Positions 1 to 64,000 are shown, counted from the stretch's first letter. The stretch is DNA of 64,000 nt from Thermodesulforhabdaceae bacterium (GCA_037482015.1 JBBFKT010000009.1:1-64000); one strand, 5' to 3'. Numbers and translations are program-made. Notes: generated by a model from the letters alone, not told the origin.

Positions 1-145
1 CATAATTTCAATAAGTTAGACTTCCCAAAAGAGGCAAAAATGCCATTTTCGCCACAAAAAGTGGCGAACTTGGGTTAATGTAGTGTCAGAAGAATTATCT
101 TTTATCCTTGGAAAAGCTACTCCATTGGAATAATATCACGCTGCT

Positions 146-223
146 ATGTTTATCAGAAAAGCTAGAAAAATAGACCGAACCACAGGGATCAGATACGTCT
201 ATTACCAGCTGGCCGAGAAGTAA
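146..223 (+). pseudogene. Transposase N-terminal stub (IS1634/IS4-like)
   Basis: A 25-codon reading frame starts MFIRKARKIDRTTG and continues IRYVYYQLAEK before a TAA stop. This resembles the extreme N-terminus of IS1634-type DDE transposases, which often begin with MFIR and a TGK/TGI..YYQLVE pattern. Nothing after the stop looks like transposase, so it is a remnant cut off by the cassette-like DNA that follows. Just upstream (about 50-66) lies a small GCCAC/GTGGC inverted repeat that may belong to the old element end. The call rests on a short motif only. Confidence 0.4.
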
Positions 224-231
224 AAAGTAAA

Positions 232-306
232 GGCACGTTAACGCTCAAGCTCACCGGCGGGAGTGGAGCGAAGCGGAATCCCCGTCCGGTGCAACGTCTG
301 GTTTGG
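232..306 (-). other. Weak attC-like recombination site
   Basis: On the plus strand the stretch begins CGTTAAC and ends GTTTGGC, with an internal complementary pair CACCGG/CCGGTG, giving the R-L-loop-L-R layout of an attC site. Both outer cores deviate from the RYYYAAC/GTTRRRY consensus. It sits at, and partly encodes, the 3' end of the membrane-protein gene at 251-676, the usual place for the attC of a minus-strand cassette. It could be chance; a folding and covariance search for attC sites would decide. Confidence 0.35.
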
Positions 307-676
307 CGTCTGATTCCGCCCATCTCTTATTGCTCAAAAATCCAAACGGGCTGAGAGCAGGTAGAAGCCAAAGCAAATCCCACCAGTTGAACCCAAGAGC
401 CTCGATGCCACCAAATGACCAGTCTGCCCAGGCAACTGCAATGAAAAATAAGCCATAGGGTGCAAGCATTAGTTTCCAATACGGTGTTGACGGATGCCGC
501 CATGGCGCATAGTAAAGCACTGCGACAACAGCAGCCCCGGTCAAAGCTATCCCAACGACACCCTGCGCAAATTTTTGCCGGTAAAAAAATAGGCCTGCCA
601 GGATAAGAACCCAGATGAAACCTCCTGCCCAACCGGCAATCCATCCAGCCTTTTCCCCTGTTCTTTTTTTGGTCAT
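251..676 (-). CDS. Small four-helix membrane protein (cassette gene)
   Basis: The 141-residue product starts at an ATG preceded by GGGAGG. It has four hydrophobic stretches, around residues 12-31, 40-60, 69-88 and 97-114, and a charged C-terminal tail partly encoded by the putative attC site. I do not recognise a family; Trp-rich helices (WIAGWAG, NWWDLLW) are notable. It follows the secreted-protein gene at 743-1687 after about 66 bases. Function unknown; an integral inner-membrane location is inferred from the helices. Confidence 0.6.
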   Translation of the reverse strand: MTKKRTGEKAGWIAGWAGGFIWVLILAGLFFYRQKFAQGVVGIALTGAAVVAVLYYAPWRHPSTPYWKLMLAPYGLFFIAVAWADWSFGGIEALGFNWWDLLWLLPALSPFGFLSNKRWAESDAKPDVAPDGDSASLHSRR

Positions 677-742
677 AAGCGCCTCCCTGTGATATTACAA
701 CGTGCGGTTACCGACGTGCGCCATTGCGTGTTCTGCAAACTT

Positions 743-1687
743 TCAATAACCTCCTTCAAGGCGAACGGAAAACTGCATCCATTCTATCACCGGGCAACCG
801 TTCGCTGTTGGCTGAAGTTTGAATTCAATAATAGTCAGCGCCCCCCGACCAAAACGCTGAATCTTGTCCACTTCTTCAGCCTCCACCGCATGGGTCACAC
901 CCGGTCCGCCAATACTTTTGCCGACTTCAGGAGAGAAGATAAATTCTCTCGGATTGGTAGGGCCAGCCTCAGCAAGATACTCCCTCATTGTGCACTCGGA
1001 AGGATTTTCGGACAGATGCCAGCCCTCAATATACCTTGGATTGGGGACAAAGTGAAAAGGCGGGGTCAGCCGTGCCAGGTTTTCATCTCGTCCATGTTCT
1101 TTGATGACAATTTCCCATCCGCCCTGCATGGGTTCAAGGACGAATACAAACTGCTCGCCGAATGGGCGCTCAAACCGTTCGCCTTGTGACACCTTACCTG
1201 TGAATGTTGTATGAAAGCGCGAATAGCGAATTTTATTTTTCAATTCATCCAGTGGCATCCTTTTCAGCTCAGATTGCTTTCCATTGATGCTGCCAATCAC
1301 TTCCCCTTTTTCCACCTGAAGCCAATATTCTCCACAATGAGAAAGTGCCCAGCCATCTCCAGGCTTTGAACCTGGCCCATTGAGCGCTAAAATCCATTCA
1401 CTCTCAGGCGGAAAACCCTCCAGCGTGGGGCGGCACTGCATTCCATCTCCCATCTGTACCACCATTTCTGAATCAAGCAATCCCCCTTTTAATGTTTCCA
1501 GAACGCGAACATCCATGGTCGGAGATTGCCTGGAATGATGGCGAATAATCCTGCCATGGATTATCAGAGGCGCATCCTTTGATACCGTGAGAAAAGGGCC
1601 GTTCCATGAGCAGGAACATGCATGGGCAGTAATAGGATACCAAAGACCGGCTCCAACCATGAGACACCATAGGGCTAATTTTTTCAT
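743..1687 (-). CDS. Secreted hypothetical protein with Cys-Ser-Cys N-terminus (cassette gene)
   Basis: The start chosen is the ATG at 1687, which has GGGAGG upstream and begins a clear signal peptide (MKKLALWCLMVGAGLWYP..AHA) followed by CSCSW, so the mature protein would start near a Cys-x-Cys motif; 314 residues. The longer frame to 1813 lacks a signal or RBS at its start. The body contains a region (APLIIHGRIIRH, then VRVLETLKG) that loosely recalls netrin/TIMP-like folds, but I cannot assign one. The stop of the preceding gene (1689-1691) is one base from this ATG, so the two are co-translated. Confidence 0.65.
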   Translation of the reverse strand: MKKLALWCLMVGAGLWYPITAHACSCSWNGPFLTVSKDAPLIIHGRIIRHHSRQSPTMDVRVLETLKGGLLDSEMVVQMGDGMQCRPTLEGFPPESEWILALNGPGSKPGDGWALSHCGEYWLQVEKGEVIGSINGKQSELKRMPLDELKNKIRYSRFHTTFTGKVSQGERFERPFGEQFVFVLEPMQGGWEIVIKEHGRDENLARLTPPFHFVPNPRYIEGWHLSENPSECTMREYLAEAGPTNPREFIFSPEVGKSIGGPGVTHAVEAEEVDKIQRFGRGALTIIEFKLQPTANGCPVIEWMQFSVRLEGGY

Positions 1688-1688
1688 C

Positions 1689-2353
1689 TCATGGCCTCCC
1701 TTGACCATCCAGATAGACAAATGTCTGTGATTCCAGATCGTCAGCGATGCAAGAAATAAGGGAATTGGTTGATAATCTGGCCTCGTCCAGCGCCTTCCGA
1801 TACCGCTTTGCAAGGATTGGCCAGAGATCTTTTTCGTGTTTAGCCCGTGCGGCCTTATATCCCGCTCTGAGCCGATGGGCTTTGAAAAGGATAAGAAATG
1901 GGGCGATTGCTGTGCCGGAGTGTTTTTTTAGCCAATTGTCCGCAAAATTTGCCTCACTCACAGGACCTTCACTCATCCCTTCCCACTCAGCCATCAGGGG
2001 CACCGCATTGGCGAAAGCTTCCGCCTCTTTTCGAACATTCTGGCCAAGAATGGCAACCATCTGCTCGATGAGATTACGTCTTCTTACAAGCAAAGCTTTC
2101 TCGGGATTGGAAGGGGATCGAACGTCCAGAGATGAGGAAATTGGGTAATGGTCGCGAGATAATTCCGAAGGCAAGGCAGGCCTTCCTTCGGATAACTCGC
2201 TTGATTCAATTCCTTTGCCGGTCGCAGGCCAGTGAAAACAACATCTGAAAGCGAGGGGGCATTAGGCAGTTGCGTTTCAGCGCAGCCGCACCACCTGCTG
2301 CTCAAAACAGTCGCACAAACCGCAACACATAGATAAAGGAACAAAGATTTCAT
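1689..2353 (-). pseudogene. Secreted hypothetical protein, frameshifted (cassette gene)
   Basis: Two overlapping frames appear to be one gene. The 5' part starts at the ATG at 2353 (GGGGAG upstream) with a signal sequence MKSLFLYLCVAVCATVLSS and runs through PSLSDVVFTGLRP..ELNQASYPKEGLPCLRNYL to a stop at 2084. The 3' part continues in another frame from about SNPEKALLVRRRNLIEQ to a stop at 1689. Joining them near 2115-2125 gives a continuous polypeptide of about 220 residues. A one-base indel in the CCCCTTCC stretch would explain the break. It may be real decay or a sequencing error. Family not recognised. Confidence 0.55.
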
Positions 2354-2394
2354 CAACTCCCCTGTCCTACATACACCACGCTCATACTTATGTC

Positions 2395-2453
2395 GCCCAA
2401 TGATCAAGCTTAGCGGCGAGCGTTAGCCCGTCCGCTGGAGCGCTATGTTGGGC
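2395..2453 (-). other. attC-like site of the aquaporin cassette
   Basis: In the gene direction the site begins with a perfect R'' core GCCCAAC directly after the aquaporin stop and ends with ATTGGGC, one base off the GTTRRRY core. Between them CCGCT and AGCGG pair, followed by AGC pairing with unpaired extra bases, the extrahelical-base pattern typical of attC hairpins. At 59 bases it matches the classic short attC size. The next cassette gene starts about 45 bases further on. Confidence 0.6.
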
Positions 2454-2463
2454 ATTTACCCTT

Positions 2464-3153
2464 TTATTTTTCTTCGCTTCCGATAAAACGATATATGGCT
2501 GCACCAAGCAAACCGCCGACAATTGGTGCTACCCAAAAAAGCCAAAGCTGCGAAATTGCCCAATCACCCACAAACACCGCAACCCCGGTGCTACGAGCTG
2601 GATTCACAGATGTGTTTGTTACGGGAATGGAAATCAGATGGATGAGGGTCAGGCACAAGCCGATGGCAATAGGAGCAAGCCCCTGTGGCGCTCGTTTATC
2701 CGTGGCACCAAGAATGACAAGAAGAAACATCATGGTCATGACAACTTCGGTTATCAGTGCCGAAAGCATACTGTACCCACCGGGTGAATGAACTCCGTAA
2801 CCATTTGAAGCAAACCCAGCAGAAAGCGTAAAGTCAGCCTTACCACTGGCAATGAGATACAAAACACCACCAGCTACAATGGCACCCAGAACTTGCGCAA
2901 TAATGTAAGGTATTAATTCTTTAGCAGGAAATCGACCGCCAGCCCAGAGACCAAACGAGACAGCCGGATTGAGGTGGCATCCTGATATGTGCCCGATGGC
3001 GAAGGCCATCGTGAGCACAGTTAAACCAAAGGCCAGGGAAACACCAAGGAGACCAATACCGACATTAGGAAATGCAGCAGCCAACACAGCACTGCCACAT
3101 CCACCAAGAACCAACCAAAATATACCAAAGAACTCTGCGACATACTTCTTCAT
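2464..3153 (-). CDS. aqpZ: Aquaporin Z-like water channel (cassette gene)
   Basis: The 229-residue protein has both aquaporin NPA boxes (HLNPAVSFG at residues 60-68 and SVNPARSTG near the C-terminus), six to seven hydrophobic helices, and long stretches nearly identical to E. coli AqpZ ([46 protein letters not shown]). The Arg after the second NPA and the His in LTLIHLIS that line the narrow filter of water-selective channels are present, so water rather than glycerol transport is expected. The ATG has AAGGAG at a good distance. It lies between two attC-like sites, as a single-gene cassette would. Confidence 0.9.
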
Positions 3154-3184
3154 GATTTTCTCCTTTGTTTGTGTTAATTACAAT

Positions 3185-3278
3185 GCCCAACATTTGAGCT
3201 CATGAGCAGGGCATACGTGCGGATCTAGCGTAGCGGAATGCGTGCGGGTGAACTGTCTACTGGAGCGAGCTGTTCTGT
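3185..3278 (-). other. attC-like site upstream of the aquaporin cassette
   Basis: In the gene direction this 94-base stretch ends with a perfect GTTGGGC core, 32 bases before the aquaporin ATG, and begins with the poorly conserved ACAGAAC. Its distal segment CTGGAGCGAGCTGTT resembles the corresponding part of the site at 2395-2453 (CTGGAGCGCTATGTT). The crossover point at the core would mark the start of the aquaporin cassette. The cassette this site once terminated is missing. Confidence 0.5.
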
Positions 3279-3563
3279 TTCTGTTCCCCTATTTGGTTTA
3301 CACTTTTTGCATGGATACCTGCCTTAAGATATCCTAATGACCTCTATATTCTTTTGTATGGATTGTCATTTACTAAGGACCCCACTCTCTAGCTTATTAT
3401 ATTAAACTTTATATTGACTCAGCCTCAACAGAAAAATGAATCTGTCATCGGTTCAAATTATCACAACCAGAAAACCGAAAATTATCCCCAAGGGAAGGAA
3501 CATATGACTGACTGACGAACAAATATTGCTTCACTGGTTTGATGATCCAAATAAAATAATCGA

Positions 3564-4469
3564 TCATACCCTTAGCTCCGCAAATGTCATAGTGGTAGTG
3601 TTGAGGCAAGCATGCAGCAATCGATTAAAAAGTTGGGATTCCCAAAATCTACGGTTAGTTTTGTAACAGAATTCTGCGAGGTATTTTCCAGAGTGTTTTG
3701 AACTTATTCCATGGTGTACACCTCTAAGTATCCCTTTGACGTTTTCTATCATGGTATGGACCCATGGAAGAAGCTTTGACGCTTGAGAACCTTTGCCTAC
3801 TACAATCTTTTCATGGGCCTTGATCTTTTTACCCAGAATCCCATAAAAACACCAACCATCTGATCGCAGTCTGGTATCCAAATCCAAATTTTTCCACATG
3901 GTTTTTAAGATCTCCTCCCCACTAACCCTATTAACTAAAGACATCTTCACGTAACCTGTTCTATCACCTTTGTTTTCTACCGCAATAACCACTTTGCTCT
4001 TTCCAACCACTCATCTCCCTCGTTTCTCGGGTTTGGATGGACCAAGATAGCTGTCATCCATCTCCACAAGCCCTCCAAGCTTATAGCGACTATCCCTTTC
4101 CTCCATGGCCTTAATGATCTTATGTCCCATAACCTATACCGTCTTGCAACTCTTTATTTCTAACATCCTCCTGATAGACATCATCGAGATCCCGCTTTTT
4201 GGCCGAGACATAAGAAAAATCATCCAGAACCATTTCCTTAAAGGTATCCTTGTCTTGTGAAATATTGTCCCTGCCGTAACTGATACCTGATACTTACACC
4301 CCTTGCACTGATATAATTCTCTCGTACTATGATATGAGTATTCAGTATTCCCACATCTGGGACACTTATATCCATCTGGCCACCTGAGTCTAAATAGGTG
4401 CTCTTTACAAGCATCTTCAGTGGCAAACATCTCTTGAAACCTTATAATATCCATAGATTCTTGTTCCAT
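3564..4469 (-). pseudogene. IS1595-family (ISXO2-like) transposase with two nonsense codons
   Basis: A single 302-codon frame runs from the ATG at 4469 to the stop at 3564, interrupted by TAG at 4134-4136 and TGA at 4011-4013. The N-terminus carries the zinc ribbon (CPRCG..Y..C.GC) typical of IS1595; the middle has a probable first catalytic Asp in GLVEMDDSYLG and the end has HHGISSKHSGKYLAEFCYKTNRRF-type residues. Both breaks are single-base changes in an otherwise intact frame, so it is a young pseudogene rather than a frameshifted relic. I did not find convincing terminal inverted repeats. Confidence 0.85.
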
Positions 4470-4566
4470 GTAACTGGCTATCCTTTGTTTTTTTCCTTTA
4501 TACTAAAAAGACAGACCTACAACAAAACAATCGAATACCCAATTTTCGAACACCCTCTTTTACCTA

Positions 4567-4595
4567 TTGACACTTCAATAGATGGAGCATATAAA
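4567..4595 (+). promoter_or_regulatory. Sigma70-type promoter of the initiator tRNA
   Basis: A perfect TTGACA at 4567-4572 is followed after 17 bases by TATAAA at 4590-4595. Transcription would start a few bases before the tRNA 5' end at 4610. Such near-consensus promoters are typical of stable RNA genes. Confidence 0.8.
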
Positions 4596-4609
4596 AATAA
4601 CGAAATGAT

Positions 4610-4686
<77 letters not shown>

Positions 4687-4700
4687 AAAAGGGAAAGTTA

Positions 4701-4739
4701 AGCCAGTTAACATCGAGTTAACTGGCTTTTTTATTTTGT
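4701..4739 (+). terminator. Rho-independent terminator after tRNA-fMet
   Basis: An 11-base perfect stem AGCCAGTTAAC (4701-4711) pairs with GTTAACTGGCT (4717-4727) around a five-base loop and runs directly into a T-rich tract. It ends next to the stop codon of the convergent Nudix gene, for which it may also act in reverse. Confidence 0.9.
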
Positions 4740-5141
4740 TCTATCGGTGCCAGTTTTAAGTAACTTTTCCAGAATCATGTAATCGGCTGGGGAAAGATTG
4801 TAATTTGATACTTCTTCCGGAAACACCCACTTGTAAGCTCCATGACTGTTAAGTTTAATATCTCCTGCTTTCCATACGCACCGATAAGCCTGGAGCTTTA
4901 TAGATATATGGGGATAGGCATAAACTCCTTCAACAAGCAAATCACCTACATCAACAATAATATTCAGTTCTTCTTGAAGTTCACGCATGAGAGATATCTG
5001 TGGAGTTTCACCGGGTCGGACCTTACCTCCTGGAAATTCCCAGGTGTTAAACAGAGGATCATCAGGATTTGACCGTTGAGCGATAAGCACCTTGCCGTCT
5101 TTTTCAATTACCCCAGCAACTACCAGAACAACATCCAGCAT
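4731..5141 (-). CDS. mutT: MutT-like Nudix hydrolase (8-oxo-dGTP diphosphatase type)
   Basis: The product (about 136 residues from the ATG at 5141) carries a full Nudix box: GGKVRPGE followed seven residues later by RELQEEL, which supplies the Mg-binding glutamates. FNTWEFPGGKV before it is typical of MutT enzymes that remove 8-oxo-dGTP from the nucleotide pool. The ATG at 5141 has GAGGG ten bases upstream; the longer start at 5159 has no RBS. The gene converges on the tRNA-fMet terminator. Other Nudix substrates are possible. Confidence 0.85.
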   Translation of the reverse strand: MLDVVLVVAGVIEKDGKVLIAQRSNPDDPLFNTWEFPGGKVRPGETPQISLMRELQEELNIIVDVGDLLVEGVYAYPHISIKLQAYRCVWKAGDIKLNSHGAYKWVFPEEVSNYNLSPADYMILEKLLKTGTDRTK

Positions 5142-5184
5142 GATTCTTCCCTCAAACATAAGCCAGATCTAAGACAACAATCCA

Positions 5185-5224
5185 GTAAATTATAATACCA
5201 ACCCGTAAATTATAATACCAAACT
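5185..5224. repeat. Two tandem 20-base repeats upstream of the Nudix gene
   Basis: The unit GTAAATTATAATACCAA plus three bases occurs twice back to back (5185-5204 and 5205-5224), differing only at the end. Each copy holds a TATAAT-like box on the minus strand, so the duplication may double the -10 region of the Nudix promoter. No further copies follow, so it is not an array. Confidence 0.7.
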
Positions 5225-5369
5225 CTGACTTGCCTAGAATTCACAAAATCGTCTTATCTACTAAAAAAAAAATTCACAAAATCCATTCAAAAAGGCTTGA
5301 ATTCTAAAAATAATTAGTTTATGTATTGCACCAGGATGGCGTTGGTCGCCTTCTCCTAACCCCTCCTGG

Positions 5370-5412
5370 CCCTGTTCGGCTTTCCCCCTCCAGCCGGACA
5401 GGGTTTTAATAT
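5370..5412 (+). terminator. Stem-loop at the 3' end of the 5414 gene
   Basis: CCCTGTTCGGCT (5370-5381) pairs with AGCCGGACAGGG (5392-5403) with one G.T, and TTTTAATATTTT follows on the plus strand. The hairpin lies just past the stop of the minus-strand gene ending at 5414, preceded by an A-rich stretch in that direction. It could act as a plus-strand terminator or as a 3' stabilising hairpin for the minus-strand gene. Confidence 0.6.
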
Positions 5413-5413
5413 T

Positions 5414-6451
5414 TTAACGCTCAACATAGGCTACGGGAAAAATTGACGTCACTGGAGAATTTCCTACTGAATAAATTTCAAGAGGCGCCCGCTGATATAC
5501 AGAATCCATAGCATTGCCAAACCAGGTGATGGTTTTGGTTACAGATGATTCATTGAGTCTGGAAAGAAAATTCAGCGCTTTTGAATTGGGGTTCCATACT
5601 ATTCCAAAAAAGGAAGCTGTAGTAAGAGTAGATAAGCTTTCGACAAAAAATTCTCGAGCAACAGTGCCATTGCTATCTATATTGACGACCTTTGCTACTA
5701 CAGCACCATTCCTTTGCACTTCCAAAACACCGCAGAGCCTTAAGTTGTTAACCATCCCAACACACACTTGCATTCCTAACGTCCCATTACTTCTTTCCAA
5801 AGCGTTTTGAAGGGCTACACCCCAAGAATTTGATTCAAAAAGAGTTTCAACTTTACACATATATCCATTTATAGAATCAACAAACTGATTTGTGGTGCAG
5901 TAAAAGTAACCTTCGTTAACATACGGGTTACCCGATTTGATTTGCCATAGATTGAGATCAACCGAACTTCCCGAAAAATTGTCATAAATTAATCCGACTT
6001 CGCCAAGATCGTAGATTTCTAGCAATGTTACACCATCATTCTTACCTTTTCCCGAGACAACCACTGTATAACTACCAGGCTCAAATAGCTGAATTATAGC
6101 TGATTCTCGAGGGTCAGATGGAGCTAGACCGGAACTCACAATTTCCGCTGAATTGGGGCTACTTGCCCAATCATCATTGCTAACCAAGAGATCACTTCCG
6201 CGATAAACTGAAATCACGGGATCGAGCAACTTTTTCTCAAAAACAGATGGAAGAGATGGACCTTGAACTCTTATCAACATCTTATGAGTTTTGTTATTTA
6301 CCACAAATCCTTCAATGGTGACTTCGTTACCATCTCCAACCACGTAAGATCTAACTGAATAATTAAGAAGATCTACAGCAAAAACTGTTGTGACCTTCCC
6401 AAGTAAAAACGCTATTAACATCCCCAAAAAAACCAAAGATTTTCTCTTCAT
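5414..6451 (-). CDS. Exported protein with surface-type beta domain
   Basis: The start is set at the ATG at 6451, which has TTGGAGG upstream; the frame could be extended by four codons from a TTG. The 345-residue product opens with a signal peptide (MKRKSLVFLGMLIAFLLG). Residues about 35-150 (VRSYVVGDG...GFVV, LIRVQGPSL, NDDWASS, EPGSYTVVVSGKG, LLEIYDL) match a repeat-like beta domain I have seen in exported surface proteins of environmental bacteria. The C-terminal half looks like a carbohydrate-binding-like sandwich but has no motif I can name. It stands alone between terminators. Confidence 0.6.
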   Translation of the reverse strand: MKRKSLVFLGMLIAFLLGKVTTVFAVDLLNYSVRSYVVGDGNEVTIEGFVVNNKTHKMLIRVQGPSLPSVFEKKLLDPVISVYRGSDLLVSNDDWASSPNSAEIVSSGLAPSDPRESAIIQLFEPGSYTVVVSGKGKNDGVTLLEIYDLGEVGLIYDNFSGSSVDLNLWQIKSGNPYVNEGYFYCTTNQFVDSINGYMCKVETLFESNSWGVALQNALERSNGTLGMQVCVGMVNNLRLCGVLEVQRNGAVVAKVVNIDSNGTVAREFFVESLSTLTTASFFGIVWNPNSKALNFLSRLNESSVTKTITWFGNAMDSVYQRAPLEIYSVGNSPVTSIFPVAYVER

Positions 6452-6492
6452 GGGAGCCTCCAAATAGGCTAGACGTTAACAAACCAGATCAA

Positions 6493-6521
6493 AAACCGAA
6501 ACGATACTATATCGTTACGGT
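6493..6521 (-). terminator. Terminator after the hdr-flx operon
   Basis: AACCGAAACGATA (6493-6505) pairs with TATCGTTACGGTT (6509-6521) with a single A.A mismatch. On the minus strand the stem is followed by TTTTTGATC. It lies about 90 bases past the last operon gene and before the start of the next one. Confidence 0.75.
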
Positions 6522-6612
6522 TCTTTTAGTTTGTACAATCACCAAAAACTTATAGGTAAAGAGGCAGGATAAGAATAAGAAAAGGCGAAATGAATTTATA
6601 ACTGGTTATTAA

Positions 6613-7449
6613 CTACAATTCCGGCACCATTCCCTGGAGTTCTTCCATACTAAAGACAGGACCGTCAGCGCATACAAATTTTTCTCCCATATTACATCGT
6701 CCACATATTCCAATTCCGCACTTCATCCTTTTTTCCAGAGTAGTGTAAATTTGCCAATCTTCAAAACCAAGCTCTCTCAAGCCAAAAAGTACAAATTTAA
6801 TCATTATTGGAGGACCACACACAATAGCTATCCGATTGTTAGGAGATGGTGCTTCTTCGGACAATACTGTTGGAACAAAGCCCACCCGATGCGTCCAACC
6901 TGGAGCTTCAGCATCAACCGTCAACACAACATCAACACCTTTTTTTTGCCAGTTGGGGATTTCGTAGCGATAACACAAATCCTGAGGCGATCTGGCACCG
7001 TAAATAAGCGATATCTCGCCGTAATCCTTTCGATTTTCAAGCATAAAAAGAAGAAGAGTTCTTAAAGGTGCCATACCGATTCCACCGGCAATAAAAATAA
7101 TATTTTTGGCCTGCATCGCTTCGTAGGGGAAACCGTTCCCAAGAGGACCTCTTACTCCCACAGGATCGCCGGGCACCAGTTGATGAATCTTTTGAGTCAC
7201 CTCCCCTGCCCTCATAACACTAAACTGCAGATAATCTTTACAGGTTGGGGGAGAATTGATGACAAAGGTCGCTTCTCCCACACCAAAAACGGACAATTGA
7301 GCTACCTGACCTGGACGAAAATCAAAGGCTTGCATCTTTTCCGTATTCTCAAGCACTATCCGGAAGGTTTTAATAGTCGGTGTTTCCGTAATAACTTCAA
7401 CAACCCTTCCCAATTCAGGAAGATAAGGATTAACTGCAGACGCAAGCAT
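6613..7449 (-). CDS. flxA: FlxA: FAD/NAD(P)H-binding subunit of the Hdr-Flx complex
   Basis: This 278-residue protein belongs to the ferredoxin-NADP reductase superfamily. It has an FAD loop (RPGQVAQLSVFG, about residue 45), a nucleotide-binding GGIGMAPLRTLL (about 122) and a C-terminal 2Fe-2S motif with Cys at about 244, 249, 252 and 260, as in PyrK and hydrogenase gamma subunits. The start at 7449 has AAGGAGGT eight bases upstream and overlaps the end of flxB by 20 bases. In the known FlxABCD-HdrABC complex of sulfate reducers this subunit takes electrons from NADH for flavin-based bifurcation. It is the last gene of the operon. Confidence 0.85.
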   Translation of the reverse strand: MLASAVNPYLPELGRVVEVITETPTIKTFRIVLENTEKMQAFDFRPGQVAQLSVFGVGEATFVINSPPTCKDYLQFSVMRAGEVTQKIHQLVPGDPVGVRGPLGNGFPYEAMQAKNIIFIAGGIGMAPLRTLLLFMLENRKDYGEISLIYGARSPQDLCYRYEIPNWQKKGVDVVLTVDAEAPGWTHRVGFVPTVLSEEAPSPNNRIAIVCGPPIMIKFVLFGLRELGFEDWQIYTTLEKRMKCGIGICGRCNMGEKFVCADGPVFSMEELQGMVPEL

Positions 7450-8539
7450 TGCTATGCACCTCCTTAACTCGTTCAACTGCGCTCCTGATATCTATTGAAA
7501 CAGGACAGGATCTAATACATCTCCCACATCCGCAACAGGCAATGACTCCGCCATACCTCAAAGGAAAATAGCAAAATTTATGACCAAGCCGATTACGATA
7601 TCGTTCAAGCTTTGTAGGTCTTGGATTATGTCCACTGGCCTCCTGAGTATACTGATGAAACATGCAGGAATCCCATGAACGCAAACGTTCCCCCTTAAGC
7701 CCCTGAATTTCATCAGTTATAGTAAAGCAATAGCAGGTAGGACATACATAAGTGCAAACACCACAACTCAAGCAAGATTCGGCAATATCGCGCCAGACTC
7801 CCATGTTTTGAAACTGACCCTTGACAGCTTCCACACTTCCCGAAACGTCCAGTGAACCAATTATTCTATTTTTAGCTTCTTCCTGAATACGCTGAGCATC
7901 CCGCGACTGCTCTTCAGAAGGGGGATCGCACTCACAAAGTGAAATCACTTCTTTAGCTCTGTCATTTAGACCTTCCAAGACAAAACCTTCACTTGTAGAA
8001 GTAATCCTAATATCGCTACCTTCCATATCTCCGGGGCCACCACCAACAGATGAACAGAAACAGGCATCATCGGCATCCTGACAGACCAAAGTGGCAAAAA
8101 GAGTGTTTTCTCTACGGCTTTTGTAATAAACATCCAAATAGAGCCCCCGCAGGAATACCCAGTCGCAAATCACAAATCCTCGAACATCGCAGGGACGAGC
8201 GCCAAATACTAGGGTCTTTTCCGCATTGATCGTTTCTTTTAGAATCAAATCCTGTTTGGAGGGATCATCAGAGTTTTTGACATATTCATATTGAAACAAG
8301 GTTTCCCCCTGAGGGAGAATTACGCTTTTAGGGGGCATAGTACTCTGGCGAGTAAAAAAAGGCTCACTCTCGATTGTAAAAGGTCTAAACTCGACCGTCC
8401 ATCCATTACTCGAAGAAGAAAGAACGGGCACCCAGACTCTAAAATGCTTAGAGAGCCGCTCAAGCACCTCATTGAGTTTTTCTTGTGGGATAAAAATCTT
8501 TTCCTCGATCTTTTTTTTAGCTTTCTTCGCAGGCGTCAT
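7430..8539 (-). CDS. flxB: FlxB: 4Fe-4S dicluster subunit
   Basis: The 369-residue protein carries two 4Fe-4S motifs near its C-terminus, CLSCGVCTYVCPTCYC and CCGCGRCIRSCP, as in sulfhydrogenase/hydrogenase beta subunits. The Lys-rich N-terminus (MTPAKKAKKKIEEK) leads into a globular region with an FGARPCDVRG motif typical of the family. It lies between flxC and flxA in a minus-strand operon and overlaps flxA. It would relay electrons between the flavin subunit and the HdrA side of the cytosolic complex. Confidence 0.85.
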   Translation of the reverse strand: MTPAKKAKKKIEEKIFIPQEKLNEVLERLSKHFRVWVPVLSSSSNGWTVEFRPFTIESEPFFTRQSTMPPKSVILPQGETLFQYEYVKNSDDPSKQDLILKETINAEKTLVFGARPCDVRGFVICDWVFLRGLYLDVYYKSRRENTLFATLVCQDADDACFCSSVGGGPGDMEGSDIRITSTSEGFVLEGLNDRAKEVISLCECDPPSEEQSRDAQRIQEEAKNRIIGSLDVSGSVEAVKGQFQNMGVWRDIAESCLSCGVCTYVCPTCYCFTITDEIQGLKGERLRSWDSCMFHQYTQEASGHNPRPTKLERYRNRLGHKFCYFPLRYGGVIACCGCGRCIRSCPVSIDIRSAVERVKEVHSNACVCS

Positions 8540-8568
8540 AGCGTCTTCACCCTGTCCATTTGCTATCT

Positions 8569-9546
8569 TTATATACCAGCTTCATGAGGGTTGAAAGTAA
8601 GTAGAGGCGGAACGGCTTGAGGATCAAGACCAGCCTCATAGGAAAAAAGACGAAGGTTTATCTCATTAAGCTTTTCTTTGATAAACATTACTGGAATCCC
8701 CACAGGGCATACTCGCTCACATTCTCCACATTCGGTGCACCTTCCCGCAAGATGAAGTGCATGAATGCTGTGAAAGATAAAAATATCTTTGATCGTGGGC
8801 CTTTGAGTAACCCACTTGGGATCTCGCCTTTCGGCAATACACCAGTCCTGACATATACAGAGAGGGCAAGCATTGCGACAGGCGTAACATCGAACACACC
8901 GGGAGAGAACATCTATCCAGAAATTCCGTCGTTCTTCAAGGGACTTTTGTTCAAATTGTGCTACATTTCTATAAAGTTCACTTTTATCGATCCGCGGAGT
9001 TACAGTTTCACCAATTAAAACATCGTAAATAACGGGGTTCGGATAAGCACATCTAAGACATCGCCGAAGTAAAACACTTTCAATCGACATTTGTTCTAAA
9101 CCACCGGAGTGTTCAATTCTAAGAATTCCATCCTCAATGTGGGCGTTAAACACAGTCGTTGTATTGCCTATTTTCTTCATAACTAGTCGCCAGTCTATCG
9201 TGCCCTGGCAAGGAACACCTATTATCAAAAGTCTATCACGGTCTAAGAAATGCTCCTGAATAAGCGCCACAAGAGAGCGACTATCGCAACCTTTAACACA
9301 TACTGCTACTTTTTTACCCTCGCCAGCTATAACAGCAGGGTTTTTTACAAGGTATCCAGTAAGGTTCTGAACGCAGAAAGGATTCCAGACGAGCCTGGAG
9401 ATATCTTTTTCGCTACGGACAACAACAGGTTTTATCCGTAAAGGGTTAAACCCTCTTTCCCATCCTAATACCACATCAACCTGGGGCATAACATTACGTA
9501 ACACTTCGTGGAGTTTCTCGGTAATTTCGTTCCACATAATTTTCAA
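8569..9546 (-). CDS. flxC: FlxC: iron-sulfur subunit of the Hdr-Flx complex
   Basis: A 325-residue Fe-S protein, distantly related to FlxB (VCVKGCDSRSLVAL mirrors the FlxB FGARPCDVRG region). It has CVRCYACRNACPLCIC and CTECGECERVCP for two 4Fe-4S clusters, plus a CLRCAYPNP loop. The start is either TTG at 9546, which overlaps the flxD stop and has GGAGG four bases away, or ATG at 9537. The pairing of two related dicluster proteins is the hallmark of Flx complexes. Confidence 0.8.
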   Translation of the reverse strand: MKIMWNEITEKLHEVLRNVMPQVDVVLGWERGFNPLRIKPVVVRSEKDISRLVWNPFCVQNLTGYLVKNPAVIAGEGKKVAVCVKGCDSRSLVALIQEHFLDRDRLLIIGVPCQGTIDWRLVMKKIGNTTTVFNAHIEDGILRIEHSGGLEQMSIESVLLRRCLRCAYPNPVIYDVLIGETVTPRIDKSELYRNVAQFEQKSLEERRNFWIDVLSRCVRCYACRNACPLCICQDWCIAERRDPKWVTQRPTIKDIFIFHSIHALHLAGRCTECGECERVCPVGIPVMFIKEKLNEINLRLFSYEAGLDPQAVPPLLTFNPHEAGI

Positions 9547-10007
9547 TAAGCCTCCACAGAATTCTCCGTTTTAGTTTTTGTTCCTACGCCAGGATTCCTG
9601 CCTAGCTCGTGAATTCGTTGAGAAAACTCCGTTACTACTTCCTGCCACCTTTGACCTTCCGACGCAGAAACCCAGGTATAATGAAAGCGATCAGCATCAA
9701 TCCCCAAAAAAGGAAGAAACTCTTTTAGAACCTCAAGTCGCCTACGAGCATAGAAATTTCCTACAGCATAATGGCAATCTTTTGGATGACAACCAGAAAC
9801 CAATACTCCATCTATTCCTGAAATCAGAGCTTTCAAAACAAAAAGCGGATCCATTCTTCCCGTGCATGGGATACGAATAACCCTTAAATCCGTTGGTTGC
9901 TTAAGTCTGGATACTCCAGCAGTGTCGGCTCCACCGTAAGAACACCAATTACACAAAAAACCAATGATCTTCATTTCGTTTGCTGATGTTGTGCTTTTTT
10001 CTTCCAT
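9543..10007 (-). CDS. flxD: FlxD / MvhD-family iron-sulfur subunit
   Basis: This 154-residue protein matches the MvhD family, the small 2Fe-2S subunit that docks hydrogenase or Flx modules onto HdrA. Diagnostic parts are FLCNWCSYGGADTAG, RIPCTGRMDP and VSGCHPKDCHY, which hold the cluster cysteines. It sits between hdrA and flxC; its stop overlaps the flxC start. Its presence links the HdrABC half and the FlxABC half into one machine. Confidence 0.9.
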   Translation of the reverse strand: MEEKSTTSANEMKIIGFLCNWCSYGGADTAGVSRLKQPTDLRVIRIPCTGRMDPLFVLKALISGIDGVLVSGCHPKDCHYAVGNFYARRRLEVLKEFLPFLGIDADRFHYTWVSASEGQRWQEVVTEFSQRIHELGRNPGVGTKTKTENSVEAY

Positions 10008-10046
10008 AAAGCTCTTCCCTGAAAACTTAGCTTAGTATTGGCTGTT

Positions 10047-12005
10047 CTAAGCACATAGTTCTTCAATTTCCGCGAGAATCTGGTTATCGGTAGCATGTTG
10101 TAGCTGAATAGCCTTTGGTGGACATGTAGCATTACAGAGTCCACATCCCTGACATACTGTTGCAAGAACTTCTGCTTTTTTTATGCCACCTTTAAGTTCT
10201 TTCCAGCGGATTGCTCCATAGGGGCAGACTTCTATACACTTACCACAGGCGATACAGGCTCGCTCATTCACTGACGCCACCTGAGGACTTGTTTCTATGG
10301 TATCCCTTGCAAAAAGTGCTAGCACTTTTGAGGCCGCAGCGCTTCCCTGAGCAACCGAAGCAGGAATATCCTTTGGACCCTGGCAGGCTCCGGCAAGATA
10401 GATCCCAGCCGTGTTGGTTTCTACAGGTCTTAGCTTGGGATGATTTTCCATAAAGAAGCCATATTGATCGTAGGAAATATGCAACTTCTCAGCCAGTTCT
10501 CTCGCTCCTTTGCTGGCTTCAATGCCTGTAGCCAAAACCACCAGGTCAGCTTCTACCTCGATCTGAACCCCAAGCAAGGTATCCATACCTTGAACAACAA
10601 GTCTATCGCCTTTGGGATAAATCTTCCCTACTCTACCTCTGATATACTGCACACCGTATTCTTCCTGAGCCCTTCTTACAAACTCATCGTAATTTTTCCC
10701 TGGAGCTCGAATATCCATGTAAAAAACATAGCAACGAGAATCCGGAATATGATCCTTTGTGAGGATCGCCTGCTTGGCTATATACATACAACACACGCCG
10801 GAACAGTATGGTCTTCCTACAGAAGCATCTCTAGATCCAACGCATGCAATAAAAACAACATCTTTTGGCTCTTTCCCATCGGATGGCCGCTTGATGTGCC
10901 CTCCAAAGGGTCCCGATGCGCTCAGTATTCGTTCATACTGAATCCCGGTTATTACATCTCGATACTGTCCGGCACCATATTCTCCGTAAGCAGAGGGATC
11001 AAAAAGATCATAACCTGTTGCTACAATTATCGCTCCCACTTCTTCCGTCACAACTTCATCGGTCATATCATACCGGATAGCTTTAGCAGGGCAGACCTTA
11101 GAGCATATTCCACATTTTCCTTTGGTAAAATGAAGACAATACTTAGGATTTATGGTTGCTTTCTTAGGAATGGCTTGAGGGAAAGGAATGCTTATGGCAC
11201 GGGTAAAAGAAAGCTCCTCGTTGAATTCGTCCAAAACCTTCCGTGATGGGCATTTCTCCATGCAGACTCCACAGCCCGTGCACGCCGTCCAATCCACATA
11301 GGTAGCTTTCTTACGGATTTTGACAGTAAAATTTCCTACGTATCCGGAAACCGATTCAATCTCACTGTAAGCATAGAGTGTTATATTTTCTTTTTGAGCA
11401 ACATCCACCATTTTGGGTCCCAGGATACAGGATGAGCAATCTATGGTGGGGAAGGTCTTATCGAGTTGGGCCATTTTGCCGCCGATGGACGCTTTCCGTT
11501 CTACAAGCACCACCTGAAGTCCTGCATCAGCACAGTCCAGAGCTGCCTGTATGCCGGCAACTCCCCCTCCAATGATCATAACTCTCTTATTGATAGCTAC
11601 TCGAGACGGGAAAAGAGGCTGATTGAAACGGAGCTTTGCCACAGCCATTCTCACAAGCTCGATAGCTTTCTTCGTGTTCGCTTCACGATCATTGCTGATC
11701 CAGGATACATGCTCACGAATATTCGCCATCTCGAACATGTATCGGTTAAGACCAGCTTTTTCTACCGCTCTGCGAAAGGTGGGTTCATGCATTCTGGGGG
11801 AACAGGCTGCAACCACCACCCCTTGTAGATTGTAAGCTTCTATAGCTCGCTGAATCTCCTGCTGCCCCGGCTCAGAACAGGTATATACGTAAGTTGTAGA
11901 GTAAACCACATCAGGAAGTCTTCTTGCTGCTTCAGCGACTCGTTCTGTATCTACCGTTGAGGCGATATTTGTTCCGCACTGACAGACAAAAACACCTATA
12001 CGCAT
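10047..12005 (-). CDS. hdrA: HdrA: flavin-containing heterodisulfide-reductase-like subunit
   Basis: The 652-residue protein has an N-terminal Cys motif (FVCQCG), a Rossmann FAD site VMIIGGGVAGIQ at about 142-153, a CSSCILGPK segment (190-198), 4Fe-4S motifs starting at Cys242 (CTGCGVCMEKCP) and CGICSKVCP, and a C-terminal ferredoxin pair (CIACGKCIEVCP, CQGCGLCNATCP). This is the full set for HdrA, the bifurcating flavin subunit. Length is typical. It lies between hdrB (19-base gap) and flxD. In methanogens it works on CoM-S-S-CoB; in sulfate reducers the likely disulfide partner is DsrC, which is not in the window. Confidence 0.93.
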   Translation of the reverse strand: MRIGVFVCQCGTNIASTVDTERVAEAARRLPDVVYSTTYVYTCSEPGQQEIQRAIEAYNLQGVVVAACSPRMHEPTFRRAVEKAGLNRYMFEMANIREHVSWISNDREANTKKAIELVRMAVAKLRFNQPLFPSRVAINKRVMIIGGGVAGIQAALDCADAGLQVVLVERKASIGGKMAQLDKTFPTIDCSSCILGPKMVDVAQKENITLYAYSEIESVSGYVGNFTVKIRKKATYVDWTACTGCGVCMEKCPSRKVLDEFNEELSFTRAISIPFPQAIPKKATINPKYCLHFTKGKCGICSKVCPAKAIRYDMTDEVVTEEVGAIIVATGYDLFDPSAYGEYGAGQYRDVITGIQYERILSASGPFGGHIKRPSDGKEPKDVVFIACVGSRDASVGRPYCSGVCCMYIAKQAILTKDHIPDSRCYVFYMDIRAPGKNYDEFVRRAQEEYGVQYIRGRVGKIYPKGDRLVVQGMDTLLGVQIEVEADLVVLATGIEASKGARELAEKLHISYDQYGFFMENHPKLRPVETNTAGIYLAGACQGPKDIPASVAQGSAAASKVLALFARDTIETSPQVASVNERACIACGKCIEVCPYGAIRWKELKGGIKKAEVLATVCQGCGLCNATCPPKAIQLQHATDNQILAEIEELCA

Positions 12006-12024
12006 AGCATCTCTCTACACTTTT

Positions 12025-12930
12025 TTATGTTTGCTTTTCTAAGACAAAATTTTCTTTTCCCTTACGACTCATTTCAAACAGGAAGTTAGGCTTCACAGCC
12101 AGCCTATGTAAACCAAGCTTTTTAGGTTCTATCCCTAAAGCCAATCCTATTATCTGGGTAATATAAATAACTGGGATTTCGAAAGATTCTTTACGATAGC
12201 GTTCAACCTGTCCTTGACGCAGGTCAAGATTCTGCTGGCAAAGAGGACAAGCCACAGCAATAGCATCGGCTTTAAGATCTTGCGCCATTTTTAGAATCCG
12301 TCCTGTAAGTTTTCCCACAATGTCCTTTCTCAACACCCCGTAGGTCGCTCCGCAACACTCGGTTTTAAAAGGAAAGTGTGGAACTTTAGCACCGACCGCT
12401 CCTAATAATCGATCCATAGACGTGGGCTGTTCAGGATCGTCAAATTCGGCAAACTTAGGAGGACGAGTAAGAAGACATCCGTAATAAGGCACAACTGTTA
12501 TGCCTTCCAAGGGGAAAACAACATTTCTCTCTATTTCATCAACGCCGATATCTTCTATTAAAAACTGAACTATTGAAACCGCCTTTATTCTGCCTTCGAA
12601 GGGCATGTTGAGGATGCGAAGGAAATCTTCTTTTTTGGTGGGATCTCGAAATGCCTCCAGAGATCCTTTAAGAGCCTTAAGGCAACCAGGACATGGAGTC
12701 ATCACCTTATCAAATCCTACCGATTCAGCAATAGCAAGGTTTCTTCCAGAAAGAGCGGCAGAAAGAAGTGGTTCGTAGATGTGAGCGGGAGTTGATCCAC
12801 AGCAGTTCCAGTCAGGGATTTCTCGAAGAGAGATTCCAAAAACTTTACAAATTTCCCGCACCGACTCATCAAATTCCTTAGCAGTTCCTTCAATTGAACA
12901 ACCAGGGTAATAGGCTATTTCACGAAACAT
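12025..12930 (-). CDS. hdrB: HdrB: CCG-domain heterodisulfide-reductase-like subunit
   Basis: Two CCG domains are visible: GCS..CCGSTPAH with CPGCLKAL, then YYGCLLTRPP, CCGATYG and CPLCQQN. These bind the noncubane 4Fe-4S clusters at which disulfides are reduced in HdrB. The ATG at 12930 has GGGGAAG eight bases upstream and gives 301 residues; an ATG at 12954 lacks an RBS. It is 51 bases downstream of hdrC and just upstream of hdrA. Confidence 0.92.
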   Translation of the reverse strand: MFREIAYYPGCSIEGTAKEFDESVREICKVFGISLREIPDWNCCGSTPAHIYEPLLSAALSGRNLAIAESVGFDKVMTPCPGCLKALKGSLEAFRDPTKKEDFLRILNMPFEGRIKAVSIVQFLIEDIGVDEIERNVVFPLEGITVVPYYGCLLTRPPKFAEFDDPEQPTSMDRLLGAVGAKVPHFPFKTECCGATYGVLRKDIVGKLTGRILKMAQDLKADAIAVACPLCQQNLDLRQGQVERYRKESFEIPVIYITQIIGLALGIEPKKLGLHRLAVKPNFLFEMSRKGKENFVLEKQT

Positions 12931-12981
12931 CTTTTTATCTTCCCCATTGCTCATAATGACGAAAAAGTCCTTAACCCAAAT

Positions 12982-13569
12982 CTAGCCTTTATGAGCCATT
13001 TTTTGGTGTTGCCAGGATTCAAACCGATCGAATATAGCCGCAACTTCCTTTCGTCCTTTGATAATAGAAGGCAACAAATGAAGCTTTCTAGCTTTGAAGA
13101 CCTTGGGAGCCAGCTCCATATCGTTTGTAAGGCGACCCGTTCGTAAATTCACGATAGGCAATAACCCTGTTTCGAAAACTCGTCCGAAAGTCTTTACCGA
13201 CTTCAAAAATTCTTCGTAGAAAACCTCTACATCTTTAATGGATATGATTCCTTCTCTAAGGGACATCACTCGCAGGGCTTCCATCACTCGAGTAACCTCT
13301 ATGTTGCACGGGCACCTTGTTGAACAGGCCGTACAAGCAGCACAAAGCCATATAGAACGAGACGAGAGAACAGCAGCCTTTTGACCAAGCTGAATAAGGC
13401 GCATAATCTGATTTACTGGATAGTCGTAAACGAAGGTATAATTACAGCTAGCACTGCAGTTCCCACATTGATAGCATTTGCTAATTTGCTGCCCGCTTTC
13501 TTCTTCAACCAGCCGAATAAAGTGCTCATCGAAGGTATTATTAAGCGTCAGAGTTCGTAGTCGTTCCAT
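12982..13569 (-). CDS. hdrC: HdrC: 4Fe-4S electron-relay subunit
   Basis: The protein (195 residues from the ATG at 13569, AAGGA eight bases upstream) has two 4Fe-4S motifs, CYQCGNCSASCNY and CAACTACSTRCP, in the helical HdrC fold. It passes electrons from HdrA to HdrB. It follows the GAF gene by 20 bases and so shares its transcript. Confidence 0.92.
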   Translation of the reverse strand: MERLRTLTLNNTFDEHFIRLVEEESGQQISKCYQCGNCSASCNYTFVYDYPVNQIMRLIQLGQKAAVLSSRSIWLCAACTACSTRCPCNIEVTRVMEALRVMSLREGIISIKDVEVFYEEFLKSVKTFGRVFETGLLPIVNLRTGRLTNDMELAPKVFKARKLHLLPSIIKGRKEVAAIFDRFESWQHQKMAHKG

Positions 13570-13589
13570 TGACATTATCCTTTTTCGTC

Positions 13590-14639
13590 TTAAGTGCTAC
13601 TGCCATCATAGCCAAAGTCTATAAGAAGCTGCTGATATTCATACTTCAGGCGCTGATACATTCTGGCATTCTCAAGCGCAAAGGCGCACTGCTGAGCTAT
13701 TGCCTGAGCAAACTCTACTTCATCTTCGGAAAAAGGTGGTCTTTCGCCTGCCATAACTCTAAGCACGCCTATTACTTTACCGCGCACCATAAGAGGTATG
13801 GACAGGATACGCCTGATGCCAGTCTCAACTACTTCCGCTCGATACTGGATGCGAGGATCAGTAAAAACGTCATCTATGATTACCGTCCGTCCCGCCATGT
13901 TTTCAGCGATGCTTCTGTGAGCATCTACAGGACCCTTGTGTAGAAACTCTTCGCTCAAACCGTAGGCTTGAGCCACGTAAAGCTGTTGAGTTTTTGGATC
14001 AAGGAGACGAACTACACAACCAATGGCATTAAGGAGTTCTGTTGTTTTCGTAACAACAAGATGAAGAACTTTGTTAACGTTAAGGGAAGAATTAATTGCG
14101 GCGCTTACTTCCTGGAAGCTTTTGAGATATTGACGTTCTTTTAGAATGCATCGATCTCGCTCAAGTTGCTGATAAAAAGCATAAATAACCATGGAAGCAA
14201 GAGTTTCAACCAGGAGCAGATCGTCTTTAGAAAATTCTCGAGGTGTTGGTGCAAAAAGCGCCACCATTCCCCGCATTTCCTGCCCTATTTCTATAGGGAC
14301 AACACTAATAGCATGGATCCCTTCAATAAGAAGTTGTTCTTGTTCGGGAATTTCTTCTGCTTCCTTAACGTTAGGAAAACAGATGGTCATATCAGGAAGA
14401 TGGAAACAAACGCTCTTTTTAGATTTGGACGGTTCCCCTAAAAGGAAATATTCGCTAAGTCCATAACTTCCTAAAATTTCGAGCTTTTCACTCCCGTTAC
14501 GTCTTGCTTTAATAAAACATCCCCTTAAGCCCAAAGTTTCCGTTATTCTTTTAGAAACTAGATAGGCAACGCTATAGATATCAGCAAGATCACACAAAGA
14601 TCGACTTACCTCTGAAACAAGGCTCAAGTAACCCTTCAT
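13590..14639 (-). CDS. Twin-GAF-domain protein heading the hdr-flx operon
   Basis: The 349-residue protein consists of two GAF domains, about residues 20-160 and 175-335; the second contains SIAENMAGRTVIIDDV, RILSIPLMVRGKVIGVL and FSEDEVEFAQAIAQQCA, all typical of GAF sensors. There is no kinase, HTH or cyclase domain, so any output must go through a partner. As first gene of the transcript, with AGAGGAGAAAGG before its ATG, it could sense redox state or a small ligand for the Hdr-Flx complex. That role is inference from position only. Confidence 0.8.
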   Translation of the reverse strand: MKGYLSLVSEVSRSLCDLADIYSVAYLVSKRITETLGLRGCFIKARRNGSEKLEILGSYGLSEYFLLGEPSKSKKSVCFHLPDMTICFPNVKEAEEIPEQEQLLIEGIHAISVVPIEIGQEMRGMVALFAPTPREFSKDDLLLVETLASMVIYAFYQQLERDRCILKERQYLKSFQEVSAAINSSLNVNKVLHLVVTKTTELLNAIGCVVRLLDPKTQQLYVAQAYGLSEEFLHKGPVDAHRSIAENMAGRTVIIDDVFTDPRIQYRAEVVETGIRRILSIPLMVRGKVIGVLRVMAGERPPFSEDEVEFAQAIAQQCAFALENARMYQRLKYEYQQLLIDFGYDGSST

Positions 14640-14856
14640 AGAACCTTTCTCCTCTTTCTAAGAGAAGATCACCCAAAAGAGGGTTTCTTCTCATCTGTCT
14701 AGTTTCTCAACAGGTCTTGATACTCATTTTTACAAAGTAAAGCAAGAGACAATTTTACTTTTTACTTCAAGTTTTATATTCCCTTAAAGTGACAAATGTT
14801 TTTTAACTCACACTTTCTTTCTAACCCGAGATATAGGCTACATAAAAAGCCTTTCT

Positions 14857-15291
14857 TTATTCTCCTCCCTGATCGGAGTTGCGAATAAATTCTTCATGAA
14901 GTTGTCTAAGTTTTGTCTTCTCCTTCCAATCCTGATAGGTTTTCAGAATACACCGCTTTTGCCAAGCAGGATGAACAAGGTATAAACCGGTATGGGACAT
15001 AAAATCGCTCAAAAGTTCTTCGAGAAGGCGCTTCACATCGCTCTCCGCGATAAAGTTTCTATCCTTTTCGTAAGAAAAAACATACTCATTCCCAAAGGCT
15101 TTAACAAACTCATCATAAGCGTCATCAGGATCATTATAACCATCAAAAAATTCTTTTTTAACCCCAATTGGCACCTCCACACGCAAGCACACATACCATC
15201 GATCCCCAGCCACATGCTTAGACTTATCGTAACAATAGACTCTTAAGCCATTTGACAAAGTCACAGTTTTCATCAAGCGAGGTTCACTCAT
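14857..15291 (-). CDS. Small conserved hypothetical protein
   Basis: About 144 residues from the ATG at 15291, which has GGGAGGAG six bases upstream; the longer frame to 15345 has no RBS. The sequence is soluble, with a beta-rich start (KTVTLSNGLRVYCYDKSKHVAGDRWYV) and a helical, charged C-terminus. I recognise no family or catalytic motif. It stands alone between the GAF-hdr promoter region and the divergent DUF1614 gene. Confidence 0.6.
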   Translation of the reverse strand: MSEPRLMKTVTLSNGLRVYCYDKSKHVAGDRWYVCLRVEVPIGVKKEFFDGYNDPDDAYDEFVKAFGNEYVFSYEKDRNFIAESDVKRLLEELLSDFMSHTGLYLVHPAWQKRCILKTYQDWKEKTKLRQLHEEFIRNSDQGGE

Positions 15292-15422
15292 GCACATCTC
15301 CTCCCGTTTAGTCTCTCGAACTAGTATTTCAATTCTATTGTCCAACCGGCTCCATTCTTCTATAATCCTTTACGCAGCTTCAGTCACCATAGTAAAACCA
15401 TCAGTCAAGAAAGGATTTTATC

Positions 15423-16094
15423 ATGTTTTTCCTGCCTTTCATGATCCTGTTCTTCTTCATCTTCATGTTTATACTCTTTGTGCTGTTTTTTCTTGTTAAA
15501 TGGGGAATCATTTACATTGCCTTTGAGAAACTGGGCATATCGCCGGATTTGTTATTCCTGCTTTTATTTATCTCTATGATTGGAAGCGCTATAAATATTC
15601 CCGTGGGCAGAATACGCTCAGAATACGAGCAGGCCTATCCGGAAATAATATCATTTTTCGGCATTCGGTATCGTTTGCCACCCATCAGAAAACCACAAGA
15701 AACGATCGTAGCGATAAATGTGGGAGGAGCTCTTATACCGACTTTGCTTTCTCTGTATTTATGGAGTCAGACTCCAGCTTTTATCAATGTTCTTATAGCC
15801 ACGGCTATTGTAACAATAGTTGTAAATAAGCTTGCTCGCCCAGTAGTTGGAGTAGGCATAGCTATTCCTATGTTTATACCACCCATAGTAGCCGCTCTTT
15901 GCGCCTTAATTCTATCTCCCGATTGGGCTCCAAAAACAGCTTACGTAAGCGGCACTATTGGAACTCTGTTAGGAGCCGATATTTTGAATCTTCCCAAAGT
16001 GAGAAAACTAGGTGCACCGGTTGTTTCAATCGGGGGAGCGGGAACTTTCGATGGAATCTTTCTCACGGGTATTATTGCTGTGCTCCTCGCTTGA
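15423..16094 (+). CDS. DUF1614 family membrane protein
   Basis: The 223-residue protein is very hydrophobic with about six or seven helices. It shows the DUF1614 signature: INIPVGRIRSE near the first third, TIVAINVGGALIPTLLSLYL in the middle and GTIGTLLGADILNLPKV plus VSIGGAGTFDGIFLTGI at the end. The family is found in archaea and anaerobic bacteria and has no known function. AAGGATTTTATC precedes the ATG. Its last 69 bases overlap the convergent DciA-like gene. Confidence 0.8.
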   Translation: MFFLPFMILFFFIFMFILFVLFFLVKWGIIYIAFEKLGISPDLLFLLLFISMIGSAINIPVGRIRSEYEQAYPEIISFFGIRYRLPPIRKPQETIVAINVGGALIPTLLSLYLWSQTPAFINVLIATAIVTIVVNKLARPVVGVGIAIPMFIPPIVAALCALILSPDWAPKTAYVSGTIGTLLGADILNLPKVRKLGAPVVSIGGAGTFDGIFLTGIIAVLLA

Positions 16095-16565
16095 AACTGA
16101 TTCGGGAGCAAAAAGGGGAAGTAATCTTCTAGCGATCCTTTTCAATTCAGGATCTCGACAGGACTTGATAAATTTTTGAGCTTCCTCGGAAAGTTCATAC
16201 TTCTTTGGCTTAGATTTTTTCCTTCTTTTAGGTTTAGAGATTTTTGAATTCTCCTGGTGAGTTAATACGCTTGATGGAGTCTCCTGAGGAAGTTCCCCCA
16301 CCTTGAATACAATTTTTGTAACAGGTTCTAATCCAACTCGCTGATCATTAACCCGCTGAAGGATTTCTTCTTTATGGAGATCTAGGTGATGCTTCCATAT
16401 GCTGTCGTAAACATGAACAGTTAAAACACCTTTCTTGAATTTCACCGGTCTCGCTCGCGAAGCCACCTGAGATCCCACCACACTTTCCCAATCACTCACA
16501 GGACTAGTCGGAAGGATCTTTCTTTCGGAAAGCACCTTTTGAATTATGAAACCAATCGGTTCCAT
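16026..16565 (-). CDS. DUF721/DciA-like protein
   Basis: The N-terminal 95 residues match DUF721: WESVVGSQVASRARPVKFKKGVLTV and the conserved Trp in SIWKHHLDLHKEEIL. DciA in this family loads the replicative helicase in bacteria lacking DnaC. The C-terminal half is Lys/Pro-rich and likely disordered. ATG at 16565 is preferred over a TTG nine bases upstream. It is 12 bases downstream of the membrane-protein gene and overlaps DUF1614 tail to tail. Confidence 0.75.
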   Translation of the reverse strand: MEPIGFIIQKVLSERKILPTSPVSDWESVVGSQVASRARPVKFKKGVLTVHVYDSIWKHHLDLHKEEILQRVNDQRVGLEPVTKIVFKVGELPQETPSSVLTHQENSKISKPKRRKKSKPKKYELSEEAQKFIKSCRDPELKRIARRLLPLFAPESVSSEEHSNNTREKDSIESSRSPD

Positions 16566-16577
16566 CTTGGTCAAATC

Positions 16578-17462
16578 TCATTTACGAAGTGTATTACTGG
16601 CAGAAACTTTTATAATCTGCTCCAGCTTCTCGATTTTCTCGTTTAGCTTTGCAAGAAGATTTTGAATTTCTTCAATACCTCGAACCTGGGAAGTCTCCAA
16701 CCTAGGCAGAACTTCGTCATAAACCAGGTTATCAAGGTGCATCAAATAAAGTTGAACAAATCGATTAGCAACAAAACCAAATCCTATAACCACAAGGCCG
16801 AAATAAAAAATATGAACGAAAATTCTGAAACTGGAAGAAAAGTATGTCCAGAGGTTATTAACCGCAGACTGGCCACTAACAATCGTTGTCGTGTATTTGT
16901 AAAACACAAACAGACTAAGAAACCACGATGTAAGAACCGAAACAGCGACAAAGAATTTTACCAGCTTCCATGGAAAAGTTAGCATACGGCGGTCGCCTTC
17001 TGCCAGAAATCGTTGCCGCTGATCAAAGAGCGCTATAGACGGCAGGCTATTTTGGCTTTTTGGGCTATTTGAAAGCAAGCAAGCAACACGTCTAAAGGGG
17101 TGAAGTAAAGTTCTGAAGCCGTCTGTAACGGGGACAGCGGTTATATGGTCAGTGTCGTTATATTTATTTATGGTTCGACTCACAAATAAGCACCCTAACC
17201 ATTGAGAAAAAGCCCATAGTGCCTGTAAAGCTCCTGCTACGAGACCAGTGCCAAGGAAAAACATAATTAAAAACCCCCAGGGGGACTTTTGCCTTATCCA
17301 GGAAAAATCCCACCACAGGGTCTTTTTGCCTAACGAAAGCCAACCTAAATTGGACGTTGCCAGGAAATGTCCCAGCAAGGCACCAATAACAAAAGCGATG
17401 GTCAGTCCCAGAAGACCTTCAACCAGAAGGTAAGTATAGTAGCGTCGGATTGAAAAGTTCAT
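16578..17462 (-). CDS. Four-helix membrane protein with C-terminal coiled coil
   Basis: The 294-residue protein has hydrophobic segments near residues 12-32, 60-88, 168-190 and 212-235, a soluble loop between the second and third, and a Leu/Glu/Lys-rich coiled coil at the end (IQNLLAKLNEKIEKLEQII). I recognise no family. It is co-directional and close to the DciA-like gene. Confidence 0.65.
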   Translation of the reverse strand: MNFSIRRYYTYLLVEGLLGLTIAFVIGALLGHFLATSNLGWLSLGKKTLWWDFSWIRQKSPWGFLIMFFLGTGLVAGALQALWAFSQWLGCLFVSRTINKYNDTDHITAVPVTDGFRTLLHPFRRVACLLSNSPKSQNSLPSIALFDQRQRFLAEGDRRMLTFPWKLVKFFVAVSVLTSWFLSLFVFYKYTTTIVSGQSAVNNLWTYFSSSFRIFVHIFYFGLVVIGFGFVANRFVQLYLMHLDNLVYDEVLPRLETSQVRGIEEIQNLLAKLNEKIEKLEQIIKVSASNTLRK

Positions 17463-17519
17463 TTCTTCTTTCCAGGCAGTTTTTAATTCTTTCTAGCACA
17501 AATCCAACAACCATAACAT

Positions 17520-17546
17520 AAAGGGCGAAAAATTCTTTCGCCCTTT
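17520..17546 (-). terminator. Terminator after the acyl-CoA oxidation cluster
   Basis: AAAGGGCGAAA (17520-17530) pairs perfectly with TTTCGCCCTTT (17536-17546) around a five-base loop, flanked by A/T runs on both sides. It lies 58 bases past the stop of the HMG-CoA-lyase-like gene and may work in both directions. Confidence 0.8.
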
Positions 17547-17603
17547 ATATATCATGATAACCTTCTGGTTAAAAGGTATCTTTTAAGTTCAGCCTAGCTT
17601 GGC

Positions 17604-18623
17604 CTACTCTCTACCTGTCATCTCCTTTGGGATACGGCCTGTTTTAATACATTCTGACCTAAGTCTGCGTCCCACAATTCTTTCCACCATTCGTCCGATG
17701 TTCAACACACGATCGACATCGACACCAGTGTCAATCCCCATTTCATCCATCATCACAACCATATCTTCTGTGGACACGAGTCCAACAATAGAAGGATCTC
17801 GGTAATAATATTCTCCTGTTCCGCCCACTGGCACTCCATCCACAAAGTTTGCCGGCTGTCCTCCAATGCCTCCCATGGTGGATTCGAACCTGATAACACC
17901 AGCAAGAAGAGCTGCCAGCACATTAGCCAATCCCCAGCCTCTGGTGGTGTGGAAGTGAGCAATGTGTTTCATAGGATCTGGAATAGCATCAAGCAACATA
18001 GAAAAATACTCGTAAACTCTATCAGGTGAGGCGGAACCATCATGGTCAGCATGCTCAACGTCGTCTGCTCCCATATCTAGCCATCTTTTAGTAAATTCGA
18101 TAGCCTTTTTCATTTCAGTGCGCCCAGTAATGGGACATCCCCATATGGTGCTGACTGTGCCGTTTATTTTCATTCCCGCATCTTTTACCTTCGGGAACCA
18201 CTCTTCGCACATCTTCCAGTATTCGTCCAGCGTAGTACCGGAATTTACCTTATGATGAGCTTCACTCGTGGAAACCATGACCAGAATTCTATCCGGTCCC
18301 CATCCTTCCTGTCTTGCTTTTATAGCTCTTTCGATAGCTTGTTCTCGAATCGTAACGGTTGTAATTTCCACTTCCGGAAGCAAATGTTTAACTCTCTTGC
18401 TATTTCTTAGCCTCTTAAGAAGTTCCTCTGCATCCTTAAACTGAGGCATTCGCTTTGGATTACCAAGATTTGTCAACTCAATGTGTTTGAATCCTGCAAG
18501 AATGAGTTCTTCTGCAACCCAGAGCTTAGCATCGGTGGGGATGAATTTTTCTTCGTGCTGGAAGCCATCTCGAACGGTAATGTCCCCAATCACAACCTTT
18601 TTTGGATAATTCAACTTGGCCAT
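17604..18623 (-). CDS. HMG-CoA-lyase-like DRE-TIM metallolyase (atypical active site)
   Basis: The 339-residue protein has the RDGFQ start of DRE-TIM metallolyases, the HFH metal-binding pair and the general layout of HMG-CoA lyase (GADDVEH, TMGGIGGQP, VSTEDMVVMMDEMGIDTGVD). However the catalytic Cys of the usual GGCP loop is Gln here (GGQP), the HDTYG motif reads HTTRG, and the following GN is GE. It may therefore cleave or condense a different acyl-CoA. It lies 11 bases after the carboxyltransferase gene, in the position HMG-CoA lyase holds in leucine clusters. Confidence 0.7.
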   Translation of the reverse strand: MAKLNYPKKVVIGDITVRDGFQHEEKFIPTDAKLWVAEELILAGFKHIELTNLGNPKRMPQFKDAEELLKRLRNSKRVKHLLPEVEITTVTIREQAIERAIKARQEGWGPDRILVMVSTSEAHHKVNSGTTLDEYWKMCEEWFPKVKDAGMKINGTVSTIWGCPITGRTEMKKAIEFTKRWLDMGADDVEHADHDGSASPDRVYEYFSMLLDAIPDPMKHIAHFHTTRGWGLANVLAALLAGVIRFESTMGGIGGQPANFVDGVPVGGTGEYYYRDPSIVGLVSTEDMVVMMDEMGIDTGVDVDRVLNIGRMVERIVGRRLRSECIKTGRIPKEMTGRE

Positions 18624-18634
18624 AGTTTACCCTC

Positions 18635-20239
18635 CTAAAATCTAAGATTACCGAAAGACGGTTCGCCGATCGGTTTCAACAGGCTCACCTCAAAGGCGAA
18701 AGCGAGCCAATCTCTAATTTCTCTAAATTTTAAGACTCTATCGTTTAACAGGCGAGCACCACAGAAGAAGGGATGAGCTTCCCCATCGTATTTTTCGATC
18801 ATCTTTTCTCTAAAAGCCTGCTTTTCTCCTTCTGTCATGGGGTTGCCTTCAGATTCTCTTTTACGCTCTTCGATCGACAGTAACACCTCCGCCGCCGATC
18901 TACCGCTCATAACCGATGTTCTAGCTCGCATTGTAGAAAAGAGAAAGTGGGGGCGATAGGCTCGACCACACATACCGTAGTTTGCAGCTCCATTATCGGG
19001 ACCTATAACAAGTTGAATGCGAGGAACCTGAGCGCATGAAACCGCTCGCACCATATCAGCTCCGTATTTACCAATTCCCATGTGCTCCGATTCTGAACCA
19101 ACCATGTAACCGGGCGAACTTTGGATGAACAAAAGGGGTATTTTCTCGTAGCTACATCGAATAATCCACTCTGTCGCTTTCCTTGCCGCTTCAACAAAGA
19201 TAATACCAAGTCCATTTGCAGCGATTACTCCAACGGGAATACCTCTTATGCGAATCTTTCCCGTAACAATGTTATCGCCGCGGCCGGGAGCATAGTTTTT
19301 CTTGTATTCGACAAAATGGCTGTCATCCGCTATTGCCTGGATAAAAGCCCGCACATTGATGCCCTGATGAATTTTGGCAGGAAGAATTTCGTAAATAGTT
19401 TCAACAGGCACACGTGGAGGTGTCTCTTCATAGCGGTGAACGTGGATTTTTTGAGGCGGCTCCATCGAAAGAATTTCCCTTACTTTTTCAACAGCCTCAT
19501 CCTGAGTGCGACAAAAGTAATCGGCACCACCAGAAATTTGAGTATGGACTCGAGCTCCACCCAAATCTTCTGCCGATATAACCTCTCCCGTTGCCGCTTT
19601 TACAAGGGGTGGTCCCCCAAGGAAGGAATAGGCAAGCTTATCTATCATTACCGCCTGACAAGCCATAAAGACTATGTAGGCTCCTCCTGCGGTGTTGCCT
19701 CCCGTGCTGAGGGTAATCTGCTTAAGTCCCTTAGCGGACATTCTCGCCATGTTGTAAAACATCGATCCAAAATGACCGTCATCGGGGAAGACATCCGCCT
19801 GCATGGGAAGGTAAGCTCCACCTGAATCGGCAATATACACGCAGTTTAAACCACACTGTTCAGCTATTGCTTGGGCTCTCATATGTTTTTTCAGAGTGAT
19901 CGGGAAATAGGTGCCAGCCTTTACTCTACTGTCGTTTGCAATAATCATAGTCCAATTACCGTGGATCTTTCCAATGCCGGTCACAATACCACCACAGGGG
20001 ACATCTTCCACATCGGGATAATTCATTCCAAATCCAGCTATAACTCCCAGTTCGTAAAACTCCGTTCCTTCGTCTATAAGCTTTTGTATGAGCTGGCGCA
20101 CCGGTTGTTTGCCCTGCTTCGCAAGCCGCTGAACAGCAGCTTCTCCGCCGGGCCACATAGCCCGATACATTAACTCATCAAGCTTTAGCTCTTCCTCCTC
20201 CCAGAAGCGCCTGTTCTCAGCTCTTTCTTCCGGCGTCAT
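18635..20239 (-). CDS. Acyl-CoA carboxylase carboxyltransferase (MCC beta-like)
   Basis: The 534-residue protein is a biotin-dependent carboxyltransferase with both crotonase-fold halves: SGGAYLPMQADVFPDDGHFG and STGGNTAGGAYIVFMA in the N half, SSPGYMVGSESEHMGIGKYGADMV and GPDNGAANYGMCGRAY in the C half. These resemble methylcrotonyl-CoA carboxylase beta, but after PHFLFS the usual WPNARISVMGG reads TMRARTSVMSG. It would move CO2 from biotin to an enoyl- or acyl-CoA. No biotin carboxylase or carrier gene is in the window, so the partner must be elsewhere. Confidence 0.8.
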   Translation of the reverse strand: MTPEERAENRRFWEEEELKLDELMYRAMWPGGEAAVQRLAKQGKQPVRQLIQKLIDEGTEFYELGVIAGFGMNYPDVEDVPCGGIVTGIGKIHGNWTMIIANDSRVKAGTYFPITLKKHMRAQAIAEQCGLNCVYIADSGGAYLPMQADVFPDDGHFGSMFYNMARMSAKGLKQITLSTGGNTAGGAYIVFMACQAVMIDKLAYSFLGGPPLVKAATGEVISAEDLGGARVHTQISGGADYFCRTQDEAVEKVREILSMEPPQKIHVHRYEETPPRVPVETIYEILPAKIHQGINVRAFIQAIADDSHFVEYKKNYAPGRGDNIVTGKIRIRGIPVGVIAANGLGIIFVEAARKATEWIIRCSYEKIPLLFIQSSPGYMVGSESEHMGIGKYGADMVRAVSCAQVPRIQLVIGPDNGAANYGMCGRAYRPHFLFSTMRARTSVMSGRSAAEVLLSIEERKRESEGNPMTEGEKQAFREKMIEKYDGEAHPFFCGARLLNDRVLKFREIRDWLAFAFEVSLLKPIGEPSFGNLRF

Positions 20240-20402
20240 ATAGGATCACTCCTTTATACGGATAAAATTTTCGGCGTGAGCGACCGCATCTAAAAAATCT
20301 CTCACTTTAATTTCATAAGGAGATAGCATGCTGCATAGTAGCGCGTATCAGCAACAAAGGTGATAAGTGAGAGACTCAAAGCAAAAACTCAGCATATACT
20401 CA

Positions 20403-21188
20403 CTACTTACCCTTATAAACCGGTTTCCGCTTTTCCTGAAAGGCTTTCAACCCTTCTAATCGGTCTTCAGTTGGAATCGTAATCCAGTATGCGTTTGATT
20501 CGATAGCAAGTCCTGTATGAATATCTACTTCAAGCCCGTAATTTATGGCGTATTTTGCCTGTTGGATAGCGATAGGACCAGTTTCACAAATCATAGCCGC
20601 CATAGAAAGACATTCTTCAATAAGTTTTTCTGGGGGACATATTTTATTGACTAGCCCAATCTGGAGAGCCTCCTGAGCATCCACGCGGCGACCGGTAAAA
20701 ATCAACTCTTTAGCCTTGCCTCGACCCACAAGCCTGGGAAGACGCTGAGTGCCACCTGCTCCCGGGATAATAGCAAGACGGGTCTCTGTAAGTCCCATAG
20801 TTGCAGTGGTGGATGCGATGCGAATATCACAAGCAAGAGCCAGCTCAGTGCCGCCTCCAAGAGCAATACCATTCACGGCAGCAATAACCGGTTTGCTCAT
20901 AAATTCAATGAAAGTAAAAAGATTCCTTATAGTGAAAATAAATTCTCTCACCTGATCTTCCGTGAGAGTAGCCCGTTCTTTCAGGTCAGCGCCAGCACAA
21001 AAAGCCTTATCCCCCGCCCCCGTAATGATCACTACTCGCACATCTCGATCAAAATGAAGAGCTTCCACTTTTTCCTTCAAAGCCCTCAACATAGGGAAAT
21101 TAAAAGAGTTCATCACCTCGGGACGGTTTAGAGTAAGAATTACAACCTGATCTCTTCTTTCTTCCAACACTAAAGGTTGTTCCATCAT
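20403..21188 (-). CDS. Enoyl-CoA hydratase (methylglutaconyl-CoA hydratase-like)
   Basis: A 261-residue crotonase. The oxyanion-hole sequences AFCAGADLKE and GIALGGGTELALACD and the catalytic glutamates (in GGGTE and in ETRLAIIPGAGGTQRLPR) are all present. The IIPGAGGTQRLPR stretch is close to AUH-type 3-methylglutaconyl-CoA hydratases. Context, next to an isovaleryl-CoA-type dehydrogenase and an MCC-like carboxylase, supports that step of leucine oxidation. There is a 163-base gap to the carboxyltransferase gene, so transcription may be partly separate. Confidence 0.85.
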   Translation of the reverse strand: MMEQPLVLEERRDQVVILTLNRPEVMNSFNFPMLRALKEKVEALHFDRDVRVVIITGAGDKAFCAGADLKERATLTEDQVREFIFTIRNLFTFIEFMSKPVIAAVNGIALGGGTELALACDIRIASTTATMGLTETRLAIIPGAGGTQRLPRLVGRGKAKELIFTGRRVDAQEALQIGLVNKICPPEKLIEECLSMAAMICETGPIAIQQAKYAINYGLEVDIHTGLAIESNAYWITIPTEDRLEGLKAFQEKRKPVYKGK

Positions 21189-21253
21189 TTGCCCCCTTCT
21201 TTTAACAATTGAAAAATCTTGGGCATAACGCTACTTCACATCAGAAAGAAGAA

Positions 21254-22438
21254 TTAACGCTGAGCCTTTCTAGCAAAGGCTTCTCTTGTAAGTTCGCGAG
21301 CTACAATGATACGGCGGATTTCATTTGTTCCAGCGCCGATTTCGTAAAGTTTTGCATCTCGCCACAGATTTTGAACAGGGAACTCAAGACAGTAGCCATA
21401 ACCGCCATGAATCTGAACAGCCTGATTACAAACCCATGTGGCGGTTTCCGAAGCAAAAAGAACTGCCGATGCAGCCATCTTGGTAAGTTCCGTTCCTTTA
21501 CCACCTCGAGGAGATTTCTGAGCAAGATCGGCGGCACGATAGACAAGAAGCCTCGCTGCTTCGGTCCTGGCATACATATCAGCCAACTTCTGCTGGATCA
21601 TCTGGAAATTTGCGATAAGCTGCCCGAATTGTTCTCGTTCTACAGCATACTGAATCGCATATTCCAGAGCCTGTTCAGCCATACCGATGCTTCCACCGGC
21701 GAGCACAATTCGTTCTACGTCAAGTCCGCTGGTCATAACATGAACTCCCATATTCTCCTGCCCCACAAGATTTTCCGCCGGAACTTCGCAGTTATCAAAA
21801 ACCAACTCGCCTGTTGGCGATCCCCGCATGCCGCACTTTCGGATCTTTCTCGAAACAGAAAAACCGGGAAAATCTTTTTCTACAATAAAAGCTGAAATGC
21901 CCTTTGCTCCCAGTTCTGGTTGAGTCTTTGCATAAACAAGAAAGATATCCGCCACGGGACCATTGGTGATGAAGATCTTGGTGCCGTTAAGAATATATTT
22001 ATCGCCCTTTTTAACCGCTCTAGTCCTGATGCTCATGGCATCTGAACCAGCGTTTGGTTCGGTTAGAGCAAGGGCTCCTATCTTTTCGCCTCGAATCATG
22101 GGAGGTAGATACTTTTCTTTGAGATACTCATTGGCGTTACGGTGAATGTTGTGAGCACAGAGATTGGAGTGAGCTGCATAAGTCATAGCAAGACCAGGAG
22201 CAAAACGGCTCATCTGCTCCACAACAAGCGTCTGAGTCAAAACGTCGCTTCCTAAACCACCATATTTTTCATCAATGGTTATTCCTAAAATGCCAATTTC
22301 TGCGCATTTCTTGAAGAAATCGGGTGGAAACCAATCTTCTTCGTCAACCTTCTCCTGAATAGGGGCAAGCTCTTTAAGAGCCCATTTATAAACCATGTCT
22401 CTCATCATCTTTTGTTCTTCGGTCAACTCGAAATCCAT
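21254..22438 (-). CDS. Isovaleryl-CoA dehydrogenase-type acyl-CoA dehydrogenase
   Basis: The 394-residue flavoprotein has the standard fold (ALTEPNAGSD, KIFITNG, QIHGGYGY). Two residues point to the isovaleryl subtype: Glu242 in GLDVERIVLAGG, where isovaleryl-CoA dehydrogenase keeps its base, and Gly at about 368 in EIGAGT, where other family members have the catalytic Glu (YEGT). It would pass electrons to ETF, which is not in the window. It heads the cluster and has GGGAGGAAAATGAA before the ATG. Confidence 0.85.
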   Translation of the reverse strand: MDFELTEEQKMMRDMVYKWALKELAPIQEKVDEEDWFPPDFFKKCAEIGILGITIDEKYGGLGSDVLTQTLVVEQMSRFAPGLAMTYAAHSNLCAHNIHRNANEYLKEKYLPPMIRGEKIGALALTEPNAGSDAMSIRTRAVKKGDKYILNGTKIFITNGPVADIFLVYAKTQPELGAKGISAFIVEKDFPGFSVSRKIRKCGMRGSPTGELVFDNCEVPAENLVGQENMGVHVMTSGLDVERIVLAGGSIGMAEQALEYAIQYAVEREQFGQLIANFQMIQQKLADMYARTEAARLLVYRAADLAQKSPRGGKGTELTKMAASAVLFASETATWVCNQAVQIHGGYGYCLEFPVQNLWRDAKLYEIGAGTNEIRRIIVARELTREAFARKAQR

Positions 22439-22680
22439 TTCATTTTCCTCCCTTTTCTGGAAACCTGTTCATCTAAAAGAACATCAAGATACCAAGCTTA
22501 GATTCGCCTTTAGACAGAAGGAAAAACCTAAAACCCGAAATACAATTGTCACTTAGATTTCTAAAAGAAAGCGGGTTGCCTGTCAATGATATAATCAAAT
22601 TATTTTTGATAATCTAAAATCCCCAAAACAAGCTAAAGCTGAAATAAGGGGATTAGAAGAAAGGTTTGAATCGATGCAAA

Positions 22681-23838
22681 CTAAGTCGGCTGAGGTTTTT
22701 TCAAAAAAAGGGACGCTGCCGAGTAAAGACAGTCCGTCCCAATTTTCATCGTCTTTTTTACCGCATTGTCGAGCAGTGCAGGAAGTCCACCTTTTTCATC
22801 TGGGCTAAACCCAAAAACTCTTTTCCAGACTGAACTATTTTCCATGCAAAGATATACGCACACATCTGGAGCAAAAGATCGAATCCGATCCAGCATAAAC
22901 CGATAAAGTTTTACTCGAATGTCCACAAAATACCGCTTTTTCCCATCGGGGCTAGAAACAAATTCGCCGCTTATGAGTCTCCACCTGGGTTTATTGCTTA
23001 AAACTTTCTCTTTCAATTCCGGCATAAACCTGAAAGCTCCCAGGCTGATATAGACTATTCGATCCGGGGGAATATTTTCAAAAAGCCTTTTTACTGTGAA
23101 ATCATATTCGTCCTCCCAACCCGGGAAGAAAAACAAGGGATCAAAGTGAAAACCAAGAAAATAACCCCAATCCAAACACTTAAGGGCCGCATCAAGGCGT
23201 TGATCAAGAGTAGCGGCTTTTTCTTCCTCGTGAATTGAAATGGATGGAGCGTTCAAAGACCAGCTAACTATGGTGTGTCCACTATGATCAAGGTGTTTCA
23301 GTCGATCAACGAAAAGGGTTTTTGTCTTGAGTTCCAGCACGGCATTGGGCTGGCGGGCAAAAAAAGGGACAACTTGTTCGGAATATCCAATCCAGGGATC
23401 GAGAAGAAGTGAATCCGTAAACTCCCCAGTTCCAACTCGAAATAACGTATTTCGGTGCTGGTTTAAAATTTTTCCCACTTCATCAAACATTTCATCTAAG
23501 TTCCCGAATATTTTAAGGTAAGGCTGGTTCAGGTAGGCTTGAAGAATGCAGTAGGTGCAATTTAGAGAACAATTTTCAGCAAAATGAAGAATGGTGTAAC
23601 CACAACAGTGGTAGAATCTGGTAGCCGGGCAGGATCTCAAAAACCGTCCTTTAAACCTGACAACCAGCAAAGTTCTAGAAGGGTCTTTGGGTGTGATATA
23701 TTTCCAGTCTAATTCGGAAGGGATAACGTGAAAATCGGCTGAAGGTAGAGTCTTATGCAGTTCTCTTAATAAGGGACTTTCAAGGACCGGCTCTTCTACA
23801 AAAATTTCATCGTAAGACTGGTTATTCTCGGTCGCCAT
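22681..23838 (-). CDS. Spore photoproduct lyase-like radical SAM protein
   Basis: The 385-residue protein has a radical SAM cluster motif Cys90-x3-Cys94-x2-Cys97 followed by LQAYLNQPYLKIFGN, as in the SPL family that repairs UV thymine dimers in spores. By eye-alignment the hydrogen-donor Cys of B. subtilis SPL (ACTSDIVGID) corresponds to Phe here (EFTDSLLLD), so chemistry may differ. Nothing else in the window suggests sporulation. The start overlaps the ParB-like gene by 17 bases, so the two are translationally coupled. Confidence 0.8.
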   Translation of the reverse strand: MATENNQSYDEIFVEEPVLESPLLRELHKTLPSADFHVIPSELDWKYITPKDPSRTLLVVRFKGRFLRSCPATRFYHCCGYTILHFAENCSLNCTYCILQAYLNQPYLKIFGNLDEMFDEVGKILNQHRNTLFRVGTGEFTDSLLLDPWIGYSEQVVPFFARQPNAVLELKTKTLFVDRLKHLDHSGHTIVSWSLNAPSISIHEEEKAATLDQRLDAALKCLDWGYFLGFHFDPLFFFPGWEDEYDFTVKRLFENIPPDRIVYISLGAFRFMPELKEKVLSNKPRWRLISGEFVSSPDGKKRYFVDIRVKLYRFMLDRIRSFAPDVCVYLCMENSSVWKRVFGFSPDEKGGLPALLDNAVKKTMKIGTDCLYSAASLFLKKPQPT

Positions 23839-24787
23839 AGCACATGATTTTCAGGACTTCCGGAGTGATTTTTTCGCTTATGGCTTTAAATTTAGTCATC
23901 AAATCTTCAGGCTTGGTGAAACTAATCTTAACCTCCCAATCGTCTCCCTCAAACTGGTCTGGCGGTGTAAAGACAACTCCTTGGGGAAGTTTAAGAGATT
24001 CGACAAACTGTCGGAAGCTGGCTTCTCTTGCGGCCAAATGTGGAAAAAGGCGATTTTTGAAAAAGTTTCTAATACGTTCGGTTTTCTGTCTGGCATTAAG
24101 AGTAGTGTCAAAGATAATAGACGTAATTTCTGAAGATGTTAGAACATCAGCCGGTGATATATTTTGCTGTCGAGCCATGTCTTCAAGATAATCCAGAATT
24201 TCCCGCTGAAGACTTACTGAACATTGAATCTGATTAAACATTCTGAGAACTTCCCTTTTTGACCTTTCATCCCAAAGAGACAGTCTTATAGCCACTTTAT
24301 CATCAATGATTCCAGTGCGTATTGCCTGTCGAAAATCCTCCGATGCTGTAGCAATTGCTGTAAGACGTTTGTGTAAGTCAGGCTTAAGAGGTAACCTCAA
24401 GATCGGAAAGAATAACTGTTCTACTTCCCGAACTGAGTAAAACTGCAAGAGTTTTTTTACAATTACGGCCTTTTCTTCAAGATTAAGGGGTCTTTCTGAA
24501 ATTTTTATCAGTATTCTTGCCCTGAGTAGGTCTTCTCTGGGGGTTGAAATTGGAAAAACGATGCAAGGAACATGTATAAGACTCTTATTTTTAGCCCACT
24601 CCCAGCGAACATAACCGTCAACAAGAGCGTAACAATCTGGTTGTTCTTCTAAAACCCACAGGTGAGCCTGAATTCCAGCCAATTCTAGTATTCCAGAAAG
24701 GCGGTTATCCGGCGGAGGGGCGATGTAAAAATAGTCGGAAAAAGCGATCTGACCTAGCGTTAAAAGCTTTATAGAAGAACCCTTCAT
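23822..24787 (-). CDS. ParB-like protein partnered with the SPL-like gene
   Basis: The 321-residue protein begins with a ParB/Srx-type domain (residues about 8-110; DGYVRWEWAKNK resembles the DGxRR nucleotide-binding box, LIKISERPLNLEEKA the following helix). The rest is helical, ending with a compact beta region. It lacks the gene pairing (ParA) and position of chromosome-partition ParB. Its ATG overlaps the stop of the OmpA-fusion gene (ATGA) and its 3' end overlaps the SPL-like gene, so all three are coupled. A DNA-binding or CTP-hydrolysing role is inference. Confidence 0.7.
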   Translation of the reverse strand: MKGSSIKLLTLGQIAFSDYFYIAPPPDNRLSGILELAGIQAHLWVLEEQPDCYALVDGYVRWEWAKNKSLIHVPCIVFPISTPREDLLRARILIKISERPLNLEEKAVIVKKLLQFYSVREVEQLFFPILRLPLKPDLHKRLTAIATASEDFRQAIRTGIIDDKVAIRLSLWDERSKREVLRMFNQIQCSVSLQREILDYLEDMARQQNISPADVLTSSEITSIIFDTTLNARQKTERIRNFFKNRLFPHLAAREASFRQFVESLKLPQGVVFTPPDQFEGDDWEVKISFTKPEDLMTKFKAISEKITPEVLKIMCYGDRE

Positions 24788-26310
24788 CTAAGTTTGGCCA
24801 AGATCTTGTTAACCAGCGAACTGCAGGCTCTGGAAAGTGCTTGTAAATCTCCTTCTGTAATTTCATTTGCAGCAGCCATAATCTTGCCAGATTCTACATC
24901 AATCAGTCTTACATCGATTCTCATAGTGTTTCCTAAACGGCTAACCGATCCCGTAAGTATGGCTTCAGCTCCTACCATACGACCTATTTCGCGAGCTTTT
25001 CCTTCTTCTACAATCCCGGTCTGACCAAGTTCAAGTTCTTTCATAACCTTTTCAAGTAGACTTCGTTCCACGATACTAAAACGACCACTATCCACAGCTG
25101 CCGTTGTAAGGAATTCAGCTATCATGCGCCCCATGGGATCCTGACGTCCCGATCTTTCTAGAAAGTCCAGTTCAAGCACTGCAAGCTTTATAGGTTCTCT
25201 TTCCGGCTTTGTTGACTCTACCTGTTTAGATCCTGATGTTGATGAAGCCGTTTCCACTGGCCTGGATGATTCTACATCTTGGACAGGCTGTGCTTGAACA
25301 GTCTCTTTATCTTGAGAAAAAACCTTCTGAGACTCTTCGGATTTTATGGAACCGATGTTTACCAACTCAACTCGCCTGTTTTGAGCTCGTCCCCAGGATG
25401 TATCATTAGAAGCCACAGGTCTAGACGATCCAAAGCCTTTCGTTTCCAGTCGATTTGGGTCAATACTAAAACGCTCTACGAGGTATTTCTTAACACTTTC
25501 TGCACGCTTCATGGAAAGTTCAAGGTTATAGGCATCACTTCCAACGTTATCAGTGTGTCCTTCTATGAGTATCTTTGAATCTCTAAGGTTTGGGTCATTC
25601 AAAGCTCGAGCAATTTCTTCTAACTGGCGATGTGATTTTGGCGATATGTTTGCACTGTTCGTAGCAAAATGGATTTTTATAGGAATGCTTGGAGCTGCAC
25701 TAACACCTCGGGTTTTTTTAGTAAGGGCTTCTGTAATGGCCTGAGCAGTTACAAGCTGGGATGATTCATCAGCATCACCAGGCTCCTCCGCTTGTTTTTC
25801 CTGAGGCTTAAGTTTAGTTTCGCAGTCTTTAAGATTTCCTTCAATCAAGGATACATAATTTGTCACATCAGGATATTTTTTCTGCACTTCCTTAGAACTC
25901 GCAAGATCGAGAAACCGCCGATAAGCTTTGATCGCTTCAGCGTATTGTTGCCTTTTCCTATAAATATCCCCAACACCGGCTAGAGGATGAGGAAAGTCTG
26001 GTTTTAATTCCGAAGCTTTACGATATGCGTTAAGGGCTTCATCTAGAAGGCCTTTTTCTTCAAGAGCAAGTCCCAGGTTGTTGTATGCTTCTTCCATATC
26101 GGGACAGACTTCTATCGCTTTTTTTAGAAGACGTATCCGCTCATCAATGTTTGTTACATTTAAACTCTCAATAAAGAGGCGTTTACCCTCATCACATCCT
26201 GCCCAGACAATATCAGACCAAAGCAAAAAGATTGCAAACAAACAAATTAAAATCGTCAGTCTGATACGGATTTTTATAGTTTTTTCCGAGACCGTTTTCA
26301 ACATCCTCAT
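24784..26310 (-). CDS. TPR-OmpA-FlgO-like three-domain envelope protein
   Basis: The 508-residue protein has a signal anchor (residues 17-37), two or three TPR repeats (50-140), an OmpA-type peptidoglycan-binding domain (211-320; EGHTDNVGSDAYNLELSMKRAESV) and, after a Ser/Thr/Glu linker, a C-terminal domain (about 380-508) of FlgO/CsgG type (FSIVERSLLEKVMKELELGQ, GAEAILTGSVSRLGNTMRIDVRLIDVESGKI). It would sit in the periplasm bound to the wall. It follows the caspase gene by 24 bases and overlaps the ParB-like gene by four. Confidence 0.8.
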   Translation of the reverse strand: MRMLKTVSEKTIKIRIRLTILICLFAIFLLWSDIVWAGCDEGKRLFIESLNVTNIDERIRLLKKAIEVCPDMEEAYNNLGLALEEKGLLDEALNAYRKASELKPDFPHPLAGVGDIYRKRQQYAEAIKAYRRFLDLASSKEVQKKYPDVTNYVSLIEGNLKDCETKLKPQEKQAEEPGDADESSQLVTAQAITEALTKKTRGVSAAPSIPIKIHFATNSANISPKSHRQLEEIARALNDPNLRDSKILIEGHTDNVGSDAYNLELSMKRAESVKKYLVERFSIDPNRLETKGFGSSRPVASNDTSWGRAQNRRVELVNIGSIKSEESQKVFSQDKETVQAQPVQDVESSRPVETASSTSGSKQVESTKPEREPIKLAVLELDFLERSGRQDPMGRMIAEFLTTAAVDSGRFSIVERSLLEKVMKELELGQTGIVEEGKAREIGRMVGAEAILTGSVSRLGNTMRIDVRLIDVESGKIMAAANEITEGDLQALSRACSSLVNKILAKLR

Positions 26311-26334
26311 ATAAGTATAACCCTCTCTCTTAAT

Positions 26335-29300
26335 TTAAGTTTTATCAACCAAAACAATTGGAAAGTCCGGGACATTATCTGGCATTTGAAAAATTGGAGT
26401 TTGATTTCCATTCGTCAATGTGGCCACTGTTTCCATTATGTGATAATAAAGCATGGCAACAGTAACCTTACCTGACTTAATAGTGGGCATCTTTCCCGAA
26501 AGACCTTCAATCAACGCTTTTGTGAAAGCACCATTACCCCATTCAGGAGCTTCAAAAGATTTTTGAGTTTTAGAAGAAGAAGCAAATACTACGACCCCGT
26601 TTTCCGCTCTTATAAGTTGATTAACCACCCCTGAAACATCGCTTGTAACTCCCACACCTACACCCCTTGTTTTTTTATCTTTTAGAATATTAGCTGAGTA
26701 ACAGGCGTCTAAAAACAGAATAACCTTTCCATTTATTGAAGCCAAGGTTTCTTGAATTGAGTGAGCTGAGACGCCAGTTGCCATTAGTCTTTCCGGATCA
26801 CCATTAACTGGCATGAAATAATAAACCTGGTTAAGATTATCAGTAAGCCCATGACCAGCAAGAAATATCATTGCAACATCTGTAGGTTTGGTACTTTTCC
26901 TTATCCATTCCAATCCATCCAAAATATTTTCCCTGGTTGCTTGTTCGTCCACAATAACTTTCGTAATAACATCCTTATATAGCCTTCCTTTTTGACTTTC
27001 TATTGTTTTAGCAAAATCCATAGCATCCTTTGCCGGGAAAATAAGTTGCATGTTTTCTTTTTGATATTTGCTAACTCCAACCGCCAGCACATACAAGTTG
27101 GGCATAATAATAAATTTACCGTCCTCTTTTGCCTTTTCCTCAAGAGGGGGCTTGGTTTCTAATGACCTAGATTTTTGAACCGCTTCAGTATCAGAAGGAA
27201 CATCGGCTTTAGCAACTAGAGTCTCCTCAGGGGTTCCGTATCGCACTCTAACTATAGACGCTTCACTTGCTCCGTGTTTATTCATAGCGACTACAGATAT
27301 TAGCGAATCCTGTGGAGGAATTGGCAGTGTAAGCTCTTGAACAACCTCCTTCCCAGCAGCCCACTCTCCTTCTTCAATTTTCGCAGGTCTTCCGTCAATC
27401 ATTACCCTTATGGCTTTTACTGGTGCATCAGCCGAAGATTTCAAAGAAAGCTTAAGGTTTATTTCTTTTGCATCAGTCTTATAATCTTTGGGTGGACTTA
27501 AGATACGAACAACAGGAGGTAGAATCTCTGACGGTTTAACGATATCCTTATCGGCTTTCTTTCCCCATTCCTTTTCGGCATACTTTAGAGCTTCACGCTC
27601 ATCCAGTGTTTTAAGTATAGCTAAAGACAAGTCTGGGCGATAATAAGTTGATCGGAATCTCGATATAGGGAAGAAATCAGCTTCCTTATTAGGACCACGA
27701 TTAATATGCCATCCAATGTATTGTTCTGCTCCAGCGGAAGCGTCGTAATATCCGGAAGGAGTCCACAACACCCATTGTTCAGTGTGAGGAACAATAAAAA
27801 GGCTCAGCACTAAAGCGCCATCTCTTAACCTGTGCCATCTTATAGTGCCGTCGGTGTAGGCAGCTACAACAAGCCTTCTATCCTGAGAAATGTTAACTGC
27901 ACGGACAGGGGAAGGCGTAGTGAATTTCCATTTCTGGGAACCGTTTCCATCAAAAAGTCTAAGAGACCAATCGCCTCCCAACACAAATCCTTGCATATCC
28001 GGGCTTATAGCCATACAGTAAATTCGCTCATTAGGATCTAAGGCTATAGGCTTATTCTTGAAAAGAGGCTTGTCGCTATTTTTCCAGTTTGTAATAGGAA
28101 GCCCTTTGGTTATCGGAGGCTTAAACGCATCAAGTTTTTTAGGGTTAATTTCCAAATACCGGTCGTTTATAGAAAAAAGGCCCTTATAATTTGATCCTGA
28201 CCAGAAAAAACCAAAGGCTATTTCAGAACCATCAGAATTTATGAGAAATTCTTCTTGTTTGTCTCTAAAGTCAGCAGTAACCGGGGGGTTGAAAAATTTA
28301 ATAGTGTCGTCTCTGCCTATTTTTCCTATGGAAGGATCACCTGAAACAAAAACTAGCTGATTATTGGGAAGGCTTCTTAAACTAAGAATTGTATCTCGAC
28401 TGTCTGTAGAAATATCCTTAAAAGCCCCTTTGCCCCCGTTTTCCCAGCACCGAACAGGATTTATACCGTTTTGTAAGCTCCAGCGTCCGGCGGCACAGAG
28501 CCTACCATTGCTTAGCCAGGCAACACTACTCAGGTTTCCATTTGATATACCCTGAACCGATGGCGAAAATTCCAGTTTTAGATTATCCCCCGAAAAAACA
28601 TCCACTTTGGGAGAATCCGTATAACCCACAGCAATAAGAGAACCGTTCTGATTGAAAGAAACAGAAAAGGGACCACGTCCTGGTGTTTTTTGCTTCGCAA
28701 TAAGTGAAAAGTCTTTTCTATAAAGCCGTATAAAGCCATCATCAGAAACTGTTACAAGTCTTCCCTGGCGGTCAAAATCTACACCATAAACAGAACCACC
28801 ATACTGGAAGTCTTCAAAAACAATACTGTAATCTTCAGCGTTGTAGATTCGTATGCCTTGATTCTTTGCAAGACCCACAGCAAGGTATTTACCATCGGGG
28901 GAATAGGCTAGATCCAGCACCGGCTGAGGAAGACCGCCAAGACGGCGTAACATAATCCCAGAATGCCAATCAAAAACATAAACAGAAAACTTCCCATCCC
29001 ACTGTTTGCCTGTAAATCCGCCACAAGCAACCTGTTTTCCATCGGAAGACATAGCAACGGCGTAAATTTTTCCTTCGTTCCCTTCACCGATGGGGGGATG
29101 AAGCGTAGCTCGCAAATCACCGGTAGCACCATCCCAGACCTTTACTGTCTGGTCATAGGAAGCTGTAACAAGATAGGTTCCCAAAGGATCCGATTTTACT
29201 TTTCTAATACTTGCAGTATGAACAGGCGCCTGAATTTTCAAAACAGGTTCAGACGAAGACTGCGAAGGAGCCTGTTCAGCCAGGGAAATCCCAACAGCAG

Positions 29301-29373
29301 CAAAACAGGCAAAAAATAACCCAAATAACAAGGCTATTCTTCTGTTCACTAATAACTTAATTACTCTATTCAT
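26335..29373 (-). CDS. Exported WD40-caspase-like protein
   Basis: The 1012-residue protein starts with a signal peptide (residues about 10-33), then WD40-type repeats over about 50-560 (TASYDQTVKVWDGATG, DGTIRWHRLRDG and others), a beta-sandwich-like middle, and a C-terminal caspase (peptidase C14) domain from about 760. The catalytic pair is His841 in LAGHGLTD and Cys891 in FLDACYS. Bacterial caspase-like proteases with WD40 repeats are usually cytosolic; here export to the periplasm is predicted. It lies among envelope-protein genes, 15 bases from the CsgG-like gene. Confidence 0.88.
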   Translation of the reverse strand: MNRVIKLLVNRRIALLFGLFFACFAAVGISLAEQAPSQSSSEPVLKIQAPVHTASIRKVKSDPLGTYLVTASYDQTVKVWDGATGDLRATLHPPIGEGNEGKIYAVAMSSDGKQVACGGFTGKQWDGKFSVYVFDWHSGIMLRRLGGLPQPVLDLAYSPDGKYLAVGLAKNQGIRIYNAEDYSIVFEDFQYGGSVYGVDFDRQGRLVTVSDDGFIRLYRKDFSLIAKQKTPGRGPFSVSFNQNGSLIAVGYTDSPKVDVFSGDNLKLEFSPSVQGISNGNLSSVAWLSNGRLCAAGRWSLQNGINPVRCWENGGKGAFKDISTDSRDTILSLRSLPNNQLVFVSGDPSIGKIGRDDTIKFFNPPVTADFRDKQEEFLINSDGSEIAFGFFWSGSNYKGLFSINDRYLEINPKKLDAFKPPITKGLPITNWKNSDKPLFKNKPIALDPNERIYCMAISPDMQGFVLGGDWSLRLFDGNGSQKWKFTTPSPVRAVNISQDRRLVVAAYTDGTIRWHRLRDGALVLSLFIVPHTEQWVLWTPSGYYDASAGAEQYIGWHINRGPNKEADFFPISRFRSTYYRPDLSLAILKTLDEREALKYAEKEWGKKADKDIVKPSEILPPVVRILSPPKDYKTDAKEINLKLSLKSSADAPVKAIRVMIDGRPAKIEEGEWAAGKEVVQELTLPIPPQDSLISVVAMNKHGASEASIVRVRYGTPEETLVAKADVPSDTEAVQKSRSLETKPPLEEKAKEDGKFIIMPNLYVLAVGVSKYQKENMQLIFPAKDAMDFAKTIESQKGRLYKDVITKVIVDEQATRENILDGLEWIRKSTKPTDVAMIFLAGHGLTDNLNQVYYFMPVNGDPERLMATGVSAHSIQETLASINGKVILFLDACYSANILKDKKTRGVGVGVTSDVSGVVNQLIRAENGVVVFASSSKTQKSFEAPEWGNGAFTKALIEGLSGKMPTIKSGKVTVAMLYYHIMETVATLTNGNQTPIFQMPDNVPDFPIVLVDKT

Positions 29374-29388
29374 ACCCCAATCACCCTA

Positions 29389-30147
29389 TTATAGATTTTC
29401 AAGGTTTGATGAAGGTTTAGCCGTTCCCCCTTCTGGTGTTTCCTTGGGATGGGAAGGACCTGAAGGCTCGTGACGTCCTTCAATGGATGGGAGTTTTTCT
29501 TGCTTTTCCTCAGAAGAAAGGGATCTCCCCGATGGTTCCTTACTTTCCTTACTGATCAGGGATGATCCCTTTTGACAGTACTCCTGGTAAATCTCGCCAA
29601 TAAGACTGTCAGACTGCTTTTCCAAGGCACTAATAACCGCTCTTGATGGCTCTAACCCAGCACTCTTTCCCGACCATACCTTTGACGAAATAGCTTGACC
29701 TGTTTTGGCATCAAGGAGTTTTAAACTGAGGGTCACATAAACTGACTTAAGATTTGTCTGGAGCCCTTCCATAGAGCGAACTCTAGCGGTAAGCTGGCCG
29801 GCCAAAAGAAGATCAGCACCAAGTTTTTCAGAAAGGGTCACCGCTCCAACTGTATCACCTCTAAGAATCAGTTGTTTTTCCTGTTCAGGGATTATTTTCT
29901 CCACCGTTGCCTGATCGATAATTTGAAGTCCACAGTTCAATAACTTTGATTCGAGCAAAGCTCCAACATCCTTCACAACTTCAGAAGTAACATCCGGGGA
30001 ACCGCTTCCCAAAATCACAGCGACTTTTTTATTTAAAAGTTCAGCAGGACATTGCCCTTGACAATAACCTGCAACAACCAAACTAAAGAAAACTCCAACT
30101 GATATACACAGCCAGAAAATTATCTTATGCCCACCAAATCGAACCAT
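29389..30147 (-). CDS. Exported CsgG/FlgO-like protein
   Basis: A 252-residue protein with a signal peptide (FWLCISVGVFFSLVVAGYC), a CsgG-like core (VAVILGSGSPDV, LESKLLNCGLQIIDQATVEKI, LGADLLLAGQLTARVRS, VYVTLSLKLLDAKTGQAISSKVW) and a low-complexity Pro/Ser/Glu tail after about residue 190. The core is the same fold as the C-terminus of the neighbouring OmpA fusion, so the two may be paralogues that associate. Function unknown. Confidence 0.65.
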   Translation of the reverse strand: MVRFGGHKIIFWLCISVGVFFSLVVAGYCQGQCPAELLNKKVAVILGSGSPDVTSEVVKDVGALLESKLLNCGLQIIDQATVEKIIPEQEKQLILRGDTVGAVTLSEKLGADLLLAGQLTARVRSMEGLQTNLKSVYVTLSLKLLDAKTGQAISSKVWSGKSAGLEPSRAVISALEKQSDSLIGEIYQEYCQKGSSLISKESKEPSGRSLSSEEKQEKLPSIEGRHEPSGPSHPKETPEGGTAKPSSNLENL

Positions 30148-30192
30148 ATCGACCTCAGTTGACTAAAAACATGTTAGTTTATATTAACCCTA

Positions 30193-30657
30193 TCACTCAA
30201 GCGGAACTTTTTCTACAGTATCGCTAGTAACCTCTTCCTTTTTAGTCTTGGGATCAATTTTGTATGTGCGAACTCTAACTGGTCTAACCTTTTTCCCACC
30301 AGGTTCTTCTATAATTTTACCCTGATCTACGGGTTCCGCAACTACCTTTTCAGTTTGATCTTCTTTAACAATAACAATGGGCTTATTTTGAAGTGCCGCT
30401 TCACGCATAGCCTGATTTCGTTTTTCGATAGCCCAGGCGGTCAAAGCTCCAAGAGCCGCACCAGCCACAGCACCAATAGCTGCTCCTTTTTTACCTCCCA
30501 CCATGTATCCGATTAATCCACCAGTAAGGGCTCCCACAGCGCCTCCGGTAACTGCTGCCTGTTGTTGCTGTTGACCTTCGGGTGTGGTTGCGCATCCAAC
30601 CGTCACCGAAATAAAAGCCACCACAACAATTAGAGAAACAATCCTTCTGAACACCAT
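30193..30657 (-). CDS. Glycine-zipper lipoprotein
   Basis: Start taken at the ATG at 30657, with GGGAGG seven bases upstream. A signal peptide ends in a lipobox-like VTVGCATT, then a Gln run, then a glycine zipper (AVGALTGGLIGYMVGGKKG and AAIGAVAGAALGALTA) that should pack in a membrane. The charged tail is rich in Lys/Val. Similar small zipper lipoproteins sit in the outer membrane. It fits the envelope theme of the operon. Confidence 0.75.
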   Translation of the reverse strand: MVFRRIVSLIVVVAFISVTVGCATTPEGQQQQQAAVTGGAVGALTGGLIGYMVGGKKGAAIGAVAGAALGALTAWAIEKRNQAMREAALQNKPIVIVKEDQTEKVVAEPVDQGKIIEEPGGKKVRPVRVRTYKIDPKTKKEEVTSDTVEKVPLE

Positions 30658-30726
30658 AAGCATACCTCCCATTTTACATGCTATTATTTCACCTAAAAGA
30701 AGCCCCGATACGTTCTACAAAAAAAT

Positions 30727-32097
30727 TTATAAGTCCAAAACGCTTTTATATTTCTCTGTTAGTTCTGGACTTTTTATGACTTCTTTAACTCTTTCGGTGC
30801 TTACATTAACAAGTTGAGTTGGCACTCCTTCATCTATTTTTTCTTTTGAAAGGGCTCTTTCTTTTTCTACCTTAATTTTTACTATATCCCCCCGCTCTTC
30901 ATGAATAACGAAGGTTTTTGTGCCGTATTTTTCGTTAAGCGATTTAAGAACAACTCCCTCGAGTATGTCTGAAAGATGCTCCCTAGGCCCAGCAAATTCT
31001 ACTTCAAAAACAGTATCCCCATTAGCCAAAAATTCCCTAAATGTTACGTTCAAAACCGATCTTATTCCTAAGAGCTCTTTCTTAAGCATCTTAGCAAGCT
31101 CACGATCAGGAATACCTGAAAAAGTAAGAATTACATCGTGGGAAGGTCGCATAATATAATCTTTAAAGATATCCTGGCTAAAAACATCACCTACTCTTTT
31201 ACCAACATCCATTATAGCTTCATCATCATCGTTATACATAACCCCTTGCTGGGGACGAAAATTTTCCGAAAATATAATTTCAGAGGAGTGGTTATCAACA
31301 GCTTCGATTGACCAGGCAGTAAGCAGAGTAGTTTGCACTTCAAGCCCGCTAGCTAATTTTACCTTTTGAGATTTTTTAATTTTTATAAGCCCGTTTATGG
31401 AAATATCACTTGGTTTTTTAGCTATTTGAGTAGCGGCTTCACGGGTAAGCCCCTGGGCAATTAGGAGCTTAGCTCTTTCCTGTTGTTCTCTAGAGGCTTC
31501 TTCTTCGGAGATAACTTTATATCCGAAGTTTTTCAGCCGATTTGCAATTTCTCTATTGCACACATCGCACGGAACCTTATCACCGTAAGAATCAGGCGAT
31601 ATTATATACAATCCTACAGAAAAAGTAGGATTGCCTTTTTCCTTTATTATGGCAACGCGTTCCATCTTAGAAAGAGACGAAAGAGCCTGACGTATGGGTG
31701 ATGCTAAGACTTCAGCCTTTATCCACACATGGTAAAAACCATCGGGTTGAACACCACCATTTACTATGGTGATGATCTTTGTAATTGCTCCCTCGCTTTT
31801 AGAAATTACTTGATCTCTAACCAAAGTATAATTTTCTACAATGGTCTGTGAAGAAACATAGCACCCTACAGCTTTTTCGATAGCCTGTCGCTTAGCATCT
31901 CTTAATGCTTCATCGTAGGCTAAAGTCTTATCTTTGTAAAAATTAGGATCAGAAAGCCCTTCAGCAGATACAACAATTGTTGCAGGTTTTAAGGATGATT
32001 CTGCCGCACTGGCATCATCGGCGAACGGCACCACAGATAGATTTATCAATATGCAGATCCCAAGTATACTGAATAAAATTAAACTGCGTTTTAACAT
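30727..32097 (-). CDS. Exported FlgT-N/LPP20-like protein
   Basis: From the ATG at 32097 (GGGAGAG six bases upstream) the product is 456 residues with a signal peptide ending near DDASAAE. The first domain (SAEGLSDPNFYKDKTLAYDEALRDAKRQAIEKAVG..V) is the FlgT N-terminal type seen in exported proteins, followed by a domain with two Cys (VPCDVCN) and regions resembling CsgG and repeated alpha/beta modules. No flagellar genes are nearby, so an H-ring role is unlikely. Confidence 0.65.
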   Translation of the reverse strand: MLKRSLILFSILGICILINLSVVPFADDASAAESSLKPATIVVSAEGLSDPNFYKDKTLAYDEALRDAKRQAIEKAVGCYVSSQTIVENYTLVRDQVISKSEGAITKIITIVNGGVQPDGFYHVWIKAEVLASPIRQALSSLSKMERVAIIKEKGNPTFSVGLYIISPDSYGDKVPCDVCNREIANRLKNFGYKVISEEEASREQQERAKLLIAQGLTREAATQIAKKPSDISINGLIKIKKSQKVKLASGLEVQTTLLTAWSIEAVDNHSSEIIFSENFRPQQGVMYNDDDEAIMDVGKRVGDVFSQDIFKDYIMRPSHDVILTFSGIPDRELAKMLKKELLGIRSVLNVTFREFLANGDTVFEVEFAGPREHLSDILEGVVLKSLNEKYGTKTFVIHEERGDIVKIKVEKERALSKEKIDEGVPTQLVNVSTERVKEVIKSPELTEKYKSVLDL

Positions 32098-32196
32098 TAC
32101 ATTCTCTCCCACAACGTATTCAACTTTTCCCACCTTAAACTGGGGGCACGTAATTAAACCGCACCCCCAGAAAAGTATGGGCACATAAATAGAGTC

Positions 32197-33099
32197 TTAT
32201 TCTTTCTTTTCAGGAAGAGGACTTACAGTAGGGGGAGATGACGGCACAGCCGGCGGCGCTGGCTTGCCTTTAAGTTCATTATCCGTTCCAGTAGGAACGG
32301 GCAACGAACGATACTCGGTTCTATCTATTTTCGTTCCTCCGGTAGCCCCTTGAGAGGTTTTAAGTTCATCTGTTTGAGCACCTCTACCTATAACTTCAAC
32401 AACATTGGGTCCTTCGTATCTAATTCGCTGTCCGAGAATATCTTTAACTTTTCTCACATCAAGCTGAAGTCTCACAAAGGCATTACCAGATTCATCCCAC
32501 CCCCAGCCTCTGTCTGGGCTATCTATGTCAACATTGGGAATGTAAGCTCCATAAACTGCTGCAAGAACCTTTGAACGGTTGATGTCTTTTGTGAGAATAA
32601 AGTTTTCCGCTTCGCTCACACTCATAATACGTTCACCCACAATTTTAGCAGCCATTTCGTCGTAAGCATTAAGAAGAGCAGCACGAAGAGCCATAAGAGG
32701 AGGTTTTGACTCAGGCGTCATTGTCCCAAATCCATAAGCATGAACTCTCACATTCTTAAAAGACATCCGCTCTCCTGCTACGTTTATAACATCCCCCAGA
32801 TCTATGTAACCCGTGCAGAAGGCAATATCCTTATCCTTATCGTAAATCATTTTTTCCACGTGAATGCCCTTTATTAGGGCTCCAGCCTTTTCCTGGATCC
32901 TGTAAGCTGCTTCTTCTGTAAGTCCAAATTGACCTTCACTTTTCACCTTATAGCCGATGACCATTTCAACAATATTTCTTTTAAGATCCTGTTCTGCCAT
33001 CTTTTCTGACATAAGCTGGCGATTACCAGCCCACAATGTGGAACATACGAAAAATCCAAAAACTACCAACACTAAACCCTTCAAAAGTAATTTTTTCAT
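32197..33099 (-). CDS. Exported LPP20-like protein
   Basis: A 300-residue protein with a signal peptide (MKKLLLKGLVLVVFGFFVCSTLWA) and a core where ALRAALLNAYDEMAAKIVGERIMSV and VRLQLDVRKVKDILGQ resemble the LPP20/FlgP family. The last 60 residues are Pro/Ser-rich and probably disordered. It is two bases from the upstream gene. I infer a periplasmic or outer-membrane location. Confidence 0.6.
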   Translation of the reverse strand: MKKLLLKGLVLVVFGFFVCSTLWAGNRQLMSEKMAEQDLKRNIVEMVIGYKVKSEGQFGLTEEAAYRIQEKAGALIKGIHVEKMIYDKDKDIAFCTGYIDLGDVINVAGERMSFKNVRVHAYGFGTMTPESKPPLMALRAALLNAYDEMAAKIVGERIMSVSEAENFILTKDINRSKVLAAVYGAYIPNVDIDSPDRGWGWDESGNAFVRLQLDVRKVKDILGQRIRYEGPNVVEVIGRGAQTDELKTSQGATGGTKIDRTEYRSLPVPTGTDNELKGKPAPPAVPSSPPTVSPLPEKKE

Positions 33100-33101
33100 C
33101 G

Positions 33102-33770
33102 TTATTTTCCTCCCTGAGATTTACCTGATAACCATTGCCAAAATCTATCCCACCATCCAGATGTTTCCTCCTTAGGCGTTTCTTCTCTGGGGGGAGTTTC
33201 TACTTTTTCCTCTGAATTGGATACCTTACCTGGCGAACCGCTAATCTGTTGCTTTTCCTTTTCCAATTGACCAGCATCTTGGCTTTCGCTTTTCGGTGTC
33301 TCAAAGCGAAATTTTTCTGAAGAAACAACCCCTCCTGAAATATCAATAGTGCCCGTAGTCCAATAGGGAGAAGGGTTTCTCGGGCGAAAAATTTCCTGGA
33401 ATTCCCTAGCCACTCTATCATCTTCTGTAGTTCTCACTTTAGACATATTAACTGAGTTCTTATCAGAATTAGAGGGGCTTGAATCAGGCGACCTGGAATA
33501 AACCTTAACATTATCAATTACAATATCTAAATCACCAGATGGCAGGGGCTTAACTCTAGCATTAAATTCAATCGTGCCATACTGAGGAAGCTTTCCCTCC
33601 TGCTTGAGTTTCATAACTATTTTTTCTGTAATTTGCTTTTTGTGTTTTGCCCATTCGTCCATAAGCTCTTTTTGATCAGCCGAAACTCCCCCAACCCAAG
33701 CAAGAGAAGAAAACCCCACCACCATTACGACCAAGAAAATCAACTTATTTACTCTGATTAGCAGATTCAC
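33102..33770 (-). CDS. Exported hypothetical protein
   Basis: The likely start is GTG at 33770, with GAGGG eight bases upstream and a signal sequence right after (LIFLVVMVVGFSSLAW). The 222-residue product has a helical segment (ELMDEWAKHKKQITEKIVMKLKQEG), a beta region and a disordered acidic middle, ending in a Trp-rich amphipathic tail (WWDRFWQWLSG). No family recognised. It is tightly linked to the LPP20-like gene downstream. Confidence 0.6.
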   Translation of the reverse strand: MNLLIRVNKLIFLVVMVVGFSSLAWVGGVSADQKELMDEWAKHKKQITEKIVMKLKQEGKLPQYGTIEFNARVKPLPSGDLDIVIDNVKVYSRSPDSSPSNSDKNSVNMSKVRTTEDDRVAREFQEIFRPRNPSPYWTTGTIDISGGVVSSEKFRFETPKSESQDAGQLEKEKQQISGSPGKVSNSEEKVETPPREETPKEETSGWWDRFWQWLSGKSQGGK

Positions 33771-33811
33771 TGCTTTTTCCCTCTCTATAATTTTGCATCC
33801 AAGCAAAAAGA

Positions 33812-34471
33812 CTAAAACTCTTCAGGTCTAATAGCCTTACCACCTCCCTGGAATGTTTTAAGCTTTTTGACAGCGCCGCCAGGTTCAGTAGTTCCACTAG
33901 GAGGTCTGCCACCCGGACCGCAAATAGCCTTCGCTCGCTTCAATCCGTCCTGAGCAGGGTAAAAGTTGGAATTTATAGAAAGAGCTCGCTCAAACATCTC
34001 TTTAGCTTTAGGACACTGACGCTCTGCAAGATAAATTTCTCCCAATTTGGCATAAATTTCGGGTGAAACAGAACCAAGGTTTACAGCCATTTCGAGTTCT
34101 GGTTTTGCTTCCGGAAAACGATTCAGCTTAAACAAAAGAAGACCCAAGGCTTCATGTGATCCCAGATGTCGTGGATTAGTTCGAATGGCATCACGATAGG
34201 CGGCTTCTGCTTTGTCAAACATATTCTTCTTTTCATAAGCTTGTCCCAGATAGTAATAGGCTTCCGTATAATTCGGGTTCATACTTACGGCCGCCTGAAA
34301 TTCAGAAATAGCACTGTCAAAATAGCCATCTTTAAAGTAGGAAAGTCCGCTCCTGAAGTGATCTTCTGCTGTAGGCATAGGAGGCGTTACGGGAGGCGGT
34401 GGTGGAGCACATGAAGCAAGCCATATAAGGCAAACCGCCATAAAAGTTAATTTTCCTAAACTAGTTCTCAT
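33812..34471 (-). CDS. TPR lipoprotein
   Basis: From the ATG at 34471 (GGAGG six bases upstream) the 219-residue product has a lipoprotein signal ending LASCAPPPPP and then about four TPR repeats (residues 33-170), e.g. YYYLGQAYEKKNMFDKAEAAYRDAI. A Gly/Pro tail follows. It resembles outer-membrane assembly or scaffold TPR lipoproteins. It overlaps the upstream membrane-protein gene by 11 bases. Confidence 0.75.
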   Translation of the reverse strand: MRTSLGKLTFMAVCLIWLASCAPPPPPVTPPMPTAEDHFRSGLSYFKDGYFDSAISEFQAAVSMNPNYTEAYYYLGQAYEKKNMFDKAEAAYRDAIRTNPRHLGSHEALGLLLFKLNRFPEAKPELEMAVNLGSVSPEIYAKLGEIYLAERQCPKAKEMFERALSINSNFYPAQDGLKRAKAICGPGGRPPSGTTEPGGAVKKLKTFQGGGKAIRPEEF

Positions 34472-35297
34472 CGCTTTCCTCCTTCTCATTATTTTTACTC
34501 CAAACTCGCTTAAGCACTTCCCACAAAAATACCCATCCCTGAAGCAGGATATATCCAACAAGCGGGAATATAAGTGCACCTACCCATATTCCCTGGTGCG
34601 TCAATGACACAGTGTATAGTAAAGAAACATTGGAAGGCGTAGCATTCCAAAGTCGTATAAGATCCACGAGAAGAACTAAAGGTGTAAAGCAAACAGCAAC
34701 TATTGAGAGTTCTATACAAAAAAGATAAAAGATGAGAAACTTTAGAATAAGCCAATCAACAAATATAAGCGATTGGTTTTCGACATTAACATTCTTAAAT
34801 TCAACTTCTATATTTTCGGGATAAATCATAATTGAAGACCATTGGTAGAATAAGAAAGCAGCAATAATTCCACAAAGTAAAACAGGCGGATTACCCATCA
34901 GAATACTCCATATTAACCCTCCCAGTAAGGAAACCAGACACAAGCCAAAAATCACCGATCCAATAGCAGTTCTTAGTAAGTCAGGCATAAACAGACTTTT
35001 CCGAAAGACTTGAACTTTTCCAATAAAATCAATCGAGTTTTTCCAGGTTAGAAATAGGAGAACATAAAGAATAACCAGAATAAATAGAACTAATACAGGA
35101 TCTAATCGTCTTAATCGAACAGCAAAAGATAAAAGTAAAATTATATTTAGAAAAGATATTAGAATCCCGGCATAAAACAACAAGGGAGAAGATCTATAAA
35201 GGAGTGAGACCCAGATTTTTTCCTTTCGAACCATAAGCATAGAAAGTATGTGATATGCCTTTTGAATCACCGGATTATACCAGGCATCTTGCATCAT
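34461..35297 (-). CDS. Multi-helix membrane protein, first gene of the envelope operon
   Basis: A 278-residue protein with about six hydrophobic helices (e.g. YAGILISFLNIILLLSFAV, VLVLFILVILYVLLFLTW, LIFPLVGYILLQGWVFLW) and a charged, Glu-rich tail. There is no recognisable family motif. GGAGTGA precedes the ATG. It heads the eleven-gene run and overlaps the TPR lipoprotein gene. Confidence 0.6.
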   Translation of the reverse strand: MMQDAWYNPVIQKAYHILSMLMVRKEKIWVSLLYRSSPLLFYAGILISFLNIILLLSFAVRLRRLDPVLVLFILVILYVLLFLTWKNSIDFIGKVQVFRKSLFMPDLLRTAIGSVIFGLCLVSLLGGLIWSILMGNPPVLLCGIIAAFLFYQWSSIMIYPENIEVEFKNVNVENQSLIFVDWLILKFLIFYLFCIELSIVAVCFTPLVLLVDLIRLWNATPSNVSLLYTVSLTHQGIWVGALIFPLVGYILLQGWVFLWEVLKRVWSKNNEKEESDEN

Positions 35298-35400
35298 TCA
35301 CTCCAATAAGGGTAAATAATACGCATCACTTTACAGTGAACCTACATTTATTGATTTAATTTCTAACCAAAATAAACCATTAAGTCAATTCAAAAAGGGA

Positions 35401-35430
35401 GGGTGTTTGAAAACTCCCTTTATGGGATGG
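35401..35430. repeat. Dispersed repeat, left-type piece
   Basis: GTTTGAAAACTCCCTTTATGG here corresponds to GTTCGAAAACTTCTTATATGG at 49624-49644 with few changes. It is probably one end of a small, decayed intergenic element. Confidence 0.5.
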
Positions 35431-35605
35431 CAAAGTGATATAAGCCATAGAAAACGCAGGGATGATACTCAACTTGGAAGACCTTTTTAGACGTAGGTAG
35501 TTAAGAAAAGACTCAATATGTGATTCGCCAGATAAATGTAAGGCTATTCATGCGTCGCCCCTACAACTTGTGAGCCTATTGCCAGTACACCCCTGCATGG
35601 AAAAA

Positions 35606-35632
35606 ATTCGAACACTCTTATTCAAAAAGAGG
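35606..35632. repeat. Dispersed repeat, GAACACTCT-type piece
   Basis: The stretch carries CGAACACTCTTATTCAAAAAGAG. Its second half is nearly the reverse complement of CTCTTTTTTGAATAAG at 35741-35756, and the GAACACTCT core recurs at 35736 and 49656, with GAACACCCT at 4548. Confidence 0.5.
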
Positions 35633-35730
35633 GGAATCAAGAACTCTCCTTTATCTGGACAGGCAGGAGCATGTTGAAAGGTGTCCCTAAATATATAGTT
35701 GATAATTCAAAACACTTTCAGTTTATCCGA

Positions 35731-35765
35731 AATTAGAACACTCTTTTTTGAATAAGGCTGTTATA
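35731..35765. repeat. Dispersed repeat, right-type piece
   Basis: TTAGAACACTCT followed by AATAAGGCTGTT matches TTAGAACACTCT...CTTAAGGCTGTT at 49654-49688 apart from a small length change. It probably represents the other end of the same element family. Confidence 0.5.
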
Positions 35766-35920
35766 ATCAGTCAGTTAATTTTGGAGTAAGATATAAACAT
35801 GCTCCAAAATTTTTTGCCTATTTTTTCGGAAATTCAGAAAAGTAATTACCCATTATCCTTTTACTTCCCACGAATCAGCCGACTTGAAATCCAGGACAAC
35901 ACAAGAATGTCCTTACAAGA

Positions 35921-36505
35921 TCAAACTTCAACTAATTGCTCAGAACTCCAATTCCCAACCAGACGGTGGTTGATCTTAAGGTGATCTAAAATTCTTGCTA
36001 CGACGAAATTCACCAGATCATCAATTGACGATGGTTTGTGATAAAAACCTGGCATCGCCGGTAGAATAACGGCCCCTAGTCTGGCACATCTTAGCATATT
36101 TTCAAGATGTCCTTCGTGAAGGGGTGTTTCCCTAGGAACCAGGACAAGAGTTCGTTTCTCCTTGAGACATACATCGGCGGTTCGATGGATTAGATTTCTC
36201 CCATTTCCCCAGGCGATGGCGCCCAAAGTTGCCATCGTGCATGGAGCAATAACCATAGCCTTCAATGGAGTTGATCCACTAGCAAACGGAGCCAAAAAAT
36301 CATTCTCACCGTAGAAACGGACTCCAGGTGGTAAATCATCCTTTAGCGAAACACCGGTTTCAAGGTGGTAAACAAACAACCCCGCATCAGACGCCATAAC
36401 CGTAAGTATTAGTTCATCCTGTTTTACAAGTTCTTTAATAAGCCTTTGAGCATAAGGCGCACCGCTGGCTCCCGTCACAGCCACAACAACATTATATTTC
36501 GTCAC
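35921..36505 (-). CDS. ubiX: UbiX-like flavin prenyltransferase
   Basis: The GTG at 36505 has GGAGGG five bases upstream and begins VTKYNVVVAVTGASGAPYA, the flavin-binding start of UbiX; the 21 residues upstream in the frame overlap the preceding gene. About 194 residues, normal for UbiX. PLKAMVIAPCTMATLGAIAWG, RETPLHEGHLENM and PAMPGFYHKP are family motifs. UbiX makes prenylated FMN for UbiD-type decarboxylases; in futalosine pathways UbiX/UbiD homologues are thought to act late on the naphthoate. No UbiD is in the window. Confidence 0.9.
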   Translation of the reverse strand: MTKYNVVVAVTGASGAPYAQRLIKELVKQDELILTVMASDAGLFVYHLETGVSLKDDLPPGVRFYGENDFLAPFASGSTPLKAMVIAPCTMATLGAIAWGNGRNLIHRTADVCLKEKRTLVLVPRETPLHEGHLENMLRCARLGAVILPAMPGFYHKPSSIDDLVNFVVARILDHLKINHRLVGNWSSEQLVEV

Positions 36506-37313
36506 TGGATCCCTCCTCAAAAGACCTTTTAATGGCTTCACGAACAGTAACGCCCTCATGAACAACAAGAGTTATTGCTCGCAGGAATGCCTTAGGATGC
36601 TCATGCTGAAAAACGTTCCGCCCCACAGCCACACCACTTGCTCCCGCTTCTATTGCTCGCTCAACGCTTTCCAGAAACGCCACCGGGTCTTCCGCCTTAC
36701 TACCGCCGGCAATTATCACCGGCACAGGCACGCTCTTTGTGATCCGCTCGAGATTTTTAAAAGACGAAGGCATGGCTGTCTTCACTATATCGGCTCCCAG
36801 TTCTGCTGCAAGTCTTACCGCATGAGCAATAGCCTTGTCATGCTCCGAACCTGCAGGTGCATACCGTCCCCTTACATAAATCATTACCAATAAAGGCATT
36901 TGCCATCGAGCACATTCACTACCAATAACTCCAAGATCTTTCAGCATATCCGGTTCAAAATCGTTGCCTAGATTAATATGACACGATACCCCGTCGGCTC
37001 CTCTGACGATTGCCTCCTCTACACTTCCAACAAGCACCTTATGGTGGACGCTTGTGCCAAGCTGAGTGCTACCCGAAAGATGCATAAATACTCCAGGAAG
37101 ATAACCTGTCGTTTTCGCCAGAAGTTTCATCATCCCTTTGTGAAGAACCACAGTATCAGCACCGCCGTCGATCCCATACTGAAGACACTTTGTCATATCT
37201 TCAATCCCTAGCACCGGCCCACAAGTTACTCCATGATCCAGCGGAAAAACCACGACACGACCTGTGCGGGGATTTAGAATGCGCTTAAGTCTGAGCTTTC
37301 CTCCCAGATTCAT
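36492..37313 (-). CDS. DhnA/AroA'-type class I aldolase
   Basis: The 273-residue TIM-barrel protein starts RVVVFPLDHGVTCGPV and has GADIVKTAMP with the Schiff-base Lys and VIIAGGSKAEDP, matching archaeal-type fructose-bisphosphate aldolase and 2-amino-3,7-dideoxy-D-threo-hept-6-ulosonate synthase. The latter feeds an alternative shikimate entry known in some sulfate reducers. Lying between mqnA and ubiX, a role in supplying chorismate is attractive but inferred. AAAGGAG precedes its ATG; it overlaps both neighbours. Confidence 0.75.
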   Translation of the reverse strand: MNLGGKLRLKRILNPRTGRVVVFPLDHGVTCGPVLGIEDMTKCLQYGIDGGADTVVLHKGMMKLLAKTTGYLPGVFMHLSGSTQLGTSVHHKVLVGSVEEAIVRGADGVSCHINLGNDFEPDMLKDLGVIGSECARWQMPLLVMIYVRGRYAPAGSEHDKAIAHAVRLAAELGADIVKTAMPSSFKNLERITKSVPVPVIIAGGSKAEDPVAFLESVERAIEAGASGVAVGRNVFQHEHPKAFLRAITLVVHEGVTVREAIKRSFEEGSSDEI

Positions 37314-38181
37314 ACTGGCTCCTTTCCATGCTAAAAGGCATTTTCTCAGGGAGACCTTTCGGAAAAGTCATGGAAGGCAAATTGTCAAGCATCCCTTCCT
37401 GGTAGAGCAAGCCATAATAGCGGTTTAGTGCTTCAAGCATGTCACTACCAAGGTCATAGATAAGGTGTTGGAAGTAAAGCTTGAGTTCTTTTTTAGTCAG
37501 AAAAGTTGTTCGAGCGGCCTGTGAACACACAAGATCAAGATGTTTGGTTCCCCAGGCTTTGGCTTTAAGAAGACTTTCAACAGAGTTGGCAACCTTTTCA
37601 GATTCTAAATCCTTTCTGCACACCCACAAAGCAAATACAAAGGGAAGCCCTGTCCATTTATACCACAAATCTCCGAGATCCCACGTATAAGGGAAATTTC
37701 CGCGTTTTGCCCAGTATAGAGCTTCATCACCTATGGCAAGATAGGCATCAGGATATTCTTTGTGGCGAGTCTGCCAAAGCGGCCTTGCCATGCTCGCAAA
37801 AACACATCGAATTCGATATGCCCTGGAAAGCATAAGTTTCAGCAACGCAACAGATGTGTGGGACTGGGGAGTTAGATGAACAATTCGCCCATCCAGCTCA
37901 TCCAAAGGAAATTTGGAAAACAAGAGCACACTTTTTACAGCTCCTCTGCATGAAATGCTTAAATCGGGAAGAACCCTATACCGATCAGAATGCCTGGCAT
38001 ACTCTACAGATGAAACCACACTCACATCTAGCTTTCCACAGGCCATTAACTCGTTAAGTTCCGCAGGGGAGCCATAAACAAAGGACAGACCATGTTTTAT
38101 TGTTCCCTGCTCCAGAGGATAGTAAATAGGCAAGACATTCAGATAACCGATTCTCCCTACCTTTACTGTGCTGGAATCCAT
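37285..38181 (-). CDS. mqnA: Chorismate dehydratase MqnA
   Basis: The 298-residue protein begins KVGRIGYLNVLPIYYPLEQG, the MqnA hallmark, with periplasmic-binding-like fold motifs (LDVSVVSSVEYA, LTPQSHTSVALLKLML, AYLAIGDEAL, FVFALWVCRKD). MqnA dehydrates chorismate to 3-enolpyruvyl-benzoate, the first step of the futalosine route to menaquinone. AAAGGAG precedes the ATG, and the gene overlaps the deaminase gene by 19 bases. Confidence 0.92.
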   Translation of the reverse strand: MDSSTVKVGRIGYLNVLPIYYPLEQGTIKHGLSFVYGSPAELNELMACGKLDVSVVSSVEYARHSDRYRVLPDLSISCRGAVKSVLLFSKFPLDELDGRIVHLTPQSHTSVALLKLMLSRAYRIRCVFASMARPLWQTRHKEYPDAYLAIGDEALYWAKRGNFPYTWDLGDLWYKWTGLPFVFALWVCRKDLESEKVANSVESLLKAKAWGTKHLDLVCSQAARTTFLTKKELKLYFQHLIYDLGSDMLEALNRYYGLLYQEGMLDNLPSMTFPKGLPEKMPFSMERSQYESGRKAQT

Positions 38182-39416
38182 GAAAATGCTCCTTTCAGCC
38201 CGTTGTAGATAACTTCTTCTGAAAGTTCACCAGCGGGAATCCCGGGTGATATATTCACGGCAAGCACTCTTCCCTTAAAACCAACTTCCACGAATGGCGC
38301 CTTAGATTTCATGAAAAATCGATGTCCTTCCCCCGTCATAGCTTTAAGCACCAAATGAGGATCAAAAATCGAGAAGTGCTCCAGTAAAAACACTGCTTCT
38401 TCAAAAACATTAAGACTTGGGGAACTGGCAAGACTATCAGTTCCAAGAAGAAACGGAATGCGACGCTTCAGAATTTCCACTGGAGAGATATTCCCCACTC
38501 CAAGCTCATGATTGCTTCTTGGACACAAACAGACCATGCACCGTCTTTTACTTATTATGTCCCATTCGTCTTCACTCAGATGAACACAATGAACTAGAAG
38601 AGTCTGTTCATCAAGAATTCTAAGGTTGTCTAGATACCTTATAGGGGAAACACCAAGTGGTTGCCACTCGTCGTCCCACTTGCCAAGTTCTTCTAGAAAT
38701 TCTTTCCAAGGTCCCTGTCCTTTCTCGATGAGCCTTCGCTCTCCCTCATTTTCCCCTACATGTATAGAGAAAACTCGTCCTCGCCTGCGACACCAATCCT
38801 TCGTTTTTTTTATGAGATAAGCCGACGTAGAATAGACAGCGTGGGAGACTATGCTGAATTGTCCTACCCAGGAATTTCCTTCATATCCGAAGATCGGGCG
38901 GCGCATTGTCCCAAAAACCTGCTTGATTAAACTTACCGTAAAACCAATCCATTCCCAAAAAAGATAACGCCAGGGCAAAGTTCTGGAATCAATATTCCTT
39001 GAAATTTTTACCAGAGGCACGTTGGAAACATCTCCCACTATTGTGGTGCCACTCCCAACACACGCTACTGCAGCATCAACAAAAGCCTTTTTGATTTCTT
39101 CCCACGATAAAGCACTTCGGCGCAGCGTAAGCTCACGAACCCAGGTGATGTAATCTCCTGACGGGATATTTCTATAAAGTCCGGATAAGGCGGAAAGTTC
39201 GAGATGAGTATGAGCGTTTACCAAACCAGGTATTATGGCTCTACCATCGAAATCTAGTACATTTCCTTTGCAGAAGCTACTTTTTCCACGATTTACATCT
39301 ACCACCACACCTTGAGACAAATCCCACACAACGCAAGCATTTTCTATCCATCGTCCATCTTTACCAAGAACCCATGGAACTCTTACGGTAAGGAAGTTCT
39401 CAGTCGATCCACTCAT
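38163..39416 (-). CDS. Amidohydrolase, probable aminofutalosine deaminase (MqnX)
   Basis: From the ATG at 39416 (AAAGGA upstream) the product has 417 residues and the amidohydrolase metal motifs: VNAHTHLELSAL, the later IHVGENEGER, VHCVHL and LGTDSLASSPSLN. Located between mqnA and the MqnE-MqnC fusion, it fits MqnX, which deaminates aminofutalosine. A general guanine/cytosine deaminase role is less likely in this context. It overlaps the fusion gene by 17 bases. Confidence 0.8.
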   Translation of the reverse strand: MSGSTENFLTVRVPWVLGKDGRWIENACVVWDLSQGVVVDVNRGKSSFCKGNVLDFDGRAIIPGLVNAHTHLELSALSGLYRNIPSGDYITWVRELTLRRSALSWEEIKKAFVDAAVACVGSGTTIVGDVSNVPLVKISRNIDSRTLPWRYLFWEWIGFTVSLIKQVFGTMRRPIFGYEGNSWVGQFSIVSHAVYSTSAYLIKKTKDWCRRRGRVFSIHVGENEGERRLIEKGQGPWKEFLEELGKWDDEWQPLGVSPIRYLDNLRILDEQTLLVHCVHLSEDEWDIISKRRCMVCLCPRSNHELGVGNISPVEILKRRIPFLLGTDSLASSPSLNVFEEAVFLLEHFSIFDPHLVLKAMTGEGHRFFMKSKAPFVEVGFKGRVLAVNISPGIPAGELSEEVIYNGLKGAFSWIPAQ

Positions 39417-41640
39417 AAGCCATTGTCCTTTGCTTGGGAACAAAGCCAGCTTCTCGGATGATGCGATGCATTTCCTCAAGAGACATTCTGAATCTTACTC
39501 CAGCCGCTGCAACCACATTTTCTTCAATCATGGTGGAACCAAAGTCGTTTGCACCAAAGAACAAAGCCGCTTGAGCCACATGAGGACCCATGGTGACCCA
39601 GGAAGCCTGAAGGTTGTCGAAGTTATCCAGGATAATACGGGAGATAGCAAGAAGCCTCAAATAGTCAATACTCATAGCCTGTTTGGTCTTGCCCTCTAGA
39701 GCAGTATTCCTGGGCTGAAAAGTCCATGGAATAAACGCCGTAAAGCCCCTTGTTTTATCCTGAAGCTCACGAAGCTTAATAAGGTGTTCAATACGATGTT
39801 CTGGCCTCTCCACATGTCCAAACATCATCGTGGCGGTGGTTCTAAGCCCCTGACGGTGAGCTTCTTCCATAACTGCAAGCCACTCTTCAGCAGTGCACTT
39901 ACGAGGTGAAACCACACGGCGGACTTCATCAACCAGAATTTCAGCTCCCCCTCCCGGTATAGAATTGAGTCCAGATGCTTTAAGTCTTGAAATGACTTCC
40001 GAAATACTGAGCCGCTCTTTGTTAGCGAAAAAAACAATTTCAGGTGGAGAAAAGGCGTGAATATGAATCTTGGGAAAAGATGTTTTAATAAACGAGAGCA
40101 TATCTTCGTAGAATGAAAGCGATAGATTTGGGTTATGACCTCCCTGAAGAAGTATTTGAGTCCCTCCAAGGCTTAGAGTTTCTTCGATTTTGCGATAGAG
40201 TTCCTCCTTTGTAATAACGTAAGCGTCTGGATCTTCGGAAGATCGGTAAAAGGCGCAAAACTTACACCCGGAGGCACACACATTGGTATAGTTTATATTG
40301 CGATCCACTACGTAGGTCACATAAGGATGCGGGTGTTTATTCAGGCGGATATTGTGAGCAAGTCTCCCAAGAGTAAAAAGATCTGCTTTGTTGTAAAGCA
40401 CCAGGGCCTCATCTGAGAAAATGCGCTCTCCTTTTTCAACTCTATGAATAATATCTTCTAAGCTTCCATTGCTCTTTGAAACCCATGGTCGGCAATTTTT
40501 TGGTAGAGTTGTTTCTTCGGCTACACGGTTTTTAGAGCAGGACTCAAAAAATTTTCTGCCTTTATTATTGTGGAGATGTCGAAACAAACCATCGCGTTCA
40601 ACCGGATCTAAACCTGCCGAACGGATGATTTCTTCAAGCTCTTCTCTTGTCAGGCACTCTTCTGATTCAGCTCCTGCCATGTGAGCTATTTTTTCTTCAA
40701 CAACGGTTCCATCGAGATCGTCGGCACCGAAGTAAAGCGCAAGCTGAGCTAGTTTTACGGTGAGCATGATCCAGTAAGCTTTTATGTGAGGCACATTATC
40801 TAATAGGAGACGGCTCACGGCTATTGTTCTCAATATATCAACTCCTGTCGGGGAAGAAACAGTCTTTAAGGGCGAAAGCTTTGACTGGTAAGGAAGTAGA
40901 ATAAAGCATGTAAAACCGCCAGTTTCGTCCTGAAGCTTTCGAATATCTAGAATATGATCGACTCGATCTTCGATCGATTCTATATGTCCAAAAAGCATTG
41001 TGGCATTGGTTTTAATGCCTCGTTTGTGAGCTAGACGATGGACTTCAAGCCATCTATCGCCGCTTATTTTATTCGGGCATATTTGCCGCCGCACACGATC
41101 TGCAAAGATTTCAGCCCCTCCACCGGGCATCATATCCAGACCGGCTTTACGAAATCGATCAAGTATCTCTTCTACTGATGCGTTCTCAAGTTTGGCTATA
41201 TGATCGATTTCAACAGCAGTAAAAGCCTTGATAACAGCTTGCGGCCGAAGGCTTCTGGCAACACGTAGAATATCTTCGTAATAAGTCATGGGAAAATATG
41301 GATGACACCCGCCAACAATATGAATCTCTTTAACTACTGGAGAAGTTTCTTCTTCAAGCTTGCGACGTATTTCATCAATTGTAAATTCAAAAGCGCCTGG
41401 ATGTCCTGGTGGTTTTCCGAAGGCGCAAAATCGACAGCCGTTAAGGCACACGTTGGAATAGTTTATATGGCGATTTACAACATAAAACACTTGATCGTCA
41501 TGTAAATCGGTTTTTACTTTATGAGCCAGAGTTCCAAGGGTTAACAAATTGGCATGGCAAAAAAGTCGTATTCCGTCGTCTCGATTTAACCTCTCACCCG
41601 ACTCGATCTTTTTAACGATGTCATCAATTAGATTTTCCAT
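39400..41640 (-). CDS. MqnE-MqnC fusion: double radical SAM menaquinone enzyme
   Basis: One 746-residue frame holds two complete radical SAM enzymes of the CofH/MqnE/MqnC family (numbering here counts from the upstream ATG at 41649). The N half has Cys68-x3-Cys72-x2-Cys75 (CLNGCRFCAFG) and resembles aminofutalosine synthase MqnE; the C half has Cys458-x3-Cys462-x2-Cys465 (CASGCKFCAFY) and TAFIPWTFQPRNT, resembling dehypoxanthine-futalosine cyclase MqnC. A short linker lies at about 365-395. No stop or shift separates them. ATG at 41640 has the better spaced RBS. Confidence 0.88.
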   Translation of the reverse strand: MENLIDDIVKKIESGERLNRDDGIRLFCHANLLTLGTLAHKVKTDLHDDQVFYVVNRHINYSNVCLNGCRFCAFGKPPGHPGAFEFTIDEIRRKLEEETSPVVKEIHIVGGCHPYFPMTYYEDILRVARSLRPQAVIKAFTAVEIDHIAKLENASVEEILDRFRKAGLDMMPGGGAEIFADRVRRQICPNKISGDRWLEVHRLAHKRGIKTNATMLFGHIESIEDRVDHILDIRKLQDETGGFTCFILLPYQSKLSPLKTVSSPTGVDILRTIAVSRLLLDNVPHIKAYWIMLTVKLAQLALYFGADDLDGTVVEEKIAHMAGAESEECLTREELEEIIRSAGLDPVERDGLFRHLHNNKGRKFFESCSKNRVAEETTLPKNCRPWVSKSNGSLEDIIHRVEKGERIFSDEALVLYNKADLFTLGRLAHNIRLNKHPHPYVTYVVDRNINYTNVCASGCKFCAFYRSSEDPDAYVITKEELYRKIEETLSLGGTQILLQGGHNPNLSLSFYEDMLSFIKTSFPKIHIHAFSPPEIVFFANKERLSISEVISRLKASGLNSIPGGGAEILVDEVRRVVSPRKCTAEEWLAVMEEAHRQGLRTTATMMFGHVERPEHRIEHLIKLRELQDKTRGFTAFIPWTFQPRNTALEGKTKQAMSIDYLRLLAISRIILDNFDNLQASWVTMGPHVAQAALFFGANDFGSTMIEENVVAAAGVRFRMSLEEMHRIIREAGFVPKQRTMAYEWID

Positions 41641-41681
41641 TGTAGGCATACCTCTTTACATTAAGGGAAAAATTTTTGTCT

Positions 41682-42395
41682 TCACTGTTCATTAGCACAG
41701 AAAACTCCTGTTTCACTTTCACAGGATTTGTTAAACATTCCGGCGCCGACGCTAGCGAGTCCTTTTTCCAGGATAGATATAAGTTGTTCGACTTTACGTG
41801 CGAGTTCTTCTCGCGGCGCTCTGTATATGCCCGCTTCCACGTCCCAAAAGGCGACAGTGTAAGCCTGTAGAAAGCGATCGAGCATGGAATCGATGAAAAA
41901 GACGACAAAGTCTATGTCCAGATCGTTACGCAATTCTCCTCTAGAAATGGCGTCATCCACAAGCGGTTTTAGATAATCTGCCGATAAAAGATGAACTTTT
42001 TTAAGCAACTCCTCTCTCAAAGGAAAATTCTCATGAAAGATCATCTTGAGATAAAGCCGGTATATATTGGGATGTTGTTCTACGAAATCGATTCCTGCCC
42101 AGAGAATGGATTTTACGCGCTGAAAAAAGGGTAGATTTTTCGTATTTTCCCGAACTCCCCTGAGTCTATTTTTAGCCAACTCCACAGCATAATCGAATAT
42201 AAATGCGAAAAATTTTTCTTTCGAACCAAAGTATTGAAATATAGAACCCTTAGCTATCCCAAGACGACTTACTAAACGATTTATGCTAGCCTGGTGAAAT
42301 CCATGATCGGCAAACTCTTCAATGGAAACCTGGATAATGCGTTCTTTTTTTTCTAAGGGCAACCGATCAAATACGTCACGATTAGGCTTGGTCAT
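41682..42395 (-). CDS. TetR-family regulator upstream of the menaquinone genes
   Basis: From the ATG at 42395 (GGGGAG seven bases upstream) the 237-residue product has a TetR helix-turn-helix in residues about 20-65 (EEFADHGFHQASINRLVSRLGIAKGSIFQYFGSKEKFFAF). The C-terminal ligand domain resembles TetR_C of the YcdC type, with no clue to the ligand. A perfect 7+2+7 palindrome lies 29 bases upstream. The mqn fusion gene follows after 41 bases on the same strand, so the regulator may share its transcript. Confidence 0.85.
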   Translation of the reverse strand: MTKPNRDVFDRLPLEKKERIIQVSIEEFADHGFHQASINRLVSRLGIAKGSIFQYFGSKEKFFAFIFDYAVELAKNRLRGVRENTKNLPFFQRVKSILWAGIDFVEQHPNIYRLYLKMIFHENFPLREELLKKVHLLSADYLKPLVDDAISRGELRNDLDIDFVVFFIDSMLDRFLQAYTVAFWDVEAGIYRAPREELARKVEQLISILEKGLASVGAGMFNKSCESETGVFCANEQ

Positions 42396-42423
42396 TAGAG
42401 GTCTCCCCGGTGTTTTTATAATT

Positions 42424-42439
42424 ATGACCACATGGTCAT
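42424..42439. promoter_or_regulatory. Palindromic operator candidate for the TetR regulator
   Basis: ATGACCA and TGGTCAT face each other across CA, a perfect inverted repeat within A/T-rich promoter DNA 29 bases before the TetR start codon. Location and symmetry fit a TetR dimer site for self-control, possibly also acting on the divergent gene at 42692. Confidence 0.65.
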
Positions 42440-42691
42440 TATAAGAAAGTCTCACACTATCAGTCAATCTAAATTGAGGATTTTTAAAAATTCTTCCTTT
42501 AGGCTCAATTAACCCAAGAAAAATTGTTTTCACAACTCAAAAAGCGGATAAGTATTTGCAAAATAGATCTAGACGAAAGAGGCTCATTAAGGATAAATGA
42601 GGAATCGAAAGGCAAGTTCTAGTTACGGGTGTTGTTAAGACTAATTGTGGATCGGTAACCATTGTTAAAAGCTACATAGGAGCAGGCTTTA

Positions 42692-43759
42692 TTGAAGGTC
42701 TTCTACAAAAGAAAGCGTTTCTGGATATCACTTGCTGTCGGTTTCGCAATTATATGGTACATGTTCCACAAAGCTGATTTTAGCCTTATTTACAAAAACT
42801 TGAGAGACCTCAGCATACCATGGGCTACGATTTCCTTTATCTGCTCTGTGCTTAGTTATTGTTGCATCGCAGGAGTGCTTCACTGCCTTGTTGTCGCTTC
42901 AGGTCACTTCCTCAGACTTCGGGATATATTCAACATTTCTCTTATATCTACGGTGGCTAATTATGCTCTTCATGCGGCTGGCTTGAGTGGGCTAGCAATA
43001 AAGATCTATCTTATGCTGAGAAAAAACATTCCCCCGCCTCATACTCTTTCCATATCGATTGTCCACGGCTTTTTCACTGTGGCTATTGCAAAATTCTTCA
43101 TAGTGGTTGGCATAGTAGTGTTTTACAGCCATTACACAATAGAAACGGCAAGAAAAGGATCAGTAGAATGGACAATTGCCTTTTTGGGAGCAGGGCTTTT
43201 TATAACTCTGGTCTGGGTAGGGCTTTTTATAGCCACAAAAACTGTTCGTCATGCTACCTGGAAGGGGTTCATGGCTCTCTATAACTTATTTAGTAGAAAG
43301 ATCGCCTGGCTTGCCAAGAAAAAGGATCAACTGGAGACAGCCTTTGCAAGCTTTGATGAAAGCGTCAGTCTAATAGTTGCAGACGGCCGTCGGCTTGCTC
43401 AAGCCTCTGCTTATGCTATAATTGATTGGGTATTAATGTTCGAATGCATGAGAACAGCCTTTCTCGCCGTTCATTCTCACGTAAACTTTGACGTGCTGGT
43501 TATGGGTTTCTGCGTCAGCCTTTTCATTTCAAGTGTATCCATAGTACCAGGCGGAGTGGGCTTAATGGAAGGATCTATGGTAAGCGTGTTCTATTATTTC
43601 GGTGTCGAATATGAAAAAAGTCTCATAGCCGTCATGTTATACCGAGTTTTCTACTACTTTATCCCCTTTGTAACCGGTGCAATCCTGTTTCTTGTTCACT
43701 TCTATTCGCCTTCCGAAAAGCTAATGAATGAGTTAGACCAGATTTCAAAACATCGATAA
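42692..43759 (+). CDS. LPG-synthase-TM / flippase-like membrane protein
   Basis: A TTG at 42692 with AGGAG about eight bases upstream starts a 355-residue protein with seven or eight hydrophobic helices. The SIVPGGVGLMEGSMVSVFYYFGV stretch near residue 290 is the signature of the UPF0104/lysylphosphatidylglycerol-synthase membrane domain. There is no C-terminal aminoacyl-transfer domain, so only the lipid-flippase-like part is present. Eight bases separate it from the PrmA-like gene. Confidence 0.8.
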   Translation: MKVFYKRKRFWISLAVGFAIIWYMFHKADFSLIYKNLRDLSIPWATISFICSVLSYCCIAGVLHCLVVASGHFLRLRDIFNISLISTVANYALHAAGLSGLAIKIYLMLRKNIPPPHTLSISIVHGFFTVAIAKFFIVVGIVVFYSHYTIETARKGSVEWTIAFLGAGLFITLVWVGLFIATKTVRHATWKGFMALYNLFSRKIAWLAKKKDQLETAFASFDESVSLIVADGRRLAQASAYAIIDWVLMFECMRTAFLAVHSHVNFDVLVMGFCVSLFISSVSIVPGGVGLMEGSMVSVFYYFGVEYEKSLIAVMLYRVFYYFIPFVTGAILFLVHFYSPSEKLMNELDQISKHR

Positions 43760-43767
43760 CCATAACT

Positions 43768-44619
43768 ATGGCAGAAGAAACTATAATCACCGTATACGAA
43801 TGTCGGTGGAACGATCGGGAAGTGTTTCCTCCTGAACCCTCTCATCCTGCCTACAAAGGCATGTATAGGGAAGGAAAATGGTGCTATTTTTTCTTTTCGG
43901 AAACGGCAGATGAATACTTCAATTTATGGCTTAAGACTCAAGCACGGCAATCTATTGAGAATTGCCAGAGACTTAGCTTCCCGCTCAGTTCATGGCAGGA
44001 ATTTTCTAGCACGCTTAGAGTGGGAAGTTTTCTCATAGTTTCATCTTCATCGGCAGAAGTAGAAACAACAGGGAATACAATAAAACTTCTCCCATCAATT
44101 TCCTTTGGATCCGGGACCCATCCTTCAACTAAAGCATGTCTTATGGCTATGGAAAAAGTCTTTTCAGAGTCGAAGCCGGATGTGGTTATGGATCTGGGAA
44201 CCGGTTCTGGAATACTAGCTTTTGGAGCATTACTCTTAGGGGCGAACAAAGTAATAGCATCCGACATTAGCCATCTTGCTATAAAAGAAGCTCGAAAAAA
44301 CTCCTTTATCAACAACCTTCACGAAAAGCTTCAATTTATTGTCTCAGATGGTCTTTCAGCAGTGGATACAACCAAGATCTCTCTGGTGGTTATGAACCTT
44401 GAATGGCCATCTCTGGAAACCGTATTTCGAAACAGTTCATGGTGGTCCTGTGATCGAATCGTCGTTTGTGGTTTTCCTAGTTTCTGCTGGCAGCATCTTT
44501 TAAGGAGACTGGAATTAAGTCTTTTCTTCGTTGAAGATCTTTCGTGGGTAGAAGAATGGGGAGCAGCCATTATATCCCAACATCTGCCGCCCTATTCTTC
44601 TCCACAAGCGCAATCTTAA
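43768..44619 (+). CDS. PrmA-like methyltransferase
   Basis: The 283-residue protein has the SAM-binding motif VVMDLGTGSGILAFGALLLGA and the SFGSGTHPSTKACL motif typical of ribosomal protein L11 methyltransferase (PrmA), plus ASDISHLAIKEARKNSFINN. The usual NIL or NPP-like motif after the SAM site reads VMNLEWPS, so the substrate could be another protein. Its stop shares bases with the stop of the convergent ferredoxin-like gene. Confidence 0.75.
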   Translation: MAEETIITVYECRWNDREVFPPEPSHPAYKGMYREGKWCYFFFSETADEYFNLWLKTQARQSIENCQRLSFPLSSWQEFSSTLRVGSFLIVSSSSAEVETTGNTIKLLPSISFGSGTHPSTKACLMAMEKVFSESKPDVVMDLGTGSGILAFGALLLGANKVIASDISHLAIKEARKNSFINNLHEKLQFIVSDGLSAVDTTKISLVVMNLEWPSLETVFRNSSWWSCDRIVVCGFPSFCWQHLLRRLELSLFFVEDLSWVEEWGAAIISQHLPPYSSPQAQS

Positions 44620-45350
44620 GCCACGGCTGCAACAGGGGATCTTTGAACTACAACCCCTTTTGCGGAAAGCACAACCTCGTTAACCTCTATTTTTCTACCG
44701 GCATCTTCCACTGCCTTTCTTACGACCCCTGTAAGTCCCGAACAGCAAGGAACCTCCATACGGAAAACCTCTATATGTTCGATTGACGGATGAGCCTTCA
44801 AGATGGAAGCAAGTTTTTGCCTATATTCTCCAAGGTCGTCAAACTTAGGACAACCAATGAGAAGCACTCCACCGCCAAAAGGTCCGAGAAACCTTTCATG
44901 AAACCGAGTGCAAGAAGCAGGAGCACAATCGGCAACAATAAATAGGCGATGATCATTAAAAAAGGGAGCATTCGGCGAAACAAGCCTTATCTTCACAGGC
45001 CAATTTTTTACCATCGAGGACGTCAGAGACTGAACATGACTCGAAGGACAACCACAGGGCAGTGTTTTGCTTGAACATTCCTGTATAGCTTGTTCTAGAG
45101 CTTTCTTAACTTTTAAATGTTTTTCGACTTCCTCAGGGTCAAAATCCTCAGCTTCTCGTTCAACTATTGTTATGGCTCCCTGAGGACATTGACCAATACA
45201 GGCGCCCAAACCGTCGCAATAGCTTTCCGAAATTAGTTTTGCTTTGCCATTTACTATAGCTATAGCTCCTTCAGCGCAAGCTATAGCGCATTGTCCACAC
45301 CCGTCACAGCGTTCTTCATCTATCTCGATAATTTTTCTCATCACTTTCAT
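44616..45350 (-). CDS. Two-cluster ferredoxin-like iron-sulfur protein
   Basis: The 244-residue protein has an N-terminal ferredoxin domain: CDGCGQCAIACAEG is a full 4Fe-4S motif, and the second, CDGLGACIGQCPQG, has Leu where the second Cys would be. The rest includes PCGCPSSH, FIVADCAPASC and EVPCCSGL, suggesting further metal or cluster ligands. Such proteins are common in Desulfobacterota but have no proven role. AGGGG precedes the ATG. It follows the HD-like gene by 23 bases. Confidence 0.75.
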   Translation of the reverse strand: MKVMRKIIEIDEERCDGCGQCAIACAEGAIAIVNGKAKLISESYCDGLGACIGQCPQGAITIVEREAEDFDPEEVEKHLKVKKALEQAIQECSSKTLPCGCPSSHVQSLTSSMVKNWPVKIRLVSPNAPFFNDHRLFIVADCAPASCTRFHERFLGPFGGGVLLIGCPKFDDLGEYRQKLASILKAHPSIEHIEVFRMEVPCCSGLTGVVRKAVEDAGRKIEVNEVVLSAKGVVVQRSPVAAVA

Positions 45351-45373
45351 AGTTAATCCCCTTTCTGGTGTTG

Positions 45374-46069
45374 TTATTGGCGATTATGGTTAATCACTTT
45401 TGATACAATCTTTTTTCCCAAGTCTGTAAAAAGCTCAGGCGGAGTAAGATGTGGCTGGCGTCTGAGTTCTTCTTCAAACCTGGCAATAGCAACAGCATCG
45501 GCGAATGCTGCTTCCGTTGAAGAAAGATCTTTCGGGGGTTTATTCTGGCTAAGTATGAGAGATTCAACCTCTTTTATGAGATCTTCTCTTGCACCAAGAT
45601 TCATCAGAAGTTTTCCCGCCTCCTCGGCGCTTTCCTCCGGACCAGAGCTTTCTCCTCCAATTTCTGCCGGCAATTCATGAAGGTAGGCTGCAATAATCAC
45701 AGCCGGATTATCAAGCCTGTATTCTCTGAAGATTTCTTCTGCATACCGAGCCGCTTTAATCGCACGTGATACAGCTCTGAAATTTTTTCCCAACCGCTTC
45801 TTAGCTTCTATTGCGACTCGATCCTTTAGAAAGGATTCTCGCTTTGCGATAAGCTCAGGCGAAAGGCTTCCAAGACATTCTTCTGCAAAACGACAATAGG
45901 CAGCGCATCCAAAATCCATCTTCGGATTGACAAATCGAAAACCACAGCGAGAGCAGCGTCTGGACGGCTCATCTTTAAAAAATTCCACTATGGTTCCACA
46001 TTGAGGACAGGGAGCTTCAAATATTGCTTCTGTCCCCCAAAACCTGCTATCTTGTCCTGGGCACTTCAT
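45374..46069 (-). CDS. Zinc-ribbon protein with degenerate HD-like domain
   Basis: The start at 46069 has AAGGAG seven bases upstream; the longer frame to 46135 does not. The 231-residue product has a zinc ribbon (CPQCG..CSRCGF), three more Cys (CAAYCRFAEEC) and an HD-phosphohydrolase-like helical domain with AAYLHELP where HD would be HD. The altered metal ligand makes phosphohydrolase activity doubtful. It forms a two-gene unit with the ferredoxin-like gene. Confidence 0.65.
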   Translation of the reverse strand: MKCPGQDSRFWGTEAIFEAPCPQCGTIVEFFKDEPSRRCSRCGFRFVNPKMDFGCAAYCRFAEECLGSLSPELIAKRESFLKDRVAIEAKKRLGKNFRAVSRAIKAARYAEEIFREYRLDNPAVIIAAYLHELPAEIGGESSGPEESAEEAGKLLMNLGAREDLIKEVESLILSQNKPPKDLSSTEAAFADAVAIARFEEELRRQPHLTPPELFTDLGKKIVSKVINHNRQ

Positions 46070-46199
46070 GGTAAAACTCCTTATGTTAGATCCATTCTCG
46101 TTCTCACATGTCACATTAATCATTGATTGAGGCAAACGCCTTGATTCAGATCAAAAACTTACTTATTTTCTTCGATCCCATGTGAAAAAGGATTTTTTA

Positions 46200-47396
46200 A
46201 TGAAGTCGAAGCATCCAAAAATCGCTTTTCTTTCTTCTGAAATTAGTCCTCACACAGGATGGGGAAGATATACGAGGGAGTTTTGCCTAGCTCTCTATAA
46301 GAAAAAAATCCCCTTTGAACTTCATTTACCAGTAAACCTAAAAAATTCTAACCACAGAGAGGAAACCAGCTTACGAATATATTACACCCTTCCGCCTTTT
46401 GCTAAATCCTTCCGATGGAAGCCATGGTATCTAATTAACTTTATAAGACAATGCGCGAGGATAAACCTCGGTAGGACCCAATACGTCCACAGTCTTATCG
46501 AGTTTCCCTATAGTGTCACTGCCTTATTACATGCCGATTCTTCAAGGATTCCCTTTGGTCTGACACTGCACGGCACCTACAGTATTGCCCCACAAAGAAC
46601 ATTCCCTGACAGGATATTTTTCAGAAAGGCTCTCTCTAAAGCAAAGATTCTTGTCGCGGTCAGTCGCCATACGGCAAGACGAACTGAAGAAACTTTTGGG
46701 AAGAAATTGGAAATAGAAGTTATACATCCGGGAATAAACTCAGATTTTCTGGTATGGAACCCGTTACTCTTAAACACTGCTAAAGATCTACTCAGTGGTG
46801 TAAACATACCGTCTGATGCTCGCATTATCCTGAGTGTTGGGGCACTTAAGCCGAGAAAGGGCGTGGATATTCTCATAAAAGCCACGGCAAAAGTTATTAA
46901 ATTCCTTCCTAATACTCATGTTTTGATAGCAGGACCTGGAAATCCCGCTCCCTACCAACACATCGCAAGAAATGAAGGCGTTGAAAAGCATGTTCATTTC
47001 CTGGGGGTTCTGGATGACATTTCTCTCAAGTCTCTGTATCACCGATGTGATGTATTTGCGTTGTTATCAAGAGAAGACGAAAAAGGGCGATTTGAAGGTT
47101 TCGGGCTTGTTTATCTAGAAGCATCTGCCTGCAGGAAAGCCGTCGTGGGAACTTTATGTGGAGGCATCCCAGAAGCGGTGGCAAATGGCGAAACAGGTAT
47201 TCTGGTCCCTCCCGACGATCCCGATGCTGCAGCTGAAGCGATAATTTCCATTCTTGCAGATCGGGATCTTACCGCCAAATATGGGAACAATGGGCAGTTC
47301 TGGGCAAGTCGCTTTAGCTGGGACAAAACCGTTGATGATTTTATTAAACTCGTTGAGCAAAAAACCGGGCTTAACTTTGGTAATGTGAATCAGTAA
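46200..47396 (+). CDS. Glycosyltransferase family 4
   Basis: From the ATG at 46200 (AAGGA seven bases upstream) the 398-residue protein has the GT-B fold: an N half with SSEISPHTGWGRYTREF, and a C half with VGALKPRKGVDILIKA, VHFLGVLDDISLKSLYHRCDVF and EGFGLVYLEASACRKAVVGT, where the E-x7-E motif that binds the donor sugar lies. It probably builds a surface polysaccharide or lipid glycan. A seven-base overlap joins it tail to tail with the GNAT gene. Confidence 0.88.
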   Translation: MKSKHPKIAFLSSEISPHTGWGRYTREFCLALYKKKIPFELHLPVNLKNSNHREETSLRIYYTLPPFAKSFRWKPWYLINFIRQCARINLGRTQYVHSLIEFPYSVTALLHADSSRIPFGLTLHGTYSIAPQRTFPDRIFFRKALSKAKILVAVSRHTARRTEETFGKKLEIEVIHPGINSDFLVWNPLLLNTAKDLLSGVNIPSDARIILSVGALKPRKGVDILIKATAKVIKFLPNTHVLIAGPGNPAPYQHIARNEGVEKHVHFLGVLDDISLKSLYHRCDVFALLSREDEKGRFEGFGLVYLEASACRKAVVGTLCGGIPEAVANGETGILVPPDDPDAAAEAIISILADRDLTAKYGNNGQFWASRFSWDKTVDDFIKLVEQKTGLNFGNVNQ

Positions 47397-48346
47397 ATAT
47401 CGATGTCACCCATGTTATAAAAAAACGTAGCCGAAAGAATTTCAGCCGGTGGAAGCCAATCCAAACCTTCATTGGTTACCATGCAAAGATCTATTGGGGT
47501 GGGACGAAAAATGACAGCCTTTGGGTTAAAGATCATTTGTTGTTTTAAAACCTCCGGTAGCCATACAATAGCTTCCGAAAAACTTAACTCACGAAGAAAA
47601 TTCTCAAATATCGCTCTAGCTTCCAGGGGAGGTAAAAGATAGTCAACAATCCGTGGGGGATTGTTAGCTGCCGATTCAACGATAATCCATCCAATTGGCT
47701 TCCAAAAACGCTTTACGAGATAAAACTCGTAGGAAAACCAGGGATGATGCACATATCGCCAAGAAAGGAATTGTTCGTTTCTTTTGACCAAAATGGGATA
47801 AGCTCTTTGAAGTTTAATCCACAGAGAATTTACAACCGAGGGGATATTTTTAAACCGTTCAAAAGAAATGAACGACAACTTGCTAGCAAACCATCCTTTG
47901 GAGCAAGGAGTGATAACAACATCTTCCACTGACTTTATAAGCTTCAACCAGCCATATTTCTGACCAATCCTGGACGAAACAGGTCCTGGAAAGACATAGG
48001 GGAAAAAGCAAGGATGATAGCTTTTAATCAATCCCAAAAGCAGATGGATCATGTGAGTAAGAGTATTACGACCTCGCCATTCAGGATGAACCATAGCATC
48101 TACAAACTGGAATAAGGGCATAGATTGTCCAGAAAAAACACCTTCTGCAGGGACAGCAGCGACGTGAGCAACAACTTGCCCCGTTTCGGTAACAGCCTGC
48201 ACCCCATAACAACGTCCAAACAAATCCTGTCTATACTTCCAATCAAAATCGGAACTCCTCACATGCTTCGAAAACACCAAGGAAAATAGCGAGGCTACGT
48301 CATGAAAATGAGACGAATCCAGAAAGCGAAAAGATAGTGATTCCAT
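47390..48346 (-). CDS. GNAT-type acetyltransferase
   Basis: The 318-residue protein has an N-terminal GNAT domain with AVTETGQVVAHVAAVP and MVHPEWRGRNTLTHMIHLL, the acetyl-CoA-binding motif A. The second half (from about residue 150) may be another GNAT-like half. The substrate cannot be inferred. It lies five bases downstream of the AhbD gene on the same strand. Confidence 0.7.
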   Translation of the reverse strand: MESLSFRFLDSSHFHDVASLFSLVFSKHVRSSDFDWKYRQDLFGRCYGVQAVTETGQVVAHVAAVPAEGVFSGQSMPLFQFVDAMVHPEWRGRNTLTHMIHLLLGLIKSYHPCFFPYVFPGPVSSRIGQKYGWLKLIKSVEDVVITPCSKGWFASKLSFISFERFKNIPSVVNSLWIKLQRAYPILVKRNEQFLSWRYVHHPWFSYEFYLVKRFWKPIGWIIVESAANNPPRIVDYLLPPLEARAIFENFLRELSFSEAIVWLPEVLKQQMIFNPKAVIFRPTPIDLCMVTNEGLDWLPPAEILSATFFYNMGDIDIY

Positions 48347-48351
48347 GAATA

Positions 48352-49476
48352 TTACCTTAGTCCGTGTGGGAGGTAGGTGCAGAGCGGCTCTTCCGCCATA
48401 AAATTCCCGGTAGCCTCGTAGGCTCTCGCTCTACAACCTCCGCAAACTCTTATGTATTCACAGGAACCGCATTTTCCTTCGTAAAGGGAAAGGTCTCTCA
48501 GTCTTTTGAACACATCTGAGTTTTCCCATATTTCTCTGAAAGACTTCTTTCTAATGTTACCGCAGATCACCTCTAGATAACCACAGGGCTGAACATCGCC
48601 AAGGTGCGATACAAAGCAAAACCCTGTGCCGGCGAGGCATCCTCTTGTCATGGCATCAAGCCCGTATGTTTCAACGGTCACCTTTTCGCCCCTTTCGCGG
48701 GCTCGCTGTCTTAAAATACGGTAATAATGAGGAGCGCAGGTAGCTTTGAGCTGAAGCGGGGTCTTCCCCCTTTGCTCATAAAACCAGTTTAAGGTTTCCT
48801 CATAGGCTTCAGGGGGAATCTCTTGCCCTGCCATATCTCTTGCTCTACCCGTTGGAACAACTAGAAATATATGATGAGCCACAGCGCCAAGCGACATAGC
48901 AAGCTTGTGAATATCAGGAAGTTCTTCTCTATTCACAGCCGTAATGGTCGTGTTGATCTGAAAAGGAATCTCGTAAGCCTTCAATGTCTCAATCCCTTTT
49001 ATGGCAGATTCAAAGGCTCCCTTCACCTGTCGGAAATTATCATGGCTTTCTTGAGTAGCACCATCAATGCTTATGCTGACGCGCTGCACCCCTGCCTTTT
49101 TCATCTCCTTAGCAACATCAGGCTTAACAAGCGTTCCGTTAGTCGCCATGGTTATTCTAAAGCCTTTTTCGTTGCCGTAAGAAGCGATCTGAAAAATATC
49201 GTTTCTAAGAAGCGGTTCTCCCCCGGTGAGAATAAGTATGGGCTTTGACACGGTAGCAATATCGTCGATAAGTTTCATGGCTTCATCTGTAGAAAGCTCG
49301 TCAGGATAAGGGGCATCGATGGAAGCGGCGCGACAGTGGATGCAAGAAAGGTTACAAGTTCTGGTAATCTCCCAGGCAACAAGGCGAAGGTTTGTTGACA
49401 ATAATCTTTCTCCTTGCTTTTCCGAATTTGAATTACTCCGATGCCCATCATCAAAGCTAGATTTATATTCACTCAT
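48352..49476 (-). CDS. ahbD: AhbD-type radical SAM haem b synthase
   Basis: The 374-residue protein has RLVAWEITRTCNLSCIHCRA with the radical SAM cysteines at 41, 45 and 48, TGGEPLLR, and a C-terminal SPASM-like region with many Cys (CLAGTGFC, VQPCGYLEVICGN, CGSCEYIRVCGGCRARAYEATG). This matches AhbD, which decarboxylates iron-coproporphyrin to haem in the sirohaem-dependent pathway of sulfate reducers and archaea. GAGGATAAATA precedes the ATG. The other ahb genes are not in the window. NirJ-type enzymes are the closest alternative. Confidence 0.85.
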   Translation of the reverse strand: MSEYKSSFDDGHRSNSNSEKQGERLLSTNLRLVAWEITRTCNLSCIHCRAASIDAPYPDELSTDEAMKLIDDIATVSKPILILTGGEPLLRNDIFQIASYGNEKGFRITMATNGTLVKPDVAKEMKKAGVQRVSISIDGATQESHDNFRQVKGAFESAIKGIETLKAYEIPFQINTTITAVNREELPDIHKLAMSLGAVAHHIFLVVPTGRARDMAGQEIPPEAYEETLNWFYEQRGKTPLQLKATCAPHYYRILRQRARERGEKVTVETYGLDAMTRGCLAGTGFCFVSHLGDVQPCGYLEVICGNIRKKSFREIWENSDVFKRLRDLSLYEGKCGSCEYIRVCGGCRARAYEATGNFMAEEPLCTYLPHGLR

Positions 49477-49620
49477 TATTTATCCTCGCTACAGCAATAA
49501 CACATAATCACAATGCATTCTCACAAATCCAGTGATTTTAAAAAATTAGCCTATTTCATGGTGGAAATAAGGTTTAGAAATTCTACAACACACCAAAATC
49601 TTCATCAATTGCCAATTGAT

Positions 49621-49695
49621 AGGGTTCGAAAACTTCTTATATGGAAAAGATTTTTAGAACACTCTCATTGCCAATCTTAAGGCTGTTTAAAAACG
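49621..49695. repeat. Compact copy of the dispersed repeat
   Basis: The left piece (49621-49650, GGTTCGAAAACTTCTTATATGG) and right piece (49651-49695, TTAGAACACTCT...AAGGCTGTTTAAAAACG) match the separated pieces at 35401-35430 and 35731-35765. Here they abut with nothing in between. It lies in the noncoding gap between ahbD and the GlcF-like gene. Confidence 0.5.
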
Positions 49696-49763
49696 TTCCC
49701 CCATGAGAGTAATACTCGATGCGCTCACATTATTCATACTGTAAAATCCTGTAACCTTAATTT

Positions 49764-51081
49764 TTACGTCCATCGGTAATTCTGGGAATTTGCAACTAAC
49801 TCAACAATATGTTTTACCTGGACAGATGCTTTAGCTTTAGAAACTCCGCTTGCTATTTGCAACATGCACCCTGGGCAAGCCGTCGAAACAATCTCTGCCC
49901 CAGTCTGAATAATATTGCCAATCTTTCGATCGCCAATGCGTTCAGAAATATCGCCATGTTTCAAAGCAAAACTACCTCCAAAGCCACAGCAAGAATCGGC
50001 TTCTGACATTTCCACGAATTCGTATTCCTGAAGGGAAGCAAGAATTTCTCTTGGTTCTTTCCATATCCCAAGAGACTTTCTAAGATGGCAAGGATCATGG
50101 TAGGTTACCTTGGTTTTGGAAGACTGATAAACGTTTCTGGATTTTTCAACATCCCTGGCAAAGCCCATAGCCAGAAACTGCACAATATCCATGAGCTTAC
50201 CCGATAGAGTGTGCACTGCCTCTTTCACCGTTGATGATTCATCACTCATCACGGATGGCCATACTTTTTTTATGGTCATCGAACAGGTCGCACAGGCGGT
50301 CACAATTATATCTACTCTGCTGGAAAAAGCCTTTAGATTCTGGCGAACGAGCAACTTAAAGGTCTCAAGATCACCCAGAGAGAGCAGGAATACCGCAACA
50401 TACCTGATCTTCCGGAGTGAAAAGCCACACCTGGTTAGTTTTCAAAACTTCAACCATCGATTCAGCCACCGATGGAAAAATGCGATCTACGAGGCATCCA
50501 ATAAAAATGGCAACTCTTGGCTGTCCAGCTTTTTGGGAAATGTCCAGCAATTGAATTCGATCCTTAAAAGGTTTTTCTGCTAGAGGCATCAAATCCCGAT
50601 TCTTAAAAAATGGTAAAGGGATCCTAGCATGCACAGTGCCAACACTAGAACTAACCTTTGAAACAGCGAGAGGCTGGCACAAAGCCAGAAAGTTCATTAT
50701 ATTTCGGAACCTTTCCGGTTCGGAAAAAATCTTTCTAAGAAACACTCGTTCCCAAATTGGAAGACCTTCGATATAAGAAAGTATTGATCTTGCCTTGAAA
50801 AATATTTCCAAGCATTTTACCCCACCAGGACAACTTGCTTCGCAGGCACCGCAAAGCAAGCATCTTTGAAGGCGTTTTAGCACGCCACGAGCATTTTCAA
50901 AAATCCCATCTTTCAAGGCATCTAGTAGAATGATTTTACCTCGGGCAACATCAGGCTCACGGTGAGTTTCACGGTAGATAGAGAACACAGATTGACACAT
51001 TCCACAACGCATACAAATAGAAAGATCATTTTCCAGATTTTGTAACATCGATATGATTTTTGATGTCTTGTGGTTGGGCAT
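49764..51081 (-). pseudogene. GlcF-like Fe-S/CCG-domain protein with a one-base frameshift
   Basis: The 5' part (51081 to 50371) has CMRCGMC..VFSIYRE and CLLCGACEASCPGG for two 4Fe-4S clusters and ends VCCGIPALSG then TGA. The 3' part (from about 50378 to 49764) continues in the next frame with DLETFKLLVRQNLKAF, then TACATCSMTI, YHDPCHLRKSLG, SCCGFGGSFAL and TACPGCMLQI. Removing one base in the CTCTCTCTGGG run restores a full GlcF-like protein of about 438 residues. It may be a real lesion, a sequencing error in a repeat run or, less likely, programmed shifting. It follows the flavocytochrome-like gene with a one-base gap and was probably its redox partner. Confidence 0.75.
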
Positions 51082-51082
51082 G

Positions 51083-52492
51083 TTAAAAAGAAAAAAACTC
51101 TCTTTTGACTTTTCTCGAAGGAATTTTCAGGGTTCGCTTCAGTTCGTCCAGAACAAAACGCTGCATAGGCGGGGGACCACAAAGAAAGAATTGAGTGCCA
51201 CGAAGATCGGTAATGTATTTTTCGAAAATAACTCCTCTTACGAAGCCTTCCTCCCAAAAGAATCCGTCGTCTTTAACCTCCCCTAACAATTCATCAGTTA
51301 TGCGCTGTTCACTAAGAACATGGACTATTGTGAGCCAGGAAGAAGACTTAACCAACTGAGAAAGTTCTTCGTAAGCAATAATATCAGCCTTTGATTTATT
51401 GCCCCATATCAATGTAACTTTCACTGGAAGTGATTTCTTAGCTATATGGCGTATAATGCTTAAGAACGGGGTTACTCCCACCCCTCCCGCAATGCATATA
51501 AGGTGAGCATCTTTCTTAAAATTGGGAGTAAACACACCGTAGGGACCTTCACATAGGAATGGAGTTCCGGGGGCTACAGTTCTAAGATTTCTGGTAAAGG
51601 ATCCCACGGCTTTTACTGTGCAGGATATTTTGCCTTCATCAGGAGCGGATGACAAAGTAAACGGATGAGGCTCGCTCCAGCCTAAAAACCCAGTATCATA
51701 ACGAAATATTGCAAACTGACCAGGAAGCCAGTTCCCAAAACGCCCAGGACCTTCGTGGCGAACAAATGTATATGTGTTAGTATCATGAGTTTCTTCTTTG
51801 ACCGATTCCAAAAACCATCGGCACTGGGCTTTCCTGGTAGCGATATAGGAAAGACGATATCCAAAAAGCACCACCCACGATATGCCCAAAACTGCCCACC
51901 CAATAGTCATCGGGAAGACTCTTATATCACGGCTTATTGCGATAGAGTGCAAAAGAGCAGCCGGAATTACAAGGTATAACATGGCGTGAACAGGTTTCCA
52001 CAGCTTGAAGGGAAGGAAATACTGACCGGCTTTGGCAGCAAGAACCGCAAAAAGGAGTATTAGAACCGTCCATCGAGCTATCACCAGTGCATTATCCATT
52101 AGATTCCATGAGTAGGGATAAAACTGAACAACAAAATCCCACACATCTTCTAACCTTCCACCAACCAATTGGGAATACTTAAGAACTTTTAAACCTACGT
52201 GGACCAAAACAAAAAACACCACTATCGGTCCAAATTTCTTATGGAATCTAATGAGACTATCCAAACCGAAAGGTTTTTCAATGATAGGAAGCCTTACTCC
52301 AAAAGACATCATGAAAACCATAAGATAAATTGCAATGATACCAAACAGGTTGCCCACATCAGCTAATTTATCGATCCAATCTTCGGTTAATAATCTATCT
52401 TTGACAGAAAAAATCCATAGTGCACAAAAAAATCCCAAAAGGGACAACCAAATCAGGATCCAAATCCATCTAAGCAGTCTACTTCCTACCAT
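51083..52492 (-). CDS. Ferric-reductase-like membrane flavoprotein
   Basis: The 469-residue protein has five or six N-terminal helices with histidines in the second to fourth (RFHKKFG, VHVGLKVLK, PVHAMLYLVI, LLHSIA) that could bind haem, then an FAD domain (LPGQFAIFRY, PHPFTLSSAP) and an NAD(P) domain (LICIAGGVGVTPFLSII, FFLCGPPPMQRFV). This is the ferric reductase/NADPH-oxidase layout. It lies directly upstream of the GlcF-like gene, so it may feed electrons between NAD(P)H and that Fe-S protein across or at the membrane. Confidence 0.82.
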   Translation of the reverse strand: MVGSRLLRWIWILIWLSLLGFFCALWIFSVKDRLLTEDWIDKLADVGNLFGIIAIYLMVFMMSFGVRLPIIEKPFGLDSLIRFHKKFGPIVVFFVLVHVGLKVLKYSQLVGGRLEDVWDFVVQFYPYSWNLMDNALVIARWTVLILLFAVLAAKAGQYFLPFKLWKPVHAMLYLVIPAALLHSIAISRDIRVFPMTIGWAVLGISWVVLFGYRLSYIATRKAQCRWFLESVKEETHDTNTYTFVRHEGPGRFGNWLPGQFAIFRYDTGFLGWSEPHPFTLSSAPDEGKISCTVKAVGSFTRNLRTVAPGTPFLCEGPYGVFTPNFKKDAHLICIAGGVGVTPFLSIIRHIAKKSLPVKVTLIWGNKSKADIIAYEELSQLVKSSSWLTIVHVLSEQRITDELLGEVKDDGFFWEEGFVRGVIFEKYITDLRGTQFFLCGPPPMQRFVLDELKRTLKIPSRKVKREFFSF

Positions 52493-52539
52493 TCATTTTT
52501 CTCCGCATTTTATACGGTCTTATACGGAATATAGACTTA

Positions 52540-52962
52540 TCATCTCCTTTGCTCAAATTCTTCAACTGCTTTTCTAAAACCTTCCGGAACTCTCACCGGT
52601 TTCTTAGATGATCGGTCAATCATAACATTTACAATATGTCCATCGGCTATTAAGATATTGCCCCTAAAAAGCGCAAGGTTAAAGGTAAAACTTGAATTCC
52701 CTATGTTAGAGATTTTGGCGCCAACATCGAGTTCATCATCAAAGAAGGCTTCTCCACGGTAGCGGCACAAAGCTTCAACAGTAAAGAAGTCGTAGCCATC
52801 CTCCAGGAGTTTTTCATAGCTATATCCAATAGCTTTCATATAATCCGTTGTGCCTATATCAAAATAGACTAAGTAGTTTGCAAAATAGACATGTCCCTGG
52901 GCATCCGTATCGGCATAACGAACTCGGACTGTGGTTCTAAATAGGAAATCACCTTCTTTCAT
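52540..52962 (-). CDS. YbgC-type acyl-CoA thioesterase
   Basis: A 140-residue hot-dog protein with RVRYADTDAQGHVYFANYLVYFD, the Asp-containing motif of the YbgC/4-hydroxybenzoyl-CoA thioesterase group, where Asp is the nucleophile or base. Size is normal. It probably hydrolyses acyl-CoA or acyl-ACP; the exact substrate is not evident. Confidence 0.85.
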   Translation of the reverse strand: MKEGDFLFRTTVRVRYADTDAQGHVYFANYLVYFDIGTTDYMKAIGYSYEKLLEDGYDFFTVEALCRYRGEAFFDDELDVGAKISNIGNSSFTFNLALFRGNILIADGHIVNVMIDRSSKKPVRVPEGFRKAVEEFEQRR

Positions 52963-53003
52963 GGGACTCTACTCCCGAAAACTTTCATATCACCACATCC
53001 ATA

Positions 53004-53282
53004 TTATTCGTTATTTACAAGCCTATAAAGATCCTTACCAACTTTGAAGAAAGGCAATCGCTTTGGTTCCACCTCTATTAGTTCTCCTGTTCTTGGATTT
53101 CTTCCTTTGTAGCCATCGTAGGACTTAACCTTAAAGCTCCCAAAACCTCTTATTTCTATCCGATCACCCTTTACCAAAGCCTCTTCCAGCACATCGAAAG
53201 TGATATTAACTATAGTTTCTGCAAGCTTAAGGGGAATTCCTTCACTCTTAGCAAGAGTTGTAATCAATTGGCTTTTAGTCAT
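53004..53282 (-). CDS. HU/IHF-family DNA-binding protein
   Basis: From the ATG at 53282 (GGAGGAAACT before it) the 92-residue protein has the whole HU fold: IEIRGFGSFKVKSYDGYKGRNPRTGE and PFFKVGKDLYRLVN. GRNPRTGE forms the DNA-grasping arm, with the Pro that intercalates between bases. It could be HU or an IHF subunit. It lies 15 bases downstream of serS. Confidence 0.92.
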   Translation of the reverse strand: MTKSQLITTLAKSEGIPLKLAETIVNITFDVLEEALVKGDRIEIRGFGSFKVKSYDGYKGRNPRTGELIEVEPKRLPFFKVGKDLYRLVNNE

Positions 53283-53297
53283 AGTTTCCTCCAATTC

Positions 53298-54617
<1,320 letters not shown>

Positions 54618-54626
54618 CTAATGAAA

Positions 54627-55529
54627 CTAATGAGTCTGGCTTTTCTCCGTTCCCGCCGGTGTTCCTGAAGGTTTTTCCACTTCGGCGCTTATAAATTCGA
54701 TCGTATAATCGGACAACTCATCAATGGGTGGCAAGTTGTAGAAAATCACCATAAAGGGCACTTTATCACCCGGTTTGATTCTAACATTGGAAAGTGTATC
54801 TCCTTCACGGCGCATCATGCGTTCCTGTATTTTATCAACTGTTAGTTGGGCAAGTTCTTCTTTACTGAAAAGATTTCCTGCATAGAACCGCTGACTCATG
54901 AGAGCTTTACCGTTAGTTCCAATCAATTTGCCTTCCAGAAGCACAAAGCTTACGGGTGTTTTACCCCCATTGACAGCCTCTCCCTGAACCACAAGTATCT
55001 GTCCCACCTGGACATTCTCAATGAAAAATGCTTGAGTCTGTTGATTAAGCTTTACGGCAGGACCGACTAACGATTCTTGGGATGAGGGCTCTTGAGTTGG
55101 TGCTGTTTTTGGTTGTTTGCCCACAAATTTATAGAACACAACCCCGAGAAGAACAACAACCACCAACGCAACAAGGATAAGCTTATTAGTCGCAAAAGAG
55201 GAAGAAGTTCTGGCTCGTGCCTTTTTTTCAGCGGCGGGATGTTCTGCTTCAATTTGATCTGAAACATCTTCCCTTTCGATATCTTCTGAAGGCAAATAGT
55301 CTGTTATTTGAACATCTCTGGTTCCGCCCGTAATCTTTTCAATATCTTCCCCGAAGGAATCGTCTAAAACTATAACTTTTTCATCCTTTTTTACTTTTTC
55401 CTGTGGAGGGCTCAAATCTATAGTAAAAACATGGCGGCATTTAGAACACCTAACTTTTACTGAATCCTTTTTAATTTTCGATGGGTCGATCTTAAATTTA
55501 GTTCCACAGGATTCGCACGTAACTATCAT
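54627..55529 (-). CDS. MJ0042 zinc-ribbon membrane protein with DUF3426-like domain
   Basis: From the ATG at 55529 (GGGAG six bases upstream) the 300-residue protein starts with IVTCESCGTKFKIDPSKI..VRCSKCRHVF, the MJ0042 zinc-finger pattern. A helix at about 122-142 anchors it in the membrane, and the remaining part (residues 165-280) resembles DUF3426 (LVVQGEAVNGGKTPVSFVLLEGKL). Such proteins are common in Desulfobacterota; function is unknown. It lies between hpt and serS on the same strand. Confidence 0.8.
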   Translation of the reverse strand: MIVTCESCGTKFKIDPSKIKKDSVKVRCSKCRHVFTIDLSPPQEKVKKDEKVIVLDDSFGEDIEKITGGTRDVQITDYLPSEDIEREDVSDQIEAEHPAAEKKARARTSSSFATNKLILVALVVVVLLGVVFYKFVGKQPKTAPTQEPSSQESLVGPAVKLNQQTQAFFIENVQVGQILVVQGEAVNGGKTPVSFVLLEGKLIGTNGKALMSQRFYAGNLFSKEELAQLTVDKIQERMMRREGDTLSNVRIKPGDKVPFMVIFYNLPPIDELSDYTIEFISAEVEKPSGTPAGTEKSQTH

Positions 55530-55550
55530 GAGCATCTCCCTTGCTCGACA

Positions 55551-56081
55551 TCAAATAAAGCACACTTCGTAAATGCCATCCAGATGACGATAACACTCTG
55601 AGTAATCTAAACCATACCCTACGAGAAAACCTTTCTCAACCTTAAAACCACAGTAATCTATCTCCACCGAACATTCCCGTCTTTCCATTTTGTCTATTAA
55701 TACACAAACTTTCATAGACGAGGGGTCGCGCTGTTTAATATATTTTACCACCCAGTCCAGACTTAAGCCGGTATCAACAATGTCCTCAACCAAAATAACA
55801 TCCTTACCTTCAATGGGAAGTTCTATGTCCTTAGTTACTCTAATAGTTCCGCTACTTTCATCCTGCAAACCGTAACTGGAAATCCTTATGAAATCAATTT
55901 TAACAGGTAAATTTATGAACCTCACTAAGTCAGCTAGAAACACAAAAGCACCCTTTAAGATTCCTATAACGATAAGCTCATCCTTACCCGAATATTCCTG
56001 ATTAATCCTATCCGCCAGGTCTTTAATTCTTTCTTTTACTGTCTTCCCATCGATAATGCACTTAAGGGTATGAGGTTTCAT
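55551..56081 (-). CDS. hpt: Hypoxanthine phosphoribosyltransferase
   Basis: The 176-residue protein has the PRPP-binding loop DVILVEDIVDTGLSLDWVVKYI and the family motifs VIGILKGAFVFLADLVR and IDFIRISSYG. It salvages hypoxanthine and guanine with PRPP. GAGAATAGCTC precedes the ATG. Confidence 0.95.
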   Translation of the reverse strand: MKPHTLKCIIDGKTVKERIKDLADRINQEYSGKDELIVIGILKGAFVFLADLVRFINLPVKIDFIRISSYGLQDESSGTIRVTKDIELPIEGKDVILVEDIVDTGLSLDWVVKYIKQRDPSSMKVCVLIDKMERRECSVEIDYCGFKVEKGFLVGYGLDYSECYRHLDGIYEVCFI

Positions 56082-56353
56082 GAGCTATTCTCCAAGAAAA
56101 TTCCAAGACAATAATAGTATAAGCCACTATCCCCACTACGTTTTCACATTGAAAGAAAATCGTGAAAAAGTCAACAATACCTTTTTACTCCTGCTGAACA
56201 AGTGCGGGCGTAAAAAATGATTTCACCTGTATCTTCCGTAAAAACAACCGTTAACACCCCTTATTTCTTGCGTTTCAAGAAATGCTTTTTTAAAATAGCT
56301 ATCTGTTAAAAACGTCCTGAAAAAGAACTATCCCATTATTGAAAGGAAAAAAT

Positions 56354-57028
56354 ATGAGAAAGCTAGATCAAACATTGGCACTGGTATGGTTGTTTCTCGT
56401 GTTTTCCCTTATCTACTCCGGTAATGCCTTAGGAGCTGACTCTTATGTAACTGATCGGGTCGATATCCAATTTCGCACAGGTCCTGGAACCAGCCACAAA
56501 CTAATTGGCACTCTGACACCTGGTATATCGGTAGAGGTTAAAAAGGAACAGGGGGGATGGTGCCTGGTGGTTCCCAAAGAGGGACCATTTTCCGGAAAAG
56601 AAGGATGGGTCCACAAGCGTCATATAACTTCTTCTCCCCCAAGCACCAAGGACGTAGTTCAGCTTACGGAAGAAAATAAAAGCCTAAAGACGACAATCAC
56701 CCAATACGAAAATGAAGTTGCATCACTAAAGCAAACTATAGCGTCAATGGAAAAAGCACTAGAAGAATCCAAAGCTCAATACACCAAACTCCAGACAGAA
56801 GCTGCCGACTTTCTTTCACTCAAGCAAACCCACGACTCTCTTCAGAAAAATATAGCATCTCTTAAGGAAGAGCGAGATAAGCTTCAGGAAGAAAGTCGCA
56901 GAGCAAAAAATTCCGAGCGAATCAAATGGTTTCTCACTGGTGCTGGAGTGCTTTTCTGCGGATGGGTTATAGGAATGATTATGGGACGCTTACAACGAAG
57001 GAGAAACTATATTTCTTACTGGAGATAA
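56354..57028 (+). CDS. SH3-domain membrane-anchored protein (TIGR04211 type)
   Basis: From the ATG at 56354 (AAAGGA upstream) the 224-residue protein has a signal peptide, a bacterial SH3 domain (residues about 30-95; DRVDIQFRTGPGTSHKLIGTL, GKEGWVHKRHIT), a long coiled coil (about 105-190), and a C-terminal helix (FLTGAGVLFCGWVIGMIMG) followed by basic residues. This is the SH3-coiled coil-TM family found near rRNA/tRNA or nucleotidyltransferase genes in Proteobacteria. It is probably periplasmic and cell-wall related. Confidence 0.85.
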   Translation: MRKLDQTLALVWLFLVFSLIYSGNALGADSYVTDRVDIQFRTGPGTSHKLIGTLTPGISVEVKKEQGGWCLVVPKEGPFSGKEGWVHKRHITSSPPSTKDVVQLTEENKSLKTTITQYENEVASLKQTIASMEKALEESKAQYTKLQTEAADFLSLKQTHDSLQKNIASLKEERDKLQEESRRAKNSERIKWFLTGAGVLFCGWVIGMIMGRLQRRRNYISYWR

Positions 57029-57171
57029 CAACTAAGAACTCTTAATCCAGTTTGCCTCTTAAGGATAGCTTACCGTGATTAGATGTTTTGCAAACTTTAC
57101 CTCGCTATTCTTGTGTAAGCCCGGAAATTGTGCACTCTTATATTACGCCAACCCAGATACTCAAGAATTTC

Positions 57172-57198
57172 TTGACTTTGCATCAGGAAAGATATAGT
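57172..57198 (+). promoter_or_regulatory. Putative promoter of tRNA-Gly
   Basis: TTGACT (57172-57177) and TATAGT (57193-57198) are separated by 15 bases; a TAGTTA two bases on gives 17. The tRNA 5' end is 20 bases further. It may also start the rimP-nusA-infB transcript. Confidence 0.5.
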
Positions 57199-57217
57199 TA
57201 AAATGTGGCTTTTGAGA

Positions 57218-57293
57218 GCGGGCATAGCTCAGTTGGTAGAGCACAAGCTTCCCAAGCTTGGGGTCGCGGGTTCGAGGCCCGTTGCCCGCTCCA
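57218..57293 (+). tRNA. tRNA-Gly (CCC)
   Basis: A 76-base cloverleaf: acceptor GCGGGCA/TGCCCGC, D arm with AGCTCAGTTGGTAGAGC, anticodon stem CAAGC/GCTTG around TTCCCAA (anticodon CCC at 57251-57253), T loop TTCGAGG, and an encoded CCA. It sits directly upstream of the nus operon. Confidence 0.95.
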
Positions 57294-57441
57294 AAGTTCG
57301 TGGGAAAAACGCGAAAGTCCCTTATTGAGGGGGTGCTTCTCGGGAGTGCCTGCTTCGATTAGTGGACGGATCAGCTATGGGGAAAACGTTGTGGTAAACA
57401 TGTAGCACAATAGTTGAACCTGAGAATGATCTTGGTCTGCT
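57294..57441 (+). other. Leader region between tRNA-Gly and rimP
   Basis: No gene is convincing here; a frame crossing the tRNA is a shadow. The stretch precedes a strong terminator and so probably forms the leader through which the nus operon is transcribed or attenuated. Confidence 0.4.
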
Positions 57442-57474
57442 AAAGAAGTGGGCTCTTTGCCCACTTCTTTTTTT
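57442..57474 (+). terminator. Strong terminator/attenuator before rimP
   Basis: AAAGAAGTGGGC (57442-57453) pairs with GCCCACTTCTTT (57459-57470) around TCTTT and is followed by T residues. Its position 16 bases before the rimP start suggests control of read-through into the rimP-nusA-infB operon, perhaps by NusA itself. Confidence 0.85.
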
Positions 57475-57489
57475 GTGGTGGGATAAAAA

Positions 57490-58014
57490 GTGGTGGACAA
57501 AAAGGAAAAAGAGTTGGTTGAGAAAATTAGATTAATGATCGAGCCTGTGGTAAGCTCAGAGGGTGTCGAGCTTCTTGACGTTGAGTTTCGTCGAGAGCCT
57601 CAGGGGTATGTGCTTAGAGTTTTCATAGATCATAAGGACGGTATAACTATAGAGGACTGCTCTCGAGTCAGTTACACTCTTAGCGACTTTCTTGATGTAG
57701 TCGATCTTATTCATCACGCTTACCACCTTGAAGTCTCATCCCCTGGTTTGGATCGACCACTAAAAAAACCGGAACACTTTTCTCGACATGTTGGAAGCAT
57801 AATTACCGTAAAAACATATAGCCCCATATCTAAACGGAAAAACTTCAAGGGTTTTCTACAAGGGGTTTCTGAAAGTGAAATCACTCTAGAATGTGATAGA
57901 GAAACTTTCACTATTCCGATTGAGTTGATTGAAAAAGCAAATCTTGCTTATTTTGAAACAGAAAAAGCGAAAAAAAAGCAAAAAATTAAACATATACCCT
58001 TGTGTGATAAATAA
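57490..58014 (+). CDS. rimP: Ribosome maturation factor RimP
   Basis: The 174-residue protein starts at GTG (GGTGGGA upstream) and shows RimP features: EGVELLDVEFRREPQGYVLRVFIDHKDG and YHLEVSSPGLDRPLKKPEHF. RimP helps assemble the 30S subunit. It begins the conserved operon with nusA and infB. Confidence 0.95.
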   Translation: MVDKKEKELVEKIRLMIEPVVSSEGVELLDVEFRREPQGYVLRVFIDHKDGITIEDCSRVSYTLSDFLDVVDLIHHAYHLEVSSPGLDRPLKKPEHFSRHVGSIITVKTYSPISKRKNFKGFLQGVSESEITLECDRETFTIPIELIEKANLAYFETEKAKKKQKIKHIPLCDK

Positions 58015-58030
58015 GGAGACAAAACAAAGC

Positions 58031-59287
58031 ATGACAACAATGTCAGAGCTAGCAAGGCTGATTGACCAGGTCAGCAGAGAAAAGGGAATAGAGAAACAAG
58101 TTTTAATTGGAGCTCTGGAAGAAGCAATAGCTACAACCATCAGAAAAAAGCTCGGCTCGAAGGCCGAAATATTGGTAAGATGGGACGAAGAAAAAGGTGA
58201 AATTGAAGCGGTCAAGTTTTACAAAGTAGTAGATGAAGTTAAAGATCCTAACTGGGAAATGTCTATAGAAGAAGCCACCAAGTATGCTCCCGAGGCGGAG
58301 GTAGGAGATGAGGTAGGGATATCGCTAGATCCTACAAAGCTTGGAAGAATCGCCGCTCAAACAGCAAAGCAAATAATTCTTCAAAGACTACGGGATGCTG
58401 AAAGGGACGCTGTTTATGAAGAATTTAAGCACCGCCGAGGGGAAATCATTCATGGAGTAGTCCAACGCGTAGATAAAACAGGCGTAACCATAAATCTCGG
58501 CAAAGCAGAAGCATTCCTTCCCGTAAAGGAGCAAATCCCTCAGGACAATTACAGACCAGGGGATCGGGTGCGAGCCTATATTCTAGAAGTAAAAAAATCC
58601 GGCAAGGGTCCACAAATAATCGTCAGCAGAACCCATCCATCTTTCCTTATTCAACTGTTTGCTTTGGAGGTTCCGGAGATTCAGGAAGGTATAGTAAGCA
58701 TCATCGCAGCATCAAGAGAACCTGGTTCGAGAGCAAAGATAGCCGTTGTTTCTAAAGATCCATCCGTTGATCCTATTGGAGCTTGTGTGGGAGTCAAAGG
58801 TAATCGAGTCCAAAAAGTTGTGCAGGAACTTAGAGGAGAAAGGATTGACATAATACAATGGAATGTGGATCCTGCAAAGTTTGTTGTAAATGCCCTGGCT
58901 CCGGCGGTAATAAGTAAAGTGATAATTGATCAGGCTAATCAAGCTGTCGAAGTTATAGTCCCGGATGACCAACTATCGCTCGCAATCGGAAAACGAGGCC
59001 AAAATGTTCGTCTAGCAGCTAAACTAACAAATTGGAAGATTGATGTAACAAGCGAAACTCGATACGAACGCCGTAAAGATGGTCGTTATCAAGAATTTTT
59101 CACTCTCCAAAACATGACAGAAGATTTGGTTGATATGCTTTTTGATGAGGGTATTACGTCACTTGAAGAATTCGTAAACACCGATACTGACTACCTGGAA
59201 TCAATCATGGGACTTTCCAAGTCCACAATTGAAGGACTGAAGACCGAAGCTCTTAACGTTATCAGGAAAAGGACATCAAAAGGCTAA
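58031..59287 (+). CDS. nusA: Transcription factor NusA
   Basis: From the ATG at 58031 the 418-residue protein has the NusA N-terminal domain, an S1 domain (RRGEIIHGVVQRVDKTGVTINLG), and KH domains (VDPIGACVGVKGNRVQKVVQEL and LAIGKRGQNVRLAAKLTNW). One short acidic helix-hairpin repeat follows (residues about 360-415), so the C-terminus is shorter than in E. coli. AAGGAG lies 12 bases before the ATG. Its stop overlaps the ylxR start (TAATG). Confidence 0.96.
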   Translation: MTTMSELARLIDQVSREKGIEKQVLIGALEEAIATTIRKKLGSKAEILVRWDEEKGEIEAVKFYKVVDEVKDPNWEMSIEEATKYAPEAEVGDEVGISLDPTKLGRIAAQTAKQIILQRLRDAERDAVYEEFKHRRGEIIHGVVQRVDKTGVTINLGKAEAFLPVKEQIPQDNYRPGDRVRAYILEVKKSGKGPQIIVSRTHPSFLIQLFALEVPEIQEGIVSIIAASREPGSRAKIAVVSKDPSVDPIGACVGVKGNRVQKVVQELRGERIDIIQWNVDPAKFVVNALAPAVISKVIIDQANQAVEVIVPDDQLSLAIGKRGQNVRLAAKLTNWKIDVTSETRYERRKDGRYQEFFTLQNMTEDLVDMLFDEGITSLEEFVNTDTDYLESIMGLSKSTIEGLKTEALNVIRKRTSKG

Positions 59288-59541
59288 TGACGGTAACTAG
59301 AGAATGCCATATCCCCATAAGAACGTGCATAGTGTGTGGTAAAAAGAAGCCGAAAAAAGAATTGTTAAGGCTTGTTCTCAATTCAGATGGGGTTGTAATT
59401 TTAGATACTTTACAAAGAATGAGCGGGCGAGGTGCTTATGTTTGCTACGAGTGCCTGCAATATCTAAAATGGAACAAAAAGCTTGAAAGGGCCTTCCGAG
59501 GGCGAGCAAAAGGTTTGAGCGTCCAGAGCCCCCAAATATAG
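59287..59541 (+). CDS. ylxR: YlxR-type nucleic-acid-binding protein
   Basis: The 84-residue protein has [19 protein letters not shown] and [11 protein letters not shown], the DUF448/YlxR signature usually found between nusA and infB. It is presumed to bind RNA. Confidence 0.9.
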
Positions 59542-59560
59542 ATTTCAGGAGAGCATAAGA

Positions 59561-62500
59561 ATGGCGCGGTTAAGAGTTCACGAATTAGCAAAAGAATTAA
59601 ACATATCTCCAAAAGAGCTCCTAGATAAAATGAATGAGCTCGGTATTCCCTATAAGAATCACATGAGTATCCTGAGCACCGACGATGCAAATTACCTGCG
59701 CCGATTTTTTAAAAAGTTCGCTAGACCCTCAGGTAACGTCGTTGAGAATATTATGGCAGCTACAAAGCAGGTCATTGTTAAGAAAAAGCCTAAAAAGGAC
59801 TACCAAAAACCAGAAGAGGAAGAAGTAATAGCTGAAGATGTTGTAACATCTCAACCGGCTATTTCTCCAGAACCTCCAAAAACCGCGCCTGAAGAGCAAA
59901 TTGAAGAACAAATTGAAAAAGAGTTAGTAGTATCAGCAGAACCAACTATTGAAACACCAATTGTCGTAGAAGAAGATCATAAACAAAAAGAATTGGTTGA
60001 TATTTCCCCACCTGAATTAGTAGAAAAGGAATTGGAGATGGGGCATCTTTACGAAGAAAAAACCGCCATATCCGCCAAGGCACCTGTTACAGACGAAACA
60101 ATTCCACAACCAGAGGCTGAAACTGCAATTGTCACTGAACTTAAAGAATCACGTAGCCTGGAAATAGTCCGAGAAGACCTCGAAAAATCAGCAAAGGTAG
60201 AAAAGGAAACAATAGAAACACCGCCGCAGATACCAGAAATTTCTGAAGATTTAGATCTAGAAGTCAAAGCTCCATCTGAACAAACCAAAGCCGAGACTGC
60301 CGCACCGGAAAAGGTTTATGAAGCAATCACGACGGAGGAAATAAAACAGGAAATCGAAGAAGATACTAAGATTTCAGAAGAAAAACTTGAGTCTGAAGAA
60401 GCTGAGGCAGTTCAAGAATCAGAAAAACCTCTTAAACCTAAAAGACATAGACGCCGCAGAAGAAGGAAACCGAAAAAGGAAGAACCAGCAAAGATTATCC
60501 AGTTGCCAGAAATAATTCCACCCGTCGAAGAAGAAGATCACGAAGAAATTTTAGAATCCAAAGTAAGAACTCGTATTGTTGTAGAAGAAGCTGCTCCTAA
60601 AAAACAAATTAAGTCGCCAAAGAAATTTAGACCAAAAGAGGACATCAAAGTAGAACGCGAAGAAGAAGATGTAGATATTCCGTCAAAATTCTTAAAACCG
60701 AAGCGAGATGATCGAAAGATACTTGATGAAGTTCGAGAGCCATCAAAGATATCCATCACGAAAGCTGAAGCACCACCACAACCCAGCACTCTTCCTCCAA
60801 AGGCGGCGAAAAGAAAGATTCGTGTTGAAGATGCTATCATTGTAGGCGAACTGGCCCACCAAATGGGCGTTAAAGCATCCGAAGTTATCAAGAAACTCCT
60901 GCTTCTAGGACTACCGGTTACGGTAAATCAAGCTATAGACTTTGATACGGCTGCTATTTTGGCTTCTGAATTCGGTTACGAAGTGGAAAAGAAAGGCATA
61001 GAAGAAGAAACGATTTTAGCTGTTCAGGAAGACCGCCCTGAAGATCTTAAGCCTCGTCCCCCTGTTGTAACCGTTATGGGTCACGTGGATCACGGAAAAA
61101 CATCGCTCCTCGACACTATTCGCCACACCAACGTTACATCTGCAGAAGCTGGAGGCATTACTCAGCACATTGGAGCCTATCATGTGCATCTTGATAAAGG
61201 AGACATCGTTTTCCTTGATACCCCAGGTCATGAAGCATTTACCGCAATGAGAGCCCGAGGTGCAAAAGTAACCGATATAGTTATTCTGGTTGTTGCGGCT
61301 GATGATGGGGTAATGCAACAAACAATTGAAGCAATAAATCATGCTAAAGCCGCTCAAGTGCCAATAATTGTTGCCATTAACAAGATAGATAAACCAAATG
61401 CAAATCCTGAGCGAGTCAAACGGGAATTGGCGGAACAGGGGCTTATACCCGAAGAATGGGGCGGCAATACTATAATGGTAGAAGTATCGGCGAAAAAGAA
61501 AATCGGTATTGAAGACTTACTGGAAATGGTGCTTCTCCAGGCGGAATTGATGGAACTCAAAGCAAATCCTGACAAACCCGCTCGAGGTCGAGTCATTGAG
61601 GCGAAGCTTGAAAAGGGTAGAGGTCCCGTAGCTACAGTTTTAATCCAGGAAGGCACACTTAAGCTGGGAGACGCCTTTGTATGCGGAGTCCACTATGGAA
61701 AAGTTAGAAACATCTTCAACGATCTTGGACAGCGTATTGAATCAGCAGGACCATCCATGCCAGTAGAAGTAATAGGACTTTCAGGGGTGCCTCAAGCAGG
61801 TGATGACTTCGCTGTAGTGGCCGACGAAAAACAGGCTCGAACTCTGGCCGAATATCGCTTGAGAAAACAGCGCGAACGAGAGATCTCTCTCACAACAAAG
61901 GTTACTTTGGAAAAGCTTTATGAACAAATCCGAGAAGGACAGCTTAAAGAACTTAATCTCATACTTAAGACCGATGTTCAGGGATCTCTTGAAGCACTTG
62001 CTGAAGCCATCAGGAAGCTTTCGCATCCCGAAATAAAAATCAACATCATCCATTCAGCCACCGGAGCAATCAATGAAACTGACATTATGCTAGCATCGGC
62101 ATCGAATGCCATTGTGATCGGTTTTAACGTAAGACCAGACGCTAAAGTCGAGGAAATAGCTCAGCGAGAAAAGGTCGATGTAAGATTTTACAATGTTATT
62201 TACCAGCTCATCGATGACATCAAAGCAGCAATGGAAGGGTTGCTTGAACCTGAATATAAGGAAAAAGTTTTGGGACGAGCCGAAGTGCGCCAGACATTTC
62301 ATATTTCAAAAGTTGGCACGGTAGCGGGTTGTTATGTAACAAGTGGTGTGGTCCAGCGGGGAGCCAAGGTGCGCGTGCTTCGTGATCAGGTGGTGGTGTA
62401 TGATGGAAGGATAATATCGCTTAAACGGTTTAAAGAAGATGCTCGCGAAGTTAAGGCTGGTTTTGAATGCGGAATTCTTATCGAAAACTTTAACGACATA

Positions 62501-62605
62501 AAGGTTGGCGACATACTCGAAGTTTATACGATGGAAGAAGTAAAACCAACCATTGATGGCACTTCAATTCAGGAATCAAAACAAGACTCCCAGGATAAGC
62601 GTTAA
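59561..62605 (+). CDS. infB: Translation initiation factor IF-2
   Basis: The 1014-residue protein starts with an IF2_N domain ([20 protein letters not shown]), then an unusually long, acidic and Glu/Pro/Lys-rich linker (about 65-420), a second IF2_N (about 425-475), and the GTPase core: G1 GHVDHGKTS at 507-515, [16 protein letters not shown] and SAKKKIG. Domains II-IV follow with [23 protein letters not shown] precedes the ATG. Confidence 0.97.
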
Positions 62606-62607
62606 AG

Positions 62608-62901
62608 ATGGCAATGACCGTGGGGATTTCTCGCATTACTCTAATTATTCCTGAAGGCATGTCGCTCAAATCAAAAAGAAAGGTTGTAAAAAGCCTTGTG
62701 GAAAGATGCCGTAACAGGTTTAACGCTTCCGTTGCAGAAGTGGATGATCATGATCTTTACCAGAAAACCACTCTTGCTATTGCTGTAGTTGGCAAGGATG
62801 GACGCACAGTAAATACCATCCTTGATAAAATCACCGAATATGTGGATTCGCTCAAACTGGCGGAAATTATCGACCAGGAAATAGAGCTTATCCATTATTG
62901 A
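62608..62901 (+). CDS. ylxP: DUF503 protein YlxP
   Basis: A 97-residue protein with LIIPEGMSLKSKRKVVKSLVERCRNRFNASVAEV, the DUF503/YlxP signature. It is a small conserved member of nusA-infB operons, probably linked to ribosome assembly. It follows infB by two bases. Confidence 0.9.
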   Translation: MAMTVGISRITLIIPEGMSLKSKRKVVKSLVERCRNRFNASVAEVDDHDLYQKTTLAIAVVGKDGRTVNTILDKITEYVDSLKLAEIIDQEIELIHY

Positions 62902-62912
62902 GAGGATAAATT

Positions 62913-63278
62913 ATGAGAAAATATCCCCGAAAACTACGGGTTGCTGATTTAATTAAAGAGGAAATAGCAGAAATTCTTCACCGCAAGGTGAAGGATCCTC
63001 GCATCCAGGGAATTACCGTTACGGAAGTTCGGATGACGGACGATCTCAAGGAAGCAACTGTTTTCTACTGCGAAACGTTTCATAAAAGTGACCGAGCAGA
63101 ATTAAAAGTAGCAATGGAAAGTGCCGCTGGATTCATACGCCGTGAATTGGCGGAGCGCATTCATCTGCGATCTATACCAAGACTTTCTTTTGTCTATGAT
63201 GATTCTTTCGATCACAGCGAGCGAATCGGATGGATTTTGAACTCGCTTAAATCCAAAGACGAACAGGGCCAGTTATGA
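62913..63278 (+). CDS. rbfA: Ribosome-binding factor A
   Basis: The 121-residue protein starts at an ATG with GAGAGGAT upstream and has the KH-type RbfA sequence: RVADLIKEEIAEILHRKVKDPRI, VTEVRMTDDLKEATVF and RSIPRLSFVYDDSFDHSERI. It binds 16S rRNA during 30S maturation. Its stop overlaps the next start. Confidence 0.96.
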   Translation: MRKYPRKLRVADLIKEEIAEILHRKVKDPRIQGITVTEVRMTDDLKEATVFYCETFHKSDRAELKVAMESAAGFIRRELAERIHLRSIPRLSFVYDDSFDHSERIGWILNSLKSKDEQGQL

Positions 63279-64000
63279 TGTTAACACTCCCTAAAAACCA
63301 AGCGCACAATCAACTAAGGTTTGCAATGTCCCAGGATGACGAAGCCAATATTAAAAAAGTAGCTGATGTGCTAGAAAATGGGAAATTTTACCTTCTGGTG
63401 ACTCATTTCAATCCGGATGGAGACGCAGTTGGATCGATGCTTGCTCTTCAAGCTGTTCTAAAAGGTATGGGGAAAAAAGTTAAAAGCTACTGTGAAAGCG
63501 GCATTCCACCAACTTTTCGTTTTCTTGAAGGAGCACAGGAAGTTACTAACGATCCAGAGGAAATTTCCCACCTTGAAGTTGACACAGTGGTGTTTCTTGA
63601 TTGCGGCTCTATCGACCGAGGTGGCAAAAAGCTATTAAATTTCCTCGACTCGTCAAAACTTGTTGTAAATATAGATCACCACGTCCACGAACATCCATTT
63701 GGAGATGTCTTCTGGGTAAAATCATCCGCCAGTAGCACATGCGAAATGCTTTTTGATATTTTCCATTTCATGAATATTTCTCTCACGCCACCTGTATCAA
63801 CATGTCTTTATACTGGCATCTTAACTGATACGGGATCTTTTCAATTCTCAAACACTTCTCAGAAGGTTCTGGAAATTGCCGCATCATTGGCAAGTTCCGG
63901 GGCAGCCCCTCACAAGATAGCCCAGCAGATTTTTGAATCCTGCTCTCCGCAGAAGTTGTTGTTGCTTGGAAAAGTTCTGGAGACTCTTCGCTACCACAAA
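63278..64000 (+). CDS. DHH-family phosphoesterase (NrnA-like), partial
   Basis: An open frame of 241 codons from the ATG at 63278 runs to the window edge without a stop. It has the DHH-family motifs THFNPDGDAVGSM, VVFLDCGSIDR, NIDHHVHEHPFG and YTGILTDTGSFQFSNTS, i.e. the Asp/His metal ligands of the NrnA group, which cleaves short oligonucleotides and pAp. The ATG overlaps the rbfA stop by one base (TGATG). The gene order matches other rimP-nusA-infB-rbfA operons. The C-terminal domain is outside the window. Confidence 0.9.
   Translation, partial: MLTLPKNQAHNQLRFAMSQDDEANIKKVADVLENGKFYLLVTHFNPDGDAVGSMLALQAVLKGMGKKVKSYCESGIPPTFRFLEGAQEVTNDPEEISHLEVDTVVFLDCGSIDRGGKKLLNFLDSSKLVVNIDHHVHEHPFGDVFWVKSSASSTCEMLFDIFHFMNISLTPPVSTCLYTGILTDTGSFQFSNTSQKVLEIAASLASSGAAPHKIAQQIFESCSPQKLLLLGKVLETLRYHK

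Follow-up and report, generated by a model that had tools for sequence, protein, structure and literature searches.

A nine-gene envelope block carrying FlgT-, FlgP- and FlgO-like proteins and an exported WD40-caspase in a Thermodesulforhabdaceae bacterium

Nine adjacent minus-strand genes of a Thermodesulforhabdaceae bacterium (24784-35297) look like one envelope assembly, which carries relatives, tentative in the case of FlgP, of the whole FlgO, FlgP and FlgT trio of the Vibrio H-ring, away from flagellar genes, together with an exported caspase. Positions refer to the window, meaning the whole stretch of DNA analysed (64,000 nucleotides, GCA_037482015.1 JBBFKT010000009.1:1-64000). The nine genes are tentatively read as encoding a wall-tethered outer-membrane ring or disk that would be independent of the flagellum and on which, in this family, an exported caspase would be docked; we consider this possible, if not yet probable. 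The first-pass annotation had described an envelope operon of eleven genes, and while nine of them fit that description, the ParB-like and spore photoproduct lyase (SPL)-like genes at its end are not members.

The eleven ORFs are all present on the minus strand at 22681-35297 as first noted (Table 1), and the short gaps and overlaps described for them are borne out by the ORF coordinates, with distances of 2-54 bases or overlaps. The gaps are 5 bases for TPR/sec9, 2 for sec9/FlgP-like, 12 for FlgP-like/FlgT-like, 54 for FlgT-like/glycine zipper, 45 for glycine zipper/LpoB-like, 15 for LpoB-like/caspase and 24 for caspase/OmpA. The OmpA stop lies over the ParB start (4 bases), ParB and SPL overlap by 17 bases, and the size of the TM11/TPR overlap hinges on the TPR start chosen, which is likely an ATG near 34489. 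The FlgT-like gene likely also starts downstream of its annotated GTG. Export signals were called in four family genomes with a simple hydropathy/lipobox script, not SignalP. In all four, eight of the nine proteins other than ParB and SPL have signal-peptide-like N termini, in keeping with the earlier statement that most of the genes encode signal peptides or lipoboxes; the ninth, TM11, is polytopic instead. A lipoprotein-type Cys was called on the TPR and glycine-zipper proteins, and the ParB-like and SPL-like proteins have neither a signal peptide nor polytopic character. The domains named at first were essentially right, with three proteins to be reassigned as FlgT-like (by predicted fold), LPP20/FlgP-like and LpoB-like. 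The number of sites in a promoter scan was at chance level, no higher than in shuffles; terminator-like sites exceeded the shuffles, but mostly lie on the opposite strand or within genes. The only RNA elements across the window are two tRNAs.

Table 1. Features of the minus-strand gene run, with the basis of each assignment.
Feature	Position	Strand	Basis
TM11, polytopic inner-membrane protein, first of nine-gene block	34461..35297	-	no Pfam family
TPR lipoprotein, core member	33812..34579	-	domain match; lipobox LASC
sec9, small secreted protein, core member	33102..33806	-	without family match
FlgP/LPP20-like secreted protein	32197..33099	-	weak profile matches
FlgT-like secreted protein	30727..32184	-	predicted structure, Foldseek and VIA-align
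Glycine-zipper protein with lipoprotein-type Cys	30193..30672	-	domain match and lipobox
LpoB/CsgG-like secreted protein	29389..30147	-	weak match to PF13036, E 4e-5
Exported WD40 and C14 caspase-domain protein, His841/Cys891 intact	26335..29373	-	domain match and alignment
Secreted fusion of TPR, OmpA peptidoglycan-binding and FlgO/CsgG-like C-terminal domains, last of nine-gene block	24784..26310	-	domain match
ParB-N-like cytoplasmic protein, separate module	23822..24787	-	profile comparison
SPL-family radical SAM protein, CX3CX2C intact, Glu139 for catalytic Cys, separate module	22681..23838	-	domain match and alignment

A gene-neighbourhood survey, suggested at the outset as a way of seeing whether the genes lie apart in relatives, gave a divided answer: ParB-SPL does, while the nine-gene block holds together. 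The exact order (TM11, TPR, sec9, FlgP-like, FlgT-like, glycine zipper, LpoB-like, caspase, OmpA-FlgO) is kept with differing flanks in four of the five family genomes (G000, G001, G002 and G003), two of which have the block away from ParB-SPL. The pair touches the block only in G000 and G001, which belong to the window's genus. G003 carries the two on separate contigs, G002 has the block but lacks an ortholog of the window's ParB (best match E 1e-8), and G004 has ParB-SPL and no block. One eleven-gene system, as the first-pass annotation had proposed, is therefore rejected, because ParB-SPL separates from the block in relatives. An SPL-like gene adjoins the ParB-like gene in 29 of 30 ParB-like loci (one in the window, 29 in relatives), usually without envelope genes nearby in the relatives. 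An acyl-CoA dehydrogenase gene is often found downstream of the pair, and purC lies upstream in the three relatives scanned, preceded by UvrD in G003. ParB-SPL is an older cytoplasmic pair and an unrelated neighbour of the envelope block.

The SPL-like protein matches the SPL domain (PF20903) with 99 bits against a cut-off of 27, and C90, C94 and C97 of its CX3CX2C motif are invariant. In an alignment with the wild-type SPL chain (EAACTSD against GTGEFTD in the window's protein), E139 stands opposite Cys140 of the Geobacillus enzyme, which we take to be its catalytic hydrogen donor, and this Glu is invariant in ten SPL-like homologs. The protein also stays below the NCBIfam equivalog TIGR04070 (103 bits against 400). 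Judged from its sequence, the name spore photoproduct lyase does not suit it: it shares the SPL domain and the CX3CX2C radical SAM motif with that enzyme (4fhc, 4rh0), but differs from it in the invariant Glu at the position of Cys140 and in being paired with a ParB-like protein. The latter is, at profile level, a relative of ParB-N. The profile built on the ParB-like proteins reaches ParB/Noc chains with E 7e-11, and PF02195 is matched by four of nine ParB-like members, the window's protein itself having no match. As for the CTP-binding motifs of ParB/Noc, GERR and ENxQR, the window's protein seems by eye to have GYVRW where GERR is expected and no ENxQR.

Part of the block has a wider distribution. 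The search for this started from the FlgP/LPP20-like gene, which surpasses the rest of the block in conservation: its product is 77-87% conserved in the bacterial family and 55-64% in Desulfovibrionaceae and others; the least conserved member is TM11, with 23-46% within the family. The core so delineated consists of the TPR lipoprotein, sec9, the FlgP/LPP20-like, the LpoB-like and the FlgT-like protein. The TPR lipoprotein, sec9, FlgP-like and FlgT-like genes are found with no WD40-caspase in Desulfovibrionaceae, Solidesulfovibrio magneticus and a deltaproteobacterial bin, and the core also lacks the WD40-caspase in G096, G234, G374 and G430. In other families, too, the TPR lipoprotein gene is close to that of the FlgP-like protein. 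Most core loci include sec9, for which G234 and G374 gave no match, and some, among them those of G096, G234 and G374, include the LpoB-like gene. In G234 and G374 an SH3_3-CsgG/FlgO protein stands where the window's family has the OmpA-FlgO fusion; between these genomes and the family the wall-binding module is swapped and the FlgO/CsgG domain kept. The core occurs without the WD40-caspase in other families, and serving this protease is thus not its reason for being. The genes with unsaturated dS have a dN/dS of 0.06-0.20 between the congeners G000 and G001, which indicates purifying selection. Spread by plasmids was considered and rejected, the FlgP-like protein being encoded on no plasmid.

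The likeness to the H-ring, which in Vibrio is made up of FlgO, FlgP and FlgT (PMC6375700), is clearest for the FlgT- and FlgO-like parts. The predicted structure of the FlgT-like protein (pLDDT 67) has FlgT (3w1e) as its best Foldseek match, with E 4e-10 and a probability of 1.00 over 408 columns, ahead of the Vibrio LPHT ring (8z5n, E 1e-9) and then HpaA, CsgG and PelC. VIA-align backs the middle domain (Z 7.9 over 193 residues), which by the same method also resembles CsgG, PelC, TolB and HpaA. The C-terminal domain of the OmpA fusion is FlgO (PF17680, 32.8 bits against a cut-off of 22.6). Among the five family genomes FlgO is found in this fusion only, and G004 has none. For the FlgP-like family the matches are weaker: PF02169 (LPP20) reaches its members with E 0.14 and a diverged relative (L131) more clearly, with E 2.6e-4, and the comparison with lipoprotein/FlgP chains gives E 0.04-0.2. 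The FlgP-like model is not a confident one (pLDDT 57), and its fold search of the PDB was without a match above noise. FlgP and FlgT are known to have a common SHS2 fold and to form outer-membrane rings in flagellar motors (PMC12222027).

The apparent presence of all three H-ring protein types raises the question of whether the block encodes a flagellar accessory disk, that is, an H-ring or a basal disk encircling the motor, in which the caspase domain would be a scaffold or a processing enzyme. The window's genome does have FlgH, FliG and rod proteins, and the disk of Campylobacter likewise holds FlgP, TPR proteins and the HtrA-like PflC (PMC12222027), to which may be added that a diverged cluster of FlgP/FlgT-like genes in G371 includes an HtrA-like Trypsin-PDZ protein. 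FlgH, FliG and the rod proteins of the window's genome are however encoded on other contigs (FlgH on C5, FliG on C1) than the block (C9), and the flagellated G004, of the same family, has neither the block nor FlgO. FlgH is found in 10 of the 12 genomes with a true FlgP-like gene, the core genomes being thus mostly flagellated, but the enrichment over the 59% of 395 phylum genomes with FlgH is weak (P 0.075). G234, which has the core, and G280, which has the FlgP-like gene, gave no FlgH, rod or FliG match; both are drafts. The core genes of G234 are 89-98% identical to those of its flagellated congener G374, with a dN/dS of 0.06-0.19. Flagellar genes lie clustered, and the loss of one contig could mimic their absence in drafts such as G234 and G280. 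A strict tie to flagella is rejected on account of the non-significant enrichment and the two counter-examples, and the data lean towards a role not bound to flagella, with the caveat that both counter-examples are drafts. We regard a flagellar accessory disk as rather unlikely.

The WD40-caspase is what sets the block of this family apart. Its Peptidase_C14 domain scores 64.8 bits against a cut-off of 21.4, the H841 and C891 dyad is invariant in seven full-length homologs, and it is the sole C14 protein of the window's genome. The caspase domain alone has no sequence match in the PDB, and the EACC1-associated caspase subtype is not reached (NF047832, 83 bits against a cut-off of 140). The presence of an exported caspase in the gene set, which had been noted at first, holds: with its dyad intact, it is a constant member of the block wherever the family has it, in four genomes. 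It is a family-specific addition to the block. Outside the family, full-length homologs occur in G093, G071 and G075, where the core is absent, and G234 and G374 encode a distinct single-domain caspase of 273 aa, a few kb away from the core and with genes in between. A wider association is indicated by a count over those genomes, out of a sample of 297 from the phylum, for which both gene types were listed: of 72 caspase genes, 14 have an FlgT/LPP20-like gene within 4 kb, where random placing would give 0.6. All six FlgT/LPP20-like partners that were scanned carry DUF4384, three of them with an FlgT_N signal. In metacaspases WD40 is the commonest accessory domain, and OmpA is found in 14 metacaspase operons (PMC3501461). 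A literature search gave nothing relevant joining LPP20, FlgT or CsgG with bacterial caspases, and the gene set is not described in the papers found.

The fixed, exported caspase with its intact dyad, next to LpoB-, OmpA- and CsgG-like parts that are linked to the envelope, would fit the role first proposed for the genes, namely an envelope-stress sensor or cell-fate system. In such a system the outer complex, on sensing damage, would release the caspase to kill or remodel the cell. This role is left unsupported: several families have the core without the WD40-caspase, the block has no sensor kinase, sigma/anti-sigma or toxin-immunity pair, and the PADLOC matches are generic caspase and OmpA-like models only, on which account a defence system was also rejected. 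Such a role appears improbable. Similarly improbable is a secretion or adhesin-display machine, with the CsgG-like subunits as an outer-membrane channel and the caspase processing exported surface proteins; the fold comparison of the FlgT-like protein did bring up CsgG, proteins with DUF2807/DUF4097 (head-GIN, toastrack) are encoded in diverged FlgP-like loci, and a 1362-aa SLH/lectin/lipase-type protein follows the block in G002, but the resemblance to CsgG does not go beyond the fold, and the core has no conserved neighbour that would be a dedicated substrate gene. That the genes are a loose run without joint function could account for their uneven conservation (23-88%) and for members found apart, such as the caspases without a core mentioned above, but is most improbable of all given that four genomes keep the identical nine-gene order between different flanks while ParB-SPL separates.

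In the preferred reading, a wall-tethered ring or disk, the FlgT-like and FlgP/LPP20-like subunits would form, by analogy with the known rings, a ring or disk lining the outer membrane on its inner side. The OmpA-FlgO fusion would anchor it to peptidoglycan, and the TPR and glycine-zipper lipoproteins would anchor it to the membrane. Most likely it would serve as a permanent scaffold of the envelope, with no flagellum required. In the window's family the WD40 propeller may dock the exported caspase on it, as suggested by the membership of the caspase gene in the block, and the caspase, once triggered, would cut exported proteins, possibly including ring subunits. The sequence comparisons themselves establish gene order, conservation, domains, export signals, the intact dyad and the separability of the two modules; that a ring forms without need of flagella, and that the caspase docks on it and is proteolytic, is an inference. 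The broader proposal that a non-flagellar FlgO/FlgP/FlgT-type ring is an envelope machine of its own in Desulfobacterota-like bacteria, with a docked periplasmic WD40-caspase in one family, is doubtful. Almost all that is known of FlgO/P/T rings and FlgP disks concerns their part in flagellar torque; if the proposal is true, the conserved core away from flagella means that rings of this kind exist in their own right, and motors could have recruited theirs from them. The roles of bacterial caspases have so far mostly been guessed, and a caspase fixed to a ring, with the phylum-wide proximity of caspases to FlgT/LPP20-fold genes, would give them a concrete place and testable substrates.

Several known systems share parts with the block. 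The C14 domain and its His-Cys dyad are common to the WD40-caspase and the prokaryotic caspase homologs and metacaspases (PMC3501461), from which it differs in being exported and in belonging to a fixed nine-gene block with FlgT-, FlgP- and FlgO-like proteins. The basal disk of Campylobacter and Helicobacter (FlgP, FlgQ, the TPR proteins PflA/B and the HtrA-like PflC; PMC12222027, PMC11756786) combines an SHS2-fold ring protein, TPR proteins and a protease-family partner, as would the block, whose link to a motor is conjectural; the block differs in having a C14 caspase with WD40 as its protease and no identified Pfl homolog. As in the Vibrio H-ring (PMC6375700), an FlgT-like fold, a putative LPP20/FlgP-like protein and an FlgO domain are encoded together. 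Unlike the H-ring, the block lies off the flagellar loci, its core is also present in genomes without detected flagellar genes, its FlgO domain is fused to TPR and OmpA, and it adds a TPR lipoprotein, an LpoB-like protein, a glycine-zipper protein and the WD40-caspase.

The catalytic Cys of the SPL-family radical SAM protein is replaced by Glu, and this replacement is invariant in the window and in the relatives. Its partner throughout the order and class is a ParB-N-like protein, and the two make up an enzyme pair that is uncharacterised.

DUF4384 protein genes were found beside or close to C14 caspase genes in six loci of relatives (L164, L165, L166, L167, L168 and L169), several of these pairs having genes that overlap or almost touch, and some of the DUF4384 proteins carry a FlgT_N signal. 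The caspase/DUF4384 pairing is seen repeatedly phylum-wide. G234 and G374, congeners of each other that have the core (the set of genes recurring without the WD40-caspase), also encode a separate caspase with a single domain; its gene is a few kb away from the core, with other genes intervening.

The pair coding for sec9 (a small secreted protein) and the FlgP-like protein is duplicated in tandem in the Desulfovibrionaceae core loci L111, L112 and L133. The nine-gene envelope block of G002 is followed by a surface-type protein with lipase-like, laminin-G-like and SLH domains. A diverged FlgP/FlgT-like cluster of G371 encloses an HtrA-like protease, accompanied by a DUF2807 protein.

Coordinates of the features (L-numbers, loci of relatives, numbered within each locus; G-numbers, their genomes)
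Feature	Location	Strand	Remark
SPL-family radical SAM protein	window 22681-23838	-	also in relatives
Surface-type protein, 1362 aa	L063 15078-19166	+	G002, after block
HtrA-like Trypsin-PDZ-PDZ_3 protease	L130 7522-9102	-	G371
Two-radical-SAM-domain ORF, 749 aa	window 39400-41649	-	domain content
Single-domain caspase, 273 aa	L110 16124-16945 and L129 16838-17659		G234 and G374

The 749-aa ORF contains two CofH/MqnC C-terminal regions and two radical SAM domains in one frame, so that two menaquinone enzymes of the futalosine pathway appear to be fused in it; genes for MqnA and a UbiX-type flavoprotein adjoin it.
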